Assembly: GCF_900129135.1 (NCBI RefSeq)
Contig: NZ_FQVI01000011.1
Location: 62,001 to 126,000 of the forward strand
Length of the DNA: 64,000 nucleotides
From: Lactonifactor longoviformis DSM 17459
GTDB taxonomy: Bacteria; Bacillota; Clostridia; Lachnospirales; Lachnospiraceae
Direction of reading: 5' to 3'
Part shown: one piece after another, positions 1 to 64,000 of the stretch
Layout of the letters: each line of letters opens with the position of its first letter
Numbering within the stretch: the first letter of the stretch is position 1
Notes under the pieces: model-generated
Told to the model about the DNA's origin: nothing
The model's database searches: none
What the model saw: the letters and a program-made list of their open reading frames with translations, nothing else
Made by a program: the position numbers and the translations under genes

Positions 1-81
1 CTTCCCGCATCCTGCCGCAGAGAGTGCCATAACCGCAAGTACAGCGGCCGGCCAGACAGCTGATTTTACTCTTCCTTTCAT
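1..81 (-). CDS. N-terminus of a secreted lipoprotein (partial)
   Basis: Only the first 27 codons are inside the window. They read as a lipoprotein signal peptide: basic start (MKGRVK), a hydrophobic stretch, then an AAGC lipobox whose Cys (residue 25) would be lipidated. An AGGAG and a GAGGG lie just upstream of the ATG. The gene is divergent from the AraC regulator at 399, an arrangement typical of sugar ABC transporter binding proteins. That role is inference from context, since no mature domain is visible. Confidence 0.7.
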   Translation of the reverse strand, partial: MKGRVKSAVWPAAVLAVMALSAAGCGK

Positions 82-398
82 ACCCTCATTCTCCTTTTCT
101 CCTGATATTTCTTTTCCCTGTTACCTAATCGTTTTATGCCCTACCTTCTGCGTGTCCGTCAGTTTGTATGCTCTATTCTCTTTTCTTATTTAAAATAGTA
201 GCATTTTACCCTTTTTCCGTAAATATTTCTATGAGTCAGTTTTTATTTCCTTATTCGTCTTTTCACGAAAATAGTTGAAGTATAGACGCATTTTGGTATA
301 TAATAAAACAAAATCACTAATATTTGTCGGATATAGCTAAAAATATATCTATATTTTTAACTACTATTACCTGTTTATCTATGCGCAGGAGGTGAAAT
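82..398. promoter_or_regulatory. Divergent intergenic region, lipoprotein / AraC regulator
   Basis: About 317 bp without a gene. A plausible promoter for the AraC gene is TTGAAG at 275-280, an 18-bp spacer, and TATAAT at 299-304. An AGGAGGTG ribosome site sits directly before the ATG at 399. The stretch 330-365 is very AT-rich. I could not place a confident operator or a promoter for the leftward lipoprotein gene. Confidence 0.45.
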
Positions 399-1262
399 AT
401 GCCCAATGTTTTATTTTCTATTTTTCCGGACGAACATTTTATGGATTTAACTTTATACCAATTTGGGTATGAAAAATGCGCTCCTCTTCATTCCTTCGGG
501 CCTTTTGTCAGAAATCACTATTTATTTCATTACGTAATCTCAGGAAAGGGAACCCTGCACTCCAATGATGCGCATGACAATGCTGCCATCTATCACCTGA
601 CGGAAGGATCCGGTTTTTTAATTGAACCGGAATTTGTCAATCTTTATTATGCGGATGAAAAAGAGCCCTGGGAATATATTTGGCTAGAATTCGGCGGATT
701 AAGAGCCAAAGAATTTCTGGAGATTGCCGGCCTTTCCAGAGAGCATCCCATCTTTACCCCGGATACTCCTCTCCATGGGGAAGAGCTCCTCAACGAAATG
801 TTTTCTATTGTCCGGAATACCGCGGCCTCTCCTTTAAGCCAGATTGGCCATCTCTATCTGTTTATGGATCGGCTCATCGCAGGTTCCTCCTGCAAACAGA
901 AGCTCCAGGGAGGAAGGCTGAGCGAATTCTATGCCAGGGAAGCAGTAACCTTTATCGAACAAAATTATTCCAGAAATATCACCGTCTTAGATATGGCCAG
1001 ACGCTGCAGCCTGGATCGCAGTTATTTCGGCAAAATTTTTAAAGATGTCATCGGACAATCCCCTCAGGACTTTCTCATTCATTACCGTATGACAAAAGCC
1101 GCAGAGGCTTTAAAACTGACCGATTCCTCAATCGGGGAGATAGGAAGCTCTGTGGGATATCCCAACCAGCTTCATTTCTCCCGGGCTTTTAAAAAGGTCT
1201 TCGGGATTTCACCCAGAGAATACCGGCAGAAGCACAAGATCCTACCCTCCGGGGAACCATAA
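399..1262 (+). CDS. AraC-family transcriptional regulator
   Basis: A 287-residue regulator. Residues 20-150 look like the AraC-type cupin sensor domain (HYVISGKG, the Gly-rich turn before a beta strand, GSGFLIEPE). Residues 185-280 carry the two helix-turn-helix motifs of the family, with the signature DRSYFGKIFKDVIGQSP followed by QLHFSRAFKKVFGISPREYR. AGGAGGTG lies 6 nt before the ATG. Being divergent from a lipoprotein gene, it probably controls that neighbour, likely a sugar transporter operon; the ligand cannot be told from sequence. Confidence 0.9.
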   Translation: MPNVLFSIFPDEHFMDLTLYQFGYEKCAPLHSFGPFVRNHYLFHYVISGKGTLHSNDAHDNAAIYHLTEGSGFLIEPEFVNLYYADEKEPWEYIWLEFGGLRAKEFLEIAGLSREHPIFTPDTPLHGEELLNEMFSIVRNTAASPLSQIGHLYLFMDRLIAGSSCKQKLQGGRLSEFYAREAVTFIEQNYSRNITVLDMARRCSLDRSYFGKIFKDVIGQSPQDFLIHYRMTKAAEALKLTDSSIGEIGSSVGYPNQLHFSRAFKKVFGISPREYRQKHKILPSGEP

Positions 1263-1272
1263 ATACCCGCAG

Positions 1273-1324
1273 AAAAAGCAGCAGGCAGGGAAATGAACGT
1301 TTTTCTCTGTCTGCTGCTTTTCTC
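1273..1324 (+). terminator. Intrinsic terminator after the AraC gene
   Basis: Inverted repeat AGCAGCAG-G-CAG / CTG-T-CTGCTGCT, ending in CTTTTC, located 11 nt after the AraC stop. The A-run on the left arm means it could also stop transcription coming from the right. Confidence 0.7.
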
Positions 1325-1378
1325 TATGTTCTGTGCAGTCTTATTATATTCTCCTATATCTGAGCAGGCCGGATTTGG

Positions 1379-1867
1379 TCAGCAGCCAGCCCTTTCACAT
1401 CCACATGGTTTTACTGTAATTGATGAAATCTTCTGCCGTTCCAGATACCCGCAGGCGGACAGCCCGGCTCTCACCACGGTGTTCCATTTCTGGGCAGAAA
1501 GATGGTACACGGTCTCATCGTCTAACACAACCGTGCAGGCGTTCTCCATAGAGCAGTTTTCTGAGTATGCTACTTTATACATATTTTTTCTGCTGATGGC
1601 GCCTATCTCCTCCAGAACATTCACCATGCGGTATACCGTAGCGGCACCGATTCTATCATCTATCTTAGCAGCCATATAAAATATTTCCTTGCAGCTTGAG
1701 CACTCATTTTTAAGGATAATATCCAGCAGCGTCAGGCGCTGTTTGGTAATCCTGCAGCCACGCTCCCGCAGTTTATCTATGATAATTTCCCTCTGCATCT
1801 GCGTACGCTGATAGCTTCTGGAGTCCGGAAGTTTTCTTTTTTCCTTAGTATTGCCTCTATCTGTCAC
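1379..1867 (-). CDS. Atypical Fur-family regulator
   Basis: 162 residues. The winged-helix part is clearly Fur-like (RITKQRLTLLDIIL, then GAATVYRMVNVLEEIGAI). The metal-binding half is not: the usual HHxHxxC segment and paired CxxC zinc motifs are absent. Cysteines instead cluster in NECSSCKEIF, in CSMENAC and in the tail PCGCERAGC. The start is GTG at 1867; no ATG with a better ribosome site precedes the conserved region, and the SD is weak. It is the last gene of the feo cluster, 17 nt after the Cys-rich FeoB partner, so an iron-linked role is likely. DNA binding is supported by sequence; metal specificity is not. Confidence 0.8.
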   Translation of the reverse strand: MTDRGNTKEKRKLPDSRSYQRTQMQREIIIDKLRERGCRITKQRLTLLDIILKNECSSCKEIFYMAAKIDDRIGAATVYRMVNVLEEIGAISRKNMYKVAYSENCSMENACTVVLDDETVYHLSAQKWNTVVRAGLSACGYLERQKISSITVKPCGCERAGC

Positions 1868-1884
1868 CTCAGCCTTTTTCCTTT

Positions 1885-2025
1885 CTAGTGTCTGCAGTGA
1901 CCGCCGCAGTGTTTGCAGTCACATCCGCATTGGAGGGATTTTCCATCTTTTTTGCCACGTACCATGCTTCTTACCGCCAGGCCAGACACACCTATGACAA
2001 TAATTCCAACTACAATGGTTCCCAT
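1885..2025 (-). CDS. FeoB-associated Cys-rich membrane protein
   Basis: A 46-residue protein: a hydrophobic N-terminal helix (GTIVVGIIVIGVSGLAV), a basic linker (RGKKDGKS), and a Cys/His-rich tail with C33, C35, C37, C40, C44 interleaved with His. This is the layout of the FeoB-associated Cys-rich family, thought to partner FeoB at the membrane in clostridia. An AAGGAGG lies upstream of the ATG, and the gene sits 69 nt after feoB on the same strand. The tail could bind ferrous iron; that is inference. Confidence 0.85.
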   Translation of the reverse strand: MGTIVVGIIVIGVSGLAVRSMVRGKKDGKSLQCGCDCKHCGGHCRH

Positions 2026-2094
2026 ACACTTTCACCTCCTTATACTCTGAGCCTGCATGTCTATGCAGCCTCGTGTGGGGCTTTATGCTGCTTA

Positions 2095-4278
2095 CTATTT
2101 CGCATTCGCCATTCTTTTTAGATTTACATCCAGTGTCTTGCTTTCTCTGTACGGTCTTACCAGCAGATAGATAAACCCAATTACAAGAAGAATCGCTGCT
2201 GCAGTTCCGATTCCAAATACCCCAGCTGTCATCCAGTTACCCAGCTGGTATACACAGAGGGATACCGCATAGGCAAGAAGCGTCTGATATCCAATGGCAA
2301 ACCAGAACCATTTCACATTGTTCATCTCTCTCTTGATCGCACCCATTGCCGCAAAGCAGGGTGCGCACAGCAGATTGAAGACCAGGAAAGAGTATGCTGC
2401 AGCTGCTGTCATACTGCCGGCAAGGGTTCCCCAAATCTCGGTTCCGTCCTCTGCAACCTCTGCGAAGCCATATAGAATTCCAAAGGTTCCCACTACATTT
2501 TCTTTTGCCACCAGTCCGGTTATTGCTGCCACCGCAGATCTCCAGTCCCCCCATCCGAGAGGAGCAAAAATCCAGGCCACTCCGTTGCCTATCGCCGCAA
2601 GAATACTGTGATTCAGTTCCATATCCTCCAACATTCTGAACTTGCCCCCTACCCATCCAAAGTATGAGGTAAACCATACAAAAATGGTCGAGAGAAGTAT
2701 GATTGTACCGGCTTTCTTTATAAAGGACCAGCCCCTCTCCCACATGCTGCGAAGCACATTGCCAACAGTAGGAAGATGGTAAGCAGGAAGCTCCATAACA
2801 AAGGGCGCCGGGTCCCCTGCAAACATTTTTGTTTTCTTTAATATAATTCCGGAGCAGATAATTGCGGCGATTCCCACAAAGTACGCACTGGGTGCTACCC
2901 ACCAGGCGCCTCCAAAGAGGGCCCCTGCAATCAGAGCAATAATAGGAAGCTTGGCACCGCAGGGAATAAATGTTGTTGTCATAATGGTCATCTTACGGTC
3001 TCTGTCATTTTCAATGGTTCGTGACGCCATAATTCCCGGTACCCCGCATCCGCTTCCAATTAACATAGGGATAAATGATTTTCCGGACAGACCGAATTTG
3101 CGGAAGATTCTGTCCATAATAAATGCAATTCTGGCCATATATCCGCAGGATTCCAAAAATGCCAGGAAAATGAAAAGCACCAGCATCTGGGGCACAAAGC
3201 CAAGGACGGCGCCCACACCGGCCACGATACCATCCAATATCAGGCCCTGTAGCCAGGCAGCACAGCCCACCGCAGTCAGAGCAGACTCAAGCAGCACGGG
3301 AATGCCGGGTATCTCAAGTCCAAACAAGCTCCATCCGTCTCCGAATACTCCGTCATTCGCCCAGTCAGTGGCCCAGGTACCCACTGTAGTCACAGAGATG
3401 GAATATACAATAAGCATTACCACCGCAAAAATGGGCAGTGCCAGGAACCGGTTTGTAACAATCCTGTCAATCTTATCAGATACAGTAAGTTTATCTTTGC
3501 TGTGCTTCTTATAACACTCGCCGATTATAGCACCGATGTACGCATACCGCTCGTTGGTAATAATACTCTCTGTGTCATCGTCCATCTCTTCTTCTATCTG
3601 CCGGATCTCCTCCGAAACATCAGGCACATGCTTCATCTGAGATTGAATTTTATCATCTTTTTCCAGAAGCTTGACGGCGAAAAATCTTTTCTGCTCCTGA
3701 GGAACTGTGCCATCCATTTTATCTTCTACTGCTTCCAGAATTTGTTCTACCTCTGGCGCAAACTTATGCACCGGAGGAGTTCCCTCTTTTTTGCCTGCTG
3801 CGGCAATGGCTTTTTCCGCAGCCTTCTGGACACCGTTTCCTTTCAGCGCTGAGATCTCAACAACTTCACATCCCAGCTTCTGGCTTAGTTTTCCGATATG
3901 TATCTTGTCGCCTGACTTCTCAACTACATCCATCATATTGACAGCCATCACTACCGGAATTCCCAGTTCCATCAGCTGTGTGGACAAGTACAGGTTTCTC
4001 TCAATATTCGTCCCGTCTACAATATTCAGGATAGCATCCGGCCGTTCACTGATCAGATAGTTTCTTGCCACCACTTCCTCCAGTGTATATGGAGAAAGGG
4101 AATATATCCCCGGCAGGTCCATGATCATAACATCTTTATGACCTTTTAATTTTCCTTCCTTCTTTTCTACCGTAACCCCGGGCCAGTTTCCAACAAACTG
4201 ATTGGAACCTGTAAGCGCATTAAATAATGTAGTCTTCCCACTGTTAGGGTTCCCTGCTAACGCAATTGTAATTGACAT
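2095..4278 (-). CDS. feoB: Ferrous iron transporter B
   Basis: 727 residues, full length for FeoB. The N-terminal G domain has G1 GNPNSGKTT (about residues 8-16), the switch region DLPGIYSLSPYT, and NMMD for guanine recognition. A helical linker (to about 280) follows, then a polytopic membrane domain with the two Gate motifs; GSGCGVPG and PCGAKLP are recognisable FeoB core signatures with the conserved Cys residues. It imports Fe(II) in anaerobes. It lies downstream of two feoA genes, separated from the nearer by 130 bp that contain a second candidate operator, so it may have its own regulated start as well as readthrough from feoA. Confidence 0.96.
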   Translation of the reverse strand: MSITIALAGNPNSGKTTLFNALTGSNQFVGNWPGVTVEKKEGKLKGHKDVMIMDLPGIYSLSPYTLEEVVARNYLISERPDAILNIVDGTNIERNLYLSTQLMELGIPVVMAVNMMDVVEKSGDKIHIGKLSQKLGCEVVEISALKGNGVQKAAEKAIAAAGKKEGTPPVHKFAPEVEQILEAVEDKMDGTVPQEQKRFFAVKLLEKDDKIQSQMKHVPDVSEEIRQIEEEMDDDTESIITNERYAYIGAIIGECYKKHSKDKLTVSDKIDRIVTNRFLALPIFAVVMLIVYSISVTTVGTWATDWANDGVFGDGWSLFGLEIPGIPVLLESALTAVGCAAWLQGLILDGIVAGVGAVLGFVPQMLVLFIFLAFLESCGYMARIAFIMDRIFRKFGLSGKSFIPMLIGSGCGVPGIMASRTIENDRDRKMTIMTTTFIPCGAKLPIIALIAGALFGGAWWVAPSAYFVGIAAIICSGIILKKTKMFAGDPAPFVMELPAYHLPTVGNVLRSMWERGWSFIKKAGTIILLSTIFVWFTSYFGWVGGKFRMLEDMELNHSILAAIGNGVAWIFAPLGWGDWRSAVAAITGLVAKENVVGTFGILYGFAEVAEDGTEIWGTLAGSMTAAAAYSFLVFNLLCAPCFAAMGAIKREMNNVKWFWFAIGYQTLLAYAVSLCVYQLGNWMTAGVFGIGTAAAILLVIGFIYLLVRPYRESKTLDVNLKRMANAK

Positions 4279-4380
4279 GTTCTACCTCTTTTCTGCCAAA
4301 TCGGCAATTCTTTTTGCTTTATCTGCTGTATATTGCAACGTCTGTACATACTAATTCTGATTTGTTAAGACTATCTTTGA

Positions 4381-4394
4381 TTAGTTTACACTAA
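4381..4394. promoter_or_regulatory. Candidate metal-regulator operator before feoB
   Basis: TTAG-TTTACA-CTAA, an inverted repeat with a 6-bp centre, in the feoA-feoB gap about 100 bp before the feoB start. It has the same TTAG-N6-CTAA plan as the site over the feoA promoter at 4912-4927, which suggests the same repressor binds both. Confidence 0.5.
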
Positions 4395-4408
4395 CCAATG
4401 GGCAAAAA

Positions 4409-4627
4409 TCATTCCACCTGTATCATTTCAGCATCTGCTTTGCGCACGGACAGCTCATATCCTCTAACTGTGATTTCCACGGGATCTCCCAGAGGTGCAA
4501 CCTTTCGCACGAAAACTTCCACACCTTTGGTAATGCCCATATCCATAATTCTTCGTTTTACCGGCCCCTCACCGGCAACTTTAGTCACTTTTACGCTTTT
4601 CCCACAGGGAATTTCTTTTAGTGTCAT
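4409..4627 (-). CDS. feoA: FeoA-family iron transport accessory protein
   Basis: 72 residues, a single SH3-like FeoA domain (MTLKEIPCGKSVKVTKVAGEG start, then MDMGITKGVEVFVRKVAPLGDPVEI, the usual strand-turn-strand pattern ending in a hydrophobic strand). FeoA proteins bind the cytoplasmic part of FeoB and modulate iron uptake. It starts 16 nt after the stop of the other feoA-like gene, so the pair is cotranscribed. GAAGGAG precedes the ATG. Confidence 0.9.
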   Translation of the reverse strand: MTLKEIPCGKSVKVTKVAGEGPVKRRIMDMGITKGVEVFVRKVAPLGDPVEITVRGYELSVRKADAEMIQVE

Positions 4628-4643
4628 TCTTGTCTCTCCTTCT

Positions 4644-4856
4644 TTATCCTACCATGATTTTATTGGCCATATCTTTTCCGATAGCCACACGGGATTCCTT
4701 AACGTTCACAATCATATTACCGCCAATCTCTGAGACTACTGTAACAGTGCTGCCTGTTATAAAGCCCAGATTTTCCAGGAATCTTCTTGTCTCTTCTTTT
4801 CCTCCAACCTTACGGATTATGTTGGGTTCTCCGGCTTTTACCATTGTTAACGGCAT
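4644..4856 (-). CDS. Second FeoA-family protein
   Basis: 70 residues from the ATG at 4856, chosen because AGAGGGG stands 7 nt upstream; a longer frame to 4904 exists but would begin inside the leader without a ribosome site. The fold is again FeoA (FLENLGFITGSTVTVVSEIGGNMIVNV, RVAIGKDMANKIMV). Two tandem feoA genes before feoB are common in clostridia; the two proteins may form a heteromeric cap on FeoB, which is inference. Confidence 0.88.
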   Translation of the reverse strand: MPLTMVKAGEPNIIRKVGGKEETRRFLENLGFITGSTVTVVSEIGGNMIVNVKESRVAIGKDMANKIMVG

Positions 4857-4911
4857 CCTATCCCCTCTGCTTTCTTTAAAATTGAAATTGATAATGGTTT
4901 TCATTTCTATG

Positions 4912-4943
4912 GTTAGTATATTCTAACATCCAATTATTGTCAA
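4912..4943 (-). promoter_or_regulatory. feo promoter with operator over the -10 box
   Basis: On the minus strand TTGACA (4943-4938), a 17-bp spacer and TATACT (4920-4915) form a near-consensus promoter reading into feoA. The inverted repeat GTTAG-TATATT-CTAAC (4912-4927) covers the -10 hexamer. A DtxR-type metal repressor gene is divergent at 5062, so iron-dependent occlusion of the -10 is the obvious model. Confidence 0.75.
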
Positions 4944-4979
4944 GAACCTTATTGATACTTTTTCTCAATTACCTTTTGT

Positions 4980-5008
4980 TTGCTGTTGTGTGCCGGATAT
5001 GTTATACT
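4980..5008 (+). promoter_or_regulatory. Promoter of the DtxR-type repressor
   Basis: TTGCTG (4980-4985), 17-bp spacer, TATACT (5003-5008), about 50 bp before the ATG at 5062. The sequence CTAATTGAATC follows and resembles half of the feo operator, so weak autoregulation is possible. Confidence 0.5.
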
Positions 5009-5061
5009 AATTGAATCTGACATACAAACAGTGAATATTATGGAATTAAGGTGGGAATACC

Positions 5062-5421
5062 ATGCATGTGAATGAATCTGCTGAAAATTATTTGGAAACT
5101 ATACTTGTCCTGAGCAAGTCACATCCTGTTGTCCGCTCCGTAGATATTGCGGAAGAATTAGGTTTTAAAAAATCCAGCGTCAGTGTGGCTATGAAAAACC
5201 TTCGGCAAAAAGAACATATCGTCATGTCAAAAGAGGGTTACATCACCCTGACAGCGTCAGGAAAAGAGATCGCGGAGATGATCTTTGAGCGCCATGAGCT
5301 GTTAACAAACTGGCTGGTCCGTCTTGGGGTGGATGAGAGGATCGCCGCAGAGGACGCCTGCAGAATAGAGCATGTGATCAGTAAAGAAAGTTTTGAGGCT
5401 ATAAAAAAACATATCAAGTGA
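5062..5421 (+). CDS. DtxR/MntR-type metal-dependent repressor
   Basis: 119 residues, the short clostridial form. The N-terminal winged helix (ENYLETILVLSK, then VDIAEELGFKKSSVSVAMKNL) is typical of the family. Residues 75-115 form the metal-binding and dimer region, with the ligand-type positions in FERHELLTNWL and CRIEHVIS. The C-terminal SH3 domain of long DtxR members is absent. It is divergent from the feo genes and most likely represses them when Fe(II) or Mn(II) is loaded. AAGGTGGG precedes the ATG. Confidence 0.9.
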   Translation: MHVNESAENYLETILVLSKSHPVVRSVDIAEELGFKKSSVSVAMKNLRQKEHIVMSKEGYITLTASGKEIAEMIFERHELLTNWLVRLGVDERIAAEDACRIEHVISKESFEAIKKHIK

Positions 5422-5438
5422 AGATCAAACTTCCATAT

Positions 5439-5474
5439 GCAGGAGGCAGCTGATTCCAACCAGCTGCCTCCTGC
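5439..5474. terminator. Bidirectional terminator
   Basis: Perfect 14-bp stem GCAGGAGGCAGCTG / CAGCTGCCTCCTGC with an 8-nt loop, in the 57-bp gap between two convergent genes (DtxR-type repressor and NCS2 permease). T-runs are short. Confidence 0.7.
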
Positions 5475-5478
5475 TTCA

Positions 5479-7053
5479 TTATACGTAATCAAAGTCATCC
5501 GGCGCGTCAAACCATTTTCCTTTTCCCAGATTCAGGATAAAACAAATTACCGCCATCACCAGATAAGCCAGGGCAAAGGGAGATGTGAGATGCAGCCCCA
5601 GCTCAGCGCTGTGGATAAATCCAAAGGCAGACAGCAAAGCACCCACCAGACAGGTAAATCCCACTGCGTTTAACTTTTTTTCAATTATAAACACGGTCAT
5701 TGTGCCCAGAAGAATTCCTATGATAATTGCCCCTGACTTTACCGCCGGCACTCCGTTCCACATAACCCCGGCATCGATAAGCTTTTGGTTAATCTCCGGG
5801 GCATATCCGGAAAGCCCATTCGCCATTGTCTCTGTATAAGTCCCTGTAAGGCTTACCGCACCTGTAATCTGTGTAAACAGGTAGTCAGCAACCGGAGGCA
5901 CCATTGCTATCCCCACTGCCGCGTAGTGCCTTACCGGCGTATCCTTGAACGCCTGGGATACCATAACGATGGCACACCAGATATATGTAATAGCACAAAC
6001 AGCAGGCGGCACCAGATTATTCAGGAACGTAAACAGTCCAAAGATGCCGGCCAGCCCGAATACGATGCCCGAGACTGCCGAATAGCCGATTCCTGCCTCT
6101 GCTTTCTTAAGTCCTGCATGCCCCAGCCATACAGTGTTGGGAACTACGCCTCCGAATAATGCGGAAAACATGGTACATATCCCATCGGCAAACTGTGCTT
6201 CCCGGACACTGTAATTGTCACCTGCAGCGTTAGCCGCCTCCACATTGTCCATAGTCTCTATAAAATTATAGATCTCAATAGGGATAATGATTGTAAGGTA
6301 GGGTGCTACAACAGCGAATCCGCTGACAAGGGCCTGCACTGTTGTTACCGGATTCGGGAAATAAAAGCCTATCCCTGAAAAATCAAAGTGTGTCCGTCCA
6401 AGACAAAGTGCATAGATAATGCCTCCCACAATTGCCACTACCAGGGGAGGAATTTTTTTGGGAAACAAATATCCTCCAAATACACCAAACATGGCGACTA
6501 TGAAAATGGGCAGCCCTACCACGGGATCCCGGAACACGTCAAACACACCCTGGGTTGCCATCCAGATAAACCCGATCCCGGCCACAGTGCCGAGGAGGGC
6601 TGCTCTGGGCACCTTTTTCTTAATCCATGGGCCGATGATACCCCCGCAGAATTCCACAAACCCGCCGATAAAACAGGCGGCCACTGCTGCAGACCAGGCA
6701 AGCTGCGGATCGCCCAGCGCATAGTGAAGAGGGGTGATTACCCCGTAGAGCATTACAAACATAGCAGGAGTGGAGACACCGGAAGGCAGTGCCGTTACGT
6801 CGCTGCGCCCCTCCTTTTTAGAAAGCTTGTATCCCATATAGCAGTAATACAGTCCTCCCAGAAGGAGTCCGATGGACATTCCCGGTATCACCCGGCCATA
6901 CACAATTTCATCCGGCCACTGCAGAACCCCTGATAAAGTAGCAATTACAATAAGATAGTTGACAATGTTATTTGTCACAATATATGTGATGCCGCCCAGA
7001 TCACCGCGTTTAAAAAAAGATACCGTAAGTTTTGTCTGATTCACTTTTCCCAT
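5479..7053 (-). CDS. NCS2-type nucleobase permease
   Basis: 524 residues, mostly transmembrane (about 12-14 helices). The N-terminal FKRGDLGGITYIVTNN and the ADGICTMFSALFGGVVPNTVW segment match the NCS2/AzgA plan, where the latter region carries the substrate-binding half-helix. These carriers import purines, xanthine or uracil with protons; this member is divergent, so the substrate is open. The start at 7053 is chosen because AGGAGAAAGG lies right before it; the frame continues upstream into the preceding gene. It follows the MtmB-like gene by 17 nt, so the two form an operon and the permease probably brings in the methylated substrate. Confidence 0.85.
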   Translation of the reverse strand: MGKVNQTKLTVSFFKRGDLGGITYIVTNNIVNYLIVIATLSGVLQWPDEIVYGRVIPGMSIGLLLGGLYYCYMGYKLSKKEGRSDVTALPSGVSTPAMFVMLYGVITPLHYALGDPQLAWSAAVAACFIGGFVEFCGGIIGPWIKKKVPRAALLGTVAGIGFIWMATQGVFDVFRDPVVGLPIFIVAMFGVFGGYLFPKKIPPLVVAIVGGIIYALCLGRTHFDFSGIGFYFPNPVTTVQALVSGFAVVAPYLTIIIPIEIYNFIETMDNVEAANAAGDNYSVREAQFADGICTMFSALFGGVVPNTVWLGHAGLKKAEAGIGYSAVSGIVFGLAGIFGLFTFLNNLVPPAVCAITYIWCAIVMVSQAFKDTPVRHYAAVGIAMVPPVADYLFTQITGAVSLTGTYTETMANGLSGYAPEINQKLIDAGVMWNGVPAVKSGAIIIGILLGTMTVFIIEKKLNAVGFTCLVGALLSAFGFIHSAELGLHLTSPFALAYLVMAVICFILNLGKGKWFDAPDDFDYV

Positions 7054-7070
7054 CCTTTCTCCTGCTGTAG

Positions 7071-8447
7071 CTAAAAGCAGATTCCCATGGTCCTCAGCTC
7101 TTCTTTCACTTCCACATACATGGCTTCCCACTCAGGAACCGGAGTTACTGTCTCCATGTCATACGCCTCATCAAAGCGTTTTCCTTTATTCTTATCCTCC
7201 ATCTGGAATATATGCTCATATTTTTCCAGAAGCTTTAATACGATCTCATTTGCCTGCGACCGGGTCATTCCCTGTCTTGCCACAGCTTTTCCTACCTCGC
7301 CCATCAGTCTTACTTCAAGTCCTGTGCCGTTGGGCTCCCTTCCGTTTGCTGATCCAAGCCCTTCCAGATGCCCGCCGCAGACGGTTACAACAATAGAGTT
7401 CGCCGCCACTTCATAGAGAAGCTCTTTGGTAAGCGCACCGCTGCTTGGCCACAGATCACATACGATAATTGCCGGAGCACATTTTGCAAAGATCTGGCAG
7501 AGTACAGCCTGAAGCCACAGGCAGCCCCTGGCTGTGGTAGCCACTTCCTTGATATGGATGGGATGACAGAGGTGATAGTCTGCCAGACACAAAATATTAG
7601 CCGCCAGGATAGACGCGGTCATTACAAGGGTAGCGCCCGGTGCATCTCCCGCCAGGCCTCCCACCATGGTACAGGCCAGAGAGGCATTTTTCATGCCGTA
7701 ATCCAGGGAGTTGGCGGCACGTATCAGATTCCCGTTGTCAATAATCAGTTCGTTAAACATTGCCACCAGATGGGAATCGCATGGACGCAGACAGCGCTCA
7801 TAGGAGGCACTCAGATCTCCCATCTCCGTAACCGCACTCTCAGCCGCCAAAAGCCCCATACCGGGCCGTCCCACAGCTTCCAGGGCCTTGTGGAGATACT
7901 GAAGTTCCCGCCTCACGGCAATCACCTCTGTAGGATCCCCGCTTTTCACAGTATGGCCGTCCACATCTACCAGAGAACCGCAGGTCAGCAAATCGACCAC
8001 CGGTTCCTTGGCAGAGCTTAGCACATTGGCATAATACATACGTTCCGGCGTAGGACACCCCGGATTGCCGGCCCAGACAGCCGGCTCTCTTCTGTCCTCT
8101 ATGCCTCTGGCTACCAGAGTATACGCATCTTTGCCTTCCCCCATCACAAGCTCCTGTTTCATGTTTCGTATGCCCTGTTCAATCTCTTCCTCCGTAAATG
8201 TGATAATACGGCCTGTGGACATATTATAGACACCGATTTTCAGAATCAGGGTTTTAGCAGCCGCCAGCATATCCTCCAAGAGACGGTCATCCTGAGGAAT
8301 AAGAACCTGTTTGTCCCAGCTGAAGCTGTACTCCTCTACTAATTCCCGGACTTCATCTATCAGATAGTCCATGTCCCACTCATTCTTTGTTACCTTCGTT
8401 CCAGTATAACTCCTGGAACAGATTTCCAGATACTCCTTTGCATTCAT
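7071..8447 (-). CDS. MtmB-type corrinoid methyltransferase homologue without pyrrolysine
   Basis: 458 residues, the same length as archaeal monomethylamine methyltransferase MtmB. Collinear family landmarks as I recall them: WDMDYLIDEVRELVEEYSFSW, VGRPGMG at 192-198, CDSHLVAMFNELIIDNGNLI, the Gly-rich VVTVCGGHLEGLGSANG and a C-terminal YDMETVTPVPEWE close to YDVKTVTPTEEY of MtmB. In MtmB the essential pyrrolysine (amber codon 202) follows GRPGMGV; here the equivalent residue is Leu200 and the frame is open. The protein therefore cannot use the pyrrolysine mechanism and its substrate is unknown. It is cotranscribed with a nucleobase-type permease. No corrinoid protein or pyl gene is in the window. 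The stop codon is UAG, but readthrough would add only nine codons. Confidence 0.85.
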   Translation of the reverse strand: MNAKEYLEICSRSYTGTKVTKNEWDMDYLIDEVRELVEEYSFSWDKQVLIPQDDRLLEDMLAAAKTLILKIGVYNMSTGRIITFTEEEIEQGIRNMKQELVMGEGKDAYTLVARGIEDRREPAVWAGNPGCPTPERMYYANVLSSAKEPVVDLLTCGSLVDVDGHTVKSGDPTEVIAVRRELQYLHKALEAVGRPGMGLLAAESAVTEMGDLSASYERCLRPCDSHLVAMFNELIIDNGNLIRAANSLDYGMKNASLACTMVGGLAGDAPGATLVMTASILAANILCLADYHLCHPIHIKEVATTARGCLWLQAVLCQIFAKCAPAIIVCDLWPSSGALTKELLYEVAANSIVVTVCGGHLEGLGSANGREPNGTGLEVRLMGEVGKAVARQGMTRSQANEIVLKLLEKYEHIFQMEDKNKGKRFDEAYDMETVTPVPEWEAMYVEVKEELRTMGICF

Positions 8448-8460
8448 CTGTTCGTCCTCC

Positions 8461-8595
8461 TTATCCTATAACGATTTGCCAGGTACTTACCGCAACAAGC
8501 ACCGCCTGTCCCACATCCAGCCAGTTCTTCCGCAACTCTGAACTGCAGTACTTATGATAATACTGAAATCTGTTTCTCAGATTTCTATATATCAA
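8461..8595 (-). other. Leader of the MtmB-like operon with an open frame
   Basis: The 130-bp leader between the hairpin and the MtmB-like gene contains a minus-strand frame open for about 44 codons (from a TTG at about 8594 to a TAA at 8461-8463). That TAA is directly followed by the AAGGAGG ribosome site of the next gene. There is no ATG and no ribosome site for it, so it may be a remnant, an unusual leader peptide or chance. I do not recognise a riboswitch here. Confidence 0.3.
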
Positions 8596-8648
8596 AAAAG
8601 GACGAAAAACCTTTAAATCTAAAATTTAAATAGGTTTTTCGTCCTTTT
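8596..8648 (-). terminator. Leader terminator hairpin (possible attenuator)
   Basis: A 16-bp perfect outer stem (AAAAGGACGAAAAACC 8596-8611 with 8633-8648) plus a 7-bp inner stem (8612-8618 with 8624-8630) and a CTAAA loop. Read on the minus strand, the 3' arm ends GTCC followed by six T, a canonical intrinsic terminator. It lies about 22-75 nt after the predicted start of the MtmB-like transcript and before its first gene, so it would need to be bypassed for expression. Confidence 0.7.
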
Positions 8649-8676
8649 ATACGGTTGTTATAAAACTATTTGTAAC

Positions 8677-8705
8677 ATAATACCATATTTTGTTGAATTT
8701 ATCAA
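8677..8705 (-). promoter_or_regulatory. Promoter of the MtmB-like/permease operon
   Basis: Minus strand TTGATA (8705-8700), 17-bp spacer, TATTAT (8682-8677). The start would fall near 8670, just before the leader hairpin. Confidence 0.6.
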
Positions 8706-8785
8706 TATTTTCCACCGTTATCAGTATTTATTTCTGCTAATCCTTTTATAAGCCCTGCTGATAAAAGGAACTTTCCGGTAACTTA

Positions 8786-8814
8786 TTGATTTTACAGAAC
8801 ATCTGTACTATACT
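8786..8814 (+). promoter_or_regulatory. Ferritin promoter with a palindrome in the spacer
   Basis: TTGATT (8786-8791), 17-bp spacer, TATACT (8809-8814). The spacer holds the perfect inverted repeat TACAGA-ACA-TCTGTA (8793-8807), well placed to act as a repressor site. It differs from the feo operator, so a second regulator is implied. Confidence 0.65.
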
Positions 8815-8848
8815 GTAGGCAAGCTTAGAATCGAAAGGAGAAATGATT

Positions 8849-9361
8849 ATGTTAAATAATAAAGTAGCTGAACTTTTAAATACACAGGTTAATAAAGAGT
8901 TTTATTCCGCTTATCTCTATCTCCACTTTGCTAATTTTTACGTAGAGCAGGGACTGAACGGCTTTGCCAACTGGTACCAGGTACAGGCACAGGAAGAACG
9001 GGATCACGCTATGTTATTTATACAATATATGCAGAATAACGATGTCCCCGTCACTTTTGAGGCAATTGAAAAGCCTTCAGCGGATCTCAGTGGGAATATG
9101 GACGCCCTGAAGGAGGGACTGGCCCATGAGCAGTATGTCACCGGCCTGATTCACAACATCTACGATGCAGCTTACAGTGTAAAGGATTTCAGGACCATGC
9201 AGTTTTTAGACTGGTTTGTCAAGGAACAGGGGGAAGAGGAAACTAACGCGAATGATTTAATCAAAAAGATGGAGCTCTTTGGTTCAGATCCAAAAAGCCT
9301 CTATATGCTGGACCAGGAGCTTGCCGGCAGGGTATATGCTGCGCCTTCACTGGTATTGTAA
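8849..9361 (+). CDS. ftn: Non-haem ferritin
   Basis: 170 residues from the ATG at 8849, preferred over one at 8843 because AGGAG (8836-8840) then sits 8 nt away. The four-helix ferritin is complete, with ferroxidase ligands in NKEFYSAYLYL, in the EERDHAMLF helix, and in the third/fourth helices (AHEQYVTGLIHNIYDAA; WFVKEQGEEE). It stores iron as Fe(III) mineral in a 24-mer and limits Fenton chemistry. It lies near, but is transcribed apart from, the feo uptake genes. Confidence 0.95.
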   Translation: MLNNKVAELLNTQVNKEFYSAYLYLHFANFYVEQGLNGFANWYQVQAQEERDHAMLFIQYMQNNDVPVTFEAIEKPSADLSGNMDALKEGLAHEQYVTGLIHNIYDAAYSVKDFRTMQFLDWFVKEQGEEETNANDLIKKMELFGSDPKSLYMLDQELAGRVYAAPSLVL

Positions 9362-9388
9362 CACTGAAAAGAGGGAGGAGACACCTAT

Positions 9389-9625
9389 ATGCGCCTTGAA
9401 CAGATACAGGCTGTGCTGAAAGAGCGTCAGCAGCCATACTCCTATGTGGAAGAGGATGGATGCGGCAGCATTGACTTTGAATACCGGGGAATTGCCTATC
9501 ACGTCTGGGAATTTCAGGATGAGTCCTGGGGGGCTGAAACGAATGTGAGAAACGGCGGCTACAGCGAAGATCTCTTCGGGGATTATGAAGCCCAGATCAT
9601 ACAGATTATGAAAGAATGGAAATAA
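9389..9625 (+). CDS. Small conserved acidic protein
   Basis: 78 residues, 27 nt after ferritin with a GGGAGGAG ribosome site, so it is probably cotranscribed. It is acidic (EEDGCGSIDFEYRG, then WEFQDESWGAET) with no signal peptide or membrane segment and a single Cys. The pattern suggests a small globular alpha/beta protein. I cannot name a family or function; a role linked to ferritin is only suggested by position. Confidence 0.75.
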   Translation: MRLEQIQAVLKERQQPYSYVEEDGCGSIDFEYRGIAYHVWEFQDESWGAETNVRNGGYSEDLFGDYEAQIIQIMKEWK

Positions 9626-9632
9626 ACCCGGA

Positions 9633-9668
9633 AACCCGGAAATCAATCCGTTGGTTTTCCGGGTTTTC
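9633..9668. terminator. Bidirectional terminator
   Basis: AACCCGGAAA (9633-9642) pairs with TTTCCGGGTT (9656-9665), followed by TTCTCTTT. It separates the ferritin unit from the convergent MFS gene. Confidence 0.7.
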
Positions 9669-9683
9669 TCTTTGGTACTGCTG

Positions 9684-10949
9684 CTATTTTCTGGTCTTCC
9701 AGGTTGGGCAGCCGTCCATGGTACATCGGTTTTTCCAGCCTGCCGCAATACAGAACGCTGAGATCAGCAGCAGAATGATAATGCCAAATAAGACCGGACG
9801 GTAGTCATTCATAAAATCATAGATAAACCCGTAAGCGGGAATCAGAAGGATAGATGCCAGAGGGGCACCCATGGAAACCTTTGCGTATATCTTCTCATAA
9901 TCCTTCTGTCCATAGAAGGTAAGGGTCAAGATAGGTGCCAGCACCATAACACCGGAGCTGACCAGGCCATGCATAAAGGTAGCTAATCCAAAGATCAAAA
10001 AGCTGTGGGATGCAAACAGAAAGCCTGCTGCCGCCAAAAGCCCGATCACAATGATGCCATAGCAGGTCTTCAGACTGCCGATACGATCGCTGATCATGCC
10101 TATGGCCACGGAGCCGATGGAACTTCCCACTGAGGCAAAGGCCAGAGCCATTCCTGTACTCTGGGCAGAATAACCCAGCAGCTGCCCATAGGTGGGAATA
10201 TGCTGAACAAATACCCCCACTCCCGTAATCGCTATCATAAATATCAGCAGCAGATAAAAAGAGATTGATTTTAAGGCTGTCTTCTCCTCTATCTCTAGCT
10301 GCTGTCTGGGCTTTTCCTTGTCTGCCGCCGCTGTCTTTTCCTCTGCTCCATAGGGAAGCATGCCGCTGTCTTTGGGCGAATTGCGCAGGAGTATCAATGA
10401 CGCCAATAGAATGACGGCAAATGTAACCCCTCCAACCAAAATATAAGCAGTTCTCCATCCGCTTCCGGCTATGACAGCAGAGGTGACCGGCTGAAGAACG
10501 GCTCCAAACAAACTGACGCAGGCCATCTGAATACCGAGCATAAGGCCTACATTTCTCGAAAACCACCGGTTAATCAGAATCGGCCCCAGAAGATTTACTA
10601 CTATGGCCGCCCCTATGGCCTGGGGAACTGCAAGAAGATACCAACCATAAACCTTATTTAAAAACCCGCAGGCCGCAAATGAAACAGCCTGCAGCGCTGC
10701 CCCGGCCAGCGTCACCATCCGGATATCGTACTTGTTGATAAGCTTTCCCGCAAGGGGAAGAAAAAGTACCAGCACTACAGAGGAGATGCTCATGTAGAGG
10801 GAGAGACTTCCTATACCAACCCCGATTTCCCGGGATACCGGCAGAAGGAAGAGACCTGAGGTCATATTGATTCCGCCCCCCGCAAATCCCCGTATTAGTA
10901 TTACGCCCAGCAGTATATTCCACGCATAATGCCATCTTCTTTCAGTCAT
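9684..10949 (-). CDS. Major facilitator superfamily transporter
   Basis: 421 residues with about 12 transmembrane helices in two halves joined by a charged loop (KTAAADKEKPRQQLEIEEKTALK, about residues 209-231). The loop after helix 8 contains MISDRIGSLKTCYG, the repeated MFS motif A. The overall look is that of the monocarboxylate/oxalate-formate (OFA-like) group, but substrate and direction are not readable. Its start overlaps the stop of the AhpF-like gene by 4 nt, so it belongs to the ahp operon, an unexpected partner for peroxide defence. Confidence 0.85.
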   Translation of the reverse strand: MTERRWHYAWNILLGVILIRGFAGGGINMTSGLFLLPVSREIGVGIGSLSLYMSISSVVLVLFLPLAGKLINKYDIRMVTLAGAALQAVSFAACGFLNKVYGWYLLAVPQAIGAAIVVNLLGPILINRWFSRNVGLMLGIQMACVSLFGAVLQPVTSAVIAGSGWRTAYILVGGVTFAVILLASLILLRNSPKDSGMLPYGAEEKTAAADKEKPRQQLEIEEKTALKSISFYLLLIFMIAITGVGVFVQHIPTYGQLLGYSAQSTGMALAFASVGSSIGSVAIGMISDRIGSLKTCYGIIVIGLLAAAGFLFASHSFLIFGLATFMHGLVSSGVMVLAPILTLTFYGQKDYEKIYAKVSMGAPLASILLIPAYGFIYDFMNDYRPVLFGIIILLLISAFCIAAGWKNRCTMDGCPTWKTRK

Positions 10950-12601
10950 AGCTGCCCTACCTTTTCTATCTGTTCCAGAATCTGTTCCATAGAGAGCGCC
11001 CCGAATACGGTCTGCTTTTCATTTATAATCAATGCCGGTACACTCATAAGACTATACGTTTTCTTCAGCTGGGGAAACATACTGATATCTATCATTTCTG
11101 CCTCTATCTGGGGATTTAAGATAGCCAGATGCTGTGCGGCTATTACGGTCTCCGGACAGAAATGGCAGGACAGAGAGATTGCGATCTGCAGCTTAACCCT
11201 CCTTTTGACAGCCATTACCCGGTTTTGCACCGACTCTTCCACTCCCTGGCCAGGACCTGACAGATTATAGACAGCCAGCACGAAGGAATTAAACTCGTGG
11301 CCCGCCGGGATTCCTGAAAATTTTACTCCGCTGTATTCTTTTGTTTCCTTCAGAAGTGCAATCATAGGGTAATTCTCAGCATTTACTTCTGCTTCCAATT
11401 CCTTATCCTCCCCCTTCCTCCGGATTACCATATGAATCCTTTTGCAAATACTGCATACCTCTTCACAAAATTTCTTTAGCTCCTCAGACTTTCTGCTGTC
11501 GTCCAGGATAACTGCCAGGTAAGTCTCTCTCTCCAGTTTGTCAAACACCGTCTGTACCTGAGAACGTAAGTCCTGTGAGATAATAGCAGGCCCGTCCACA
11601 GAGTCCGCCTCTGTCTGCTCTGATACATTCAGGTTTTTTTCCTCCCGAATGCCGTGCTTTTCCTTGTATTCTGTGATGTACTTTTCTACCTGTGTTGCCG
11701 CGATCGCTCCGTCAGCAGTAGCGGTCACCAGCTGCCTGAGGAGCTTTGGCCTGAGATCCCCGGCGGCATAGACACCGGAAAGATTTGTTTCCATCCGTTC
11801 ATTGGTTATCACATGCCCGGCTTCGTCTAATGTAACCTGTCCCCGATACAGTTCTGTAGAAGGCTGGTAACCGATAAATACAAAGATACCGAAGGTTTCA
11901 TCCTCCTCTGACACCTTGTACTCAAAGGTCTCTCCTGTCTGATTGTTTTTAAATACGGCGCCTCTGAGCACAGTATCCCCGTATGCCTCGGTAATCTCCG
12001 TATGAAACATCACTTCAATCTTCGGATGGGAGAGCACTTTGTCAGAGATAGATTTTGCACACTTAAAAGCGCCTTTTCTCACCACAACAGTCACTTTTTT
12101 ACCAAAACGGGTAAGGTAGAGAGCCTCTTCAGCAGCACTGTAGCCGCCGCCGATTACAAAAATGTCTTTACCCTCAAAGAAAAAGCCATCGCAGGTAGCA
12201 CAGTACCCGATTCCTCTCCCTCTGAACTCCTCTTCCCCCTGAAAGCCCAGCTTTTTAGGCTCCGCCCCTGTGGCCAGTATAACAGCCCGGCTTTTCAAAA
12301 CCCCGGAGCTTGTCTCTACCTCTTTGATCTCCTGGGTAAGCTTCAGGTTAACTACATCCTGCTGCAGAAATTCTGTTCCAAAGGAAGAAGCCTGCTCCAG
12401 CATTCTTTCTGCCAGTTCCGTCCCGGATATTTTTCTAAATCCAGGATAATTCGCAATCTCATCTGTAATTGCCGCCTGCCCGCCGGCCCCCTGTTTTTCT
12501 ACTACAGCTGCCTTAAGTTTTGCACGGCCCGCATAGATCCCCGCAGTCAGTCCGGCACAGCCCCCTCCCAGAATCAACAGATCATAAATACCATGTTCCA
12601 T
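10946..12601 (-). CDS. Permuted AhpF-like NAD(P)H:peroxiredoxin reductase
   Basis: 551 residues. Residues 1-310 are a thioredoxin-reductase-type flavoprotein: FAD motif LGGGCAGLTAG, redox pair C134-A-T-C137, NAD(P)H motif VIGGGYSAAEEAL, and the FAD-closing GVYAAGD. Residues 340-551 resemble the AhpF N-terminal double-thioredoxin domain, with an active pair C479-H-F-C482. In classical AhpF that domain is at the N-terminus, so the order here is swapped. It should pass electrons from NAD(P)H to the AhpC encoded upstream. Confidence 0.88.
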   Translation of the reverse strand: MEHGIYDLLILGGGCAGLTAGIYAGRAKLKAAVVEKQGAGGQAAITDEIANYPGFRKISGTELAERMLEQASSFGTEFLQQDVVNLKLTQEIKEVETSSGVLKSRAVILATGAEPKKLGFQGEEEFRGRGIGYCATCDGFFFEGKDIFVIGGGYSAAEEALYLTRFGKKVTVVVRKGAFKCAKSISDKVLSHPKIEVMFHTEITEAYGDTVLRGAVFKNNQTGETFEYKVSEEDETFGIFVFIGYQPSTELYRGQVTLDEAGHVITNERMETNLSGVYAAGDLRPKLLRQLVTATADGAIAATQVEKYITEYKEKHGIREEKNLNVSEQTEADSVDGPAIISQDLRSQVQTVFDKLERETYLAVILDDSRKSEELKKFCEEVCSICKRIHMVIRRKGEDKELEAEVNAENYPMIALLKETKEYSGVKFSGIPAGHEFNSFVLAVYNLSGPGQGVEESVQNRVMAVKRRVKLQIAISLSCHFCPETVIAAQHLAILNPQIEAEMIDISMFPQLKKTYSLMSVPALIINEKQTVFGALSMEQILEQIEKVGQL

Positions 12602-12628
12602 ATCTAAATTCCTTTCCTGACCGTATTC

Positions 12629-12667
12629 AAAAATGCCGCATGGGGACCAGCTGCAGGTCCCAGCGGC
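12629..12667 (-). terminator. Terminator between ahpC and the AhpF-like gene
   Basis: On the minus strand GCCGC-TG-GGACC ... GGTCC-CCAT-GCGGC followed by ATTTTT. Placed between ahpC and the reductase gene, it would make ahpC the more abundant message. Confidence 0.65.
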
Positions 12668-12673
12668 AGATTC

Positions 12674-13237
12674 TTATAATTTTCCGATTAAATCAAGGCT
12701 TGGAGAAAGTGTTTCCTCCCCTGGTTTCCATTTTGCCGGGCATACCTGGTCTCCGTGAACTGCTACAAACTGTGCGGCCTGTACCTTGCGCAGAAGTTCT
12801 TCCGCATCTCTTCCGATACTGTTGTCGTTTACTTCATATGCCTTTATGACTCCTTCGGGATTCACAATAAAGGTTCCCCGAAGAGCAAGTCCCTCCTCTT
12901 CTATGAGTACTTCGAACATACGGGCCAGTTTTCCGGTAGGATCCGCCAGCATTGGGTACTGAATCTTTCTGATGGTATCTGAAGTATCTGCCCATGCTTT
13001 GTGGACAAAATGAGTGTCCGTAGACACAGAATAGATCTCACAGTCAATTTCCTTAAACTTCTCGTAATTGTCAGCCAGATCCCCAAGCTCAGTAGGGCAC
13101 ACAAATGTAAAATCTGCCGGATAAAATACAAAAACCGACCAGTGTCCCTCTATACAGTTTAAGGTTACTTCTTTGAACTCTCCGTTCTGATAGGACTGCA
13201 CTGCAAAATCCTCTAATTTTCTTCCAATTAACGCCAT
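12674..13237 (-). CDS. ahpC: Peroxiredoxin AhpC
   Basis: 187 residues, a typical 2-Cys peroxiredoxin. The peroxidatic Cys47 is in DFTFVCPTE and the resolving Cys (about 166) is in GDQVCPAKW. It reduces hydrogen peroxide, organic peroxides and peroxynitrite and is recycled by the reductase encoded just downstream. AGGAGGTG lies before the ATG. Confidence 0.96.
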   Translation of the reverse strand: MALIGRKLEDFAVQSYQNGEFKEVTLNCIEGHWSVFVFYPADFTFVCPTELGDLADNYEKFKEIDCEIYSVSTDTHFVHKAWADTSDTIRKIQYPMLADPTGKLARMFEVLIEEEGLALRGTFIVNPEGVIKAYEVNDNSIGRDAEELLRKVQAAQFVAVHGDQVCPAKWKPGEETLSPSLDLIGKL

Positions 13238-13365
13238 AATTCACCTCCTGATTTATTCTGTTTTAGTATCTGCGGACATGGCTGGTTTATGCAGAAAACG
13301 GAATGTATATTTTGCGTACATCCGATAAAACTAACTGTAACATTATAAAATAAAGGTGGTAAAAC

Positions 13366-14160
13366 ATGAAAAAACTCCAGAACAAAACAGCTCTTGTTAC
13401 CTCTGCAACAAAGGGCATCGGCCTGGCCTGTGCGTTAAAATTAGCAGAGGAGGGAGCCAGGGTATATATGGGTGTCCGCAGAATGGAGGATACTCAGAAG
13501 ATTTGTGATGAATACAAAGAGAAGGGGTTTGATATGACCCCAGTATATTTTGAAGCCACTAAGGAGGAGAGCTACGCTTCTATGGTGGATGACGTGATGA
13601 CTCAGAGCGGCAGACTGGATATTCTCATCAATAATTTTGGTGTCGGCCGTCCCTCTGAAGATCTGGATCTGATTCACAGTTCCGAAAAAGCCTTTTTTGA
13701 TCTTCTGCATCTGAATCTCGGGAGTGTATACCGCATTTCCAAGCTGGTAATCCCACATATGATTGATAACGGATGGGGAAGTATCGTAAATATATCCTCC
13801 GTGGGAGGATCTATCCCGGATATAACCAGAATCGGCTATGGGGTATCCAAAGCTGCCGTTAACAATATTACGCAGCAGATTGCCCTGCAGTATGCCCGGG
13901 ATAACATCCGCTGCAATGCCGTTCTTCCCGGTCTGACAGCTACCGACGCCGCGCTGAATTCCATGCCGGAATCCTTTGTGGCATCCTTTCTGTCTCATGT
14001 CCCCCTGAACCGCATGGGCAAGCCTGAAGATATGGCCAATGCAGCACTTTTTTTCGCCAGCGATGACTCCTCTTATATTACCGGACATATCATGGAAGTA
14101 GCAGGCGGATACGGCCTCGGAACACCGCAATATGCAGATATGGTTCGGAAGTCCTTATAG
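13366..14160 (+). CDS. 7-alpha-hydroxysteroid dehydrogenase-like SDR
   Basis: 264 residues. Classical short-chain dehydrogenase: cofactor motif TSATKGIG (12-19), NNFG (89-92), catalytic Ser145, Tyr158 and Lys162 (YGVSK), nearly the numbering of Escherichia coli 7-alpha-HSDH. The C-terminal half (IALQYARDNIRCNAVLPGL, HVPLNRMGKPEDMANA, EVAGGYGLGTPQY) closely follows clostridial bile-acid 7-alpha-HSDHs as I recall them, including the GTPQY tail. The likely reaction is reversible oxidation of the 7-alpha-hydroxyl of bile acids; another sterol or a hydroxy-ketone cannot be excluded. AAAGGTGG precedes the ATG and the gene stands alone. Confidence 0.82.
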   Translation: MKKLQNKTALVTSATKGIGLACALKLAEEGARVYMGVRRMEDTQKICDEYKEKGFDMTPVYFEATKEESYASMVDDVMTQSGRLDILINNFGVGRPSEDLDLIHSSEKAFFDLLHLNLGSVYRISKLVIPHMIDNGWGSIVNISSVGGSIPDITRIGYGVSKAAVNNITQQIALQYARDNIRCNAVLPGLTATDAALNSMPESFVASFLSHVPLNRMGKPEDMANAALFFASDDSSYITGHIMEVAGGYGLGTPQYADMVRKSL

Positions 14161-14197
14161 GGAAGTCTGTTAAACCAATATTTCGAAGGAATCTGCC

Positions 14198-14230
14198 AAA
14201 AGAGAGCCTGGAGCAATCCGGCTCTCTTTT
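14198..14230 (+). terminator. Terminator after the SDR gene
   Basis: AGAGAGCC (14201-14208) pairs with GGCTCTCT (14220-14227), followed by TTT. Confidence 0.75.
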
Positions 14231-14245
14231 GCATCACACTGACTC

Positions 14246-14299
14246 TTGACTTCTCTTCTGCTGCCACTTATAATTAGCTTATATTTATTACATATGTAA
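14246..14299 (+). promoter_or_regulatory. blaR1-blaI promoter and BlaI-type operator
   Basis: TTGACT (14246-14251), 17-bp spacer, TATAAT (14269-14274). The perfect palindrome TTACATATGTAA (14288-14299) lies just after the expected start and fits the TACA-N-TGTA pattern of BlaI/MecI operators. The same GTAAGACTT flank appears at the PBP promoter. Confidence 0.8.
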
Positions 14300-14330
14300 G
14301 ACTTACCCGGCTCTGAAGGAGGGTCTTTTC

Positions 14331-16106
14331 ATGAACGAGTTTGGTTTACGGTTTATACTCAGTAACCTGTTTCTTACGGTTATGATAGCTGCTTTTCTGG
14401 CAGTAAAAAAACTATTTCACAGACACATGCCGGCCAGCCGGCAGTATCAGCTCTGGTTCCTGTTTTTACTGCTGTTGGTTCTGCCTTTTCTTCCCGTTAA
14501 GAATTCCGGTTTTTCTGTGTATTCCTTGATATACGGACATAATGCCGCCGAAAAAGGCAGTTTTCCTGCCCCTGACACAGTTACCGTTCCAAATGGGGAT
14601 GCGCTTCTTTTAGGGGATTATGTGCTTCCGGTAAAACAATCAGATGACTTCTGTCCCGGTACCGTTCTTATAAGCCTGTGGATTCTGGGAATGGGAGTTA
14701 TGTGCTGGTACACGCTGCGCTCTAACGTAAGACTATGCCGTCTTCTCAGCGCCGCCCTTCCCATACAAAATGTCCGTGTCCGGGACATTTACCGGCAATG
14801 TGTCAGAGAAAGCCGGATAAAACGGGATATCCCGCTCTTCAGCAGTGCTTTCCTGCACTCCCCCATATCCGCAGGATTCTTTCACCCCCGGATTTATCTT
14901 CCTATTTCTCTATTATCCGATGCCGACGAGAATGACCTCCGATACATCCTGCTCCACGAACTCCAGCATCTGAAAAGAAAGGATCTTGGGATGAATCTGG
15001 TGTTATGTCTGGTCCAGATTGTATACTGGTTTCACCCTGCCGTATGGTATGCTCTCAGACGGATGCGTGATGACAGAGAACTGGCCTGCGATGCCCAGGT
15101 GCTGCAGATATTGGATGCAGGCAGCCGCAAAGAATATGGAATGACTCTGCTTAAATTTGCGGGCAGCTTATCAGGAGGCGCTTTCACTGCTGCTGCAGGC
15201 ATGGGAGGGCCAAAAAAACAGCTTGAAAAGCGTATACTGGGAATTCTCAGTTACCGCAGAGAATCACCTGCTTCTAAAGCCAAAAGCATTCTGATAATTT
15301 TTCTGACAGGAATTATGGTCTTGAGCTGTGCACCTGTCCTGTCAGCAGGTGCTTCCCCGGAACCTTATTCCGTCCCTTCTTCCCGCGTCCATAATCTGGA
15401 AGCAGATTCTTTTTTTCAGGGATATCAGGGCAGCTTTGTACTGTATGATATGAACAGGGACCGATGGGATATCTACAATAAAGAGGGAGCCGCTGCCAGA
15501 TATTCCCCGGATTCTACCTATAAAATTTATAACGCTCTGTTTGCTCTGGAAAGCGGAATCATTACCCCTGAGTCTTCCGGCCTGTCCTGGGATGGCTCTG
15601 CCTATCCCTTTGACTCCTGGAACCGGGATCAGGATTTGGATTCCGCTATGAAGAACTCGGTCAACTGGTACTTCCAGGCATTGGATGCAGCACTTTGCGC
15701 GGATAATGTGGGAAGGTATCTGGAGCAAATCAGCTACGGAAATCAGGATATATCCGGGGGCGTGACCCGATACTGGCTGGAGTCTTCCTTAAAGATATCC
15801 CCTGCCGAGCAGGTAGAACTTCTGGTTGATTTTTATAAGAACGATTTCAAATTTTCACAGAAAAACATACAGGCTGTAAAAGACTCCATATTTATCACCG
15901 CGGAAGACGGATACCGTCTGTACGGTAAGACAGGTACCGGAAATATTGAGGGAGAGAATAAAAACGGATGGTTTATAGGTTATGCAGAGACGGACAGCAA
16001 CACCTATTTCTTCGCCGCAAATCTTCAGGCTGACGCAAATGCCGACGGTTCTCATGCAGCCCAGATCAGCCTGGATATTTTAAAATCACTGGATATCCTG
16101 TCATAA
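14331..16106 (+). CDS. blaR1: BlaR1/MecR1 beta-lactam sensor-transducer
   Basis: 591 residues. Residues 1-130 hold the first membrane segments; the M56 zinc protease motif is H209-E-L-Q-H213, with the second zinc region in DDRELACDAQVL. A transmembrane helix near 320-340 leads to the extracellular penicillin-binding sensor, with S395-T-Y-K398, S443-V-N445 and K533-T-G535. Acylation by a beta-lactam should activate the cytoplasmic protease and relieve BlaI repression. All catalytic motifs are intact. GAAGGAGGG precedes the ATG. Confidence 0.95.
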   Translation: MNEFGLRFILSNLFLTVMIAAFLAVKKLFHRHMPASRQYQLWFLFLLLLVLPFLPVKNSGFSVYSLIYGHNAAEKGSFPAPDTVTVPNGDALLLGDYVLPVKQSDDFCPGTVLISLWILGMGVMCWYTLRSNVRLCRLLSAALPIQNVRVRDIYRQCVRESRIKRDIPLFSSAFLHSPISAGFFHPRIYLPISLLSDADENDLRYILLHELQHLKRKDLGMNLVLCLVQIVYWFHPAVWYALRRMRDDRELACDAQVLQILDAGSRKEYGMTLLKFAGSLSGGAFTAAAGMGGPKKQLEKRILGILSYRRESPASKAKSILIIFLTGIMVLSCAPVLSAGASPEPYSVPSSRVHNLEADSFFQGYQGSFVLYDMNRDRWDIYNKEGAAARYSPDSTYKIYNALFALESGIITPESSGLSWDGSAYPFDSWNRDQDLDSAMKNSVNWYFQALDAALCADNVGRYLEQISYGNQDISGGVTRYWLESSLKISPAEQVELLVDFYKNDFKFSQKNIQAVKDSIFITAEDGYRLYGKTGTGNIEGENKNGWFIGYAETDSNTYFFAANLQADANADGSHAAQISLDILKSLDILS

Positions 16107-16200
16107 GGTGTATATCCTGAACGCCACTCAGACACACGCCTGCTCCGGGGCGTACGCAGTTACATTCTTTAGGTTTGCATTCTATTAGGAGGTTTTAAAT

Positions 16201-16581
16201 ATGAAGAAATTACCTCAAATTACAGAGGCAGAATATGAGATTATGAAAGTTGTCTGGAAAAAGGCTCCCGTCAGCACGAACGAGATTACAGAATTTCTCG
16301 TTAAGACAACAACCTGGAGTCCCAAGACCATTCAGACGTTAATCAAACGTCTGGTAAATAAGGGTGCCCTCACCTATGAAAAGGAAGGACGTGTCTTTGT
16401 CTATACGCCCTTAGTGCGTGAGGATGAGTACCTGGAATATGAAAACAACACTTTTTTGAACCGGTATTATGATGGGAATCTCACTTCTATGATCACCAAT
16501 TTTCTGGAAAAAGAGCGCCTTTCCGGGGAAGAGATCCAAAAACTGAAAGACTTGCTGAACCGTAAGACAGACAGCAGGTAA
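16201..16581 (+). CDS. blaI: BlaI/MecI-family repressor
   Basis: 126 residues. The winged helix (AEYEIMKVVWKKAPVSTNEI, then WSPKTIQTLIKRLVNKGAL) is characteristic; the C-terminal dimerisation helices carry the region normally cleaved on induction. It lies 94 nt after blaR1 with an AGGAGG ribosome site. It should bind the palindromes at 14288 and 19577, controlling its own operon and the MecA-like PBP. Confidence 0.95.
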   Translation: MKKLPQITEAEYEIMKVVWKKAPVSTNEITEFLVKTTTWSPKTIQTLIKRLVNKGALTYEKEGRVFVYTPLVREDEYLEYENNTFLNRYYDGNLTSMITNFLEKERLSGEEIQKLKDLLNRKTDSR

Positions 16582-16652
16582 AAAAGAATTCTTGCCCTAA
16601 CAACGTTTTTTTTATTACCGTTACCCTTGTCAGCTTAGGGTAAGGAGATGAA

Positions 16653-16781
16653 ATGCTTAAACGAAATCCAAGGAAAAGTTTGGTCGTCCTCGTGAAAAGC
16701 AGCATACAGAGGCATCAACGTATATTTCTCTCTTTATATCTCTTGATAAAACAGTCCGTGTTGATTGCAGTACCAAAGTAA
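16653..16781 (+). pseudogene. Possible truncated gene start
   Basis: A 42-codon frame with a good ribosome site (AAGGAG, 5 nt before the ATG) that begins MLKRNPRKSLVV, a start style seen in FtsX-type permeases, then becomes non-descript and stops at 16779. A TTACCC/GGGTAA hairpin sits just before it. It overlaps the end of the minus-strand remnant at 16734. Most likely a fragment left in a recombination scar; it could be chance. Confidence 0.25.
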
Positions 16782-17235
16782 TCTGCCATGCGAAAAAACA
16801 GGAATACGCACTTGTAAGTCCCATTCGGGATATTGCTTTCGGAGCATAATGCTGTCGCCGGTCAAAAGTGCTGCAAACGAAATATAGTGTTCTCGTTCCA
16901 TTGGATGTTGGGTGGTAATGTAAAAATCATTTTCAACCCGCTCAACAATAAGGCATTCATTTTCGGACGCTTTTTTCGGTGGTAATAGCTTCAGCTTTTT
17001 TCCGCAACAGGTTATATTGGTGTCTGCCAATGCAGTAATTATATTTCCGCAATTAGGGCAAATATAAAAGCACATTCTTTTCATGTTTCCTCTTAAAATA
17101 TCGTTATCAACTAATTCACCGGAAAGAAATTTTTCCAAATCAACAGTAAATATTTTTGACAATTCAGGAAGTAATGAAACATCTTTTTTCTTTTCGTAAT
17201 TGATAAATCAATTTTCCAATTTTTGCATTATCCAT
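16734..17235 (-). pseudogene. Broken XRE-desulfoferrodoxin-like regulator
   Basis: The frame ending at 16734 encodes an XRE linker (SLLPELSKIFTVDLEKFLSG), a desulforedoxin-like zinc ribbon (CPNCG ... CCGKK), and a superoxide-reductase-like domain with HPMEREHYI and CNQHGL ligand motifs. Upstream the HTH is gone: from the ATG at 17235 (ribosome site GGGAGTG) the first 17 codons of a helix-turn-helix protein (DNAKIGKLIYQLRKEK) are readable, then at about 17185 the sequence jumps to DVSLLPEL in another frame. An internal deletion of roughly the recognition helices plus a frameshift therefore inactivated the gene. A shortened protein from a TTG at 17162 is conceivable but has no ribosome site. 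Confidence 0.75.
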
Positions 17236-17259
17236 TCTTTCACTCCCTCATGTATCATT

Positions 17260-17409
17260 ATAGTGTCTCAAAAGATAAAAACAATAAACGCTCCGTTGAG
17301 TTTCAAAATCGTTGTCAACGGTCCGCGTTGGAACGAACTTCTGGAACGGATTGAAAACGGAGAAAGGGCACAGCCACAAGCTACGCCGGCTCCATTTTTA
17401 CTGCTCTGA
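17260..17409 (+). pseudogene. Possible C-terminal gene fragment
   Basis: A plus-strand frame with protein-like composition (FKIVVNGPRWNELLERIENG, then ERAQPQATPAP) that ends at 17409, overlapping the stop of the convergent PBP by 12 nt. There is no ribosome site or credible start. It looks like the tail of a longer protein, perhaps from a mobile element, abutting the scar. I cannot name the parent gene. Confidence 0.3.
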
Positions 17410-19518
17410 AAAATACTGTTCTAATATGTGATTTACATGTTCCACTACACAGCCGCTCCCGCCCCTGTCCTTTACATCCTCTGTCATGTTCAGCAGCAAT
17501 AGTGGTTTCTTCTCATTGGGATCCGCCGTAAAGATTCCAAACCACCCCAGCTCTGTGCCCCCGGTATCTTCTTTGGTAGCCTTAATCTCTGCTGTGCCTG
17601 TCTTTCCTGCCAGCTCCACATCCTCTCTGTGGGCAGCATATCCTGTTCCCTCCGGCGTATTGATCACTTTTTCCATCCCCTTTTTTACCTGTTCAGCAAT
17701 TTCCGGAGTAAATGCACCGGGAATCCAGTATTCTGCCCCCGGTGTCTCTCTATACTGCAGATAAGGCTTTATCACACTGCCTTCATTTACAAAGGCTGTA
17801 TACAATGCCGCCAGATGCAGGGGATTTATCAGAATCTGCCCCTGCCCATAGCCGCTGTCTGCCAGCATTACTTCAGAGTCAATCTCTTTGCTGTTAGAAT
17901 ACTGTGATTTTCCCATAGGGATCTCAAATGGGATCTCCCGGCCAAAGCCCAGTTTATCCAAGGCCTCCTGCAGAGGTTGGGCTCCTATTCTGAGAGCCGC
18001 CTTTGCAAAATAGATATTGTCCGAACAGATTAGCGCATTTTCCAGGGTCGCTGGCTCACAGGCGTGAAGAGTTGTCACAAAATAGTTCCCCCAGCTTTTA
18101 TCTTTCTGCCAGCTTATTCCCTCACTGCCATAATCCTCATCCGGGTCAATTGCCCCTGCCGCCAGCCCAATAGCTGCCGTTATGGGCTTAAAGGAGGAGC
18201 CCGGTACCAGTGTCTGGCGATAGCGGTTAACCAGGGGCGTAGACGCATCCTCATTCAGTTCTGACCATCTTGTCTCTGAAAACCCTCTGATAAACTCATT
18301 GCTGTCAAAAGATGGTGTGCTTACAAGGGCTAAAACCTCCCCCGTATATGGATTCATAGCCACAGAGCAGCTTTTTTCCTCCCGGAACTCCTCATAAAGA
18401 CGCTGTTGAAGTTCCGCATCAATAGTCAGCTGTATATTCTTCCCGTCCTCTTTGGCAGAGAATGCCAGAGTTTCTTTTTTGTTTCCTTCTTGATCTATAA
18501 TCTCAATTTCATATCCGTCCCTGCCTTTCAGCTCTTTTTCATAGAGACCCTCAATACCGCTTCTCCCGATTACACTATTTGTCCCATACCCTTCCCCCTC
18601 ATGTTTTTCCAAATCCTCAGCAGTCACCTTCTGAACATAGCCGGTCAGATGGGACGCACTCTTATTCAGAGGGTAAACCCTTGTATCTACATCGGAAAGC
18701 ATAACCCCCGGTATTTCCAGAAGCGCATCCTGCAGCTCCTGGTTCTGCTGTGTCTCTTCCTCCGGCTCATAAGTTAAGGTATCCAGCTCTGAAATCTTCG
18801 GCAATGTGGCGATGGGCACAAAAGTATCCTCCCTCACCCATTTTGCTTCCAGCCTGCTTTGAATCGCATCTGCAGATATTCCCAAAAGCCGGGCCATTTT
18901 TTCCAGATCTCCGGCAGCATCCTCTCCCATCTTTCCCGGAACCACTCCCACTGATGTCGACATCCCCTGACCTGCCAGTACTACACCGTTTCTGTCCTGA
19001 ATCTCTCCCCTTGCTGCTTCCTGGACAGACACCCGTACCTTATCCTCCTTCTCCAGGCCGGGAAATATCACATGATCGTCCCACTGAAGAGCATACCCCT
19101 TCTCCTTCACAAAAACTGCCTCATTATCAAAGAAAAATTCTCCTGCCACTCCTTTGATAGTCTGCTGATAAGATACTGTCACCTGAGACTTGTGTTTTTT
19201 TATCTCCACAACTTCTGTGCTGACCTCAGAAGTCTCAATCCCCTCATAAATTTTCTGATTGCGCAGGATAAATGCTTCCTCTGTATATGCAGTCCGGCTC
19301 TCATCGCTTAACATGGCATACATGCCCTTATAGTCCTTCTTTTCAATACACTCCATATAGCGAACCAGCAGTTTTTCCGGCTTTTCATGAAACCCGGGAA
19401 CAGCCCACAGAAACATCCCTGCGGACACAGCTGCCGCACCACATATTCCCAGCACGATTACCGCGGCCTTCCATCTTTTTTTTCTTGTCTTTCTCTCCTT
19501 TTCTGTCCTGTTCCCCAT
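17398..19518 (-). CDS. MecA-like class B penicillin-binding protein
   Basis: 706 residues. A basic N-terminus and membrane anchor (20-42) precede an NTF2-like MecA N-terminal domain (about 48-155: KLLVRYMECIEKKDYKGMYAML), a dimerisation domain with ARGEIQDRNGVVLA, and a transpeptidase domain with S441-S-F-K444, SDN and KTGT. This matches low-affinity PBPs of the PBP2a/PBP3 type, which cross-link peptidoglycan when other PBPs are blocked by beta-lactams. It carries its own BlaI-type operator and stands beside blaR1-blaI, so inducible beta-lactam tolerance is likely. Resistance itself is not shown by sequence. Confidence 0.93.
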   Translation of the reverse strand: MGNRTEKERKTRKKRWKAAVIVLGICGAAAVSAGMFLWAVPGFHEKPEKLLVRYMECIEKKDYKGMYAMLSDESRTAYTEEAFILRNQKIYEGIETSEVSTEVVEIKKHKSQVTVSYQQTIKGVAGEFFFDNEAVFVKEKGYALQWDDHVIFPGLEKEDKVRVSVQEAARGEIQDRNGVVLAGQGMSTSVGVVPGKMGEDAAGDLEKMARLLGISADAIQSRLEAKWVREDTFVPIATLPKISELDTLTYEPEEETQQNQELQDALLEIPGVMLSDVDTRVYPLNKSASHLTGYVQKVTAEDLEKHEGEGYGTNSVIGRSGIEGLYEKELKGRDGYEIEIIDQEGNKKETLAFSAKEDGKNIQLTIDAELQQRLYEEFREEKSCSVAMNPYTGEVLALVSTPSFDSNEFIRGFSETRWSELNEDASTPLVNRYRQTLVPGSSFKPITAAIGLAAGAIDPDEDYGSEGISWQKDKSWGNYFVTTLHACEPATLENALICSDNIYFAKAALRIGAQPLQEALDKLGFGREIPFEIPMGKSQYSNSKEIDSEVMLADSGYGQGQILINPLHLAALYTAFVNEGSVIKPYLQYRETPGAEYWIPGAFTPEIAEQVKKGMEKVINTPEGTGYAAHREDVELAGKTGTAEIKATKEDTGGTELGWFGIFTADPNEKKPLLLLNMTEDVKDRGGSGCVVEHVNHILEQYFSEQ

Positions 19519-19573
19519 AACTCTGCCTCTCTTACTATTGTTTTGTACTCCCCTAATTATCTGTTACACCTAA

Positions 19574-19602
19574 ATATTACATTTGTAAGACTTAAATGTC
19601 AA
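19574..19602 (-). promoter_or_regulatory. PBP promoter with BlaI-type operator
   Basis: Minus strand TTGACA (19602-19597), 17-bp spacer, TAATAT (19579-19574). The operator TTACATTTGTAA (19577-19588) overlaps the -10 and the spacer, so bound BlaI would block polymerase directly. Confidence 0.82.
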
Positions 19603-19709
19603 GTTTTTTCCTATGTCCTATCTTGCCTTTTCTTCTCTATTCTGTATATAATATAAACTAACATCCAAAAAAGACACTACATATAATTAGATACTAAGGA
19701 GGTTTTTCT

Positions 19710-20033
19710 ATGGAAAACATGAAAAAGGTCCCGGAATGCCCTGTTGAAATAACGCTGCAGCTCATCGGAGACAAGTGGAAAGTCCTTATCATCCGGGATC
19801 TCCTCACCGGCACAAAGCGTTTCAGCGAGCTGATGCGTTCCGTAACAGGCATCACCCAAAAAGTCCTGACCAGCCATCTGCGGGCCATGGAAGCCGCCGG
19901 CCTCGTCTCCCGCAAGGTCTACCCGGAAGTCCCCCCAAAGGTAGAGTACTCTCTGACTGAAACTGGGTATAGTTTAAAGCCAATATTAGATTCCATGGTG
20001 TTGTGGGGGATGCAATATAAAAGTAAATTATAG
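19710..20033 (+). CDS. HxlR-family transcriptional regulator
   Basis: 107 residues with the family hallmarks CPVEITLQLIGDKWKVLIIRDL, RFSELMRSVTGITQKVLTSHL and a wing ending EYSLTETG. These winged-helix proteins often respond to electrophiles or redox state and usually control a neighbouring oxidoreductase. It has AAGGAGG before the ATG. The next gene rightwards is a convergent ABC cluster, so its target is not obvious here. Confidence 0.9.
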   Translation: MENMKKVPECPVEITLQLIGDKWKVLIIRDLLTGTKRFSELMRSVTGITQKVLTSHLRAMEAAGLVSRKVYPEVPPKVEYSLTETGYSLKPILDSMVLWGMQYKSKL

Positions 20034-20041
20034 TTTTGTGT

Positions 20042-20194
20042 ATGTGAAGTTCGGGGTTATGTAGTCGGCGAGCGAGGCGTTGCAGACGGACGGATATAGA
20101 AGGGAGCACCGGGGAGACAAGGCCAGGGGCCGGGGGATAAGGGCAGGTCAGCTCGAGGCTCCCTTCTATATCCTGGCAGAGACTCACTTCACAT
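20042..20194. repeat. Large palindromic noncoding element
   Basis: A 375-bp gap (20034-20408) holds a striking nested inverted repeat. Outer arms ATGTGAAGT (20042-20050) and ACTTCACAT (20186-20194) enclose a perfect 16-bp stem GGATATAGAAGGGAGC (20092-20107) with its complement (20158-20173). The 50-nt apical loop is very purine/G-rich. There are no T-runs and no reading frame with a ribosome site. It could be a structured RNA or a non-autonomous repeat. The remainder of the gap (20195-20408) shows nothing I recognise. Confidence 0.6.
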
Positions 20195-20408
20195 TCACGG
20201 AAAACGGGTGGGGAAGGTCGAGAGTGGTACACTTTTCCTCTTGTTCCGCACTATTGTCCGCTTGATGTTTTGGATAAACTGCCAAAAACCTCCCTCATCC
20301 TGGAACTTTCCTATACTCAGGTGAGAGGAATCTTGCGACGGAGGTGTCCCCGGAACTTAAGCCTTTCTCCCGTCCGAACCAGACAGCCCGCTGCCGCGGG
20401 ATTCACCG

Positions 20409-21023
20409 TCACCGTCCCCCCTGCTCCCTCAGATCAATACACCTGGTGCATACCTTCTTTGCAAGGGCCTTGTTGTGTGTCACCATTAAAAGCCCTATAT
20501 TCCTCTCCTGCACTTCCTTTACCATCAGATTCCATATCTGGGCCTGTGTAATCACATCCAGCATAGTACTCATTTCGTCCGCCAGCAGGAAGTGGGTTCC
20601 CTGAAACAGAGATCTGGCCACACAGAATCTCTGGAGTTCCCCTCCGGACAGCTCCCTGGGATATCTCCCCAGCCATTCCTTCTCGATGCCCAGAGCCTCC
20701 ATCACTTCCTCCCGGAACATACCGGATTCCTCCAGTACTTTTTTCATCTTCCACCTTGGATTAATTGCCTTTTCCGGATGCTGGTAAATCAGCTGTACCG
20801 GGCTGATCCCCTTTTTTTCCAGTGGTTTCCCGTCCAGAAGAATTTCTCCGGAAGCTGGTTTCAAATATCCCCCCATCAGCCGAAGAAGGGTACTTTTCCC
20901 ATAGCCGCTGGGGCCAATCAATCCCACACGCTCCCCTTCTTCTACCGTCACAGTCACCTCCCTCAAAATCCACGGAGAACGCTCATTATACCGGAAGCTG
21001 ACATTTTTTGCCTCAAGTCGCAT
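20409..21023 (-). CDS. Peptide/nickel-type ABC transporter ATPase (second)
   Basis: 204 residues, one ABC domain: Walker A GPSGYGKST, Q-loop LIYQHPEKAINP, signature LSGGELQR, Walker B LLADEMS, and a switch His in MVTHN. The QHPEKAINPRW segment is typical of the OppF/DppF/NikE half. It is shorter than usual DppF (about 320) because the C-terminal oligopeptide extension is missing. It overlaps the preceding ATPase gene by 11 nt, so translation is coupled. Confidence 0.9.
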   Translation of the reverse strand: MRLEAKNVSFRYNERSPWILREVTVTVEEGERVGLIGPSGYGKSTLLRLMGGYLKPASGEILLDGKPLEKKGISPVQLIYQHPEKAINPRWKMKKVLEESGMFREEVMEALGIEKEWLGRYPRELSGGELQRFCVARSLFQGTHFLLADEMSTMLDVITQAQIWNLMVKEVQERNIGLLMVTHNKALAKKVCTRCIDLREQGGR

Positions 21024-21963
21024 GGATACACCTCACTGTTCCCCCACGCAATTCCTGCATGGGTATTGGTTTTTCACATTCCTCTGTACGGTTTGGACAT
21101 CTGGGCGCGAATAAGCACCCTTTCGGCAGTGCCTTCGCATATGGCTGAAATCCAGGGATGGGGACGAAACCGTTCTGGGGCAGTGCCCTCCACAGAGCCT
21201 TTGAATAAGGATGCCGGAGAGCCTCCGGGCCTTCTCTAAAGTCTTTTGATGGGGCAATCTCAACCGTCGTCCCCGCGTAGAAGACAGCTACACGGTCTGC
21301 TACATGGAATGCCAAATCGATGTCATGGGTAATCAAAATCACTGCTTTGCCTTCGTCTGCCATTTCCCGGAAACAGGTTAATGCCTCCACTGCCATCTCC
21401 AGATCTAGTCCCGGGGTAGGTTCATCAGCGATAATCAGATCTGCACCGCTGATCAGTGCCGTAGAAACCAGAACTCTTCTGGCCATGCCTCCTGACAGCT
21501 GAAAGGGATAGAGCCGTTCCACGTGTTCTTCCAGATGCAGCCTGGAGAATACCTCTTTTTGTTCCTTTCGCTTTCTCTGGTCCGGCTTTTCCCCCAGTAC
21601 CTGTGTTCCGACTCTCATAGAGGGATCCAGATAGGCCACTGACTGAGGCACCAGTGCGATTTCTTTTCCTCTCAGCTGCTCCTTCTCTTTCTGTATCAAA
21701 GGCATTCCTTTATAATACATCTCTCCTGTTGTGGCGGCATTTTCCGGCAGCAGTCCCATCACTGCATGGGCCAGCAGACTTTTCCCCGATCCGCTGGAGC
21801 CTGCTACCGCCACAATTTCTCCCTGTTTCACATCTATGTTCAGGTTTGATATTACCTTCAGATCATACTGCTCAAGCCCCGTATCATACATACGAAAGGA
21901 CACGGAAAGATCTTTAACCTCCAAAAGAGGATGTACATACTCTTCCTTTGTTTTCTTCTCCAT
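21013..21963 (-). CDS. Peptide/nickel-type ABC transporter ATPase (first)
   Basis: 316 residues, OppD/DppD/NikD type: Walker A GSSGSGKS, Q-loop LVPQSVAYLDPSM, signature LSGGMARR, Walker B LIIADEPT, and the C-terminal oligopeptide-transporter domain with GCLFAPRCPNRTEEC, whose Cys residues in many members bind an Fe-S cluster or metal. It powers the importer formed with the two permeases upstream in the operon. Confidence 0.93.
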   Translation of the reverse strand: MEKKTKEEYVHPLLEVKDLSVSFRMYDTGLEQYDLKVISNLNIDVKQGEIVAVAGSSGSGKSLLAHAVMGLLPENAATTGEMYYKGMPLIQKEKEQLRGKEIALVPQSVAYLDPSMRVGTQVLGEKPDQRKRKEQKEVFSRLHLEEHVERLYPFQLSGGMARRVLVSTALISGADLIIADEPTPGLDLEMAVEALTCFREMADEGKAVILITHDIDLAFHVADRVAVFYAGTTVEIAPSKDFREGPEALRHPYSKALWRALPQNGFVPIPGFQPYAKALPKGCLFAPRCPNRTEECEKPIPMQELRGGTVRCIHAT

Positions 21964-21974
21964 TCCTCTGCCTC

Positions 21975-22823
21975 CTATTCATGTGCACTGTAGGGATCTA
22001 CAATTTTTTTCAGGTTCTCTCCCAAACGGTCAAAGAGCAAAACCACGATAACCAGCATCAGACCCGGGAAAAAAGCCAGCCACCACATACCTGTAGAAAG
22101 GTATTTCATAGATTCCGACAGAATAATTCCTATGGCCGGCTGCTCCGGCGACAGTCCGAATCCCAAAAAGGTCAGGGAAGACTCATGCATAATAGCATGA
22201 GGAAACATCAGAATCAGCCCGATGAGGAACTGAGGAATCATGTGAGGAAGAATATGGTGTATGGTTATCCACCTGCTGTTATGACCCAGCCTTCTGGACA
22301 CCTCAATGTATTGCTGGGAACGAATCTGCAGCACCTCGCTTCTGATAAGACGGGCCAGTCCGGTCCAATGAGTCACAGCCACCCCGATCAGTACTCCCCT
22401 CAGTCCTTTTCCGCAGGCAAAGGATATTAATATGAGCAGTACGGTATGGGGTATCCCCATAACCAAATCGATCAGCCAGTTGATAAAATGATCCAGTCTG
22501 GAGGATCCAGTAGCTGCGGCCACCCCTACAAACAATGCGATAACCGCACTTACTGAGGAGGCCACTGTGCCCACCACAATGCTGATGGACAGCCCCTTTA
22601 TGGTTCGCACCAGCATATCTCTTCCCAACAGATCGGTGCCAAAAGGATGCTCCCAGGAGGGCTTTAAGCCTTTTTGGGAAAAATCTGCCTGTATCAGTTC
22701 ATCAGACATGATAGTTCCTGCCAGGTAGATGCCGAAAAGAAAGGCAAAAATAAGTATCAGGGTCAGTATAGTTCTGGTTCTCCTGTTTACTGAAAACCTT
22801 CCGGTCCTACTCTTCATGTTCAT
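21975..22823 (-). CDS. Peptide/nickel-type ABC transporter permease (DppC/NikC)
   Basis: 282 residues with an N-terminal helix (RTILTLILIFAFLFGIYLA), the family motif HPFGTDLLGRDMLVR, and about six transmembrane segments. The EAA-like loop is around VLQIRSQQYIEVSRRLGHN. It overlaps the upstream permease by 17 nt, indicating coupled translation. Confidence 0.93.
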   Translation of the reverse strand: MNMKSRTGRFSVNRRTRTILTLILIFAFLFGIYLAGTIMSDELIQADFSQKGLKPSWEHPFGTDLLGRDMLVRTIKGLSISIVVGTVASSVSAVIALFVGVAAATGSSRLDHFINWLIDLVMGIPHTVLLILISFACGKGLRGVLIGVAVTHWTGLARLIRSEVLQIRSQQYIEVSRRLGHNSRWITIHHILPHMIPQFLIGLILMFPHAIMHESSLTFLGFGLSPEQPAIGIILSESMKYLSTGMWWLAFFPGLMLVIVVLLFDRLGENLKKIVDPYSAHE

Positions 22824-23802
22824 AACCCTCCCTTATCTGGGGATCTGCAATTCCATAGATGATATTGGCCAGCATATTTCCCACAAACACAAATACTGCG
22901 CTGAATAGCGTAATCCCAAGAAGCAGGGGGATATCAGATCCCATTCCCGCCGCCGAAGCTGCCGCCCCCAGGCCCGGATAAGAGAATACAGTTTCTGCCA
23001 GCACAGAACCGCCGAACAGCTCACTGAAGGAGCCAAACTGCATGGTTACTGCCGGAAGCAGGATGTTTCTCAGACCGTGGCGTTTCCAGATACTGAACCG
23101 AGACTCACCGCTTGCTTTTGCAAAGAGAACATAGTCGCTTTCCAGAACGTCCACTAACTTTTCTCTGGTATGCAGAGCCACATTTGCAAAGGACAGGAAG
23201 CTCAGGGTAAGCGCCGGCAGGACTAGGTGGTGAATGCGCTGGAGTAAGGTCACCTGATCCGCAGGAACTCCTTTGGGTACGCTCATTCCCATGGGAAACC
23301 ATCCCAATTTAACAGAAAATACCATCAAAAAAACAATTCCTATCCAAAATGTAGGGATGGCGCACATAGTCAGGCAAACCTTTTTGAGAATCCGGTCCGG
23401 CCACTTTCCGTTGTAAACACCCATTATGCAGCCTATAGTGAATCCCAATATACCCGAGAAAACCCAGGCGGTCAGCATAAGCGCCAGGGATGCCGCAAAT
23501 TTTTCCCCGATGATATCAAGGACCGGCCTGCGGTAGATAAGGGAGGTTCCAAAATCTCCGTGAAGCAGAGATTTGGCCCAGATTGCAAAGCGTTCTGCCG
23601 GGGGATCGTTCAATCCCCAATATTCAGCAATTTTTTCTCTCTGCTCTTCACTTACATTCGGTACAGCCCCAACATACTGCTGTACCGGATCCACCGGTGA
23701 CAGGCTTACCAGGATAAAACTTATGATGCTGATTGCGATAAGAAGAGTCACAAAGCGAATCGCATACCGCCCGGTGCTTTTTACTATTCTTTTACTGTTC
23801 AT
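22807..23802 (-). CDS. Peptide/nickel-type ABC transporter permease (DppB/NikB)
   Basis: 331 residues, six predicted transmembrane helices, with the family features RFVTLLIAISIISFILVSLSP at the start, YWGLNDPPAERFAIW and GDFGTSLIYRRPV after helix 1, and the coupling loop VDVLESDYVLFAKASG. It pairs with the NikC-type permease downstream. Confidence 0.93.
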   Translation of the reverse strand: MNSKRIVKSTGRYAIRFVTLLIAISIISFILVSLSPVDPVQQYVGAVPNVSEEQREKIAEYWGLNDPPAERFAIWAKSLLHGDFGTSLIYRRPVLDIIGEKFAASLALMLTAWVFSGILGFTIGCIMGVYNGKWPDRILKKVCLTMCAIPTFWIGIVFLMVFSVKLGWFPMGMSVPKGVPADQVTLLQRIHHLVLPALTLSFLSFANVALHTREKLVDVLESDYVLFAKASGESRFSIWKRHGLRNILLPAVTMQFGSFSELFGGSVLAETVFSYPGLGAAASAAGMGSDIPLLLGITLFSAVFVFVGNMLANIIYGIADPQIREGYEHEE

Positions 23803-23834
23803 CTTTTGCTCCTTCTGTCCGCCCCTGCCTCAGG

Positions 23835-25505
23835 TTATTCCTTCCATTCCCACTCAGCAAGGTTGGCAATCAGAGGCCACGCTGCCCCGTGTGCATGGAT
23901 TCTCTGTTCTCCAATATCAAGTCCTTCTCTTACGTAATAAAGGTGAGACATATTCACATAGAATGCCCAGGGCGCCTCTCCTCTCATAGAAGTTCCTGTA
24001 GTTCCGTCCCACTGGGCCTTCTTCCACCACTCCAGAGACTCTTCCATTGTTTTGGAATTCATAGCCTTGTCCAGATATCCGTCCACAACTTCACTCGTGA
24101 AAAATTCAGGATTGTAAAAATCTATCTTTCCCGCATTGCTGCTGTGGAAAAGCATATAAGAAGTCATTGGACTGTCTGACCCCCATCCCATGATCATAGG
24201 CTCGGAGAACATCCTCTTAACCGTATCGTCTGCACTGACCCCTTCCACATGGATGGCAATTCCAAGCTTCTCCTTTGCCTGATTCGCCACCGACATAGCC
24301 ACTGCCTGTCTCATGGAATCCCCGGCAAAGTACATTAGGTTAAATTCTGCCTTCACATCGCCCTTTTCCCGAATGCCGTCTCCATCGGTATCCTTCCAGC
24401 CGGCCGTCTCCAGCTGCTGTACTGCATAATCTATATCTGTCTCAATGACATCTTCCTCGTTCCACCAGGGCAGGCCGTCACATTCGGAGTACGCAGGCTT
24501 TGCAAATCCATTTAGGGCCTCGTCGATGATCTGTTCCCTGTCAATTCCGTAACTCATAGCCTTGCGGATTGCCAAATCCGAAGTGACATTATTGCCAATT
24601 TTATATCCATCCTCTGTCGTCTTTCCTTCTTCCGGCAGCATAGGAAAGGTAATCCCCCGGTTATCTACTGATTCTACCGACACTACCTTCATCCCTTCAA
24701 TTTCTGTGCCGGCCAGAGTTGCCGAGGTAAGCGCAAGATCTACCTCTCCGGCCTGAGCAGCCACAAATCTGGCATCCTCCTCCTGCACAAGAAAGACTGC
24801 CTTCTTTATCTTCGGCTGTTCTCCATAATAATCTTCATTGGCTTCCAGGATAAACTGCTGTCCCTTATCCCACTGGGTCAGTTTGTAGGGACCGGAGCCG
24901 ACAGGCTCCATCCCGAAGGAATCCGAATATGCATCCTCAGGCACGATTCCTGCCCCTGCCACTGTATAGATAAAAGTAACGCAGGGTTTGTTTAATTTAA
25001 ACTCAACGGTAGTTTCATCCACCGCCCTGCAGCTCTCCAGCATGGTAAGGTCCACATAAGTTGCCTTATCTTTCGTGGTGTTAAAGGTAAACGCAACATC
25101 TGAGGCATCCAGTGTTTCACCATTTGTAAACTTCACGTCACCGCGGATTTTGAATGTCCAGGTAAGGCCGTCCCCGCTCATACTGTATTCGGTAGCCAGG
25201 TCATTTTCCAGCTGATTTTTTCCGTTTACTTTTACCAGAGTGCTGAACAGAGGAGAACCTGCATATCCAAATCCACTGCAGGGATCCCAGCTGTCTGTAT
25301 CGTTGGAGAATCCTACCGTGATTTCTGTCTTTGCTTCCCCCTGAGTTCCTTCCTCACGGCCGTCTGTGTCTGCTTTTTCATTGCTCTGTGCTTCTTTCTG
25401 CTGCTCCTTTGCCGCTTTTGTTCCAGAGTCTCCGGAACCGGAACACCCTGCCAGCAGAGCTGCTGTACATATGAGAGCCAAGATAGCTTTCCTTCTCTTT
25501 TTCAT
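23835..25505 (-). CDS. Peptide/nickel-type ABC substrate-binding lipoprotein
   Basis: 556 residues. Signal peptide with lipobox LLAGC (Cys21), then a Ser/Glu/Lys-rich spacer to about 60, then a family 5 solute-binding domain (TVGFSNDTDSWDPCSGFGYAG; DLATEYSMSGDGLTWTFKIR; VGSGPYKLTQWDKGQ). Similar proteins bind di/oligopeptides, nickel chelates or opines; the ligand is not readable. The small five-gene set with a truncated NikE leans to a metal-chelate or small-peptide importer, with low certainty. It is first in the operon. Confidence 0.92.
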   Translation of the reverse strand: MKKRRKAILALICTAALLAGCSGSGDSGTKAAKEQQKEAQSNEKADTDGREEGTQGEAKTEITVGFSNDTDSWDPCSGFGYAGSPLFSTLVKVNGKNQLENDLATEYSMSGDGLTWTFKIRGDVKFTNGETLDASDVAFTFNTTKDKATYVDLTMLESCRAVDETTVEFKLNKPCVTFIYTVAGAGIVPEDAYSDSFGMEPVGSGPYKLTQWDKGQQFILEANEDYYGEQPKIKKAVFLVQEEDARFVAAQAGEVDLALTSATLAGTEIEGMKVVSVESVDNRGITFPMLPEEGKTTEDGYKIGNNVTSDLAIRKAMSYGIDREQIIDEALNGFAKPAYSECDGLPWWNEEDVIETDIDYAVQQLETAGWKDTDGDGIREKGDVKAEFNLMYFAGDSMRQAVAMSVANQAKEKLGIAIHVEGVSADDTVKRMFSEPMIMGWGSDSPMTSYMLFHSSNAGKIDFYNPEFFTSEVVDGYLDKAMNSKTMEESLEWWKKAQWDGTTGTSMRGEAPWAFYVNMSHLYYVREGLDIGEQRIHAHGAAWPLIANLAEWEWKE

Positions 25506-25844
25506 GCTTTACTCCTTTTCTTTGTCTATGCCCAAAGGGCAAACTCTTAATTTTCTACAGGATAACCAAGAATCCGCACCTGCACAAGCCACCCCCAGGG
25601 ATATTTCATTTATCTTTTTTCCTCCAGAAGAGAGGCAGAGAAACGGCTTTTTCAAAAAGCTCCCATCCCTAACCGGGGGTTCCCCTTCTCCTCAGAAATT
25701 AATGAAATCTTGATTTTTGTCACCTTAATGTCACCTGAAACGGCTATGATGGTATTATCTAGATAAACCCAGAGGGGATCCGCAGCATATCCCCTCAGAA
25801 CCTGCATGCGGCCCGGCCGTATGGCAGCAGAAAGGAGACTATTT
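25506..25844. promoter_or_regulatory. Divergent region with direct repeats for a response regulator
   Basis: A 339-bp gap between the solute-binding gene and the exporter ATPase. TGTCACC occurs at 25718-25724 and 25729-25735, an 11-bp period typical of OmpR-family regulators, placed where the -35 would be; TATGAT (25745-25750) is a good -10. GAGGGGAT (25772-25779) pairs with ATCCCCTC (25789-25796) in the leader. The left half, which is the leader of the binding-protein gene, has no motif I recognise. Confidence 0.55.
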
Positions 25845-26528
25845 ATGGAAATACTGCGATGCAGCCACCTGACCAAAACCTACGGCAGCGGCTCTAATAA
25901 AGTAACTGCACTGAATGATATCAGCCTGTCCCTGGAGAAGGGCAGTTTTACTGCAATAGTTGGCACTTCCGGCTCTGGAAAATCTACATTATTACATATG
26001 CTCGGAGGCGTTGACCGCCCAACCGGCGGAAACATCTATATTGAGGACACAGATATTTCAACACTCTCCATGGAGCAGCTGGCAGTCTTTCGCAGAAGAA
26101 AAGTTGGTCTGGTATATCAGTTTTACAACTTAATCCCTACATTGAATGTTCAGAAGAATATACTCCTTCCGGTTCTTTTGGACGGGCAAAAGCCCGATAT
26201 GAACCGTTTCCACCAGATTACAGGGGCCCTGGGACTCTCTGACCGCCTCTCCCATCTGCCCCGGGAACTCTCCGGGGGACAGCAGCAGAGGACGGCAATC
26301 GCCAGAAGCCTTATCTACCAGCCAGCTATCCTCCTGGCCGACGAGCCTACCGGTAATCTGGACCGAAAGAATTCTGAGGAGACCATAGAGCTGCTGAAGT
26401 TATCCAACCGTGAGTACGGACAAACAGTTCTGCTGATTACCCACGATGAAAAAACTGCGCTGGAAGCGGACCGCATCATTACACTTGAGGACGGCAGGCT
26501 GCTCCATGATGAGGCGGTGGCATTATGA
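25845..26528 (+). CDS. ABC exporter ATPase (MacB/BceA type)
   Basis: 227 residues from the ATG at 25845, chosen for AAAGGAGA 8 nt upstream. Walker A GTSGSGKST, Q-loop VYQFYNLIPTLNV (the QFYNLIP form typical of the LolD/MacB/BceA group), signature LSGGQQQR, Walker B LLADEPTGNLD. It overlaps the permease by 4 nt (ATGA). With the two-component system beside it, this resembles Bce/Vex-type modules that sense and remove antimicrobial peptides. Confidence 0.93.
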   Translation: MEILRCSHLTKTYGSGSNKVTALNDISLSLEKGSFTAIVGTSGSGKSTLLHMLGGVDRPTGGNIYIEDTDISTLSMEQLAVFRRRKVGLVYQFYNLIPTLNVQKNILLPVLLDGQKPDMNRFHQITGALGLSDRLSHLPRELSGGQQQRTAIARSLIYQPAILLADEPTGNLDRKNSEETIELLKLSNREYGQTVLLITHDEKTALEADRIITLEDGRLLHDEAVAL

Positions 26529-29203
26529 GAATAGTAAGAGAATATGTATGGGATACCCTCCGGCAAAATAAGCGCACCAGCATTGCCATTATGACTGCCC
26601 TTTATCTTATGACAGCCATGATGTCATGCTTCTGCGGATTTGTATACACCATGTGGACGGATTCCCTGGCTCTGACAAAGCTGGAGAACGGGAACTGGCA
26701 CGGGGAACTTTTTGATACAACTTACGGCAGGGATCTGGAGCAGATAGGCAATTATGCCTCGGTATCTGCCGTACTTGTAAAGGGTCCCTGGGAAGTGGCA
26801 CAGCTTGGAGACAAAGGCCGACGCAGCTACATTATCTCCCGCGGCGCCAATAAAGCATATTGGGAATCCATGCCTGAAAAGAACATACTGCTGGAGGGCC
26901 GGATTCCGCGAAAAGAGAATGAACTGGCTCTCTCAAAGCAATACTTTGACGACCATCCGGAGGCAGATATCGGAGATACGCTCACCCTTCCTGTGGGACA
27001 GCGAATGTGTGAAGGCAAGGTATGTCAGGAGACGGCAGGCTATCACGATAATGAAAGCTTCCGCCAAAGCGGCACAAAGTCCTATACCCTTGTGGGCAAG
27101 CTGGATGTTACAACCTCCTCCACTGTTCCCGCCTACACCGGACTGACCTATCTGGACACCAAAAACCTTCTTCCTGACGATCAGATCACCGTTTATCTGC
27201 GGTTTGATCCTATGCGCAGCACGTATCGGGAGCTTCCTCTGCTGGCAGAGTCCATTGGCTATGAGAAAGATGAATATGAATCCTATTCTCTGAAATACAA
27301 CACCAAGCTCCTGGCGCACTATGCCATCCTTCCTCCTGAACTGAAAGGAGGTCCCGCACGCCTGGAAGCTTTTGCGGTTCCTCTTATGTTTCTTGTAATC
27401 GCAGCCCTTATTGTCGGTGTTTTCGTCCTGATGATTCACAATGCATTTGCGCTCTCTGTCAGTGAAAAAATAACTCAGCTGGGCACCCTCTCAGGCATCG
27501 GAGCCACTCCCCGGCAGATTATGTCCGCTGTGACCTTAGAAGGTTTTATACTCATGCTGCTTCCTCTGCCTTTCGGACTGGTCACTGGCTGGCTGCTAAA
27601 TACAGGGGTATTCGCCCTGATTAATGCTACCAATGATGTGGGAAGATCCGCCCCTGATATTGCGGCATCCTTTGGGATTCCCTCCATCCTTCCCGCTGTC
27701 CTCCTGTCCTGGATCACAGTCTGGCTCTCCGCGCGGATACCTGCAAAAAAAGTTGCTGATATGATGCCTGTGGAGGCTCTCCGTCAGGGAGACCAGATGA
27801 AAGGAAAAAGACTGAGAAAAAGCCATATTACCAGCCGTTTCGGAATTATCGGAGAACTGGCCGCCAATGCGCTGGCCGCCAGAAAGAGGTCTTACCGGAC
27901 AGCAACCATCTCTCTGTGCCTGTCCTTTTTGCTGCTGACTGGTTTTTTATATATTCTTACAGCCCAGAAGGCTGCTCAGGATGTCTACCAGGCAAAATCA
28001 GACAGAAACCAGCATATCTCCTTTACCATAAGTGACGGACGCCCTCCGGAGCAGGAAGCCCTGGATGCAATTAAGAGTATTCCCGGCATCTCCACGGCTG
28101 CTATTTTCAATGATCTGGCCTGTGCCACCTGGGTGACAGAGCAGGATGCCTCCGACGATATAGAAACCTATTTGGGGGGATTTGACAAGATTGTATCAGA
28201 AAAAAAATATTCTACCATTGAGCGTGACGGAGAATACAGGATTTTTTCTACTCTGATCGGACTGGAAGAAGACAGCTTCAGAGATTACTGCCGCCGGCTT
28301 CAGATCGATCCCGCTCCTTACTTTGCTGATGCTTCAAAAGCATTGGTTTACAATCGCACCGAGGACCCCAATGTGAGTACCAAAAAAACAAGTGTGTACA
28401 GAGATCTCCTGAAGCTTTCGGAAGGCCAGCGCATTCAGTTTACAGAACAGGCTTATGATGAGGACACCGGCACCTATGAATTTGCTCTGACCGCAGGCGC
28501 ACTGGTGGATGAACTGCCCTCCCCCGCAATGCGGTTTTCCAGATTCACACTGATTGCTGTCATGCCTATGGAGCATGTTCTGGAAATCGGTGCATCCTGC
28601 AGCGAAAAAAGGCAGTTTTCCTCCAGCAGCGTTACCGGAATCCTTGTCACAAGCGAAGACGGCAGTGTCTCCTATCCCCGGATCCAAAAAGCCTCTGAAC
28701 GGACAGAGGCTGTGCTGGCAAAGTATTACGGAAGCGGAGACTATGTCGTATCTGATCTGGCGATGATAGAGAAGATGCGCGAAGACTCCAGTCTGGCTAT
28801 GAGTATCATTGTCTCCTGCCTCACAGGCCTGCTTGCCCTGATAGGTCTCTCCAATGTGTGGGCCAGCATCTCCGGGAATCTCCGCCTTCGCAGCCGGGAG
28901 TTCGCCATGCTGAAATCTGCAGGACTCTCCCCAAGACAGCTCTGGAAGCTGCTGTATCTGGAAGGTATCTCTCTGGGTTTGAAGCCGGTTCTGTTAAGCC
29001 TGCCCTTTCAGGCGGCTATTCTGGGGACATTCCTCTCCATTAATGAGATATCCCTGTCCCAGTACCTGCCTTACGCCCCTGTCTTTGCCCTGCTGGGATA
29101 TACCCTTCTGATACTGGCTGCTGTCATGGGGGCCTACCTTGCAGGGGGACGGCGAATACAAAGAGAGACTATTATAACAGCCGTGAAAAACGATACCCTT
29201 TAG
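26525..29203 (+). CDS. FtsX-type ABC permease
   Basis: 892 residues with an N-terminal membrane helix (IMTALYLMTAMMSCFCGFVYTM), a large extracellular domain (about 60-270), a first FtsX block of three helices (about 275-410), a second extracellular part (470-740) and a second FtsX block (about 755-885). The repeated loops ITQLGTLSGIGATPRQI and FAMLKSAGLSPRQLWKLLYLEG mark the two FtsX repeats. Such large permeases handle peptide antibiotics or lipids rather than small solutes. Its stop overlaps the convergent kinase gene by 4 nt. Confidence 0.9.
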   Translation: MRIVREYVWDTLRQNKRTSIAIMTALYLMTAMMSCFCGFVYTMWTDSLALTKLENGNWHGELFDTTYGRDLEQIGNYASVSAVLVKGPWEVAQLGDKGRRSYIISRGANKAYWESMPEKNILLEGRIPRKENELALSKQYFDDHPEADIGDTLTLPVGQRMCEGKVCQETAGYHDNESFRQSGTKSYTLVGKLDVTTSSTVPAYTGLTYLDTKNLLPDDQITVYLRFDPMRSTYRELPLLAESIGYEKDEYESYSLKYNTKLLAHYAILPPELKGGPARLEAFAVPLMFLVIAALIVGVFVLMIHNAFALSVSEKITQLGTLSGIGATPRQIMSAVTLEGFILMLLPLPFGLVTGWLLNTGVFALINATNDVGRSAPDIAASFGIPSILPAVLLSWITVWLSARIPAKKVADMMPVEALRQGDQMKGKRLRKSHITSRFGIIGELAANALAARKRSYRTATISLCLSFLLLTGFLYILTAQKAAQDVYQAKSDRNQHISFTISDGRPPEQEALDAIKSIPGISTAAIFNDLACATWVTEQDASDDIETYLGGFDKIVSEKKYSTIERDGEYRIFSTLIGLEEDSFRDYCRRLQIDPAPYFADASKALVYNRTEDPNVSTKKTSVYRDLLKLSEGQRIQFTEQAYDEDTGTYEFALTAGALVDELPSPAMRFSRFTLIAVMPMEHVLEIGASCSEKRQFSSSSVTGILVTSEDGSVSYPRIQKASERTEAVLAKYYGSGDYVVSDLAMIEKMREDSSLAMSIIVSCLTGLLALIGLSNVWASISGNLRLRSREFAMLKSAGLSPRQLWKLLYLEGISLGLKPVLLSLPFQAAILGTFLSINEISLSQYLPYAPVFALLGYTLLILAAVMGAYLAGGRRIQRETIITAVKNDTL

Positions 29204-30399
29204 CAGTCTGCATTTGGAATACTATGAGGATCAGGATAAAAGCGCAGACGAAAGCGGGCATGTCCGGCGGGGGAATTCTCCGCCTGGATATGTCCGTTTT
29301 GGCTTTCCACAATCGCCTTAGCCAGAGCCAGGCCAATTCCTGCACTGTCTTTAACCGCCCCTTCTCCTCTGTAGAAGCGTTCAAAGAGATGAGGGAGATC
29401 TTTCTTTGAAAATCCCCGTCCCCCGTCCTCCACCTGAATCTCCGTGTACAGTGGATTCTTGCTGTAATTGACACAGATCCGCCCCTTCCTGGGCGTGTGC
29501 TCTATACAGTTTTTCAGAATATTAAGCAGGGCCTCGCCCGTCCACTGTTCGTCAGTGAAAAAAAAGACACCGTCTTCTCCCTCCGATGTAATCTCCAGGG
29601 TTATGTTCTCCCTTTCCAGAATTTCCCTAAGGGGCTCTGCCGCGTCTTTAATTAGCTCCAGAGCCTCCACACGGCTTTGCTGAAACAGAATCACATGGGA
29701 GTCCAGCCTGGCCAGCGTAAGCAAACCGTTTACCAGACGGGTCAGACGCCCTACCTGGCGCTTCAGATGTGCCATATATCCGGCCGCCTCCTCTGTCTGA
29801 TACTCTTCCAAAAGTTCTGTCATCAGGGACATAGAGGTAAGAGGCGTCTTCAGCTGGTGGGCAATGTCCGCAATCCGCTCGGACAGGACCTCATGTTCCT
29901 TCACTGCCTTTTCTTTTGTGCAGGCCAGCTCCATCACTGTCTTATATATCTCATCCTCCAGGCGGGAGAACTCATCTTCTGTTCTGGAAAGAGCACTTGC
30001 CTCTCCCCGGTTCACTGCCTGCAGATATTCCGTCAATTCTCGGATCCTTTTTCTCTGCATACGCTGTCTCTTCATTCTGTGAGCATAAAGGCATCCCCCT
30101 GCCGCCGTGAAGATCAGGGTGTGTATCCCCCAGGCAAACAGAAGATTTTGTTCCAGATTTCCATAGGGACGGTATCCGTATTTTTTCAGATATTTTTCGC
30201 CCCTTTGGACATCCTCGTCCGATTTTCCCTTAAGGCCCTCTGCCACAGAATTGCCCTCCAGTACGGCTCCCGTCAGAACGGCAGCTTCCCGGTATTCATG
30301 AGCTGTTAAAAAAACAGCGGAAATACTTCCCGCCGCCAATCCTACTATCACCCAAACAATAATTGCCTTTGCAAACCCTTTGCTCCCAGTCTCCCTCAT
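29200..30399 (-). CDS. Sensor histidine kinase
   Basis: 399 residues. Two membrane helices (about 10-34 and 90-106) bracket a short extracellular segment of about 55 residues. A HAMP-like linker, the phosphoacceptor helix ADIAHQLKTPLTSMSL, and a HATPase domain with N box (ILKNCIEHTP), G1 (EDGGRGF), F box (LFERFYRG) and G2 (GIGLALAKAI) follow. The architecture is close to VncS-type kinases next to ABC exporters. It starts 4 nt inside the end of the response regulator, so the pair is coupled. Confidence 0.93.
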   Translation of the reverse strand: MRETGSKGFAKAIIVWVIVGLAAGSISAVFLTAHEYREAAVLTGAVLEGNSVAEGLKGKSDEDVQRGEKYLKKYGYRPYGNLEQNLLFAWGIHTLIFTAAGGCLYAHRMKRQRMQRKRIRELTEYLQAVNRGEASALSRTEDEFSRLEDEIYKTVMELACTKEKAVKEHEVLSERIADIAHQLKTPLTSMSLMTELLEEYQTEEAAGYMAHLKRQVGRLTRLVNGLLTLARLDSHVILFQQSRVEALELIKDAAEPLREILERENITLEITSEGEDGVFFFTDEQWTGEALLNILKNCIEHTPRKGRICVNYSKNPLYTEIQVEDGGRGFSKKDLPHLFERFYRGEGAVKDSAGIGLALAKAIVESQNGHIQAENSPAGHARFRLRFYPDPHSIPNADC

Positions 30400-31061
30400 C
30401 TGTTTTCCTCCAGGCGGTAGCCAATTCCCCTGACTGTTACAATATATTCCGTATTACCCAGTTTCTCTCTCAGACGTTTTACGGTAACCGTGAGGGTATT
30501 ATCATTTACAAAGTTGCCCTCTGCGTCCCAAAGTTTTTCCAAAATCAGCCTTCTTGGCAGTGTTCTGCCCTTATTCTCCATCAGTACCAGAAGAAGCCGG
30601 TACTCCAGCGCGGTTAATCCGATTTCCTCCCCCTCCAGAACCGCCTGCATCCGCTCCCTGTCAAGTGACAGCGTGCCGCAGGAAAGAATGGCTTCACGAT
30701 GTGACAATACCCTCCTGAGAACAGCCCCGATACGGGATTCCAATACGGAAATATTGAATGGCTTTGTGATATAATCATCCGCTCCCATATCCAGACCTTT
30801 TGTAATATCCCTCACTTCATCCCGAACCGTAAGAAAGATAACCGGAGTATCCATGCGCTGCTTCACCCATCGGCAGAGCTCGTATCCGCTTCCGTCCGGC
30901 AGATTCAGATCCAGCAGAATCAGCTGATACCCCCCTGGAAGCAGGCCTTTTGCCTGTTCCATTGAGGAACAGGCAGTCACCTGATAACCCTTTTTCTTTA
31001 ATGCCGACGAAATACCAAAGGAAATGGCATCATCATCTTCTATTAGCAATAATTTTGTCAT
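30396..31061 (-). CDS. OmpR-family response regulator
   Basis: 221 residues: receiver domain with acidic pocket (EDDD, residues 8-11), phosphorylation Asp in LILLDLNLPDG, Thr in FLTVRD and Lys in YITKPF; then a winged helix (LTALEYRLLLVLMENKG; VNDNTLTVTVKRLREKLG). It is encoded ahead of the kinase. The TGTCACC direct repeat before the exporter genes at 25718 has the spacing expected for this class of regulator. Confidence 0.94.
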   Translation of the reverse strand: MTKLLLIEDDDAISFGISSALKKKGYQVTACSSMEQAKGLLPGGYQLILLDLNLPDGSGYELCRWVKQRMDTPVIFLTVRDEVRDITKGLDMGADDYITKPFNISVLESRIGAVLRRVLSHREAILSCGTLSLDRERMQAVLEGEEIGLTALEYRLLLVLMENKGRTLPRRLILEKLWDAEGNFVNDNTLTVTVKRLREKLGNTEYIVTVRGIGYRLEENR

Positions 31062-31172
31062 TTTATTTCCCTTTCATCTCCTATTTACTCAGCTCGTAAT
31101 CACCGTCATATCCTTTATTTTAACACTTTTTCTGCCAGAATTCTATCCGCATTCTGTATCTGAAAGCCGCTG

Positions 31173-33077
31173 TCAGGATTCATCATACACGAGTTCTGTA
31201 TCTACATATTTTCTCTCCATCTGATGACGGGCCTTTCTCTTTTCTACACTGTCAAAGATAATAGAAAAATCATAATCTTCCGGATAAAGCTGCCGGGCTG
31301 CAACCTGCAGCTTAATTCGTTTATGGCTGATCCATATTTTTTTGTCCTGCAGCTGTACCCGCAGGACGCCTTTTTCATTGGCTGTCTGACACACAATGCC
31401 AATCTTTTTATCGGGGTAAACCATAACACTGTCCCCTAACTGATATTTCATTGCATTCTCCTGGCGGGATACTTTTTTTGCCTTCTGTATCCGGGGATGT
31501 GACGTCTTTTGGAATTCTTCTCCTCCAGTGATGCCGCCCCACCGTGCATTATAGCTCTCCGCGTAAGCTGCCTTTGCCGCTCTTTCCAGCATACGCGCCG
31601 GCATTCCCAGCTTTCCTGCTATATAAAAGGCACAGCTCTCTCCTGCCTCGCCGATAACCAGCTGGTATAAAGGCTTCAGGCTTTCTTTGTCAAAGGTCAT
31701 CCTGGCATTCACGATCCCCGATTCCTGTTTTGCATATTCTTTTACCTCCGGATAGTGGGTTGTAACCAGGAACAGGGCGCCGCTTTTTTTCAATTCTTCC
31801 AGGATTGCGATGGCAATTCCCATTCCCTCCGCAGGGTCCGTGCCAGAACCCAATTCATCCATGATAACCAGGCTGTCCCGGCTCACAGTGCGCAGGATAT
31901 CCAGCACATTCGTAATATGGGCAGAGAAGGTAGACAGGTTTTCCGATAGATTCTGTCCATCCCCGATATCACATAAAATAGCATTGTTCATACATATAAC
32001 TGCCTTCTCACAAGTTACATGGAGTCCGCACTGAGCCATCATACAGGTAAGGGCAACTGTCTTAATGGCAACTGTCTTTCCACCTGTATTCGGACCCGTG
32101 ATAATCACACCGTTTACTCCTTTTCCGATCTCAAAATTAAGGGGGACATTCACTTTCCTGTCCATGAGCGGATGTCTTGCATTCCTCAGACGTATATACC
32201 GCTCCGTATTTACTTCGGGAGGGATTCCGTCATATTCTATACTCAATTTTGCCTTGGCAAACATAAAATCCAGCTTCTCAATGGTATGGTTGTTCTGTTG
32301 GATTACCTCGGCCTTATCTGACAGCATTGCGGTTAACGTATATAAAATCCTGATTTCTTCATTCTCCTCATCGATTCTTAGCTCCTGCATCTCCTCATAT
32401 AATTTAGCCACGGAAGAAGGTTCTATGAATAAGGTATTGCCAGTGGAGGATTTATCAATCACAGAGCCGCTGATTCTGAATTTATATTCTTTTTTTACCG
32501 GGATGCACAACCGTCCGTTTCTCACAGTGCTGAAGCTGTCCGCCATATACTGCTTATTCGCCTTTATCACAGAATCTGCTTTTTCATGCATTTTTGCATC
32601 CGTCCGATCAATGGCTTCTCTCAGAGTTTTCAGCCGCTTTGAGGCATAATCGTCTATTTTTCCACCTCTGATTTTCTGGTTCAGCTCCTCTCTGATATCA
32701 TCCAGAGGTTCCAGATTCTCTTCATAGTAAGCCATCCCTATTTCATAGGACTTGCCTCTGTTCAGGTAATCCTTCATTCTTTTTACAGCGGAAAAGGTGA
32801 TCGAAACAGCCTCCAGCTGCTCCGGAGTCAGGCATCCCCCCTGTTCTGCCAGCTTAATCCATGCTTCAATCCCCTGCAGGGCTGTCAGCGGCGGATTGCC
32901 GCATGTCTCTATCATAGCCTTTGCCTCAGTAGTCTCTCGCAGCTTTGCTTTTACTTTTGTCTCTGATAAATAGGGGGTTAAATCCTGTATTTTTTCTTTG
33001 GCTTTATCTGTACATGCCAGTTCTATTAGTTTTTCTTTAATTTTATGGAACTCAAGTAATCTTTCTGTATCTGTCAT
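31173..33077 (-). CDS. MutS2-family protein lacking the Smr nuclease domain
   Basis: 634 residues. N-terminal clamp and coiled-coil regions (about 10-290, with the MutS2 segment DSFSTVRNGRLCIPVK), then the ATPase with Walker A GPNTGGKT (about 326-333), STFSAHI, Walker B VIMDELGSGTD and HYPEVKEYA. The C-terminal region (about 540-634) resembles the MutS2 KOW-like segment (GDSVMVYPDKKIGIV), but the protein ends where the Smr nuclease would begin; ordinary MutS2 has about 780 residues. A paralogue acting on stalled ribosomes or recombination intermediates without cleavage is possible. Confidence 0.88.
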   Translation of the reverse strand: MTDTERLLEFHKIKEKLIELACTDKAKEKIQDLTPYLSETKVKAKLRETTEAKAMIETCGNPPLTALQGIEAWIKLAEQGGCLTPEQLEAVSITFSAVKRMKDYLNRGKSYEIGMAYYEENLEPLDDIREELNQKIRGGKIDDYASKRLKTLREAIDRTDAKMHEKADSVIKANKQYMADSFSTVRNGRLCIPVKKEYKFRISGSVIDKSSTGNTLFIEPSSVAKLYEEMQELRIDEENEEIRILYTLTAMLSDKAEVIQQNNHTIEKLDFMFAKAKLSIEYDGIPPEVNTERYIRLRNARHPLMDRKVNVPLNFEIGKGVNGVIITGPNTGGKTVAIKTVALTCMMAQCGLHVTCEKAVICMNNAILCDIGDGQNLSENLSTFSAHITNVLDILRTVSRDSLVIMDELGSGTDPAEGMGIAIAILEELKKSGALFLVTTHYPEVKEYAKQESGIVNARMTFDKESLKPLYQLVIGEAGESCAFYIAGKLGMPARMLERAAKAAYAESYNARWGGITGGEEFQKTSHPRIQKAKKVSRQENAMKYQLGDSVMVYPDKKIGIVCQTANEKGVLRVQLQDKKIWISHKRIKLQVAARQLYPEDYDFSIIFDSVEKRKARHQMERKYVDTELVYDES

Positions 33078-33593
33078 TTAACTCACCTGTCTCTTGCCTT
33101 TCTTGTTTTTGTAAAAATAAATGCCGCGGAAGTATCGCCCTATCAGACATACAACTCCCGCGGCACACAGATTGACTGTATATAAAATAAGCATAAGAAA
33201 GATTGCGCGAAAGCGCAATCTCCGCCTGCGGCGGGCTGTCGCAGACAGCATCTTCCTTTCCGCCGCAGTGTGATCCCCCGGAGGTTTTTTATTACATAGG
33301 GAATGAAGTTTCCTATGTAATAAAAAAGCACAGCCGTAGAGCCATGCTTTTTCCGTTCATTTTATATACAGAGTTCTGCAAAATGTATGTTAGCATTGTA
33401 TAAGGCAGATAAAAGGGCGCAACAAACCTCCTGACGGAATCTGTTATCCCCTCACAACTATTTAATTAGCTGTATTCTCCATTATAACCACACGTAACAT
33501 ACACTACCTCTTTTTCATTTTATTTTTTTTGATTATAAGCTATCTTTCACCCGCTGTCAATAGATTTCCTGTTTTTTATCCGCAGTCTATGTA
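33078..33593. other. Hairpin-rich noncoding region
   Basis: 516 bp without a gene. A 197-bp core (33176-33371) is bounded by perfect 13-bp inverted repeats CTGTATATAAAAT / ATTTTATATACAG. Inside are AGATTGCGC-GAAA-GCGCAATCT (33200-33221), GCTGTC-GCA-GACAGC (33235-33249), a 16-bp stem (33285-33300 with 33312-33327) and AAAAAGCA / TGCTTTTT (33323-33330 with 33345-33352). The last two share bases and exclude each other. Outside the core, a GCCGCGG / CCGCGGC stem (33123-33164), read leftwards, ends in ATTTATTTTT shortly before the MutS2-like gene. The AAAAAGCA hairpin with T6 can also terminate transcription of the gene at 33594. The right part (33372-33593) is AT-rich and unremarkable. Confidence 0.6.
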
Positions 33594-34358
33594 CTACAGG
33601 GTAAAATATTCATTCTCCCGCCGTACGTCCTTCAGTGCTCCCAGCATTTGCTCCATGCGCTCCTGCAGGGGCGGGGGAAGGATCCGGGACTGATTGGGAC
33701 AGACTGCGGTACAGGCCATACAGAGAATACAGGTATTGGGATCTGTGGCAATGTGTCCTTCATTCACTGTAATGGCAGCTGTGGGACAGACCTCTTCGCA
33801 TTTGCCGCACAGGCTGCAGGATTCCAGGGATATGGGAGGGGCTGGGATCGTCATTGCCTCTTTATAAGGCTGATTTCCCGGAACCGTAACCCCTGTCCGG
33901 ATACAATTGTCCAGCTTGCTTTCTACTTGTTTGGCAAACCCGGTGATTTCAGAAACGTCCTTTTCATCCGGTCTGCCCTTTCCTACCTCTGGGGCCATAG
34001 AATGCTGAGCAATGCAAGCTCCCGAGGCCGCAATCTGGAATCCCTGATGGGAAACCGCTTGATTCAGTTCCAGCAGCGCATCCTCATACGCCCTAGTACC
34101 ATAGACAACAAAGGTGACTGCTTTCTTACCGCTTCCCTCCAGTGCCTTAATCTTCTCTGAAACGAGGGCCGGTATCCTTCCACCGAAAACCGGTGCTGCA
34201 AATACTGCCAAATCCCCGGTGGGATCGGCTGTCTCCTTCCCTCTGATACCTAAGTTATGTTCCTTCACCTCGACGGAAATCGCTTTGCAAAAAGCTTCCC
34301 CTGCCTTTTTTGTCCCTCCTGTGGGACTGAAATAATAAAAATCTGTCCTGCTCACCAT
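33594..34358 (-). CDS. Flavodoxin-like/ferredoxin fusion protein (EFR1 type)
   Basis: 254 residues from the ATG at 34358, where GGAGGTG gives a proper ribosome site. Residues 1-150 are flavodoxin-like with the FMN phosphate loop FSPTGGTKK and VVYGTRAYEDAL. Residues 180-235 hold two [4Fe-4S] motifs, CSLCGKCEEVCP and CILCMACTAVCP. Such proteins shuttle electrons between flavin and iron-sulfur centres in clostridia; partners are unknown. It stands alone, followed by the terminator-bearing region. Confidence 0.9.
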   Translation of the reverse strand: MVSRTDFYYFSPTGGTKKAGEAFCKAISVEVKEHNLGIRGKETADPTGDLAVFAAPVFGGRIPALVSEKIKALEGSGKKAVTFVVYGTRAYEDALLELNQAVSHQGFQIAASGACIAQHSMAPEVGKGRPDEKDVSEITGFAKQVESKLDNCIRTGVTVPGNQPYKEAMTIPAPPISLESCSLCGKCEEVCPTAAITVNEGHIATDPNTCILCMACTAVCPNQSRILPPPLQERMEQMLGALKDVRRENEYFTL

Positions 34359-34493
34359 AAAAACACCTCCAAACATAATTCATATATTATCTTCAGTATA
34401 ATCCCCGTCCGCTGTATTGTCCACCCCGCCTTTATCTGTTATCCCTCACACAGAAATAAAGGCCATCCCCAGTGTTCTGTGAAAGCAACAGAA

Positions 34494-34516
34494 GCAGCAG
34501 GGAAAGCCCTGCTGCT
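34494..34516 (-). terminator. Terminator after the AraC-GyrI regulator
   Basis: AGCAGCAGGG-AAAG-CCCTGCTGCT, only about 10 nt after the stop at 34527 on the minus strand, followed by TCTGTTGCTTTC. Confidence 0.7.
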
Positions 34517-34526
34517 CCTGTTTCCA

Positions 34527-35414
34527 TTATGGCTGTTTGCTGCTTTTTACGGGAAGCATTTCAATATATCCTCTTGTGCCGATGGGTTCCAGCTGGATAC
34601 GGGGATTCCCGGTATCCCACTGATATCCTGCGGCGGCCGGCTGATATTTTTTGATGGCCTCCTGAACTTCTTCGATCGCCTGGCAGTAATCCTCCTCTGC
34701 AAAGGGTTCCCCCTGAAACATCACATACTCTGCCTCCGGAAGCTCCACCACATCAAATCCCTCCGGAACTTCCCCGTGGTAATCAATAGGCACTTCTACT
34801 CCCTGCACATACTCGGAGGTACCCGGTCTGCGCATTTTCTCCGGAAGCCAAAGACATACCGGTTCTCCGCTGATGGATTTTATGCTGGTAAGCAGTCCCC
34901 AAACATCGCATCCCACTTCCTCACAGTACGTAAAGTATTCCGTGGCTGTTTTCCCTCTTTTAATCAAAGCCTTTCTTACAGGCTTGTGTACCATGTGAAT
35001 GTATACATTTTTTACCTCTGCCATCTTTTTGTTCTCCTTTCGAATTTCGTTATATAAAACTCCATAGGGGATAAAAAGATACAAAGGAACCGGATGTCTG
35101 GCATATTCACGGGGATTGCACCCGAATTCACGGAAAAAGGCTCTCTGATATCCTTCCGCGCTTTGAAAGCCTAAATCAAAAGCCACATCAATCACCTTGG
35201 CATCTTCATCCCGCAGCCGCAAAGCTGATTTGGACAGCTTTAATCTCCTGATATAATCTGCCGGAGTATAATTCGTATACTCCCGGAACAGGCGGTAGGA
35301 GTACCAGGGTGAGAACATGGACACCTTTGCCAGATCTGCCAATGTAATCGTTTCCTCTAAATGCCTTTCAATATAGTCCTGCATTCTCTGAACTGCCAAA
35401 GTCTGTTCCATCAT
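34527..35414 (-). CDS. AraC regulator with GyrI-like effector domain
   Basis: 295 residues from the ATG at 35414, which follows AGGAGGTGAACAG; a few codons upstream are open but lack a ribosome site. Residues 1-110 are the two-HTH AraC domain (ADLAKVSMFSPWYSYRLFREYTNYTPADYIRR; FDLGFQSAEGYQRAFFREFG). Residues 130-295 form a GyrI-like ligand-binding domain (FTYCEEVGCDVWGLLTSI; MFQGEPFAEEDYCQAIEEVQEAI). This SoxS/Rob-like plan often senses drugs or hydrophobic molecules. Its likely targets are the nearby reductase genes. Confidence 0.9.
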   Translation of the reverse strand: MMEQTLAVQRMQDYIERHLEETITLADLAKVSMFSPWYSYRLFREYTNYTPADYIRRLKLSKSALRLRDEDAKVIDVAFDLGFQSAEGYQRAFFREFGCNPREYARHPVPLYLFIPYGVLYNEIRKENKKMAEVKNVYIHMVHKPVRKALIKRGKTATEYFTYCEEVGCDVWGLLTSIKSISGEPVCLWLPEKMRRPGTSEYVQGVEVPIDYHGEVPEGFDVVELPEAEYVMFQGEPFAEEDYCQAIEEVQEAIKKYQPAAAGYQWDTGNPRIQLEPIGTRGYIEMLPVKSSKQP

Positions 35415-35487
35415 CTGTTCACCTCCTGATGTGGCTATCATACCTTATCCCGTCATTTTCTTCTCGACTTTTTTTGCTGTATTGGAT

Positions 35488-36639
35488 TCAGACTCCCTGC
35501 CGAAACAGAGTATCTGCCTTTTCCATCCGTTCCACAACGTGTACTCCAAAGGGACATCGCTCCTCACAGCCTCCGCAGCCGATGCAATCCCCTGCATTGG
35601 CGGAAAGGCCTATGTAATGGGCCCGCACAGCGGAAGGCACTTCCTCCTGCATAACGGCCAAATCATAAAGTTTATTTACCATTGCAATGTCGATCTCCGC
35701 GGGACAGGGTGCACAGTGTCCGCAGTAGGTACACTGACCTGAATAGGCATGGCGGGGTGCATTTGCCAGCACAGTTGCATAGTCTTTCTCTTCCTCAGAG
35801 GCAGTTTCGTAGGCCACCGCTGCCGCCACATGCTCCGGAGTGTCATATCCTACCATTACACTGGCCACAGCAGGTCTGGTGAGTGCATAGTGCAGACATT
35901 GCACTGGGGTAAGGGCTACTCCGAAGGGAGATGACTGGGCAGAAAACAGACGTCCGCCGGCGTAACCCTTCATAACTGTAATGCCGATTCCCCGTTCTTC
36001 ACAGATCCGGTACAATGCCTCCCTTTCCGGTGCGATTCCCTGTAAAGCTTCGTCATAGGTTTCTGCAAAATACTCATTCATATCTTCTGTTGCAGGCAGC
36101 AGGTCAAAGGCCGGATTGATACTGAATAAAATCATCTCAATCTCTCCGCATTCGGCTGCCAGTTTTGCAACATCAGGATTATGGGTGCTCATCCCAATAT
36201 GGCGTATGATACCCTTCTGGTTCAGTTCCCGGACATATTCTATAAAGGGGCCTGTCATTATCTGTTCAAACTCTGCGGCCTCATCTACAAAATGGATCAT
36301 GCCAAGATCCACATAGTCCGTACGCAGGCGTGTCAGCAAATCACAAAAGGCCTCTTTTACTTTTTCCATGTCCCGGGTACGCACATACTGTCCGTCCTGC
36401 CATGTGGACCCCAGATGCCCCTGAATAATCCATCTGTCCCGTTTTCCTTCTATTGCCGCTCCAATGTTGGAACGAACCTTAGGCTCTGCCATCCAGCAGT
36501 CCAATATATTAATTCCCTGCTTTTCGCAGCATTCTATCACTTCTTTTACTTCCTCGGCATTATGGCGCTCCAGCCATTCCGCACCCAGACCGATCTCACT
36601 GACCTCCAGACCAGTATTTCCCAATTTCCGATATCTCAT
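35488..36639 (-). CDS. Ferredoxin-domain aldo/keto reductase (first)
   Basis: 383 residues. Residues 1-280 are an aldo/keto reductase barrel (LGNTGLEVSEIGLGAEWL; Asp and Lys/His positions in NILDCWMAE and MIHFVDEA are not the textbook catalytic ones, with Trp in place of Tyr after DC). The C-terminus carries CTYCGHCAPCP and CIGCGGCEERCP, ligands for two [4Fe-4S] clusters. These anaerobe-specific proteins couple a barrel to electron transfer; substrates are mostly unknown. Confidence 0.88.
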   Translation of the reverse strand: MRYRKLGNTGLEVSEIGLGAEWLERHNAEEVKEVIECCEKQGINILDCWMAEPKVRSNIGAAIEGKRDRWIIQGHLGSTWQDGQYVRTRDMEKVKEAFCDLLTRLRTDYVDLGMIHFVDEAAEFEQIMTGPFIEYVRELNQKGIIRHIGMSTHNPDVAKLAAECGEIEMILFSINPAFDLLPATEDMNEYFAETYDEALQGIAPEREALYRICEERGIGITVMKGYAGGRLFSAQSSPFGVALTPVQCLHYALTRPAVASVMVGYDTPEHVAAAVAYETASEEEKDYATVLANAPRHAYSGQCTYCGHCAPCPAEIDIAMVNKLYDLAVMQEEVPSAVRAHYIGLSANAGDCIGCGGCEERCPFGVHVVERMEKADTLFRQGV

Positions 36640-36756
36640 CCCGGACTTCCTCCTTTGATTTTACTTACCCTTTTATTCTACTCTGTCTGTTCCTAAACTG
36701 CCAGCACAATTTGAGCAGTTTTCAGATACTTAGGTTCCTGTTCCGCACTGTCACTT

Positions 36757-36939
36757 TTATATCTCCAGTAACTCAGCAAGTTCATGTACTATGTCGGGTA
36801 TGCAGATTTTCTGGGGACAGCGCTCACTGCAGGCACCGCATTGCCTGCATTCCTTTGGACTGTGCCCTTGATTCATGACTCCGGCAACTCTCCATGTTTC
36901 TTTGCTAATTCTGTATTCATTGTAGCCTTTTATAAGCAA
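36757..36939 (-). pseudogene. C-terminal remnant of an aldo/keto reductase
   Basis: About 60 codons reading YNEYRISKETWRV and then CRQCGACSERCPQKICIPD, the end of a ferredoxin-domain aldo/keto reductase. The barrel is missing, there is no ATG or ribosome site, and stops precede it. It lies between two intact members of the family, so it is probably what remains of a third copy. Confidence 0.75.
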
Positions 36940-36983
36940 TGGTATGTCCGAGTATCTTCAGAATCACCGTTATGATAGGTTTA

Positions 36984-37044
36984 AGCCCCAGAGTTATTTC
37001 TGTGCCTGGATATACTGCACTGTCTGAAACTATCCCCTGGGGCT
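36984..37044 (-). terminator. Probable terminator after the second reductase
   Basis: AGCCCCAG (36984-36991) pairs with CTGGGGCT (37037-37044), with a weaker AGTTAT / ATAGTTT continuation around a long loop. T-runs are poor, so efficiency is doubtful. Confidence 0.4.
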
Positions 37045-37061
37045 CACTCTAATCTTATAAA

Positions 37062-38195
37062 TTATCCGTTTAGTTTTGCTGCGAAATCGGCCATGGCTGC
37101 TGAAATCTTTATCTGCTGGGGACAGACTTCCTCACAGCTTCTGCATCCAACACAGGCTTGCGGCTGTTTTTCTTCAGGAACCGCCATCAAGGCCATAGGG
37201 GCGATAAATCCTCCCCCGGTGAAACAGTGCTCATTGTAAAGTTCAAGAAGCGAAGGAATATCCAGTTCCTGAGGACAGTGGCTTGTACAGTACCGGCATC
37301 CTGTGCAGGGAAGTGCGATCCCCTTCACCATACGGTCCGCCGCATGCAGAAGGGCGTCCATTTCTTTTTCATCCAGAGGTTTATGGGTCTCAAAGGTCCT
37401 GATATTTTCCTGAAGCTGCTCAAAGCTGGACATTCCAGAGAGCACTACCGTAACCTCAGGCAAGGTTTGGAGAAAGCGGAAAGCCCAGGCAGGCATATCC
37501 TCGTCAGGACGAAGCGCATGCAATATGCTGGCATGCTCTTCTGAGAGAGCAGCCAGACGCCCGCCGCGAAGAGGCTCCATGACCCATACAGGAATTCTAT
37601 ATTGGTTCAAAAGCTCTATCTTATCTTTTGCATTCTGGAATGACCAATCCAGATAATTCAGCTGTATCTGACAGAATTCCATATGTTCCCCGTATGCTTC
37701 CAGGAAACGCTTCATCACCTCACAGCTTCCGTGGGCAGAAAATCCCAGATGACGGATGCGTCCCTTTTCTTTCTGCTCCATCAGATACGAAAAAATGCCG
37801 TAAGTTTCATTCAGATAAGCATCAATATTCATCTCACAGACATTGTGAAACAAGTAAAAATCAAAATAGTCCACACCACATTTTTCAAGCTGCTGCTCAA
37901 AAATCTCCTCCACCTTATCCATATTGGAAAGATCATATCCTGGAAATTTGGTGGCAAGATAATAGCTGCCCCGGGAATAATCACTCAGCACTTTTCCCAT
38001 AACCCTTTCTGAGTTCCCATTGTGGTATCCCCAGGCGGTGTCATAATAGTTAATACCATGTTCCATGGCATAGCTTACCATCTCAGAAACTGCATTCTCA
38101 TCGATCCTTGCATCATCACCATCAATAACAGGCAGCCGCATGGCCCCCATTCCTAGTGCCGATAATTTCAAATCCTGAAATTCCTTATATATCAT
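37062..38195 (-). CDS. Ferredoxin-domain aldo/keto reductase (second)
   Basis: 377 residues from the ATG at 38195 (AAGGGG 8-9 nt before); codons further upstream are open but unlike the family. The barrel has catalytic Asp-Tyr in YYDTAWGYHNG, Lys in YLATKFPG and His in FYLFHNV. The C-terminus has CTGCRYCTSHCP and a second group CVGCRSCEEVCP. It should be an NAD(P)H- or ferredoxin-linked carbonyl reductase. The complete tetrad sets it apart from its neighbour at 35488. Confidence 0.9.
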   Translation of the reverse strand: MIYKEFQDLKLSALGMGAMRLPVIDGDDARIDENAVSEMVSYAMEHGINYYDTAWGYHNGNSERVMGKVLSDYSRGSYYLATKFPGYDLSNMDKVEEIFEQQLEKCGVDYFDFYLFHNVCEMNIDAYLNETYGIFSYLMEQKEKGRIRHLGFSAHGSCEVMKRFLEAYGEHMEFCQIQLNYLDWSFQNAKDKIELLNQYRIPVWVMEPLRGGRLAALSEEHASILHALRPDEDMPAWAFRFLQTLPEVTVVLSGMSSFEQLQENIRTFETHKPLDEKEMDALLHAADRMVKGIALPCTGCRYCTSHCPQELDIPSLLELYNEHCFTGGGFIAPMALMAVPEEKQPQACVGCRSCEEVCPQQIKISAAMADFAAKLNG

Positions 38196-38404
38196 TTTAC
38201 AGTACCCCTTTCTGTGATATAAGTTCAAATGAATGTCTAGTCCTGACCAGAGCCTTTTCTTTCCGGTGCTTTCTGTATGTAGTACATCCATTCCTTTACT
38301 TATTCTATAGGATACTCCCTGGAGTTAACTCAAAGTCAAGCACTTTTATACATGTTTCGCTAACATGTAATAGTATCGTATTCCCCATCCTGAAAAGAGG
38401 ATGC

Positions 38405-38719
38405 CTATAACCCTTTGACTGATATCCCTATCATTACAGTCTCGCTGCTGCAGTTATTCCAAACTGCATGGGGAACTTTCCCGTTTACCAAATAACTTTC
38501 ATCCTTTTTTACAATAATCGTTTCCTCACCAACTTCAATTCTCGCCTCACCTTTTGTCACTATGAACAAATGATTATGTTCATGTGTATGACGCTGTATA
38601 GGGCCACCGCCGTTCAAATCAACATAAGCTACCGAACCGTCTATGATCTGTCCCATTTCTCCAAACAGCCTCTTTGCTTTAAAGTTCACATGATTTGGAG
38701 GTGTTATAAATTCATTCAT
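38405..38719 (-). CDS. Small cupin protein
   Basis: 104 residues from the ATG at 38719 (AAAGGAG upstream). A single conserved-barrel cupin: motif 1 RHTHEHNHLFIVTKGEARI with three His, motif 2 YLVNGKVPHAVWNN with one His. These four positions would hold a metal. Function (isomerase, dioxygenase or sugar-binding) cannot be decided. It is transcribed in the same direction as the yolD-dinB pair, 34 nt after yolD. Confidence 0.85.
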   Translation of the reverse strand: MNEFITPPNHVNFKAKRLFGEMGQIIDGSVAYVDLNGGGPIQRHTHEHNHLFIVTKGEARIEVGEETIIVKKDESYLVNGKVPHAVWNNCSSETVMIGISVKGL

Positions 38720-38753
38720 CTTCCAATTCTCCTTTCGCCCGACTTTTCTAATA

Positions 38754-39098
38754 TCACAGTATCTTCTCCGACTCCCCTGAACTCTCGGTAATATCATACA
38801 AATCATCAAAGGAAATCTTAGTATTTACAATTTTTAGAACTCTTGCCGTCTCATCAATTCTGGATACCATCCCTGTCAGTTTGATATATTCATTTTTACA
38901 GAAATATACAACTGTTATAATGTCATTTTTATGCACCTGCCTCAGTTTTCGATCCAGTTCTTCCTGATAGTCTTCCGACAGCGTTCCCTTTGGCAGCACT
39001 ACCTTTTCTTTCCTGCGCAGGGCATCCGGATAGCCTTTCAGGGCAGCAAACGGCATAAACTGCTTTGCCCTTTCCTCTCTGCTCATTTTAGATACCAC
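38754..39098 (-). CDS. YolD-like protein
   Basis: 114 residues. The N-terminus (SREERAKQFMPFAALKGYPDAL) and the central VYFCKNEYIKLTGMVSRID are typical of the YolD-like family, which is usually encoded next to Y-family polymerases in Firmicutes. It overlaps the end of the polymerase gene by 11 nt. A role as UmuD-like partner or regulator of the polymerase is inferred from that constant association. Confidence 0.88.
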   Translation of the reverse strand: MVSKMSREERAKQFMPFAALKGYPDALRRKEKVVLPKGTLSEDYQEELDRKLRQVHKNDIITVVYFCKNEYIKLTGMVSRIDETARVLKIVNTKISFDDLYDITESSGESEKIL

Positions 39099-40356
39099 TT
39101 TTATGCCCTCCTATCTGCCGGTTACGCTCCATAGCGGTCGCTCCCTCCTGAAGGTTCATGCCTTTTAGAATCGCATTCTTTCCATATTTTTCTTTAATGT
39201 TAAGCATAGCTTCCTGCATTTTATGTTCCCGCTCCAGCTCTGCCGGATCTGTAAACAGGTCATACTGCTGATACCTCTCGTCCACCACATGATTAAAGGT
39301 AAGGTTTATCCTGTGAATAGGTACAGACTGATCCACAATCCGTTCATACAGCTTCATTGCAGATGCGATTATCTGCTTTGCGGAACTGGTGGTAACTGTC
39401 ATAGAAGCTGTCCCATGTGCGGATTTCTTCTGTAACCGGCTGCTGTATCCCACATGCAGGGTAATGGAATCCGTCACTAGCCCTTTATCCACAAGCTCCA
39501 GAGAGAGCATATCAGCCATTTCCTTCACAACCAGTATGGCATCCTGATAGGAATAGTCGCAGGGAAGTACCTGTCCGCTTGATATACAATTTTCTTTGGT
39601 CCGATACGCTTTGATGTCAGCCATGGTAACGGGTTCCCTTCCCCATGCATGGTCAATGAGAAGCTCCGCGTCAACCCCGAACATCTTGTACAGCATCACC
39701 TCATCGGCCTTTGCCGCCTGCTCCATGGTAAAGATACCAGCCCGCTCCAGCCGGTTTGCTGTCCCTGTCCCGATTCTCCAAAAGTCTGTAAGAGGCCTGT
39801 GGCTCCACAAAGTCTCCCGGTAGATCATCTCATCTAAAACGCCGATGTGATCCTCCGCATGCTTTGCCGTGATATCCAGAGCAATCTTAGCCAGATAAAG
39901 GTTGCTGCCGATTCCCGCAGTTGCAGTAATCCCTGTGGTGTCCAATATATCCTGCATAATCTTAATGCTCAGTTCCTTTGCCGTCATCTGGTACATAGAC
40001 AAATAGTCCGTAACATCCATAAAAACCTCATCAATAGAGTAAATATGAATATCTTCTTTTGCGATGTATTTCAGATAAATACCGTAGATCTCGGCAGAAT
40101 AATCAATATAGAGCTGCATTCTGGGAGGTGCCATAATATATTCTATTCCTGCCGGAATCTGAAATACTCTGCATCTGCCCGGTACTCCCAGCGCTTTCAT
40201 AGCTGGTGAGACTGCCAGGCAGATTGTCTTTTCCGTACGCTCCGGATCCGCCACCACTAGTTGGGCCTTCATCGGATCCAACCCTCTCTCCACACATTCT
40301 ACCGAGGCATAAAAGGATTTCAAATCAATACACACGTAGATTCTGTTCTCTGTCAC
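39088..40356 (-). CDS. Y-family DNA polymerase (UmuC/DinB type)
   Basis: 422 residues from the GTG at 40356. This start is chosen because a promoter at 40400-40428 places the transcript start at about 40393, which rules out ATGs at 40401 and 40428. The catalytic core is present: YVCIDLKSFYASVE (first Asp), and YSIDEVFMDVTDYL (Asp-Glu pair). The thumb has TAGIGSNLYLAKIALDI, then a little-finger domain (LHVGYSSRLQKKSAHGT). It performs error-prone bypass of DNA lesions. It is followed by yolD in an operon. Confidence 0.9.
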   Translation of the reverse strand: MTENRIYVCIDLKSFYASVECVERGLDPMKAQLVVADPERTEKTICLAVSPAMKALGVPGRCRVFQIPAGIEYIMAPPRMQLYIDYSAEIYGIYLKYIAKEDIHIYSIDEVFMDVTDYLSMYQMTAKELSIKIMQDILDTTGITATAGIGSNLYLAKIALDITAKHAEDHIGVLDEMIYRETLWSHRPLTDFWRIGTGTANRLERAGIFTMEQAAKADEVMLYKMFGVDAELLIDHAWGREPVTMADIKAYRTKENCISSGQVLPCDYSYQDAILVVKEMADMLSLELVDKGLVTDSITLHVGYSSRLQKKSAHGTASMTVTTSSAKQIIASAMKLYERIVDQSVPIHRINLTFNHVVDERYQQYDLFTDPAELEREHKMQEAMLNIKEKYGKNAILKGMNLQEGATAMERNRQIGGHKSGI

Positions 40357-40399
40357 TTCCGGCCGCCTGCTTTCCTTCTTAATTATCTTCACTGCTATC

Positions 40400-40428
40400 A
40401 TTTTACCAGAACAGGAGTTTGTTTTCAA
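40400..40428 (-). promoter_or_regulatory. dinB promoter with LexA-like box
   Basis: Minus strand TTGAAA (40428-40423), 17-bp spacer, TAAAAT (40405-40400). The spacer contains AAAC-TCCT-GTTC (40420-40409), which fits the Gram-positive LexA consensus GAAC-N4-GTTY. SOS control is therefore likely. Confidence 0.65.
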
Positions 40429-40536
40429 CCGGCAAACTGCCCACAGATTTCCCGGTCAATTCATGGCTGCTGCTCCCTCTGCGTCCCATAACCAGCCCTG
40501 TAAGCTTTTGGATATCAGCAGTGTATCGGCAAATTA

Positions 40537-40583
40537 TTTTATATATATAAAATTTCCTGCGATTGTTTTTTATATATATAAAA
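40537..40583. promoter_or_regulatory. Twin AT palindromes
   Basis: Two identical 16-bp palindromes TTTTATATATATAAAA at 40537-40552 and 40568-40583, exactly 31 bp apart (three helical turns). They lie in the 342-bp gap before dinB and resemble the palindrome TTTTATAATTATAAAA at 41396, beside the XRE-cupin regulator. The regulator that binds them is not known. Confidence 0.5.
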
Positions 40584-40652
40584 CCAAAAGTAAGGCATGG
40601 AGTATCCAAAATTCCTCTTACCAGCCGCTTGCCCCCCGCCCATTGCGGAAAT

Positions 40653-40692
40653 AAAAAAGGTACAAAGGCATCTACATCCGCCTTTGCACCTT
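40653..40692 (-). terminator. Terminator after the XRE-cupin gene
   Basis: On the minus strand AGGTGCAAAGGC / GCCTTTGTACCT with one mismatch, then TTTTTT. It starts 7 nt after the stop at 40699. Confidence 0.8.
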
Positions 40693-40698
40693 CTAATT

Positions 40699-41241
40699 CT
40701 AATGACAATTATTAATCTGCTTAATCCACAGACTTGAACAGGGTACTTCCGAAAGATTACTGAGGCTGTGCTTCTTCTTGGAATCCACATAAAAAGCATC
40801 GCCCTCATGAAGCACAAACTGCTGTTCGTCCAGCGATATCGTCAATTCTCCTTCTAACACGAATCCTATCTCATCGTAGGCATGGGTCCATTCCTTCTTA
40901 TATTCGCAGTGGGGCTCCACAACAATCAGAAGCCCGTCCAGTCTCTCCGGGCCAAAATTGATTGATTCATAGCGAATCTGGCCCTTCTGCTCAAAAACGA
41001 TTTTTCTGTCCTTCGCACGGATTATATTCTGTCCCCAATTCTTATCATCCAGCAGTTTCACAAGTTCTATATCTAAGGCCGCACAGATACGCTGTATATT
41101 ATCAAGCGTGGGACTGCAGAGGTTCCTTTCCAGATTACTGATAAAAGCAGGGGAAAGCCCAGTCTCATGTCCCAGCTGTGTGAGTGTCACTCCCCGCCTT
41201 TTGCGCAGATTCCGCACCCTTGTTCCTATCCCTTCTCCCAT
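40699..41241 (-). CDS. XRE-cupin transcriptional regulator
   Basis: 180 residues from the ATG at 41241, where AGGAGATAAGG is the ribosome site. Residues 1-65 are an XRE helix-turn-helix (TRVRNLRKRRGVTLTQLGHETGLSPAFISNLER); residues 105-178 are a cupin (WTHAYDEIGFVLEGELTI; GDAFYVDSKKKHSL). It is divergent from serine dehydratase, with palindromes on both sides of that promoter. It probably controls serine breakdown in response to an amino acid or related ligand; the ligand is inference. Confidence 0.9.
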   Translation of the reverse strand: MGEGIGTRVRNLRKRRGVTLTQLGHETGLSPAFISNLERNLCSPTLDNIQRICAALDIELVKLLDDKNWGQNIIRAKDRKIVFEQKGQIRYESINFGPERLDGLLIVVEPHCEYKKEWTHAYDEIGFVLEGELTISLDEQQFVLHEGDAFYVDSKKKHSLSNLSEVPCSSLWIKQINNCH

Positions 41242-41320
41242 TAACCTTATCTCCTTTTGCCTCTGTGTTTTTACCAACGACAAAATCATATCATTTTTTA
41301 GGAATAAATTACAAGTAAAA

Positions 41321-41411
41321 TTTTTTACGATTGTAAAAAAATCTGTTGACTTTATTTGAAGCTGCATTTTATAATACACATAATCATAAAATATTTTTTA
41401 TAATTATAAAA
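41321..41411 (+). promoter_or_regulatory. Serine dehydratase promoter flanked by palindromes
   Basis: TTGACT (41346-41351), 18-bp spacer, TATAAT (41370-41375). Palindrome A, TTTTTTAC-GATT-GTAAAAAA (41321-41340), ends 5 bp before the -35. Palindrome B, TTTTATAATTATAAAA (41396-41411), lies in the early leader. On the other strand TATGAT (41289-41284) is a plausible -10 for the regulator gene, so site A could serve both. Confidence 0.65.
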
Positions 41412-41428
41412 TTTTAAGGAGGGTTTTT

Positions 41429-43024
41429 ATGCAGCGCCAAAGTCCAAGTATTTTTAATGATATTGTCGGTCCCACTATGATTGGACCTTCCAGCTCGCAC
41501 ACATGCGGGCCCTCACGCATCGGTTTTCTGGCACAGCAGCTTCTTCCGGGAACTTTGAAAAAAGCTTCTGTGGCTTTCGCGCGGGAGGGAGCCTACACAA
41601 TGATGTATAAGGGGCAGCGCTCTGATATGGGGTATGTGAATGGTCTCCTGGGCCGGCGTCCTGAGGATCCCAGGCTTCGCAATGCCTTTGGGGAAGCCGA
41701 AAAAGCCGGTGTGGAAGTCAGCTTTGAAATACAGGATTTTCCTGCTATTGTACCTAATATCTCACATATCACTTTAGAGAATACAGAAGGAAGACAGGTT
41801 ACTGTGCATTCCGATTCCACCGGGGGAGGCACCGTAAAGTTATTAAAAATTGATGACTTCGACGTGTCCATCGTAGGAGACTGCTACGAACTCATCGTGA
41901 GAGCAGACTGCGATACAGCTGAGCTTGGGCACATCTGCACCTACATACAGGCATTGAATGGCAGAGATGAAGGAAGCAGCGTATCCGCCCTCGAAGGACG
42001 CGGACTGATTAATCTAAAATACCGGACTCCTTTACAGGAACAGGTTCTTGAGCAAATAAAAAAAATACCATCTGTCTCTGAAGTCATTATGATGGAGCCC
42101 GTCCTCGCAGTTCCCTCTAACCGGCACTGCAGACTCCCATTTGCCAGTGCAGAGGAAATGTTAGCAATGTCACACTCCGAGAGCAAGGAGCTGTGGGAAC
42201 TGGCCGTGGAGTACGAGATGGCCCGCAGCGGCTGGAGCAAGCAGCAGGTTTGGGATTATATGAAATACGTTGTGGATACCATGGAGCACAGTGCAAAAGA
42301 GGGCCTGAAAGGCGGGATCGATATGCGCGGCATCATCTCCCCCACTGCAGGCAAAGTTGAGAACTATATAAAAAAGGATTCAAAAGCGCTGGATATGGGA
42401 GTATTAAATACAGCCGTTCCCTGGGCCATGGCTACTATGGAATACAGCAGCGCCATGGGAGTTGTTCTCTGTGCCCCCACCGGCGGTTCAGCCGGGGTCT
42501 TCCCCGGAGCTGTGCTGGGCGTTGCCAATCATCTGGAACTCTCCACAGAAGAAAAAATTCGTGCTATGTTTGTTACATCCATCATAGGTATTGTCATGAG
42601 CAAAGATTGCAATTACTCTGCGGAATTATACGGGTGCCAGGTTGAACCAGGAGCAGCTTCCGGTATGGCAGCAGCCGGACTGGTATACATAATGGGCGGT
42701 ACCTCCGAACAGATGTGTCAGGCCGCATCCTGTGCCGTACAAAATATTCTTGGTACCATATGCGACCCGGTGGCGGGATTAGTGCAGATCCCATGCATTA
42801 ACCGGAATGCCATGTCCGCGGCAAACGCTGTGGTATCCGCTAATATGATTCTGGGCGGTTTTGATCCCCTCATTCCTCTGGATCAGACTGCAGAGACGCT
42901 TTTTCGCGTAGGACGGCAATTGCCTTCCGAATTGCGGTGTACCTGCCATGGCGGATTATGCACTACTCCCTGCGGTCAGCAATTAGCGGCAGAACAAGAA
43001 GCCCGGGATAATAACAGAGCGTAA
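41429..43024 (+). CDS. sdaA: L-serine ammonia-lyase, single-chain Fe-S type
   Basis: 531 residues. The beta domain comes first (NDIVGPTMIGPSSSHTCGPSRIG, 10-32, and an ACT-like segment about 150-220), followed by the alpha catalytic domain (APTGGSAGVFPGAVLGV; Cys residues in KDCNYSAELYGCQVEPGAA and in ICDPVAGLVQIPCINRNA for the [4Fe-4S] cluster). It deaminates L-serine to pyruvate and ammonia and is oxygen-sensitive. Many clostridia split this into SdaAA and SdaAB; here it is fused. The Cys-rich tail CTCHGGLCTTPCG is notable. AAGGAGGG precedes the ATG. Confidence 0.94.
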   Translation: MQRQSPSIFNDIVGPTMIGPSSSHTCGPSRIGFLAQQLLPGTLKKASVAFAREGAYTMMYKGQRSDMGYVNGLLGRRPEDPRLRNAFGEAEKAGVEVSFEIQDFPAIVPNISHITLENTEGRQVTVHSDSTGGGTVKLLKIDDFDVSIVGDCYELIVRADCDTAELGHICTYIQALNGRDEGSSVSALEGRGLINLKYRTPLQEQVLEQIKKIPSVSEVIMMEPVLAVPSNRHCRLPFASAEEMLAMSHSESKELWELAVEYEMARSGWSKQQVWDYMKYVVDTMEHSAKEGLKGGIDMRGIISPTAGKVENYIKKDSKALDMGVLNTAVPWAMATMEYSSAMGVVLCAPTGGSAGVFPGAVLGVANHLELSTEEKIRAMFVTSIIGIVMSKDCNYSAELYGCQVEPGAASGMAAAGLVYIMGGTSEQMCQAASCAVQNILGTICDPVAGLVQIPCINRNAMSAANAVVSANMILGGFDPLIPLDQTAETLFRVGRQLPSELRCTCHGGLCTTPCGQQLAAEQEARDNNRA

Positions 43025-43060
43025 GACACTGCTCCGGCACTTATCTTATGCAGGTATAGT

Positions 43061-43519
43061 TTACCTGTGAATACCAGTATATACCATTATTTTCTCACCC
43101 TTAGTATCAAATTTTCCATTGAACTGAAAACCAAGCTGCTTATACAGGTGTATTGCTGCCGTATTGCTCTCATATACGCTCAGATACACCTGTTTTTTTC
43201 CATATTCTTGGTACAGCCGTTTCAGCAAAGCGGAGACGGCCTCCCTTCCATACCCTCTGCCCTGATGTTTTCCATCTATCAGGATGCGATCCAGCCATAC
43301 TTCACCCTCCGGTTTAGAAATTTGGAAACAGCCATACATAGCAAACCCTACCAGCATACTGCCGTCATAGATGCCCACCGGCCGCCATTTTGGACATGCG
43401 TCCGCCTCCTTCATACAGTCACGGACACTCTCAATAAATCCTGCCTGTTCCGGTAACGTCTGTAAGTTCTCCACTTCTTTCCTGATTGCCGGATTTACCG
43501 GCACAAAATGTAAATTCAT
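43061..43519 (-). CDS. BltD/SpeG-type diamine N-acetyltransferase
   Basis: 152 residues, GNAT fold. The acetyl-CoA loop is HQGRGYGREA; FIESVRDCMKEAD, RPVGIYDGSMLVGFAMYG, EVWLDRILID and GFQFNGKFDTKGEKIMV follow the Bacillus BltD spermidine/spermine acetyltransferase closely. The likely reaction is acetylation of polyamines. It is convergent with serine dehydratase and stands alone. Confidence 0.85.
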   Translation of the reverse strand: MNLHFVPVNPAIRKEVENLQTLPEQAGFIESVRDCMKEADACPKWRPVGIYDGSMLVGFAMYGCFQISKPEGEVWLDRILIDGKHQGRGYGREAVSALLKRLYQEYGKKQVYLSVYESNTAAIHLYKQLGFQFNGKFDTKGEKIMVYTGIHR

Positions 43520-43856
43520 AGTCTTACACCTGTTCTCTTTCTGTTTTTATATCTCTGTACAATAATAACGGGGAGTACAAGCCTGTCACCTGCCTCTGAA
43601 CGAAAAAACCGGACAAAACAGGGTCAATTCCGGCTGCCTTATGATGAAGTTGTACGCAAAATCATCTTAGCAGCCGGTTTGGCCAAACTGTTTTATCCGG
43701 ATCCTTGCAGGTACGCCCGCATTCCGTATATCTATACTAACAGACAGCAGGAAATTCGTCAATCCTGTGCGGCAGTTTAAACGTCATACCCAAATATGCT
43801 TATCCGTAACCATTTTATTTTTTTCTCATACACTTTATTAAAAAGAGGAAATATCT
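43520..43856. repeat. Gap with a nested palindromic element
   Basis: 337 bp without a gene. A nested inverted repeat spans 43609-43700: CCGGACAAAACAG (43609-43621) with CTGTTTTATCCGG (43688-43700), one mismatch; inside it CCGGCTGC (43630-43637) with GCAGCCGG (43670-43677); at the tip GATGA / TCATC. The interrupted stems resemble a folded RNA or a small non-autonomous repeat. No T-run follows. I see no reading frame with a ribosome site. Confidence 0.5.
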
Positions 43857-44321
43857 ATGTGTTATAACGACTGTCACTGCAATTGCAGCAAGCCGCAGGA
43901 ACTGTGCTCCTATGCGCAGTATGGCGTCCAATCCAGCCCTCCCTCCAAAACGGATCTGCCCATGTTGACTCTCTTTCAGGAGGGGAAACAGATATCTCTA
44001 GCAGATACTAAAATCATACTGGAACCAGGATATTTATACCTGATAGATTTTATATTTTTAGCAACACCGGAGGCTGATAGTTATATGCAAATTACGCCTA
44101 AGATAAACGGAGCGCTCAAGCTATTATACTCATATTTTGCTCCAACCGGATCTGCGTCACGTAATGCTTCTGCATCCGGAAGTTTCACAATCCCCGTTAC
44201 CGAAGACAGTACCTCCGTGTCATTCAGTCTGACGTATCCGGAAACTGTCAGAAATATAGATATAACCGGCGCCATATCTGTTACTGCGCTGCACAAGATT
44301 ACAGGAAGCAAATGCTGCTAA
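43857..44321 (+). CDS. Cys-ended protein of unknown function
   Basis: 154 residues with AAGAGGAA before the ATG. The N-terminus is Cys-rich (MCYNDCHCNCSKPQELC), the middle is beta-strand rich (LEPGYLYLIDFIFLA; QITPKINGALKLLYSYFAPTG), then Ser/Ala/Gly-rich (GSASRNASASGS), ending in KCC. There is no signal peptide. The pattern of Cys clusters at both ends of a beta domain recalls disulfide-linked spore-surface or exosporium proteins, but no homologue is certain. Expression late in sporulation would fit; this is inference. Confidence 0.7.
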   Translation: MCYNDCHCNCSKPQELCSYAQYGVQSSPPSKTDLPMLTLFQEGKQISLADTKIILEPGYLYLIDFIFLATPEADSYMQITPKINGALKLLYSYFAPTGSASRNASASGSFTIPVTEDSTSVSFSLTYPETVRNIDITGAISVTALHKITGSKCC

Positions 44322-44363
44322 CGTAACCTGCTGCGCCAGCGGTCTGTATATATGACAAAATTT

Positions 44364-44431
44364 CCCGCAGATGATGCGTCCTTACTGTCAAAACGATTGC
44401 TTCCAAAGTCCGCACGCTTTTCATCTGCGGG
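44364..44431 (-). terminator. Possible terminator of the sucrose operon
   Basis: CCCGCAGATGA (44364-44374) pairs with TCATCTGCGGG (44421-44431) around a 46-nt loop, 13 bp after the alpha-glucosidase stop, followed on the minus strand by AAATTTTG. The loop is long for an intrinsic terminator. Confidence 0.4.
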
Positions 44432-44444
44432 GAACTTCACTGCG

Positions 44445-46088
44445 TCACTGCCTGTACAAGATACCCGCCTCATAGGCTCCAAGCATACCGTTTTTCCCGC
44501 TGCTCTCATTGCAGATAAGTGTCTCGGCATCCCGCCACTTTTCCGGCAGGGAAAAGGCCGCCTCTTCACTGCTAAAGTTCGCATACACAAGTATTTTGCC
44601 GCTCTCGCAGCTCCTCGTATATGCAAAGATCCGCTCATGGTCCCTTGCAAGCAGTTCAAACTTGCCGTCTACAAACACCGGATATTTCTTTCTCAATCCA
44701 ATCAGTTTCTTGTAGCAACAGTAGACCGAATTCTCATCCTCCATCTGCTGCTTTACATTGACTTCGGTATAATCAGGGTTCACCTTGATCCAGGGGGTTC
44801 CATCGCTGAATCCGGCATTCACCCCATCGTTCCACTGCATGGGTGTTCTGGCGTTGTCCCGGCTTCTGGCATGGATGGAATCCATAATATCCCCCTCGGA
44901 AAAGCCATTAGCCAGCCGTTCCTTATACATGTTGATCGTCTCTATATCCCGGTATTCCCCGTACTCATACTGTACGTTCTTCATGCCAATCTCTTCCCCC
45001 TGATAGATGTAAGGCGTTCCCTGCATTCCGTGAAGCACAATGGCAAGCATCTTCGCGGACTGGCTGCGGTACTCCCCGTCATCCCCCCAGCGGGAGATTA
45101 TTCTGGGCAAGTCGTGATTTTCCCAGAACAGGCTGTTCCAGCCGCACCCGTACAGTCCCGTCTGCCATTTCTCCATGATTTCCTTGAATTTCACCAGTGA
45201 AAATGGCGCAAGATCCCACTTCTCTTTTCCCTCCTGCTGATCGATTCCCATGTGTTCAAACTGGAATACCATGGAGAACTCGCTTCCGTCCGGATTGCTG
45301 TAGAGCTTTGCCCGCTCCACGTCTGCACCCCAGGCCTCCCCTACAGTAATAAGATTACCTTTCCGGAAGGTCTCACGGCTCAGCTCCCGGATAAATTCAT
45401 GGAGCCGCGGCCCGTTTCCTGTAATCAGGCGATCCGGTTCCTTGGCTATTTGATCGATAACATCGAGCCGAAAGCCCCCTACTCCTTTTTTCATCCACCA
45501 GAGAATCATCTCATAGATCTCCCGTCTCACCTGCGGATTCTCCCAATTTAAATCCGGCTGTTTTACAGAGAACTGGTGGAAGTAATACTGAGAAAGCTCT
45601 GGCACCCATTCCCATGCTGAGCCGCCGAAGGCCGCCTGCATCTCATTGGGCGGCTGGCCTTGTGCACCGTCGCGCCATACATAATAGTCATGATACGGGT
45701 TATCCCTGCCCTTTAGCGCTTCTCTGAACCAAACATGCTCGTCTGACGTATGGTTAAGCACCAGATCCAAAATGATTTTTATGCCCCGTTTTCCGGCTCC
45801 GGCAATCAGCTCCTCCATATCTGCAAGGGTACCGAACATAGGATCAATATCCTGATAATCCGAGATATCATATCCATTGTCATCCTGGGGAGAACGGCAC
45901 ACTGGAGAAAGCCATACGGCATCTATTCCAAGATCGGCAAGATAGTCCAGTCTGCTGATGATTCCCTGCAGATCTCCGATTCCGTCTCCGTCACTGTCTT
46001 TGAAGCTGCGGGGGTATATCTGATAGATTACCGCCCGCTTCCACCAGTCTTTTTCTAATGCTGCTGTCACTGTACTCGCTGTTGTCAT
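44445..46088 (-). CDS. GH13 alpha-glucosidase (oligo-1,6-glucosidase type)
   Basis: 547 residues from the ATG at 46088, where GAGGAG lies 9 nt upstream. GH13 landmarks: WWKRAVIYQIYPRSFKDSDG, DLVLNHTSDEH, nucleophile Asp in GGFRLDVID, acid/base Glu in TVGEAWG and the third Asp in FWENHDLPR. It is closest in style to oligo-1,6-glucosidase, trehalose-6-phosphate hydrolase and sucrose isomerase-type enzymes, which release glucose from the non-reducing end. It follows the amylosucrase-like gene by 5 nt, the last gene of the sucrose operon. Confidence 0.92.
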   Translation of the reverse strand: MTTASTVTAALEKDWWKRAVIYQIYPRSFKDSDGDGIGDLQGIISRLDYLADLGIDAVWLSPVCRSPQDDNGYDISDYQDIDPMFGTLADMEELIAGAGKRGIKIILDLVLNHTSDEHVWFREALKGRDNPYHDYYVWRDGAQGQPPNEMQAAFGGSAWEWVPELSQYYFHQFSVKQPDLNWENPQVRREIYEMILWWMKKGVGGFRLDVIDQIAKEPDRLITGNGPRLHEFIRELSRETFRKGNLITVGEAWGADVERAKLYSNPDGSEFSMVFQFEHMGIDQQEGKEKWDLAPFSLVKFKEIMEKWQTGLYGCGWNSLFWENHDLPRIISRWGDDGEYRSQSAKMLAIVLHGMQGTPYIYQGEEIGMKNVQYEYGEYRDIETINMYKERLANGFSEGDIMDSIHARSRDNARTPMQWNDGVNAGFSDGTPWIKVNPDYTEVNVKQQMEDENSVYCCYKKLIGLRKKYPVFVDGKFELLARDHERIFAYTRSCESGKILVYANFSSEEAAFSLPEKWRDAETLICNESSGKNGMLGAYEAGILYRQ

Positions 46089-46093
46089 TGTAC

Positions 46094-47941
46094 TTACTCC
46101 TCTCTGCTGCATCTCTTCGCCCACACAAATTCATGGGGCAAAAGCCAGACATCCTTCATCCGCCTGTCTTCTCCGGTAAATAAATCAATGTACATGCCCT
46201 CTTCCTGCATCCAGGCTGTCCTCCCCTGACTGCTGAAGTTAAAAATCCCAAAAAACCGTTCTTCCTCTGTCTCCCGCATTATGCAGAGAACCGCATCGTC
46301 TTTTACATCATATGTATAGACGTCTGCCTCTTGAGAAAATACCTTCTCCCGGCTGCGAATCTGTTCCAGCCTGAGAAGTGCCGGAAATATCTGCCCCTCC
46401 ACCGTTGTCCCGTCCTTACGAAGCCCGGCAAGATCCCAGCGGAATTTCCCGCGATGCACATAGCGGGAATCCATGGATTTCAGCGGGTCCTCTTTATAAC
46501 TATAGTCATTGACCTGGCCAATCTCATCTCCGCTGTAGAGCATCGGTATTCCCGTCTGCGTCAGCATATATGCGTGCAGCATGATATCCAACTGAACCGC
46601 TGCCTTTAGCCTGACTGCATTCTGCTCAAATCCCGCGCTCTCTATTCCGCACATAGAAGCTGTTGTTCCGCAGAACCTTGCGTCTTGTGTGACCGGATCA
46701 TCGTTGTACAGCTCCCCTCTGCTCACGCTTCCATAAAACCTGCCGGTGAAATAATCATTCAGGAACCGCTTGTGGGGCACCTCCTTCATTCCCCACCATT
46801 TTAAGGTATCATAGTCAAGTCCCCAGCCTATATCATCGTGACACCTTAAATAGTTCAAAAAGGTGTATTCTTTGGGCAGGCCATTGACAGCGTCCAATTG
46901 CTTTCTCAAAAGCCGGATATCACCGGCCGCCACACTGTTCCACGTAGTAGCCATAGTTGTCACATTATACAGCATATGGCACTCCGGTTTTTCTACTGTT
47001 CCGAAATACGGCACCACCTTTTCCGGTTCCATCACAACCTCCCCCAGCAAAATAACGCTGGGGCAGACGATCTCGCTGATGATGCGCATCATGCGCACAA
47101 TCGTATGCACCTGGGGAAGATTGCGGCAGGAAGTTCCAAGCTCCTTCCAGATGTATGGAACCGCATCAATACGTACCACATCAATACCGCGGTTTGCCAG
47201 ATATAGAAAATTGTACATCATCTCATTGAACACTCTTGAATTGCGGTAGTTCAAATCCCACTGATAAGGATAAAATGTCGTCAGCACGTGGGCATTTTGC
47301 TCCGGGAGATAGGTGAAGTTACCCGGCGCGGTAGTCGGAAACACCTGCGGCACTGTCCGTTCATACTGTCTCGGTATCTCATAGCTGTCGTAAAAGAAGT
47401 AGCGGCTCTTATATTCCCCGTCGCCTTGTCTCGCCTTTATCGCCCACTCATGTTCCTCAGACGTATGATTCATTACAAAATCCATACATACGTTTATTCC
47501 TTTTGCATGGCACGCATCGGTAAGTTCGCTCAGATCCTGCATCGTGCCAAGCTCCGGTCTCACCTTCCGGAAATCAGCCACCGCATATCCCCCGTCCGAA
47601 CGCCCCGCCGGTGTGTCAAGGAAAGGCATCAGGTGCAGGCAGTTTACATTACATTCTTTCAGGTAGTCAAGCTTTCCCTGCACCCCTTTTAGAGTACCTG
47701 CAAAATTATCGATATAAAGCATCATGCCAAGCATATCGTTTTTTTTGAACCAGCCCGGGTCCCGAAGCCGCCTTTCGTCACGGTTGTGGAGCTTCTGCCT
47801 GCGCATATTATAATATTCATACATCTGTGTACACAGTTCTGCGAACATATCGCCATTTTGGTACAATTCCATGTAGAGCCAGCGCAGCTCGTCATGGTGC
47901 CTTGCCATTCTGTCTTGAAAAATATCTGCTTTCTTCCCCAT
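46094..47941 (-). CDS. Amylosucrase-like GH13 enzyme
   Basis: 615 residues. The helical N-terminal domain (about 1-85), absent from most GH13 enzymes, and the motifs LHLMPFLDTPAGRSDGGYAV, FVMNHTSEEHEW, nucleophile Asp in VVRIDAVPYIWKELGT, Glu in LLGEVVMEP and Asp in RCHDDIGW match amylosucrase. Amylosucrase splits sucrose, transferring glucose to glucan chains and releasing fructose; it could also act here as a sucrose hydrolase. It lies between GH32 and the alpha-glucosidase in one operon, so sucrose is the likely substrate. Confidence 0.88.
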   Translation of the reverse strand: MGKKADIFQDRMARHHDELRWLYMELYQNGDMFAELCTQMYEYYNMRRQKLHNRDERRLRDPGWFKKNDMLGMMLYIDNFAGTLKGVQGKLDYLKECNVNCLHLMPFLDTPAGRSDGGYAVADFRKVRPELGTMQDLSELTDACHAKGINVCMDFVMNHTSEEHEWAIKARQGDGEYKSRYFFYDSYEIPRQYERTVPQVFPTTAPGNFTYLPEQNAHVLTTFYPYQWDLNYRNSRVFNEMMYNFLYLANRGIDVVRIDAVPYIWKELGTSCRNLPQVHTIVRMMRIISEIVCPSVILLGEVVMEPEKVVPYFGTVEKPECHMLYNVTTMATTWNSVAAGDIRLLRKQLDAVNGLPKEYTFLNYLRCHDDIGWGLDYDTLKWWGMKEVPHKRFLNDYFTGRFYGSVSRGELYNDDPVTQDARFCGTTASMCGIESAGFEQNAVRLKAAVQLDIMLHAYMLTQTGIPMLYSGDEIGQVNDYSYKEDPLKSMDSRYVHRGKFRWDLAGLRKDGTTVEGQIFPALLRLEQIRSREKVFSQEADVYTYDVKDDAVLCIMRETEEERFFGIFNFSSQGRTAWMQEEGMYIDLFTGEDRRMKDVWLLPHEFVWAKRCSREE

Positions 47942-47952
47942 CGCTTCACTCC

Positions 47953-49308
47953 CTACCTGTCTCCGCCTGAGAATAGTTGCTTCACAGGGCCGCTTATCCC
48001 CCTTCCCAGGCCATAAATCACATTGCTTAACACATACTGTCCCTGATTCACGAAAACCTCAATTAGATTAGGCTCCGCAAAGATATCAAGCTCATACCGT
48101 CCGCAAAGGGAAGGCGTACTGCTTGTCATGCGGTACTGCTCTGCCTCTTTTGTATCCCGTTCGTAATCTTTTCTTGCAAATACCCTGGTTCTGTCTGTCC
48201 GGATACAATCGTTCTCAGCTTTGATACAGTATCCGCCGATATCCAGCATATCTCCTTCTTTTAACACCGTCTTTATCCGAAAAGGCTTGTGATAATCGAT
48301 CTCTTCCCTTCGCAGCATTTCTTTGCTAAAATACCGCTCCGTCTCTGGGTGCACGCGGAAATAAATGTGCCCCGCCTCTTCCTCCACCACCCTCGGAAGA
48401 CACATCATGCCCTTCCACGGATTCCTGTCCGGTGCATCGGCTGCATATGGCATCCGCATCCACGCAATCATGACCCGTCTGCCATCTTTGTCAAGAGTTG
48501 TCTGCGGTGCATAGAGATCCAGTCCGTAATCCACAAACTGACTAGGTCTTAACAGTTTAAGCTCACAGCTTTCCTCCTCAAAATCCACCGGTGCACATAT
48601 GGATTGATGGGCATATTCCAGACCATCGTCCAGAATGCCCATAGGAGAACCCATGAACACATAGCCTTCCCCCGCCATAAAAATATCAGGGCATTCGAGT
48701 ATTTTACCAAAGACTTTATCCCGGCACTGGTTGGCATATGTCCAAGTCCTGGCGTCCCTGCTCTTGTAGAACAGCACCCGTCCGTGCTTCCCTTCCAGGG
48801 TGCTCCCAAGAATCATATAATAAGTATCGCCGCTTTTCCACACCTTCGGATCTCTCGTATGGACAGCATCAGCGATTGTCACATCTGCACTTACTGGAAT
48901 AATCTGCCGTTTATCCCTCCAGTTGTCGAATTGGTACCCATCCGGAGAGGTAATCATCGCCTGGCTGGTCTCAAACTTTTCTCCCGGACACAGATGTATA
49001 TTTTCCGGTTCCTCCTTCAGATACCGCACCGCTGAATAATAGAGATACAGCATACCGTCCTTTTCAATGGCACTGCCTGAAAACACCCCGTTTCTGTCAT
49101 AATCCTTCGTAGGGAAGAGGGCAATCTCCTTATGCTCCCAGTGAACCAAATCGTCACTGACCGCATGTCCCCAATGCATGGTCCCCCACACCGGAGCATA
49201 GGGGAAATGCTGATAGAACAGGTGATATTTTCCTTGATAATAGATAAAACCATTCGGGTCATTGATCCAGTTTCCCGGAGCCTTAAGATGTAATATATCT
49301 TTTATCAT
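47953..49308 (-). CDS. GH32 sucrose/fructan hydrolase
   Basis: 451 residues. The five-bladed propeller begins with nucleophile Asp in NWINDPNGF, stabiliser Asp in HTRDPKVW, and acid/base Glu in ILECPDIF. The C-terminal sandwich (about 340-450) carries IEVFVNQGQYVLSNVIY. It cleaves beta-fructofuranosyl links in sucrose, sucrose-6-phosphate or short fructans. With an ABC importer rather than a PTS in the operon, the unphosphorylated sugar is the probable substrate. There is no signal peptide, so it is cytoplasmic. Confidence 0.92.
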   Translation of the reverse strand: MIKDILHLKAPGNWINDPNGFIYYQGKYHLFYQHFPYAPVWGTMHWGHAVSDDLVHWEHKEIALFPTKDYDRNGVFSGSAIEKDGMLYLYYSAVRYLKEEPENIHLCPGEKFETSQAMITSPDGYQFDNWRDKRQIIPVSADVTIADAVHTRDPKVWKSGDTYYMILGSTLEGKHGRVLFYKSRDARTWTYANQCRDKVFGKILECPDIFMAGEGYVFMGSPMGILDDGLEYAHQSICAPVDFEEESCELKLLRPSQFVDYGLDLYAPQTTLDKDGRRVMIAWMRMPYAADAPDRNPWKGMMCLPRVVEEEAGHIYFRVHPETERYFSKEMLRREEIDYHKPFRIKTVLKEGDMLDIGGYCIKAENDCIRTDRTRVFARKDYERDTKEAEQYRMTSSTPSLCGRYELDIFAEPNLIEVFVNQGQYVLSNVIYGLGRGISGPVKQLFSGGDR

Positions 49309-49336
49309 ATTATTTCCTTTTCTTTCCTCATGTTAT

Positions 49337-50197
49337 TTATTTTACCGCCCCTGCAACAACGCCGCTGATAATCTGCTTTTGAAGTATAATATACAGAATC
49401 AGAATCGGTATTACGCACAGCAGAAGACCGGCCATAATTGTTCCGTAATCTGCAGAGTACGTGCCGTAGAAGCTGTAGGTCGAAAGCGGAAGCGTCAGAA
49501 GCTTTTTATCTGTCAGCACTAGTGATGGAAGCAGAAAGTCATTCCAGAACGCCAGCGCATTTAAGATTACCATCGTAGAGATAATCGGCTTAAGCAGCGG
49601 GAACACAATTTTGAAAAATGTCTGTCCGCGCGTACACCCGTCTATGTAAGCCGCCTCCTCCAATGCGATGGGCACACTGCCTTTGATAAATCCATGAAAC
49701 ATAAATACCGACATCGCCATAGAAAATCCTGTGTGCATGAATATCAAGGTAATCCTGTGGTTCAGCATATTCAAGGTTCCCCCGTAAATGCTGACCAGCG
49801 GAATCATAATTGCCTGAAACGGTATAATCATAGATGCCACCATCAGTGCGAATGTAATTTTGGATATCCTATTGTTGTGACGCACGATGTAATATGCCAG
49901 CATGGCTGCGAACAAGGTCACAAGAAGTGTCGCCGAAACTGTTACAATCAAAGAGTTCTTAAAGGCATTCATGAAGTCCATCTGTGTAAACGCTTTAACA
50001 AAATTGTCAAAGGACAGTCCCTTAATAGTGTACAGCCAGGAGAACGGGCTTTTAATAATATCTCTCTTCTGCTTCAAAGAGTTGATTACTACCATCAGGA
50101 ACGGGAACATATAGGCAAGAAATATAATTATCAATCCTGCCGTAGCCAGTATATTGGCCGCTTTTCTTTTATTTCCGCCGATTGCTGTCTGCTTCAT
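49337..50197 (-). CDS. Sugar ABC transporter permease (MalG type)
   Basis: 286 residues from the ATG at 50197, which overlaps the previous stop by one base (TAATG) and has AAGGAGGTGG upstream. Six membrane helices; the EAA loop is around EEAAYIDGCTRGQTFFKIVFPLLKP. It is the carbohydrate uptake (CUT1) partner of the preceding permease. No ATPase is in the operon, so a shared MsmK-type ATPase elsewhere must drive it. Confidence 0.93.
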   Translation of the reverse strand: MKQTAIGGNKRKAANILATAGLIIIFLAYMFPFLMVVINSLKQKRDIIKSPFSWLYTIKGLSFDNFVKAFTQMDFMNAFKNSLIVTVSATLLVTLFAAMLAYYIVRHNNRISKITFALMVASMIIPFQAIMIPLVSIYGGTLNMLNHRITLIFMHTGFSMAMSVFMFHGFIKGSVPIALEEAAYIDGCTRGQTFFKIVFPLLKPIISTMVILNALAFWNDFLLPSLVLTDKKLLTLPLSTYSFYGTYSADYGTIMAGLLLCVIPILILYIILQKQIISGVVAGAVK

Positions 50198-51069
50198 TAT
50201 GCTTCCACCTCCTTCTTTTTCGTCAGGTACACCTGAATACCGCTGATACATGCAACAATCAGAAACAGGATAAGCGCCTCCGCCTGCCCCAGCCCAAACT
50301 GTCTGGAGGTGAACGCTTTCTCATACACATGCATGGCGGCCATTTCTGTCGTTCCGTAAGGCGCTCCTGCAGTCAATGAAAGGTTTACATCGTACACCAT
50401 AAACGCACGAGACAGTGTGAGGAAGAGGCAGATTGTCACCGATGACATCATAAGCGGCATTACGATACTCCTCATCTTTCTCCAGCCGGAAGCTCCGTCG
50501 ATGCTGGCCGCTTCCATAACATCCTCGCTAAGTCCCATAAATCCAGCCACATAAATAAGAATCATATATCCGGACAGCTGCCACACAGATACCATCACCA
50601 GCGCGAGGAAAGCTTTCGTGGGATCAGAGAGCCACGATACCCCGAAGAGGTTCCAGCCGGTAGCCTCGCCGACATTTACAAACACTCTGGAAAATACAAA
50701 CTGCCATATATATCCCAGAACAATACCTCCGATTAAGTTAGGAGTAAAAAATCCCGCTCTGAAAAAGTTCTGGCCTTTCATTCCCCGTGTCAAAAGATAG
50801 GCCAGCAAGAAGGCAATTACATTTACTAAGAGAACCACCAGTATTACATATTTGAACGTCAGACCTAGAGAGGTCCAGAACTGCCCGTCCCGCAAAACCC
50901 CCGCAAAATTCTTAAAGCCGATAAAATTCTTCACTTTAGCCACACCGTTCCAGTCTGTCAGCGTAAGGTATACCCCATAGATAAACGGTATCATTACCAC
51001 AGCAAAGAAGCAAAACATACCCGGCAGTGCAAACATACAGAAATCTTTTCCTCTATTTTTATTTCTCAT
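50197..51069 (-). CDS. Sugar ABC transporter permease (MalF type)
   Basis: 290 residues, six membrane helices with the CUT1 pattern (PGMFCFFAVVMIPFIYGVYLTLTDWNG at the start; EAA loop near MEAASIDGASGWRKMRSIVMPLM). Works with the MalG-type permease and the lipoprotein upstream. Import of sucrose or short fructo-oligosaccharides is suggested by the enzymes that follow. Confidence 0.93.
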   Translation of the reverse strand: MRNKNRGKDFCMFALPGMFCFFAVVMIPFIYGVYLTLTDWNGVAKVKNFIGFKNFAGVLRDGQFWTSLGLTFKYVILVVLLVNVIAFLLAYLLTRGMKGQNFFRAGFFTPNLIGGIVLGYIWQFVFSRVFVNVGEATGWNLFGVSWLSDPTKAFLALVMVSVWQLSGYMILIYVAGFMGLSEDVMEAASIDGASGWRKMRSIVMPLMMSSVTICLFLTLSRAFMVYDVNLSLTAGAPYGTTEMAAMHVYEKAFTSRQFGLGQAEALILFLIVACISGIQVYLTKKKEVEA

Positions 51070-51091
51070 CCTTTTCCCTTCTTTCCTACTC

Positions 51092-52468
51092 CTACTCTTG
51101 CTCTTTCCAATATTCTGCGATAGATTCTGTCAGTTCCTCCCTGTCGCTTCTCCCGGCCAGATATTTCTGCATCGCCGCACCCAGCACCGCCCAGTGATCG
51201 TTGGGTACGATGGCTGACGCGTTAAATGTCTCACCGGCCTGTACCTTCTCGTAAATATCTGCGCTCAGGGGATCCGCCGGCTCATATGGATTGTTGATAA
51301 AAGGTGGTATCACATTGCAGGTCTTTACAAGCATCTGCTGTCCGATCTCAGAAAATACGATCCAGTTTAAAAATTCCCTGGCTGCGGCCTGCTCCTTCTC
51401 CGACGCCATTTGCCCGTCCAGCATTACCTGCTTCGACGGAGATGCCTGAATCTTCTGATTTGCAAAGTCACCGGCATCGCTGTTTAAGAAGTACGGAAGG
51501 AAGCCGTACTCATCTTCTTCCCCCGCGCCCGCTTCGGTAAGATTGGGCCATGCCCAGTTTCCGTTGAACCAGAACGCCGTCTTGCCGTCCGCCAAGTCTA
51601 TCGCCATCTCATCGTAATCGGCTCCCAGCGGATCGCCTTTCGCCACATTATATTTTTTCAATACGTCGAACATATCCAAGAACTCTTCCAGTCTGTCATA
51701 TGTGTCAAGATCACATTCTCCGTCCTTAATCTGTTGAATCATCTCCTGTGCCCCTTCTGAAGTGCCGTCATAGGTCTCATAGATATACTGCAGATGATGC
51801 GCTCCAAGTGACCAGTCCTCCTTCGCAAGCGATACAGGCTTCTCAATTCCGGCGGCTTTTAGCTTTTCAAGAAGCTCTGTAAAGTTATCTAATGTGGCAA
51901 TGGACTTCGGGTCAAATTCCTCACCCAGTGCTTCTTCAATCACTGCTTTGCTGTAAATCAGCCCTCTTCCCTCAATACATAGCGGAAAACTGTAGACTTT
52001 CCCATTGACCTCTGTCAGATATTCCCCGGCCTGCGCAGTCCATGCTTCCCCGGTCAAATCTGCGGCCTTTTCCTCTGCCAATGCAATTACATCCGTGGTA
52101 TCCAGAATTGCCATTGTAGGCGGTGTTCCGGAATTATACATGCTGACCACCTTAGTGTAGGGCGAATCTCCGTCTGTCACCGGCATGACTTCCACATGCA
52201 CGCCAGACTTCTCTTCAAATGCAGCTGAGACCTTCTCCAGCGGAGCCTGTATCTCTGCCTTTGAGTTTAGAAGTGTAATCTCTGTTCCCTCTAAAGACGC
52301 ATCATATGTAAATGTGTCTGCGGATGTGTCAATCGGTACTTCTTTTACTTCTTCATTCGGATCGTCCGGATCACTTGCAAATCCGAACCGGCAGCCCGTC
52401 AGTGTTGTCACCGCCAGCACTGCTGCAAGCAACCCTGCTATCCCTTTTGCCCTTACTTTCTTTTTCAT
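51092..52468 (-). CDS. Sugar-binding lipoprotein of the sucrose operon
   Basis: 458 residues. Signal peptide with lipobox LTGC (Cys26), then a family 1 extracellular solute-binding domain (ITLLNSKAEIQAPLEKVSAAFEEKSGVHVEV; AFWFNGNWAWPNL; EFLNWIVFSEIGQQML). It is the first gene of the operon and begins just after the LacI-type operator pair at 52541. AGGAGG-like AGGATTGACTG is a weak ribosome site. The high expression expected of a binding protein fits first position. Confidence 0.93.
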   Translation of the reverse strand: MKKKVRAKGIAGLLAAVLAVTTLTGCRFGFASDPDDPNEEVKEVPIDTSADTFTYDASLEGTEITLLNSKAEIQAPLEKVSAAFEEKSGVHVEVMPVTDGDSPYTKVVSMYNSGTPPTMAILDTTDVIALAEEKAADLTGEAWTAQAGEYLTEVNGKVYSFPLCIEGRGLIYSKAVIEEALGEEFDPKSIATLDNFTELLEKLKAAGIEKPVSLAKEDWSLGAHHLQYIYETYDGTSEGAQEMIQQIKDGECDLDTYDRLEEFLDMFDVLKKYNVAKGDPLGADYDEMAIDLADGKTAFWFNGNWAWPNLTEAGAGEEDEYGFLPYFLNSDAGDFANQKIQASPSKQVMLDGQMASEKEQAAAREFLNWIVFSEIGQQMLVKTCNVIPPFINNPYEPADPLSADIYEKVQAGETFNASAIVPNDHWAVLGAAMQKYLAGRSDREELTESIAEYWKEQE

Positions 52469-52540
52469 TCAGTCAATCCTCCTAATCTCCCGTTACTCCC
52501 TATACCCGGCTTTGGGACTTTTCATTTACACGTTTCGCTT

Positions 52541-52603
52541 AACCGGTAAAGTAACCGGTTACTTTTATGATTCCAGCATAGCATAGATATACTTCTTCGT
52601 CAA
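52541..52603 (-). promoter_or_regulatory. Sucrose operon promoter and LacI operator pair
   Basis: Minus strand TTGACG (52603-52598), 17-bp spacer, TATGCT (52580-52575), start near 52568. Two boxes, AACCGGTA (52541-52548) and AACCGGTT (52553-52560), begin 12 bp apart immediately after the start; AAGTAACCGGTTACTT (52549-52564) is a perfect 16-bp palindrome. Bound repressor would block the first transcribed bases. Confidence 0.78.
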
Positions 52604-52668
52604 TCACCAAGCTGATTTTCAGCAATAATATACGATATGGACTACCCCAAATTGTAGACATGTTACAA

Positions 52669-52722
52669 AACCGGTTACTTAACCGATTACTTATTGCCCT
52701 GGTATTTGAATTTTGTTATACT
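52669..52722 (+). promoter_or_regulatory. LacI gene promoter and second operator pair
   Basis: TTGCCC (52694-52699), 17-bp spacer, TATACT (52717-52722). Just upstream are AACCGGTT (52669-52676) and AACCGATT (52681-52688), again 12 bp apart. Together with the pair at 52541 this gives four boxes in two equally spaced pairs about 128 bp apart, allowing looping and autoregulation. Confidence 0.7.
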
Positions 52723-52763
52723 TGTACATAGAATTACATTATAAAGAAAGCAGCGTGATAATT

Positions 52764-53804
52764 ATGGCCCAGAAAAAGAGAGTCACATTTGACGATATTG
52801 CAAAATATACCAACTTTTCCAAAACAACGATCTCCCGATACTTTAACAATCCGGATTCCCTGACGCTGGAGAACCAGCAGATCATCTCCGATGCGCTGGT
52901 GAAGCTGGATTACAAAGAGAATAAGGTAGCGCGCATTCTCGCCAGCGGGAAAACTGAGTTTATCGGCATCATCGTGCCCAATCTGTATCTCCGCTATTAC
53001 TCTGAGATGCTGGATCAGATACTCTCCACCTACGAGACCTTTGGCTACAAGTTTTTAGTCTTCATCGGCAACGGCAATGAGGAGAGCGAACGGCGCTACA
53101 TTCAGGAACTTCTCTCCTATCAGATAGAAGGAATGATCATCCTAAGCCACACCATTCCCTCCCGTGAATTGGCCGGACTGTCTATTCCAATCGTTACAAT
53201 CGAACGTGAGGACCGCTTTGTATGCAGCGTCAACACCGACAATTATATGGGTGCTGTACAGGCCACGAGCCTCCTTGCCAGACACAAGTGCGATGTGCTT
53301 ATTCACGTGAATTCCCCAACTCCGGAAGAACGCCCGGCCTACGGACGGATCCAGGGCTTTCGGGATTTCTGTAAGGAACATCACTTGAAACATCAGGTCA
53401 TCATCGAAGAGCTGGGAAACACCAATGAGAGCAGTCAACGTCAGATGAGCCATATTTTAAACCAGATTGAAATGAACTACCCCAACCAGAAAAAAGGCAT
53501 CTTCGTATCAAGCGATACATATGCCAATGTCCTTCTCAACCTGCTCTTTCGCAAGTACGGTACCCTGCCGCAGGATTACCTGATTATCGGCTTTGACAAT
53601 TCTCCCGTTTCCGAAGAAGCTATTATCCCGATCAGCACCATTGGGCAGCAAATTGAAAAGTTGGCGTACGAGGCTGTCAGTATGCTCGTCACACAGATGA
53701 ACGAACGTAAAAAAAGACGGCCCGTTCCTTTGAAAGAGCCCATTCACAAGATGGTCACTCCCATCCTTATCCGCCGGGAAACCACGGAAGGATTTTTAGA
53801 ATAG
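52764..53804 (+). CDS. LacI-family repressor of the sucrose operon
   Basis: 346 residues from the ATG at 52764. DNA-binding domain TFDDIAKYTNFSKTTISRYFNNP; the hinge ENKVARILASGKTEFIGIIVPNL leads to a periplasmic-binding-protein-like effector domain (GMIILSHTIPSRELAGLSIPIV; IGFDNSPVSEEAIIPIST). The DNA-binding helix differs from typical sucrose repressors, in keeping with the AACCGGTT boxes. Its inducer is likely a sucrose- or fructose-derived sugar. The stop codon lies within the terminator stem. Confidence 0.93.
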   Translation: MAQKKRVTFDDIAKYTNFSKTTISRYFNNPDSLTLENQQIISDALVKLDYKENKVARILASGKTEFIGIIVPNLYLRYYSEMLDQILSTYETFGYKFLVFIGNGNEESERRYIQELLSYQIEGMIILSHTIPSRELAGLSIPIVTIEREDRFVCSVNTDNYMGAVQATSLLARHKCDVLIHVNSPTPEERPAYGRIQGFRDFCKEHHLKHQVIIEELGNTNESSQRQMSHILNQIEMNYPNQKKGIFVSSDTYANVLLNLLFRKYGTLPQDYLIIGFDNSPVSEEAIIPISTIGQQIEKLAYEAVSMLVTQMNERKKRRPVPLKEPIHKMVTPILIRRETTEGFLE

Positions 53805-53847
53805 CAATAAAAGCTCCCGAAACATCCGGGAGCTTTTATTGCTATTC
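53799..53847. terminator. Strong bidirectional terminator
   Basis: A perfect 21-bp stem (53799-53819 with 53827-53847), loop AAACATC, core AAAAGCTCCCG / CGGGAGCTTTT. It includes the LacI stop codon and ends transcription of the convergent gene at 53870 as well. Confidence 0.85.
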
Positions 53848-53869
53848 GTCTTCCGTAATATAAAAGTTC

Positions 53870-54364
53870 TTAAGCATTAGCATTTTCTTTATCTTTGAAT
53901 AAATGCAGCTTAAATATGACAAATCGGGCAATAGGCTGTGCAATGCACATCTCCACAAACAAAGAAATTGCAAAATTTCTCGGCCATTTATAAAAAAACA
54001 TTCTTATGGGCTCCATCGTGACAGAACGTGTCCCAATCCATGTGCCAAGCACTGTTAAAAACACAGACATTAAAAGTACCGTACATAATATATTTACAAC
54101 AATATGTGCGTTAAAACTGTCTCCCTCTGATATTATTCTAGCTGTCATCCTTTCAGCGGGAATATAAGTCAATAGAACAATGGCGATCACGCATAACCAA
54201 ACAAGCGGTAAGATACTTAACACGTCAGCCCATACATATAAATGAAAGCCTGCCTCAAAGCAAGTAATAACAGGTGCTATGATATTCACGGAAATAATAG
54301 AGATAATCCCCATAAATAATGCAAATTCTTTTTTATTGCGTGGTAACTTCATATAAAAATCCAT
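53870..54364 (-). CDS. DUF2798-type small membrane protein
   Basis: 164 residues from the ATG at 54364 (AAGGAG upstream). Four predicted membrane helices in two similar halves (FALFMGIISIISVNIIAPVI; WADVLSILPLVWLCVIAIVLLTY; IVVNILCTVLLMSVFLTVLG; NFAISLFVEMCIAQPIARFVI), as in DUF2798 proteins. Function unknown. Codon use is more AT-rich than the sucrose operon beside it. Confidence 0.75.
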   Translation of the reverse strand: MDFYMKLPRNKKEFALFMGIISIISVNIIAPVITCFEAGFHLYVWADVLSILPLVWLCVIAIVLLTYIPAERMTARIISEGDSFNAHIVVNILCTVLLMSVFLTVLGTWIGTRSVTMEPIRMFFYKWPRNFAISLFVEMCIAQPIARFVIFKLHLFKDKENANA

Positions 54365-54386
54365 AGCTTTATTTCTCCTTTTCAAC

Positions 54387-54421
54387 AAAAAAACAGCATG
54401 AAATCATTTGATTTCACGCTG
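54387..54421 (-). terminator. Terminator on the minus strand
   Basis: On the minus strand CAGCG-TGAAATCA-AA-TGATTTCA-TGCTG followed by TTTTTTT. It ends whatever transcript comes from the remnant at 54480 and precedes the DUF2798 gene. Confidence 0.75.
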
Positions 54422-54479
54422 AACCATTATACGCGCGCATTTTTTACAGACAAATTATACCACATAAACTTCTAAATCT

Positions 54480-54776
54480 TCAAGCGAAAATTTCAAAATC
54501 CTCTAAATTGGAAGCCTTACTCGTGTTCTCCTTACTAATTTCTATTGCTTCATTATTTTCTTCAGAATCCACTAGTTTTGCTAAATCCATTCGTTCTTTG
54601 ATTTCATTAACCCCATCCCATGTGATTGTAATATCTTTGCCTGCAGAGTATATTTTGCCTGCACTTCTTGTTTTAGGTACATTATGTTGTGATTTAATTA
54701 GTCTGCCTAAGCTGTAAAATAAATTATCGCTTGGATAAACAGATTGTGCGTAAATAGTTGTTCCAATTATAAACAT
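54480..54776 (-). pseudogene. Unrecognised, possibly frameshifted gene remnant
   Basis: A 98-codon frame, lysine- and asparagine-rich (KDITITWDGVNEIKERMDLAKLVDSEE), without a ribosome site at its first ATG. Just upstream, in another frame, protein-like sequence (PGMGERISNIPKGSDMPISY, from an ATG near 54842) runs on and stops inside it, which suggests one ancestral gene split by a frameshift. I do not recognise the family. Confidence 0.35.
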
Positions 54777-54854
54777 CTACATATGAAATAGGCATATCTG
54801 AACCCTTCGGGATATTAGAAATTCGCTCCCCCATTCCGGGCATTGCATTTTTGG

Positions 54855-55547
54855 CTATAGATAAATTGCCCTTTGGGCAGCAGCCTGTCCATGGATGTGC
54901 GTGGAATCAAAGACGGGAAGCACGGAATCCTCCTGTTTTATCAGCATTCCAATCTCAGTACATCCCAGGATAACGCCCTCTGCACCATCCATTTTCAGCT
55001 TTTCTATAATTTTCTGGTATTGCACACGTGAAGCATCCAAAACCATGCCAAGACACAGTTCATTATAAATCACACGGTTTATCTTCTCAATATCCTTTTT
55101 CTCTGGTATCACTACAGCAATGCCTTTTTCAAACAGCCTTTTTTTATAAAAATCCTGCGTCATTGTGTACTTAGTCCCTAATAACGCAACCCTTTTTATA
55201 TTATGTTCCAGTAAAGCCTCTGCAACCGCATCCGCGATATGAAGAATGGGAACCTTTAGTTTATCCTGCATCTGCGGTACAATCTTATGCATTGTATTTG
55301 TACAGATAACAATAAAATCTGCCCCTGCCTTCTCAAGATTTTTAGCGGCTTCGCTGAGAATGCTCTCGCTTTTCTCCCAGTCCCCCTTTGCCTGACATTC
55401 CTCTATCTCTGCAAAATCCACACTATAAAGTATTATTTTAGCCGAATGCAGACCGCCAAGTTCTTTCTTAACATACTCATTAATAATCTTATAATATGAT
55501 ATTGTACTTTCCCAACTCATGCCACCCAGCAAACCTACTACTTTCAT
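54855..55547 (-). CDS. Aspartate/glutamate racemase-family protein
   Basis: 230 residues. Both catalytic Cys are present: VICTNTMHK (first, about residue 82) and ILGCTEIGML (second, about 195), with the start VGLLGGMSWESTISYY typical of the YgeA/aspartate racemase group. It interconverts L- and D-amino acids without a cofactor; aspartate, glutamate or a broader range is possible. It follows a small membrane protein gene by 25 nt. Confidence 0.92.
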   Translation of the reverse strand: MKVVGLLGGMSWESTISYYKIINEYVKKELGGLHSAKIILYSVDFAEIEECQAKGDWEKSESILSEAAKNLEKAGADFIVICTNTMHKIVPQMQDKLKVPILHIADAVAEALLEHNIKRVALLGTKYTMTQDFYKKRLFEKGIAVVIPEKKDIEKINRVIYNELCLGMVLDASRVQYQKIIEKLKMDGAEGVILGCTEIGMLIKQEDSVLPVFDSTHIHGQAAAQRAIYL

Positions 55548-55572
55548 ACCACATACTCCTTAACTCATTTCA

Positions 55573-55743
55573 TTATTTATTTTTCTTCTTATCCATACCA
55601 AGTGCAATAAATCCTGCCGTGACAGCCAGTGCAAGCATAATATCATGTTCTCCAAGGGGATCGATGACTATAGAATACAGCAAAAATGCTGTACAAATCA
55701 GTAATACGGCTAATAGTATCCATCGTAAAATTTTTTTGTCCAT
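55573..55743 (-). CDS. Small two-helix membrane protein
   Basis: 56 residues with a GGAGGGTCTGCAG ribosome region before the ATG at 55743. Two hydrophobic helices (ILRWILLAVLLICTAFLLYSIVI and MLALAVTAGFIALGM), Lys-rich ends (MDKK; DKKKNK). Probably cotranscribed with the racemase. Unknown function. Confidence 0.7.
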   Translation of the reverse strand: MDKKILRWILLAVLLICTAFLLYSIVIDPLGEHDIMLALAVTAGFIALGMDKKKNK

Positions 55744-56031
55744 CTGCAGACCCTCCTTCTTCCAGTTTTCCTTCCGTCCAGTACCAGACCACCACCATCA
55801 CCACATGCCATAGTCCAAATAGCAATGCCTGAATCTCAGAATATTTCCTGCGATGCAGATGGATACCGCAGCAAAGGAGACCCCTGGTACTGCTTTTTCA
55901 GCGCCTTAAATCCACGTAGGAAGCGGCAACCATAGAGGCAATGCCGTGAATGTAAAACACCATCTCAGTCTGGAAACGTAAACTTCGCTTTTGGCGGCAT
56001 ATTCTTCCACATCTCTTTCACTTACTAACAT
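55744..56031 (-). pseudogene. Decayed membrane-protein gene (CPBP protease-like end)
   Basis: Fragments in different minus-strand frames: an N-terminus from an ATG at 56031 (MLVSERDVEEYAAKSEVYVS), a middle piece (FYIHGIASMVAASYVDL), and an end reading IQALLFGLWHVVMVVVWYW. The last resembles the QALLFGLWH motif of CPBP/CAAX membrane proteases. No intact frame joins them, so this is a gene in decay. Confidence 0.5.
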
Positions 56032-56106
56032 TCTAAAACACATGTATTAAAACGCCTGTATTTATTATAGGAAAAATGCTCGCTGTTGTCTAGAGCGGGT
56101 TTTGTT

Positions 56107-56874
56107 TTAGAACCCCAGATCGGAAAGCCACTTTGTAAGCTTCTGTTCCCTGCTTTTCAAGCTTCCCGCTTCTCCCTGATATTTTCCCAGATGCTTTTCT
56201 CCTGCTATCACACCATCCATCATGAACAGTACCCTCTGTGTTTTCGCCGCCACCTTTATATCATGGGTAACAAGAAGGACCGTTGTACCGTTTTCATTTA
56301 TTTTCAGCAGTATATCCATAATCTCTCCGGCAGCTTTTGAGTTAAGCGCCCCGGTAGGCTCGTCTCCGAAAAGAATTTCCGGCTGGTTCATCAGTGCCCG
56401 GCAGATGGATGCCCGCTGAAGCTGACCGCCGGATGCCTGTGTAATAGGACGGTCCGCCAGCTGCAAAATTCCAGTCTGTTCCATAAGCTTTTTGCCCCGC
56501 TCCTTGATTTCCTGCTTTGTTTCCCTTTTTGAGAGGCAGGCGGACAGAAGGATATTGTCAAATATATTCAGGTTTTTCAGAAGGTTATTCTGTTGGAAAA
56601 TAAAGCCCATCCTAGACAGACGGATTTTTGCAATCTCGTCCTCTGACATTGCAGAAAAATCTATATCGCAGAACCTGACGCTTCCCTGTGTTGCTCTGTC
56701 CATGCCGCTGACGGTGTATAAAAGCGTGGATTTCCCGGATCCGGAGGGTCCCATGACAGAGAGAAACTCCCCCCTCTCTATCGTCATACTGACATCATGC
56801 AGCACCCTCTGCCTGCTGTTTTTTCCCACGTCATATTCTTTGATTAGATGTTTCACTTCGAGTATAGTATTCAT
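56107..56874 (-). CDS. ABC exporter ATPase (MacB/BceA type)
   Basis: 255 residues: Walker A GPSGSGKST, Q-loop IFQQNNLLKNLNIFDN, signature ASGGQLQR (Ala for the usual Leu), Walker B LFGDEPTGALN, switch His in VTHD. The C-terminal 25 residues (KHLGKYQGEAGSLKSREQKLTKWLSDLGF) are a short extension of unknown use. It follows the FtsX-type permease by 70 nt and works with it. Confidence 0.92.
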   Translation of the reverse strand: MNTILEVKHLIKEYDVGKNSRQRVLHDVSMTIERGEFLSVMGPSGSGKSTLLYTVSGMDRATQGSVRFCDIDFSAMSEDEIAKIRLSRMGFIFQQNNLLKNLNIFDNILLSACLSKRETKQEIKERGKKLMEQTGILQLADRPITQASGGQLQRASICRALMNQPEILFGDEPTGALNSKAAGEIMDILLKINENGTTVLLVTHDIKVAAKTQRVLFMMDGVIAGEKHLGKYQGEAGSLKSREQKLTKWLSDLGF

Positions 56875-56944
56875 ATTAACCTCATTTCTGTTTTTTTAAT
56901 GGATATTTAAAGTTCTTCCCACTCATGGAAAATAAGTGCCTGCT

Positions 56945-59290
56945 CTATTCTGCTGCCATCATAACGTGGATACTCCGAACCGTCTTTCTGCACAGAATCA
57001 TGACTGCGGCTACTGCCAGCATCAATGACAGCGGGCATAAAAGCCAGGTATACAGGGGGTTTACCACAAATCTCATATCCGATATTCCTGATATAAGCAA
57101 TCCCGCCAGCTTCCCGCCCAGCAGGTTGGCCGCCAGCACCCCACAAGCCACTCCTGCTGCCAGGATTACTACGGCACGTGTAAGATACTGCTTCATGATA
57201 TGGTTGACTGTAAAACCCAGGCTTTTCATAACCGCAGTCTGTCTGGCCTCCTTCGTCATAAGCATCTTGAAAAACATGCCTGTTATCAGGGCTGCCACTG
57301 CAAGTGCAAGTACAAAAGCGGATTTTACCACCAAACGCAGCTGATCGATCACACCGCCCAGCGTCTGCTCCACATATTCTGTTACATCCGTCACCTTCGC
57401 CGGATGGAAGGTTTCACTGTATTCCAGCCTCTTTTCCTCCAGGGAAACGCCGTCCTTCAGGTCGATATTCACCGTGAACCATATCACTTGCTCATGGTCC
57501 ACAGGAAGAATGGCTTTCGCTGTCTTCCCCCCGTTGGTGACATCCTGATAGATACCGGATACGGTCATCTGCCGTTCCCTGCCCCCCACAATCAGGTTCA
57601 GATTGTCTCCAGGTTCCTTCTGATACTCCTTTGCATTCATGGACGACAGTGCAATTTCATTTTCCTTCTGTGGTGCAGATCCTTTCGTATACTCCAGAGG
57701 AAACAGGTCAAAATCTCCGATTTCTACCTTCATGTTATCGTATGTCCCATTACTGTTCGCCGCCTTATACGTGCAGGTAAACATAGCCCCATACTTAGAA
57801 ACATCCCCATCCTTTTTCAAATATTCTTCCGTTTTCTTATATCTTGCAATCATATCCGCCGTATGCTGCAGGTCAAGACGGAGATCGCATTTTCCCGCGC
57901 CCATATAGGTGACAAAGTTTGATGACTCTAGTGTATTTAAAAGGTTAATGGGAACGATCATCAAAAAGGTGCAGAGGGCAAACACAAAACATAAAAGTCC
58001 GTACATCCGGAAGTGTCCCAATACCTCATTCACTCCCAGAAACAGGTTCACATCTTTTATCCGGCTGTGGGAAAGAGTATATGTTCCCGCCTTTCTGCCC
58101 TTGTCCGGTGCCGTGCCAAGGCGCAGCGCTTCCAGTGCAGAAATATGGCGGAAACGGCGCAGAACCAACATACAGAAAACGATAATTGCGCCAAAGACAA
58201 TTCCAGCGCCTGTTACGGGAAGCAGCCAGTTCCATATGGTCTGCTTTCCTCTTCCCATGTACAGAGAAATATTTGCTGTAAACAGATTCCCTGCAAACAG
58301 AGAAAGCAAATATCCCACCACACAGGCCACAGCAGAGATCAACGTATATTTCACCATATAAAGTTTCCTGATATCCTGATTTGAAATCCCTATTGCCTTC
58401 AGCACTCCGATCTCCCGGTAATCCTCCTCTATGGTGGTGAGCATGGTAAACCGCAGACAAAGCGCGGCAATCAAGACCAGCAGGCAGGCAATAAAGATAA
58501 TGACAGCTGCGGCAATCCCGTCAGACATTCCATTAATCACCTTTACCAGAGAATAACCCATTGCCGTACCCTTCTGGGGCATATTGGAATCCTGGTAAAG
58601 CGTTTCCAGTTCCCTTACTCTGGACGTATCATAGAGCTGAAATTCAATCAAATATTCTATATCACCTAAATGCTCACGCAAAAGTTCCCAATCTCCGTCA
58701 CTGACCAGAAAACGTTTGGAGTTTATCATGGAAGGATTCATCAGGCTGTCACGCAAAAACGCCACGATGGTAAAATCTCTCGCAAAATTCCCAGCCGCGA
58801 CCTGTACTTTGTCCCCGGGCTTTAGATTGTATCGCTGCATATGATAAATCGGTACTGCTATTTCCCCATCGGATACCTGTAATACCTGATTATTCGTATC
58901 CAGAAGATAGTCAAACTGCTGATTCTGCCGGACGAAGGAGTTTTCCATTAAGCTGTCGGCCTCAGATTGCTCCTGACCTCCTATATAAATATTAGCTCCA
59001 TTGATACCCAAAAGCTCTGTGGTCTGCTGTGCTTTAACAAGCCGGCGGTTTTCTTTTACGAAATCATCCAGCTCCATCTGCTCTACCTCCCCTGCATGGA
59101 GCTGTGAGAAATGCGATGCATCCGCACTCGCAAGCAGCGTATCCATGGAGCCTGACAGCGTAAGAATAATGGTAATCGCACCGGATACCAACATTGCTGC
59201 CAGGATAAAAAATCCGCATAGGGCGGCAGTAATCATCCGGTTTCTCCTTAAATCATTTTTTAACATGCGCAGCATCATAAGCCAGCCCAT
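56945..59290 (-). CDS. FtsX-type ABC permease
   Basis: 781 residues with an N-terminal helix (MITAALCGFFILAAMLVSGAI), an extracellular domain (about 45-240), a first FtsX block with the loop YREIGVLKAIGISNQDIRKLYM (about 280-300), a second extracellular part (450-640) and a second block with TAVMKSLGFTVNHIMKQYL. AAGG is immediately before the ATG at 59290, while ATGs at 59278 and 59275 have it 12-15 nt away, so the exact start is uncertain. The transported substrate is unknown; TetR-type control suggests a toxic lipid or drug. Confidence 0.9.
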   Translation of the reverse strand: MGWLMMLRMLKNDLRRNRMITAALCGFFILAAMLVSGAITIILTLSGSMDTLLASADASHFSQLHAGEVEQMELDDFVKENRRLVKAQQTTELLGINGANIYIGGQEQSEADSLMENSFVRQNQQFDYLLDTNNQVLQVSDGEIAVPIYHMQRYNLKPGDKVQVAAGNFARDFTIVAFLRDSLMNPSMINSKRFLVSDGDWELLREHLGDIEYLIEFQLYDTSRVRELETLYQDSNMPQKGTAMGYSLVKVINGMSDGIAAAVIIFIACLLVLIAALCLRFTMLTTIEEDYREIGVLKAIGISNQDIRKLYMVKYTLISAVACVVGYLLSLFAGNLFTANISLYMGRGKQTIWNWLLPVTGAGIVFGAIIVFCMLVLRRFRHISALEALRLGTAPDKGRKAGTYTLSHSRIKDVNLFLGVNEVLGHFRMYGLLCFVFALCTFLMIVPINLLNTLESSNFVTYMGAGKCDLRLDLQHTADMIARYKKTEEYLKKDGDVSKYGAMFTCTYKAANSNGTYDNMKVEIGDFDLFPLEYTKGSAPQKENEIALSSMNAKEYQKEPGDNLNLIVGGRERQMTVSGIYQDVTNGGKTAKAILPVDHEQVIWFTVNIDLKDGVSLEEKRLEYSETFHPAKVTDVTEYVEQTLGGVIDQLRLVVKSAFVLALAVAALITGMFFKMLMTKEARQTAVMKSLGFTVNHIMKQYLTRAVVILAAGVACGVLAANLLGGKLAGLLISGISDMRFVVNPLYTWLLCPLSLMLAVAAVMILCRKTVRSIHVMMAAE

Positions 59291-59344
59291 CCTTCCTGTG
59301 TTCGAAATTATACTGATATATTTTTATACGATACTAGTTATTAG

Positions 59345-59363
59345 ACCGTCAGTCTGTCGATAA
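59345..59363. promoter_or_regulatory. TetR-type operator before the exporter
   Basis: ACCGTCAGTCTGTCGATAA, 55 bp before the permease start. It matches the site at 60065-60083 in 17 of 19 positions and contains a GAC...GTC inverted core. Confidence 0.7.
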
Positions 59364-59395
59364 ATGATTAAAAAACAAAGAGACTTTTTGTCCCC

Positions 59396-60031
59396 TTATT
59401 TTTTACTATCCTGAAAAAGAGGTAGTATTGCTTCCTGCATGCTGCCCGGCTCCATACCCAGAAGCCGTTCCAAATTGTAGATAAGTGCCTCTATTTTCTT
59501 TTGTTTTATTTCCTTACCATTCTGCGCAAGATCATCAAATACCGTATTGGAATACAGCAGAGTCATTTCCACCACTTCCGCCGGGTAATCTGTGTGGCAT
59601 ATTCCCTGCTCTATGGCTTCTTCTATCAGTTCTGTAACCAGAGGATTGACTTCCGCCAGCAGGCTTTCCTGCAGTTTCTGATGCAATAACGCATTCTGGG
59701 GCTTATGTACCTGCTCCAGTATCACACTGCCAACAGGACTCTCTACATTGAGTGCACGTACAGCCAGCGTAAGACGCTGCAAAACCGGCACTTCCTTTTG
59801 ATGGGTAATCCACTTTGCCTTGGCGATTAACCGATCTGTGATTCGATCTATCATGGCGTCCAGAATGTCTTCTTTTGACTTAAAATGATAGTATAGGGTT
59901 CCTCTGGCAATTCCAACCTCATTCAAAATATCGTTGGTACTAGTATGGTCAAACCCCTTTGTCCCAAACAGTCTTTCCGCCACATCCAGTATTTCATTTC
60001 TGCGTTCCTTCGCTTCTTTTACCTTGCGCAT
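59396..60031 (-). CDS. TetR-family regulator
   Basis: 211 residues from the ATG at 60031. The helix-turn-helix (RNEILDVAERLFGTKGFDHTSTNDILNEVGIARGTLYYHFKSKEDIL) is canonical; the rest is a helical ligand domain. Upstream codons are open to 60094 but would contain the operator. Its gene and the exporter carry near-identical operators, so it very likely represses both and is released by an exported compound. Confidence 0.92.
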   Translation of the reverse strand: MRKVKEAKERRNEILDVAERLFGTKGFDHTSTNDILNEVGIARGTLYYHFKSKEDILDAMIDRITDRLIAKAKWITHQKEVPVLQRLTLAVRALNVESPVGSVILEQVHKPQNALLHQKLQESLLAEVNPLVTELIEEAIEQGICHTDYPAEVVEMTLLYSNTVFDDLAQNGKEIKQKKIEALIYNLERLLGMEPGSMQEAILPLFQDSKK

Positions 60032-60064
60032 TGCTTCTACCACCGTTTCATTATAAACTCGTAT

Positions 60065-60083
60065 ACCGACAATCTGTCGATAA
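60065..60083. promoter_or_regulatory. TetR-type operator before the regulator
   Basis: ACCGACAATCTGTCGATAA with the inverted core CGACA-ATC-TGTCG, 33 bp before the regulator start at 60031. Partner of the site at 59345. Confidence 0.72.
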
Positions 60084-60153
60084 CACTTTATCATGAATGT
60101 ACAGGAATGTCAATTTAATCCGACACATCTTCGCTGTCGCAGGCTGTTAACGG

Positions 60154-61059
60154 TTATGGTTCTCCAGGCTGTTTTTCTGTATCAATATAATATTCTTTCG
60201 TCAAATCCAAAAAGAGGTTTATCACAGGGTTGTTATTATTAGGATTCACCACACACACATAGGCATCCGTATATTCCGAGTCAAACTTGATAGAATGATA
60301 ATGCGGATTATTCAATGATGTCGGATCATATGGATTTGAAATTGTAAGTCCATTTTCTGACAGCACCTTAAAATAAGCAATTTCCGACGAAGGTACTTCG
60401 ACCTGATGCACATCTGTGAGATCAAAACGGCCTTTGAATATCTTATTCACCTGATAGCCATTGGGCCCTGTAAAATAAAATGTTTCCCCTGCAAGATCAT
60501 GATATTCCAGTGACTGTTTGCCTGACAGCCTGTGATGTGACGACATAACAATAAGAGCATCTACTTTTTTCAGCTGCTTGACATCAAATCCCAGTTCATG
60601 CCAATGAGGGAAATCAAGACCCATTGCTATATCGATGCTTCCATTTGTCAGTCCTTTAATCTGCTCCCAGGAATACAATTTGCTGCACTGTATTTGCAAT
60701 GACGGGAAGTCTTCACGGAGTTTATTGATGATTGACAAAAAAATATACTCTGCATAATATCCCGCCTGAAAAGAGATTGATAAAGAACCGCTCTTCCCTT
60801 CTGTAGCCATCTCCGCCATTCTTAGGGCATAGTCCATCTGTAAAAGCGCTTCTTTCACACCATCGTACAGTATCTGACCAGGCTTTGTAAGACGCAGAGG
60901 TTTGCTGTTTCGATTGAAAAGCGCATACCCCAATTCGTCCTCCAACATCTGTATCTGTCGGCTGATTGTCGGCTGAGATGTGTAAACCTGTCTTGCCGCA
61001 TGAGTGAAATTCCCGGTTTCGGCAACGGAAATAAAATACTTGAGCTGTAATAAAGTCAT
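60154..61059 (-). CDS. LysR-family regulator
   Basis: 301 residues from the ATG at 61059 (GGAGGTTGTT upstream). N-terminal winged helix (LKYFISVAETGNFTHAARQVYTSQPTISRQI) and a periplasmic-binding-type effector domain. It is encoded immediately after the hydroxyproline genes on the same strand but beyond a strong terminator, so it has its own promoter. Control of the hyp genes is the natural guess. Confidence 0.92.
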   Translation of the reverse strand: MTLLQLKYFISVAETGNFTHAARQVYTSQPTISRQIQMLEDELGYALFNRNSKPLRLTKPGQILYDGVKEALLQMDYALRMAEMATEGKSGSLSISFQAGYYAEYIFLSIINKLREDFPSLQIQCSKLYSWEQIKGLTNGSIDIAMGLDFPHWHELGFDVKQLKKVDALIVMSSHHRLSGKQSLEYHDLAGETFYFTGPNGYQVNKIFKGRFDLTDVHQVEVPSSEIAYFKVLSENGLTISNPYDPTSLNNPHYHSIKFDSEYTDAYVCVVNPNNNNPVINLFLDLTKEYYIDTEKQPGEP

Positions 61060-61119
61060 AACAACCTCCACAGAGTATTCCTATACTCGTATCCTTAAAA
61101 ATCCATTTTCACTATAGCA

Positions 61120-61157
61120 CACAAACAGGGCATCTGCAATAAGATGCCCTGTTTGTG
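61120..61157. terminator. Terminator after the P5C reductase gene
   Basis: A perfect 16-bp stem CACAAACAGGGCATCT... (61120-61135 with 61142-61157), loop GCAATA. It separates the hyp operon from the LysR gene. T-runs are weak. Confidence 0.75.
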
Positions 61158-61171
61158 ATTCTGGTTCGAAA

Positions 61172-61975
61172 TTATTGATTTCCCAGCTTCCTACAATGCT
61201 CAACAGAAGTTTTTACAAACTCTTCATACATTTCATCAAAACCCATAGATTCGATTTTTTCCAAAGCAGTTACGGTAGCCCCTCCCGGGAGCCTGAGGGC
61301 AGTTTCAAGATCTTTCAGACTAATATCAGAAGAAAGAATCATCTCCGCGCTCCCCTTCATTGTCTGGGCAAATAACCGGATTGCCGTATCAGGATTCAAT
61401 CCGTATTTTTCAGCCTCTTTTATCATTAAGTTAGAAATATGATAGAAGAATCCCGGAGCCGAACCATTGAACGGAAGAATCTCTGCCATCATGCCATCCG
61501 GAATCTCCTCTACGATACCGGATAATCTGAGGATAGACGTGACCTTCTCTACATCTTCATCTGTACAGTTTGCATTACGCGATACCGCAAATGCCCCTGC
61601 TCCTACCCGTGAGCTCATGTTCGGCATACAGATAACTACTTTACAGTCCTCACCCAGATGTTCCGTATACCATGGCTGCTCAATACCCGTAACAACTGTC
61701 AGCATTAGCTGTCCCGGCCTGTAGCACGCCTTCAGCTCGTCGATAATAAGTCCTGCCACTTTAGGTGTCACTCCCAGAACCAGCATTTCTGAATGGTCAA
61801 CCAGTTCTTTCATGTTGTCAAATGTCGCATAGCCTTTCGATGCATAGTCTTTGCGGGTATCTTCATTGATATCATAGATACCGATTTCAGCCGGATTATA
61901 ATCCTCATTAAGCTCTGCTCCTGTGTGCATTGCACGAATAATGTTTCCTGCGGCAATAAAACCATAACGTAACAT
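61172..61975 (-). CDS. proC: Pyrroline-5-carboxylate reductase
   Basis: 267 residues from the ATG at 61975 (AAAGGTGG upstream). Rossmann start LRYGFIAAGNIIRAM, LVLGVTPKVAG, MPNMSSRVGAGA and the C-terminal dimer signature TMKGSAEMIL ... LRLPGGATVTALEKI are those of ProC. It reduces pyrroline-5-carboxylate to L-proline. Directly after a glycyl-radical dehydratase and its activase, it fits the hydroxyproline-to-proline route rather than general proline synthesis. Confidence 0.92.
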   Translation of the reverse strand: MLRYGFIAAGNIIRAMHTGAELNEDYNPAEIGIYDINEDTRKDYASKGYATFDNMKELVDHSEMLVLGVTPKVAGLIIDELKACYRPGQLMLTVVTGIEQPWYTEHLGEDCKVVICMPNMSSRVGAGAFAVSRNANCTDEDVEKVTSILRLSGIVEEIPDGMMAEILPFNGSAPGFFYHISNLMIKEAEKYGLNPDTAIRLFAQTMKGSAEMILSSDISLKDLETALRLPGGATVTALEKIESMGFDEMYEEFVKTSVEHCRKLGNQ

Positions 61976-61992
61976 AATTGTTTCCACCTTTC

Positions 61993-62784
61993 TTAAATGA
62001 TCGTTTTAATATATTTATTTGTAATACTCATACACCACTCCATGTATTCTTTTGAAGGTGTTTTAACATCCGGCAGCTGATATGTAAGCCCCAGTTTGCG
62101 GTAAGTATCCGTCCCCAGCCGATGATAAGGCAGCAGCTGCAGGCAATCCACTCCAGGCAGTCCCATAAGAAATTGCCCTAGCTGCTCCAAATCTGTTTGT
62201 GAGTCATTCACTCCCGGAATCAACGGTCTGCGGATAATCAGCTTCATACCACTTTTCTCAGCCCCGGCTTTCCGTATATTATGCAAAATAATGTCATTGG
62301 GTACACCCGTGTACTTCATATGAGCCTTGGTATCCATAAGTTTCAAATCCACAAAAGCGGTGTTTGTATTTTTTAAAATCGGCTCAATCTTACTCCATTC
62401 TCCATAAAAAGAGGTTTCAATACAAGTGTCAATGCCCTCCCAGCATGCGCGGCTCACCAGATAATAAGTAAATTCCGGCTGAGCAAGGATTTCTCCGCCT
62501 GACACGGTCATCCCTCCGCCTGAATGGAAATAAAACGGAATATCTTTTCGGACCTCTGCCATAACTTCTTCAACCGTCATGACAGCCCCATAGGTTATGC
62601 TTCCATCCAGGGTAGTCTGGATTCCTTTCTGATGACTTTCCGGAGTTGAACACCACCGGCAGCGCAGCGGGCACCCTTTCAAAAACACAACTGTCCGTAA
62701 TCCATCTCCATCATAAATAGAACTTTTTTCAATCCGAAGCACAGACCCCTGAAGATCCATTTTTTCATAACTTTGATATCCCAT
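61993..62784 (-). CDS. Glycyl-radical enzyme activase
   Basis: 263 residues, radical SAM with CPLRCRWC (Cys spaced CxxxCxxC) near residue 34-41 and GGEILAQPEF for SAM binding. The extra ferredoxin domain with eight Cys found in many such activases is absent, as in PflA-type and some HypD activases. It abstracts the glycine hydrogen of the enzyme encoded 16 nt upstream. Confidence 0.92.
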   Translation of the reverse strand: MGYQSYEKMDLQGSVLRIEKSSIYDGDGLRTVVFLKGCPLRCRWCSTPESHQKGIQTTLDGSITYGAVMTVEEVMAEVRKDIPFYFHSGGGMTVSGGEILAQPEFTYYLVSRACWEGIDTCIETSFYGEWSKIEPILKNTNTAFVDLKLMDTKAHMKYTGVPNDIILHNIRKAGAEKSGMKLIIRRPLIPGVNDSQTDLEQLGQFLMGLPGVDCLQLLPYHRLGTDTYRKLGLTYQLPDVKTPSKEYMEWCMSITNKYIKTII

Positions 62785-62800
62785 TTTTCCGCCCTTTCAA

Positions 62801-64000
62801 TCAGCCCCAGTTTGCAATCTCTGTACGCTGGATTATGTCGTCCTGGATATCCTTGCCCAGTTCGACAAAGAATGCAGTATATCCCGCAACTCTCACCAGC
62901 AGATCCTTGTGGTCTTCCGGATGCTTCTGTGCATCTATGAGCACCTCAGGATCAATAATGTTGTATTGGGTATGATAGATATCCAAAGTACACTGTGTTT
63001 TAAGCAGAACCATCATGTTAGTTAACCCGCGCTCGCCTTCTAAGAGTTTTGGATCAATCTTCAAGTTCATCTGTGTCCCCTGCGTAAAACGTGCATGCGG
63101 CAAATTACTGATAGATTTCAAAAGGGCCGTAGCTCCATTTACATCCGTACCTCCCGTGGCGCCAATCCCATCTGCAAGCGGCGTCCATGCCTTCCGTCCG
63201 GACGGAAGCGCTCCTACACTCTGTCCGATCGGCACATTGCCGGATACCGGAAGCATGCCCGCAGTCAGCTTTCCAAAGGGAGAGTCATATTTCTCAATCT
63301 GATCTACCAGATAATTGTAGATTTCTCCCGCACAGAAATCTGCTTTCGGATCATCGTTGCCGTATTTTGGCGCCTCCATACACATCTTATGAATCTCCTC
63401 ATATCCATCGAAGTTGGCATCCAATGCTTTGCAAAGTTCATCCATGGACACTTTCCTTTCATCGTAGACAAGATATTTCACATCTGCTACAGAGTTTATG
63501 ATATCTGCCTGCCCGATGATATTGATTCCATTTCCCACATTAAATTCAGCTCCTCCATTGGCATAATCTTTACCCACCTCCATACAGTGCGGATAGGTAA
63601 GAGAAAGTGCCGGTACCGGCCGGTAGTTCTCACTGAGATAATCCAGATAAGAATTCATGGTTGCCATCGTATGTACAAAATAATCTATTTGCTTTTTAAC
63701 TGCTGTCATAAAATCATCAAAAGTCTTGAAATTGCGAGGATCACCTGTCTGAACGGACACCTGTTCACCTGATTTGCGGCTCTTGCCATTTGTCATAACC
63801 ATATCTAAAACTCCGCCCATGCTGATTTCCCCAATATCCGTGTAGGATTTTAAGCGGCCTTCCAGATTCGTCTCCACACAGCCGCACGGAGTCCAATCCC
63901 ATGCCTGTGACAATGGAATCCCCTTATTCAAGAGCATCTTAATCCCTGCATCATCATGATAAACTGCCGGCATAGTGCGTCCCATCCGAATACACTCTGC
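62801..64000 (-). CDS. hypD: Glycyl-radical dehydratase, probably hydroxyproline dehydratase (partial)
   Basis: The last 399 residues are inside the window. The thiyl Cys and base Glu appear as GC41-V-E43 (visible numbering), the pattern of dehydratases and of choline lyase but not of pyruvate formate-lyase. The glycyl-radical loop is RVAGYTAFF near the C-terminus (Gly about 373 of 399). PHCMEVGKDYANGGAEFNVG and LPSGRKAWTPLADG are general family landmarks. The choice of trans-4-hydroxy-L-proline dehydratase rests mainly on the adjoining activase and proC. The 5' half lies beyond position 64000. Confidence 0.85.
   Translation of the reverse strand, partial: AECIRMGRTMPAVYHDDAGIKMLLNKGIPLSQAWDWTPCGCVETNLEGRLKSYTDIGEISMGGVLDMVMTNGKSRKSGEQVSVQTGDPRNFKTFDDFMTAVKKQIDYFVHTMATMNSYLDYLSENYRPVPALSLTYPHCMEVGKDYANGGAEFNVGNGINIIGQADIINSVADVKYLVYDERKVSMDELCKALDANFDGYEEIHKMCMEAPKYGNDDPKADFCAGEIYNYLVDQIEKYDSPFGKLTAGMLPVSGNVPIGQSVGALPSGRKAWTPLADGIGATGGTDVNGATALLKSISNLPHARFTQGTQMNLKIDPKLLEGERGLTNMMVLLKTQCTLDIYHTQYNIIDPEVLIDAQKHPEDHKDLLVRVAGYTAFFVELGKDIQDDIIQRTEIANWG

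Follow-up and report, generated by a model that had tools for sequence, protein, structure and literature searches.

Gene organization and palindromic sites at the regulator locus

In the window (i.e., the whole 64-kb stretch of DNA analyzed here), a gene for an XRE-cupin regulator lies between a gene for a Y-family DNA polymerase and a divergently read gene for a fused (beta-alpha) iron-sulfur L-serine dehydratase-like protein (Table 1). The regulator combines an N-terminal XRE-type helix-turn-helix (HTH) with a C-terminal cupin domain (Pfam HTH_3, 40.6 bits, cut-off 23; Cupin_2, 59 bits, cut-off 27.2). Palindromes occur in the intergenic regions on both sides of its own gene, and its neighbors are enzymes and small-molecule transporters, namely the dehydratase here and the dehydratase with BCCT and MTTB genes in two relatives. 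Together these features place it among the XRE-cupin regulators, with the palindromes recognized at the level of sequence and the neighbors as its presumed targets. SinR was the best-scoring solved HTH domain for the regulator. The best NCBIfam model was that of PuuR (NF007408, residues 5-169), but the score of 61.5 bits is far below the cut-off of 211, and an assignment as a PuuR orthologue was rejected. Four residues of the cupin domain (H120, E124, H158, and N162) do not vary among eight aligned sequences and would suit a metal or ligand pocket. The dehydratase-like protein scored 218.8 bits with Pfam SDH_alpha (cut-off 26.4), 25.2 bits with SDH_beta (cut-off 26), and 227.8 bits with the NCBIfam model sda_alpha (cut-off 243.2). 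A terminator-like hairpin (40694-40655) parts the regulator transcript from the sites behind the gene, and an Rfam scan of the window gave nothing at gathering thresholds.

Table 1. Features of the regulator locus in the window and of two further loci in the same genome
Feature	Location	Positions	Strand	Sequence or remark
Y-family DNA polymerase gene (DNA polymerase IV-like)	window	39088..40401	-	in place of the relatives' TM-BCCT-MttB operon
Operator T1 (predicted site)	window	40537..40552		TTTTATATATATAAAA; perfect palindrome
T1-T2 spacer	window	40553..40567	-	15 bp; AATCGC where both relatives have TTGACA (0/6)
Operator T2 (predicted site)	window	40568..40583		TTTTATATATATAAAA; perfect palindrome
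Terminator-like hairpin behind the regulator gene	window	40655..40694	-	16-pair stem, then T run
XRE-cupin regulator gene	window	40699..41241	-	180 aa; HTH_3 + Cupin_2
Possible regulator promoter	window	41285..41314	-	TTGTAA-N18-TATGAT; 9/12, consensus match only
Operator A (predicted site)	window	41323..41338		TTTTACGATTGTAAAA; 7/8 pairs complementary
Dehydratase promoter	window	41346..41375	+	TTGACT-N18-TATAAT; 11/12
Operator B (predicted site)	window	41396..41411		TTTTATAATTATAAAA
Fused (beta-alpha) iron-sulfur L-serine dehydratase-like gene	window	41429..43024	+	531 aa
XRE-cupin regulator	contig C29	216566-217081
MttB	contig C29	217395-218726
XRE-cupin regulator	contig C57	13872-14411
MttB	contig C57	14689-16071

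The initial annotation had described a family of AT palindromes around the regulator gene, and all four of them were recovered, starting at 40537, 40568, 41323, and 41396. One perfect palindrome, TTTTATATATATAAAA, is indeed present twice beyond the regulator gene (T1 and T2), 31 bp start to start and separated by a gap of 15 bp. The other two sites flank the dehydratase promoter, as had been claimed: 7 bp separate site A from the -35 box that follows it, and site B is in the 5' leader, 20 bp past the -10 box and just before the ribosome-binding site, with 73 bp from center to center. Site A is also located upstream of the possible regulator promoter. The end pattern that the sites had been said to share holds for all four of them, which match TTTTAYNNNNRTAAAA. 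Between the -10 box and site B there is a half-site, ACACATAATCATAAAA (41376-41391), which is possibly a weak fifth site; Eubacterium sp. UBA5416 has ATCTATAAACATAAAA at the same place, and in both genomes the half-site is 20 bp from site B.

Conservation of the sites in related bacteria

The regulator was searched for in 299 genomes of the family, in the 1 genome of the genus (i.e., the window genome itself), and in 3 genomes of the genus of genome G280. The search also covered 392 genomes of the order and 391 of the class, with at most eight candidates scored per genome; these sets overlap. A scan of the named genome collection with the regulator alone returned nothing, and a scan with the dehydratase alignment returned 4 loci. 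In the genomes searched, close orthologues of both genes were found at just two other loci, so that the footprint is built on three species. These are Eubacterium sp. UBA5416 (locus L091), with a regulator 75% and a dehydratase 77% identical to those of the window, and an uncultured Lachnospiraceae (locus L092), with 52% and 76%, respectively. The sequence of locus L017 (genome G280) is found without any difference within the latter, so that the two were counted once. Mailhella and Desulfovibrio metagenome-assembled genomes (MAGs; loci L093 and L094) encode the dehydratase, but as no relative of the XRE-cupin was found in the stretch examined, they were left out of the footprint. The two other genomes of the genus of G280 hold only a regulator relative of 40-41% identity.

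Both relatives have a tandem pair behind the regulator gene, TTTTACATATATAAAA / TTTTATATATATAAAA at a distance of 31 bp in Eubacterium sp. UBA5416 and TTTTATAATAATAAAA / TTTTATAAACATAAAA at 32 bp in the uncultured Lachnospiraceae. In all three species, the start of site A precedes the -35 box by 23 bp; the site reads TTTTACGATTGTAAAA in the window, TTTTATGTTTATAAAA in Eubacterium sp. UBA5416, and TTACACAAATATAAAA, with two mismatches, in the uncultured Lachnospiraceae. Site B is found in Eubacterium sp. UBA5416 as TTTTACACATATAAAT, with one mismatch and at 73 bp from site A as in the window, and the uncultured Lachnospiraceae has no clear counterpart at the matching place. Measured between their centers, T2 and A are separated by 755, 757, and 818 bp in the three species, and these distances thus differ by 2 and 63 bp.

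A weight matrix was trained on the 5 strict sites of the two relatives only, excluding the window sites and keeping out the imperfect ones (site B of Eubacterium sp. UBA5416 and site A of the uncultured Lachnospiraceae). Among 63,985 positions it ranked the four window sites first to fourth, with scores of 26.2, 26.2, 25.1, and 18.1, while the best window hit that did not overlap them scored 12.6 vs 18.1 for the weakest of the four (A). Such sites at the same places in two related bacteria make it very probable that the palindromes are sites of the regulator, and the earlier suggestion that one protein may bind all four is well supported by this comparison with two other species. The strict motif was present at 2 of the 52 loci fetched with the regulator, namely the window locus and that of G280. 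At the 50 other loci, which surround more distant regulator relatives (some places fetched twice), it was absent; this lack of the strict motif around XRE-cupin paralogues of about 40% identity and less is consistent with other specificities.

Frequency of the motif in the window, the genome, and beyond

TTTTAYNNNNRTAAAA has four matches in the 64-kb window, all at the regulator locus, where 0.02 were expected, and three of the 5 perfect 16-bp palindromes in the window belong to the T1/T2/A/B set. Both intergenic regions (269 and 187 bp) were shuffled 20,000 times with dinucleotides kept and their TTTTAYNNNNRTAAAA counts summed; the count was 0 in 19,880 shuffles, 1 in 120, and never 2 or more. 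In the whole genome (4,837,805 bases, i.e., 4.84 Mb, in 75 contigs and 97.75% complete), the exact 16-mer TTTTATATATATAAAA occurs at T1 and T2 only. The degenerate pattern is found at 15 places vs 16 for the pattern read backwards, and 4 of the 15 lie within 875 bp at the regulator locus. Since the count is close to that of the reversed control, the motif is not enriched genome-wide and the oddity is its local clustering; the genome-wide count was dropped as evidence. The frequency test proposed in the initial annotation thus gave a divided outcome, with the genome-wide comparison against the motif and the local shuffles in its favor, and the case is carried by clustering and conservation. That the palindromes arose by chance in AT-rich intergenic DNA would agree with the 78% AT of the upstream intergenic region and with the genome-wide count, but the shuffles and the placement conserved in two other species leave this explanation an almost negligible probability.

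The 11 other places in the genome were considered as members of a regulon and rejected, four of them lying inside reading frames of at least 120 aa (loci L006, L007, L008, and L015). The best-scoring of them, at locus L014 before a URO-D family gene, is better explained as a LacI-family site: TATAACGTTTTA occurs twice at L014:1494-1653, between the URO-D family gene and a LacI-family regulator gene, and is possibly a LacI operator. With the weight matrix, four of these places score higher than site A (L014 20.6, L003 19.5, L013 19.1, and L006 18.9, vs 18.1 for A), so that site A would not stand out genome-wide by its score.

A strict tandem pair with a gap of 14-17 bp was detected in 4 of 397 family genomes and in none of the 397 with the reversed control. 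Two of the 4 are the window genome and G280; the tandem pairs of genomes G047 and G122 have no regulator relative within 3 kb around them. In the viral collection, the tandem pattern was present in 8 stretches, none of which encodes a regulator relative (E 1e-3). The tandem pattern therefore also arises without this regulator. On an IMG/VR contig, five TTTTAYNNNNRTAAAA matches fall within 172 bases (L121:7789-7960), with no regulator relative in the stretch examined.

The palindromes could also bind another, unlinked regulator, given that binding is deduced from the position of the sites and that AT-rich palindromes would fit many factors. This we regard as highly unlikely: the XRE-cupin gene is the only regulator gene that adjoins the sites in all three species, and the motif is found at few other places in the genome, the best-scoring of which, among the loci scanned, looks like a LacI-family site.

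Proposed regulation by the XRE-cupin protein

In both relatives, the tandem pair makes up the promoter region of an operon directed away from the regulator gene. This operon encodes a small membrane protein (TM) that matches no Pfam family, a BCCT transporter, and an MTTB-family methyltransferase. The Pfam search covered the transporter and the methyltransferase of Eubacterium sp. UBA5416, to which the counterparts in the uncultured Lachnospiraceae are 73-75% identical. The T2 counterpart stands just upstream of the -35 box TTGACA, and the T1 counterpart extends across the promoter spacer and into the -10 box TAAAAT. Palindromes over and around promoter elements are in the usual place for repression, which suggests such a role here.

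Based on the sequence, clustering, and conserved placement of the palindromes, we infer with high confidence that all four serve as operators for the XRE-cupin protein whose gene lies between them and which would act as a local repressor of a betaine-type module. The SinR-like HTH domain would allow a dimer of the protein to occupy each 16-bp site. Of the two dimers at the dehydratase promoter, one would be positioned directly before the -35 box and the other in the early leader, 73 bp or about seven helical turns apart, and behind the regulator gene two dimers would be placed 31 bp (about three turns) apart. In the relatives, this second pair brackets and overlaps the promoter of the TM-BCCT-MttB operon, so that the protein most likely represses, along with the dehydratase, the genes by which a betaine-type quaternary amine would be taken up and demethylated. 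A metabolite, i.e., a small molecule bound by the cupin domain, would release the repression. The protein would act on the dehydratase gene, probably also on its own gene, and, in the relatives, on the BCCT-MttB operon.

Several observations weigh against this scheme. The sites are predicted, and their footprint comes from three species, with two mismatches in site A and no recognizable site B in the uncultured Lachnospiraceae and one mismatch in site B of Eubacterium sp. UBA5416. Genome-wide the motif is no commoner than its reversed control, genomes G047 and G122 hold the tandem pattern without a nearby regulator relative, and the sites could belong to a different protein. Repression is also not certain, as NceR, another XRE-family cupin regulator, is reported to activate ompA (PMC10470515).

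A probable operator pair without its promoter and operon

In the window genome the operon is missing and its -35 box has been lost, but the predicted operator pair is intact. The two-sided arrangement of sites is found in all three species, and the downstream operon is absent in the window, where no remnant of it was detected at E 1e-3. In the genome, no orthologue was found of the operon's BCCT transporter (3 matches, best 32% identity) or of its MttB (14 MttB-like matches, best 34%). In a comparison with Eubacterium sp. UBA5416, 3 of 15 bases agree in the T1-T2 spacer, vs 31 of 32 in the operators (Fisher p about 1e-7). If point mutations alone acted, it follows from this difference that the operators were preserved, unlike the promoter. 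An operator pair retained without its promoter or operon is an uncommon feature, and the pair either has been retained because it does something else (looping or titration) or is a relic by an unusual route.

As a relic, the pair would have remained after the loss of the TM-BCCT-MttB operon, with operators that have not yet decayed. The presence of the operon in both relatives, the lack of an orthologue in a genome that is 97.75% complete, and the lack of a remnant in the window all agree with this. On the other hand, decay by point mutation would have struck the operators as well as the spacer, which does not fit the difference in conservation between them, unless a single event replaced the spacer or the ancestral state was a different one. 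On balance, we give the relic somewhat less than an even chance.

The orphan pair may instead consist of auxiliary operators, which would loop over about 755-860 bp to the promoters of the dehydratase and the regulator or raise the local concentration of the repressor there. Perfect retention of the pair without a recognizable -35 box between T1 and T2 points in this direction. The spacings also agree with it, as those of A and B (73 bp) and of T1 and T2 (31 bp) are near whole helical turns, and the differences in the T2-A distance between species (2 and 63 bp) correspond to about 0 and 6 turns; these three phase values carry no statistical weight. The excerpts of PMC7901475, PMC12724383, and PMC10965056 do not mention looping by XRE-cupins. 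A role as auxiliary operators is considered possible but less likely than not. Looping across the regulator gene, as suggested in the initial annotation, is no more than compatible with the retained orphan pair, which is the best argument for it; the main alternative is the loss of the operon with a replaced spacer. A reading in which the pair outlived its operon and promoter and was kept by selection as a promoter-less auxiliary operator for the divergent dehydratase and regulator promoters is possible but rather doubtful. If it were true, nature would have supplied a before-and-after comparison for a bifunctional cluster of operators that spans an XRE-cupin gene, and the pair would already have had a second role in the operon-bearing species. 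With the pair retained and the operon missing, the window genome is a clean natural setting in which to ask whether two-sided operators have a function beyond repression of the promoter that they overlap.

The downstream pair might now control the adjacent Y-family polymerase gene, which is the first minus-strand gene read away from it. This is unlikely, considering that the polymerase gene has a promoter-like site of its own (40428-40400), about 110-140 bp beyond the pair, and that the pair stands without this gene in the relatives, in which no homologue was found at L091 or L092. A box at 40409-40420 by the polymerase gene, GAACNNNNGTTY, is of the LexA type; with 2 occurrences in the window vs 3.07 expected, it was not accepted as evidence.

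Comparison with known XRE-cupin regulators

In Pseudomonas aeruginosa, XRE-cupins are described as local repressors of neighboring enzymes and transporters that act at palindromic sites (excerpts of PMC7901475). One of them, PsdR, has two sites surrounding its own gene and controls a peptide-binding transport protein and a dipeptidase, according to the same excerpts. Its palindromic motif is TTAAGNNNNNCTTAA, and it is reported to bind also a non-palindromic site at lasR (excerpts of PMC10965056). PsdR and the window regulator are alike in their HTH and cupin domains, in palindromic sites (predicted ones in the window), and in the placement of these on both sides of their own gene. They differ in the sequence of the site, the host phylum, and the substrates (peptides for PsdR), and PsdR has two sites instead of two pairs and no operon loss. 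For DbuR of Pseudomonas putida, excerpts of PMC12724383 describe a footprinted AT-rich palindrome, AATTCTCATATATTAGAATT, with a protection that includes the predicted -10 element. DbuR is likewise an XRE-cupin with an AT-rich palindrome and a gene divergent from its target, but it has a single 20-bp palindrome between regulator and target, and the target is a D-branched-chain amino acid operon. The arrangement in the window is of the kind known from these XRE-cupin systems.

Modules of MttB-family quaternary amine methyltransferases and BCCT transporters offer a further likeness, as BCCT and MTTB are encoded together behind the tandem operators in both relatives; the difference is that here they are joined with a fused serine dehydratase and an XRE-cupin regulator. 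In the titles and abstract openings of the papers surveyed, no description of this motif or of a dehydratase-BCCT-MttB-XRE-cupin module was found; a survey of XRE palindromes was published in 2025 (PMC12565409). TTTTAYNNNNRTAAAA would be a concrete, testable operator motif for a rarely found XRE-cupin regulator, and it ties this regulator to a module of a BCCT transporter, an MttB-family methyltransferase, and a fused serine dehydratase.

Related gene arrangements

In the window genome, two further XRE-cupin genes adjoin MttB-like genes, on contigs C29 and C57 (loci L103, L047, and L111; Table 1). At locus L099, a more distant regulator (40% identity) adjoins another fused serine dehydratase-like gene. 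This recurrence of XRE-cupin genes beside MttB-like or dehydratase-like genes supports the module reading of the locus.

A stretch of the Desulfovibrio MAG (L094:310-6593) holds a fused dehydratase (71% identity), an epoxide hydrolase-like gene, an MTTB-family gene, and a BCCT transporter. As no XRE-cupin relative was found in the stretch examined, the link between dehydratase, MttB, and BCCT may extend beyond this regulator. At the end of the window (61993-63985) lies the 3' part of a gene for a glycyl radical enzyme, a fragment cut by the window end, for which the best NCBIfam model is choline TMA-lyase (356 bits vs a cut-off of 1050), and a gene for a glycyl-radical enzyme activase is located behind it.
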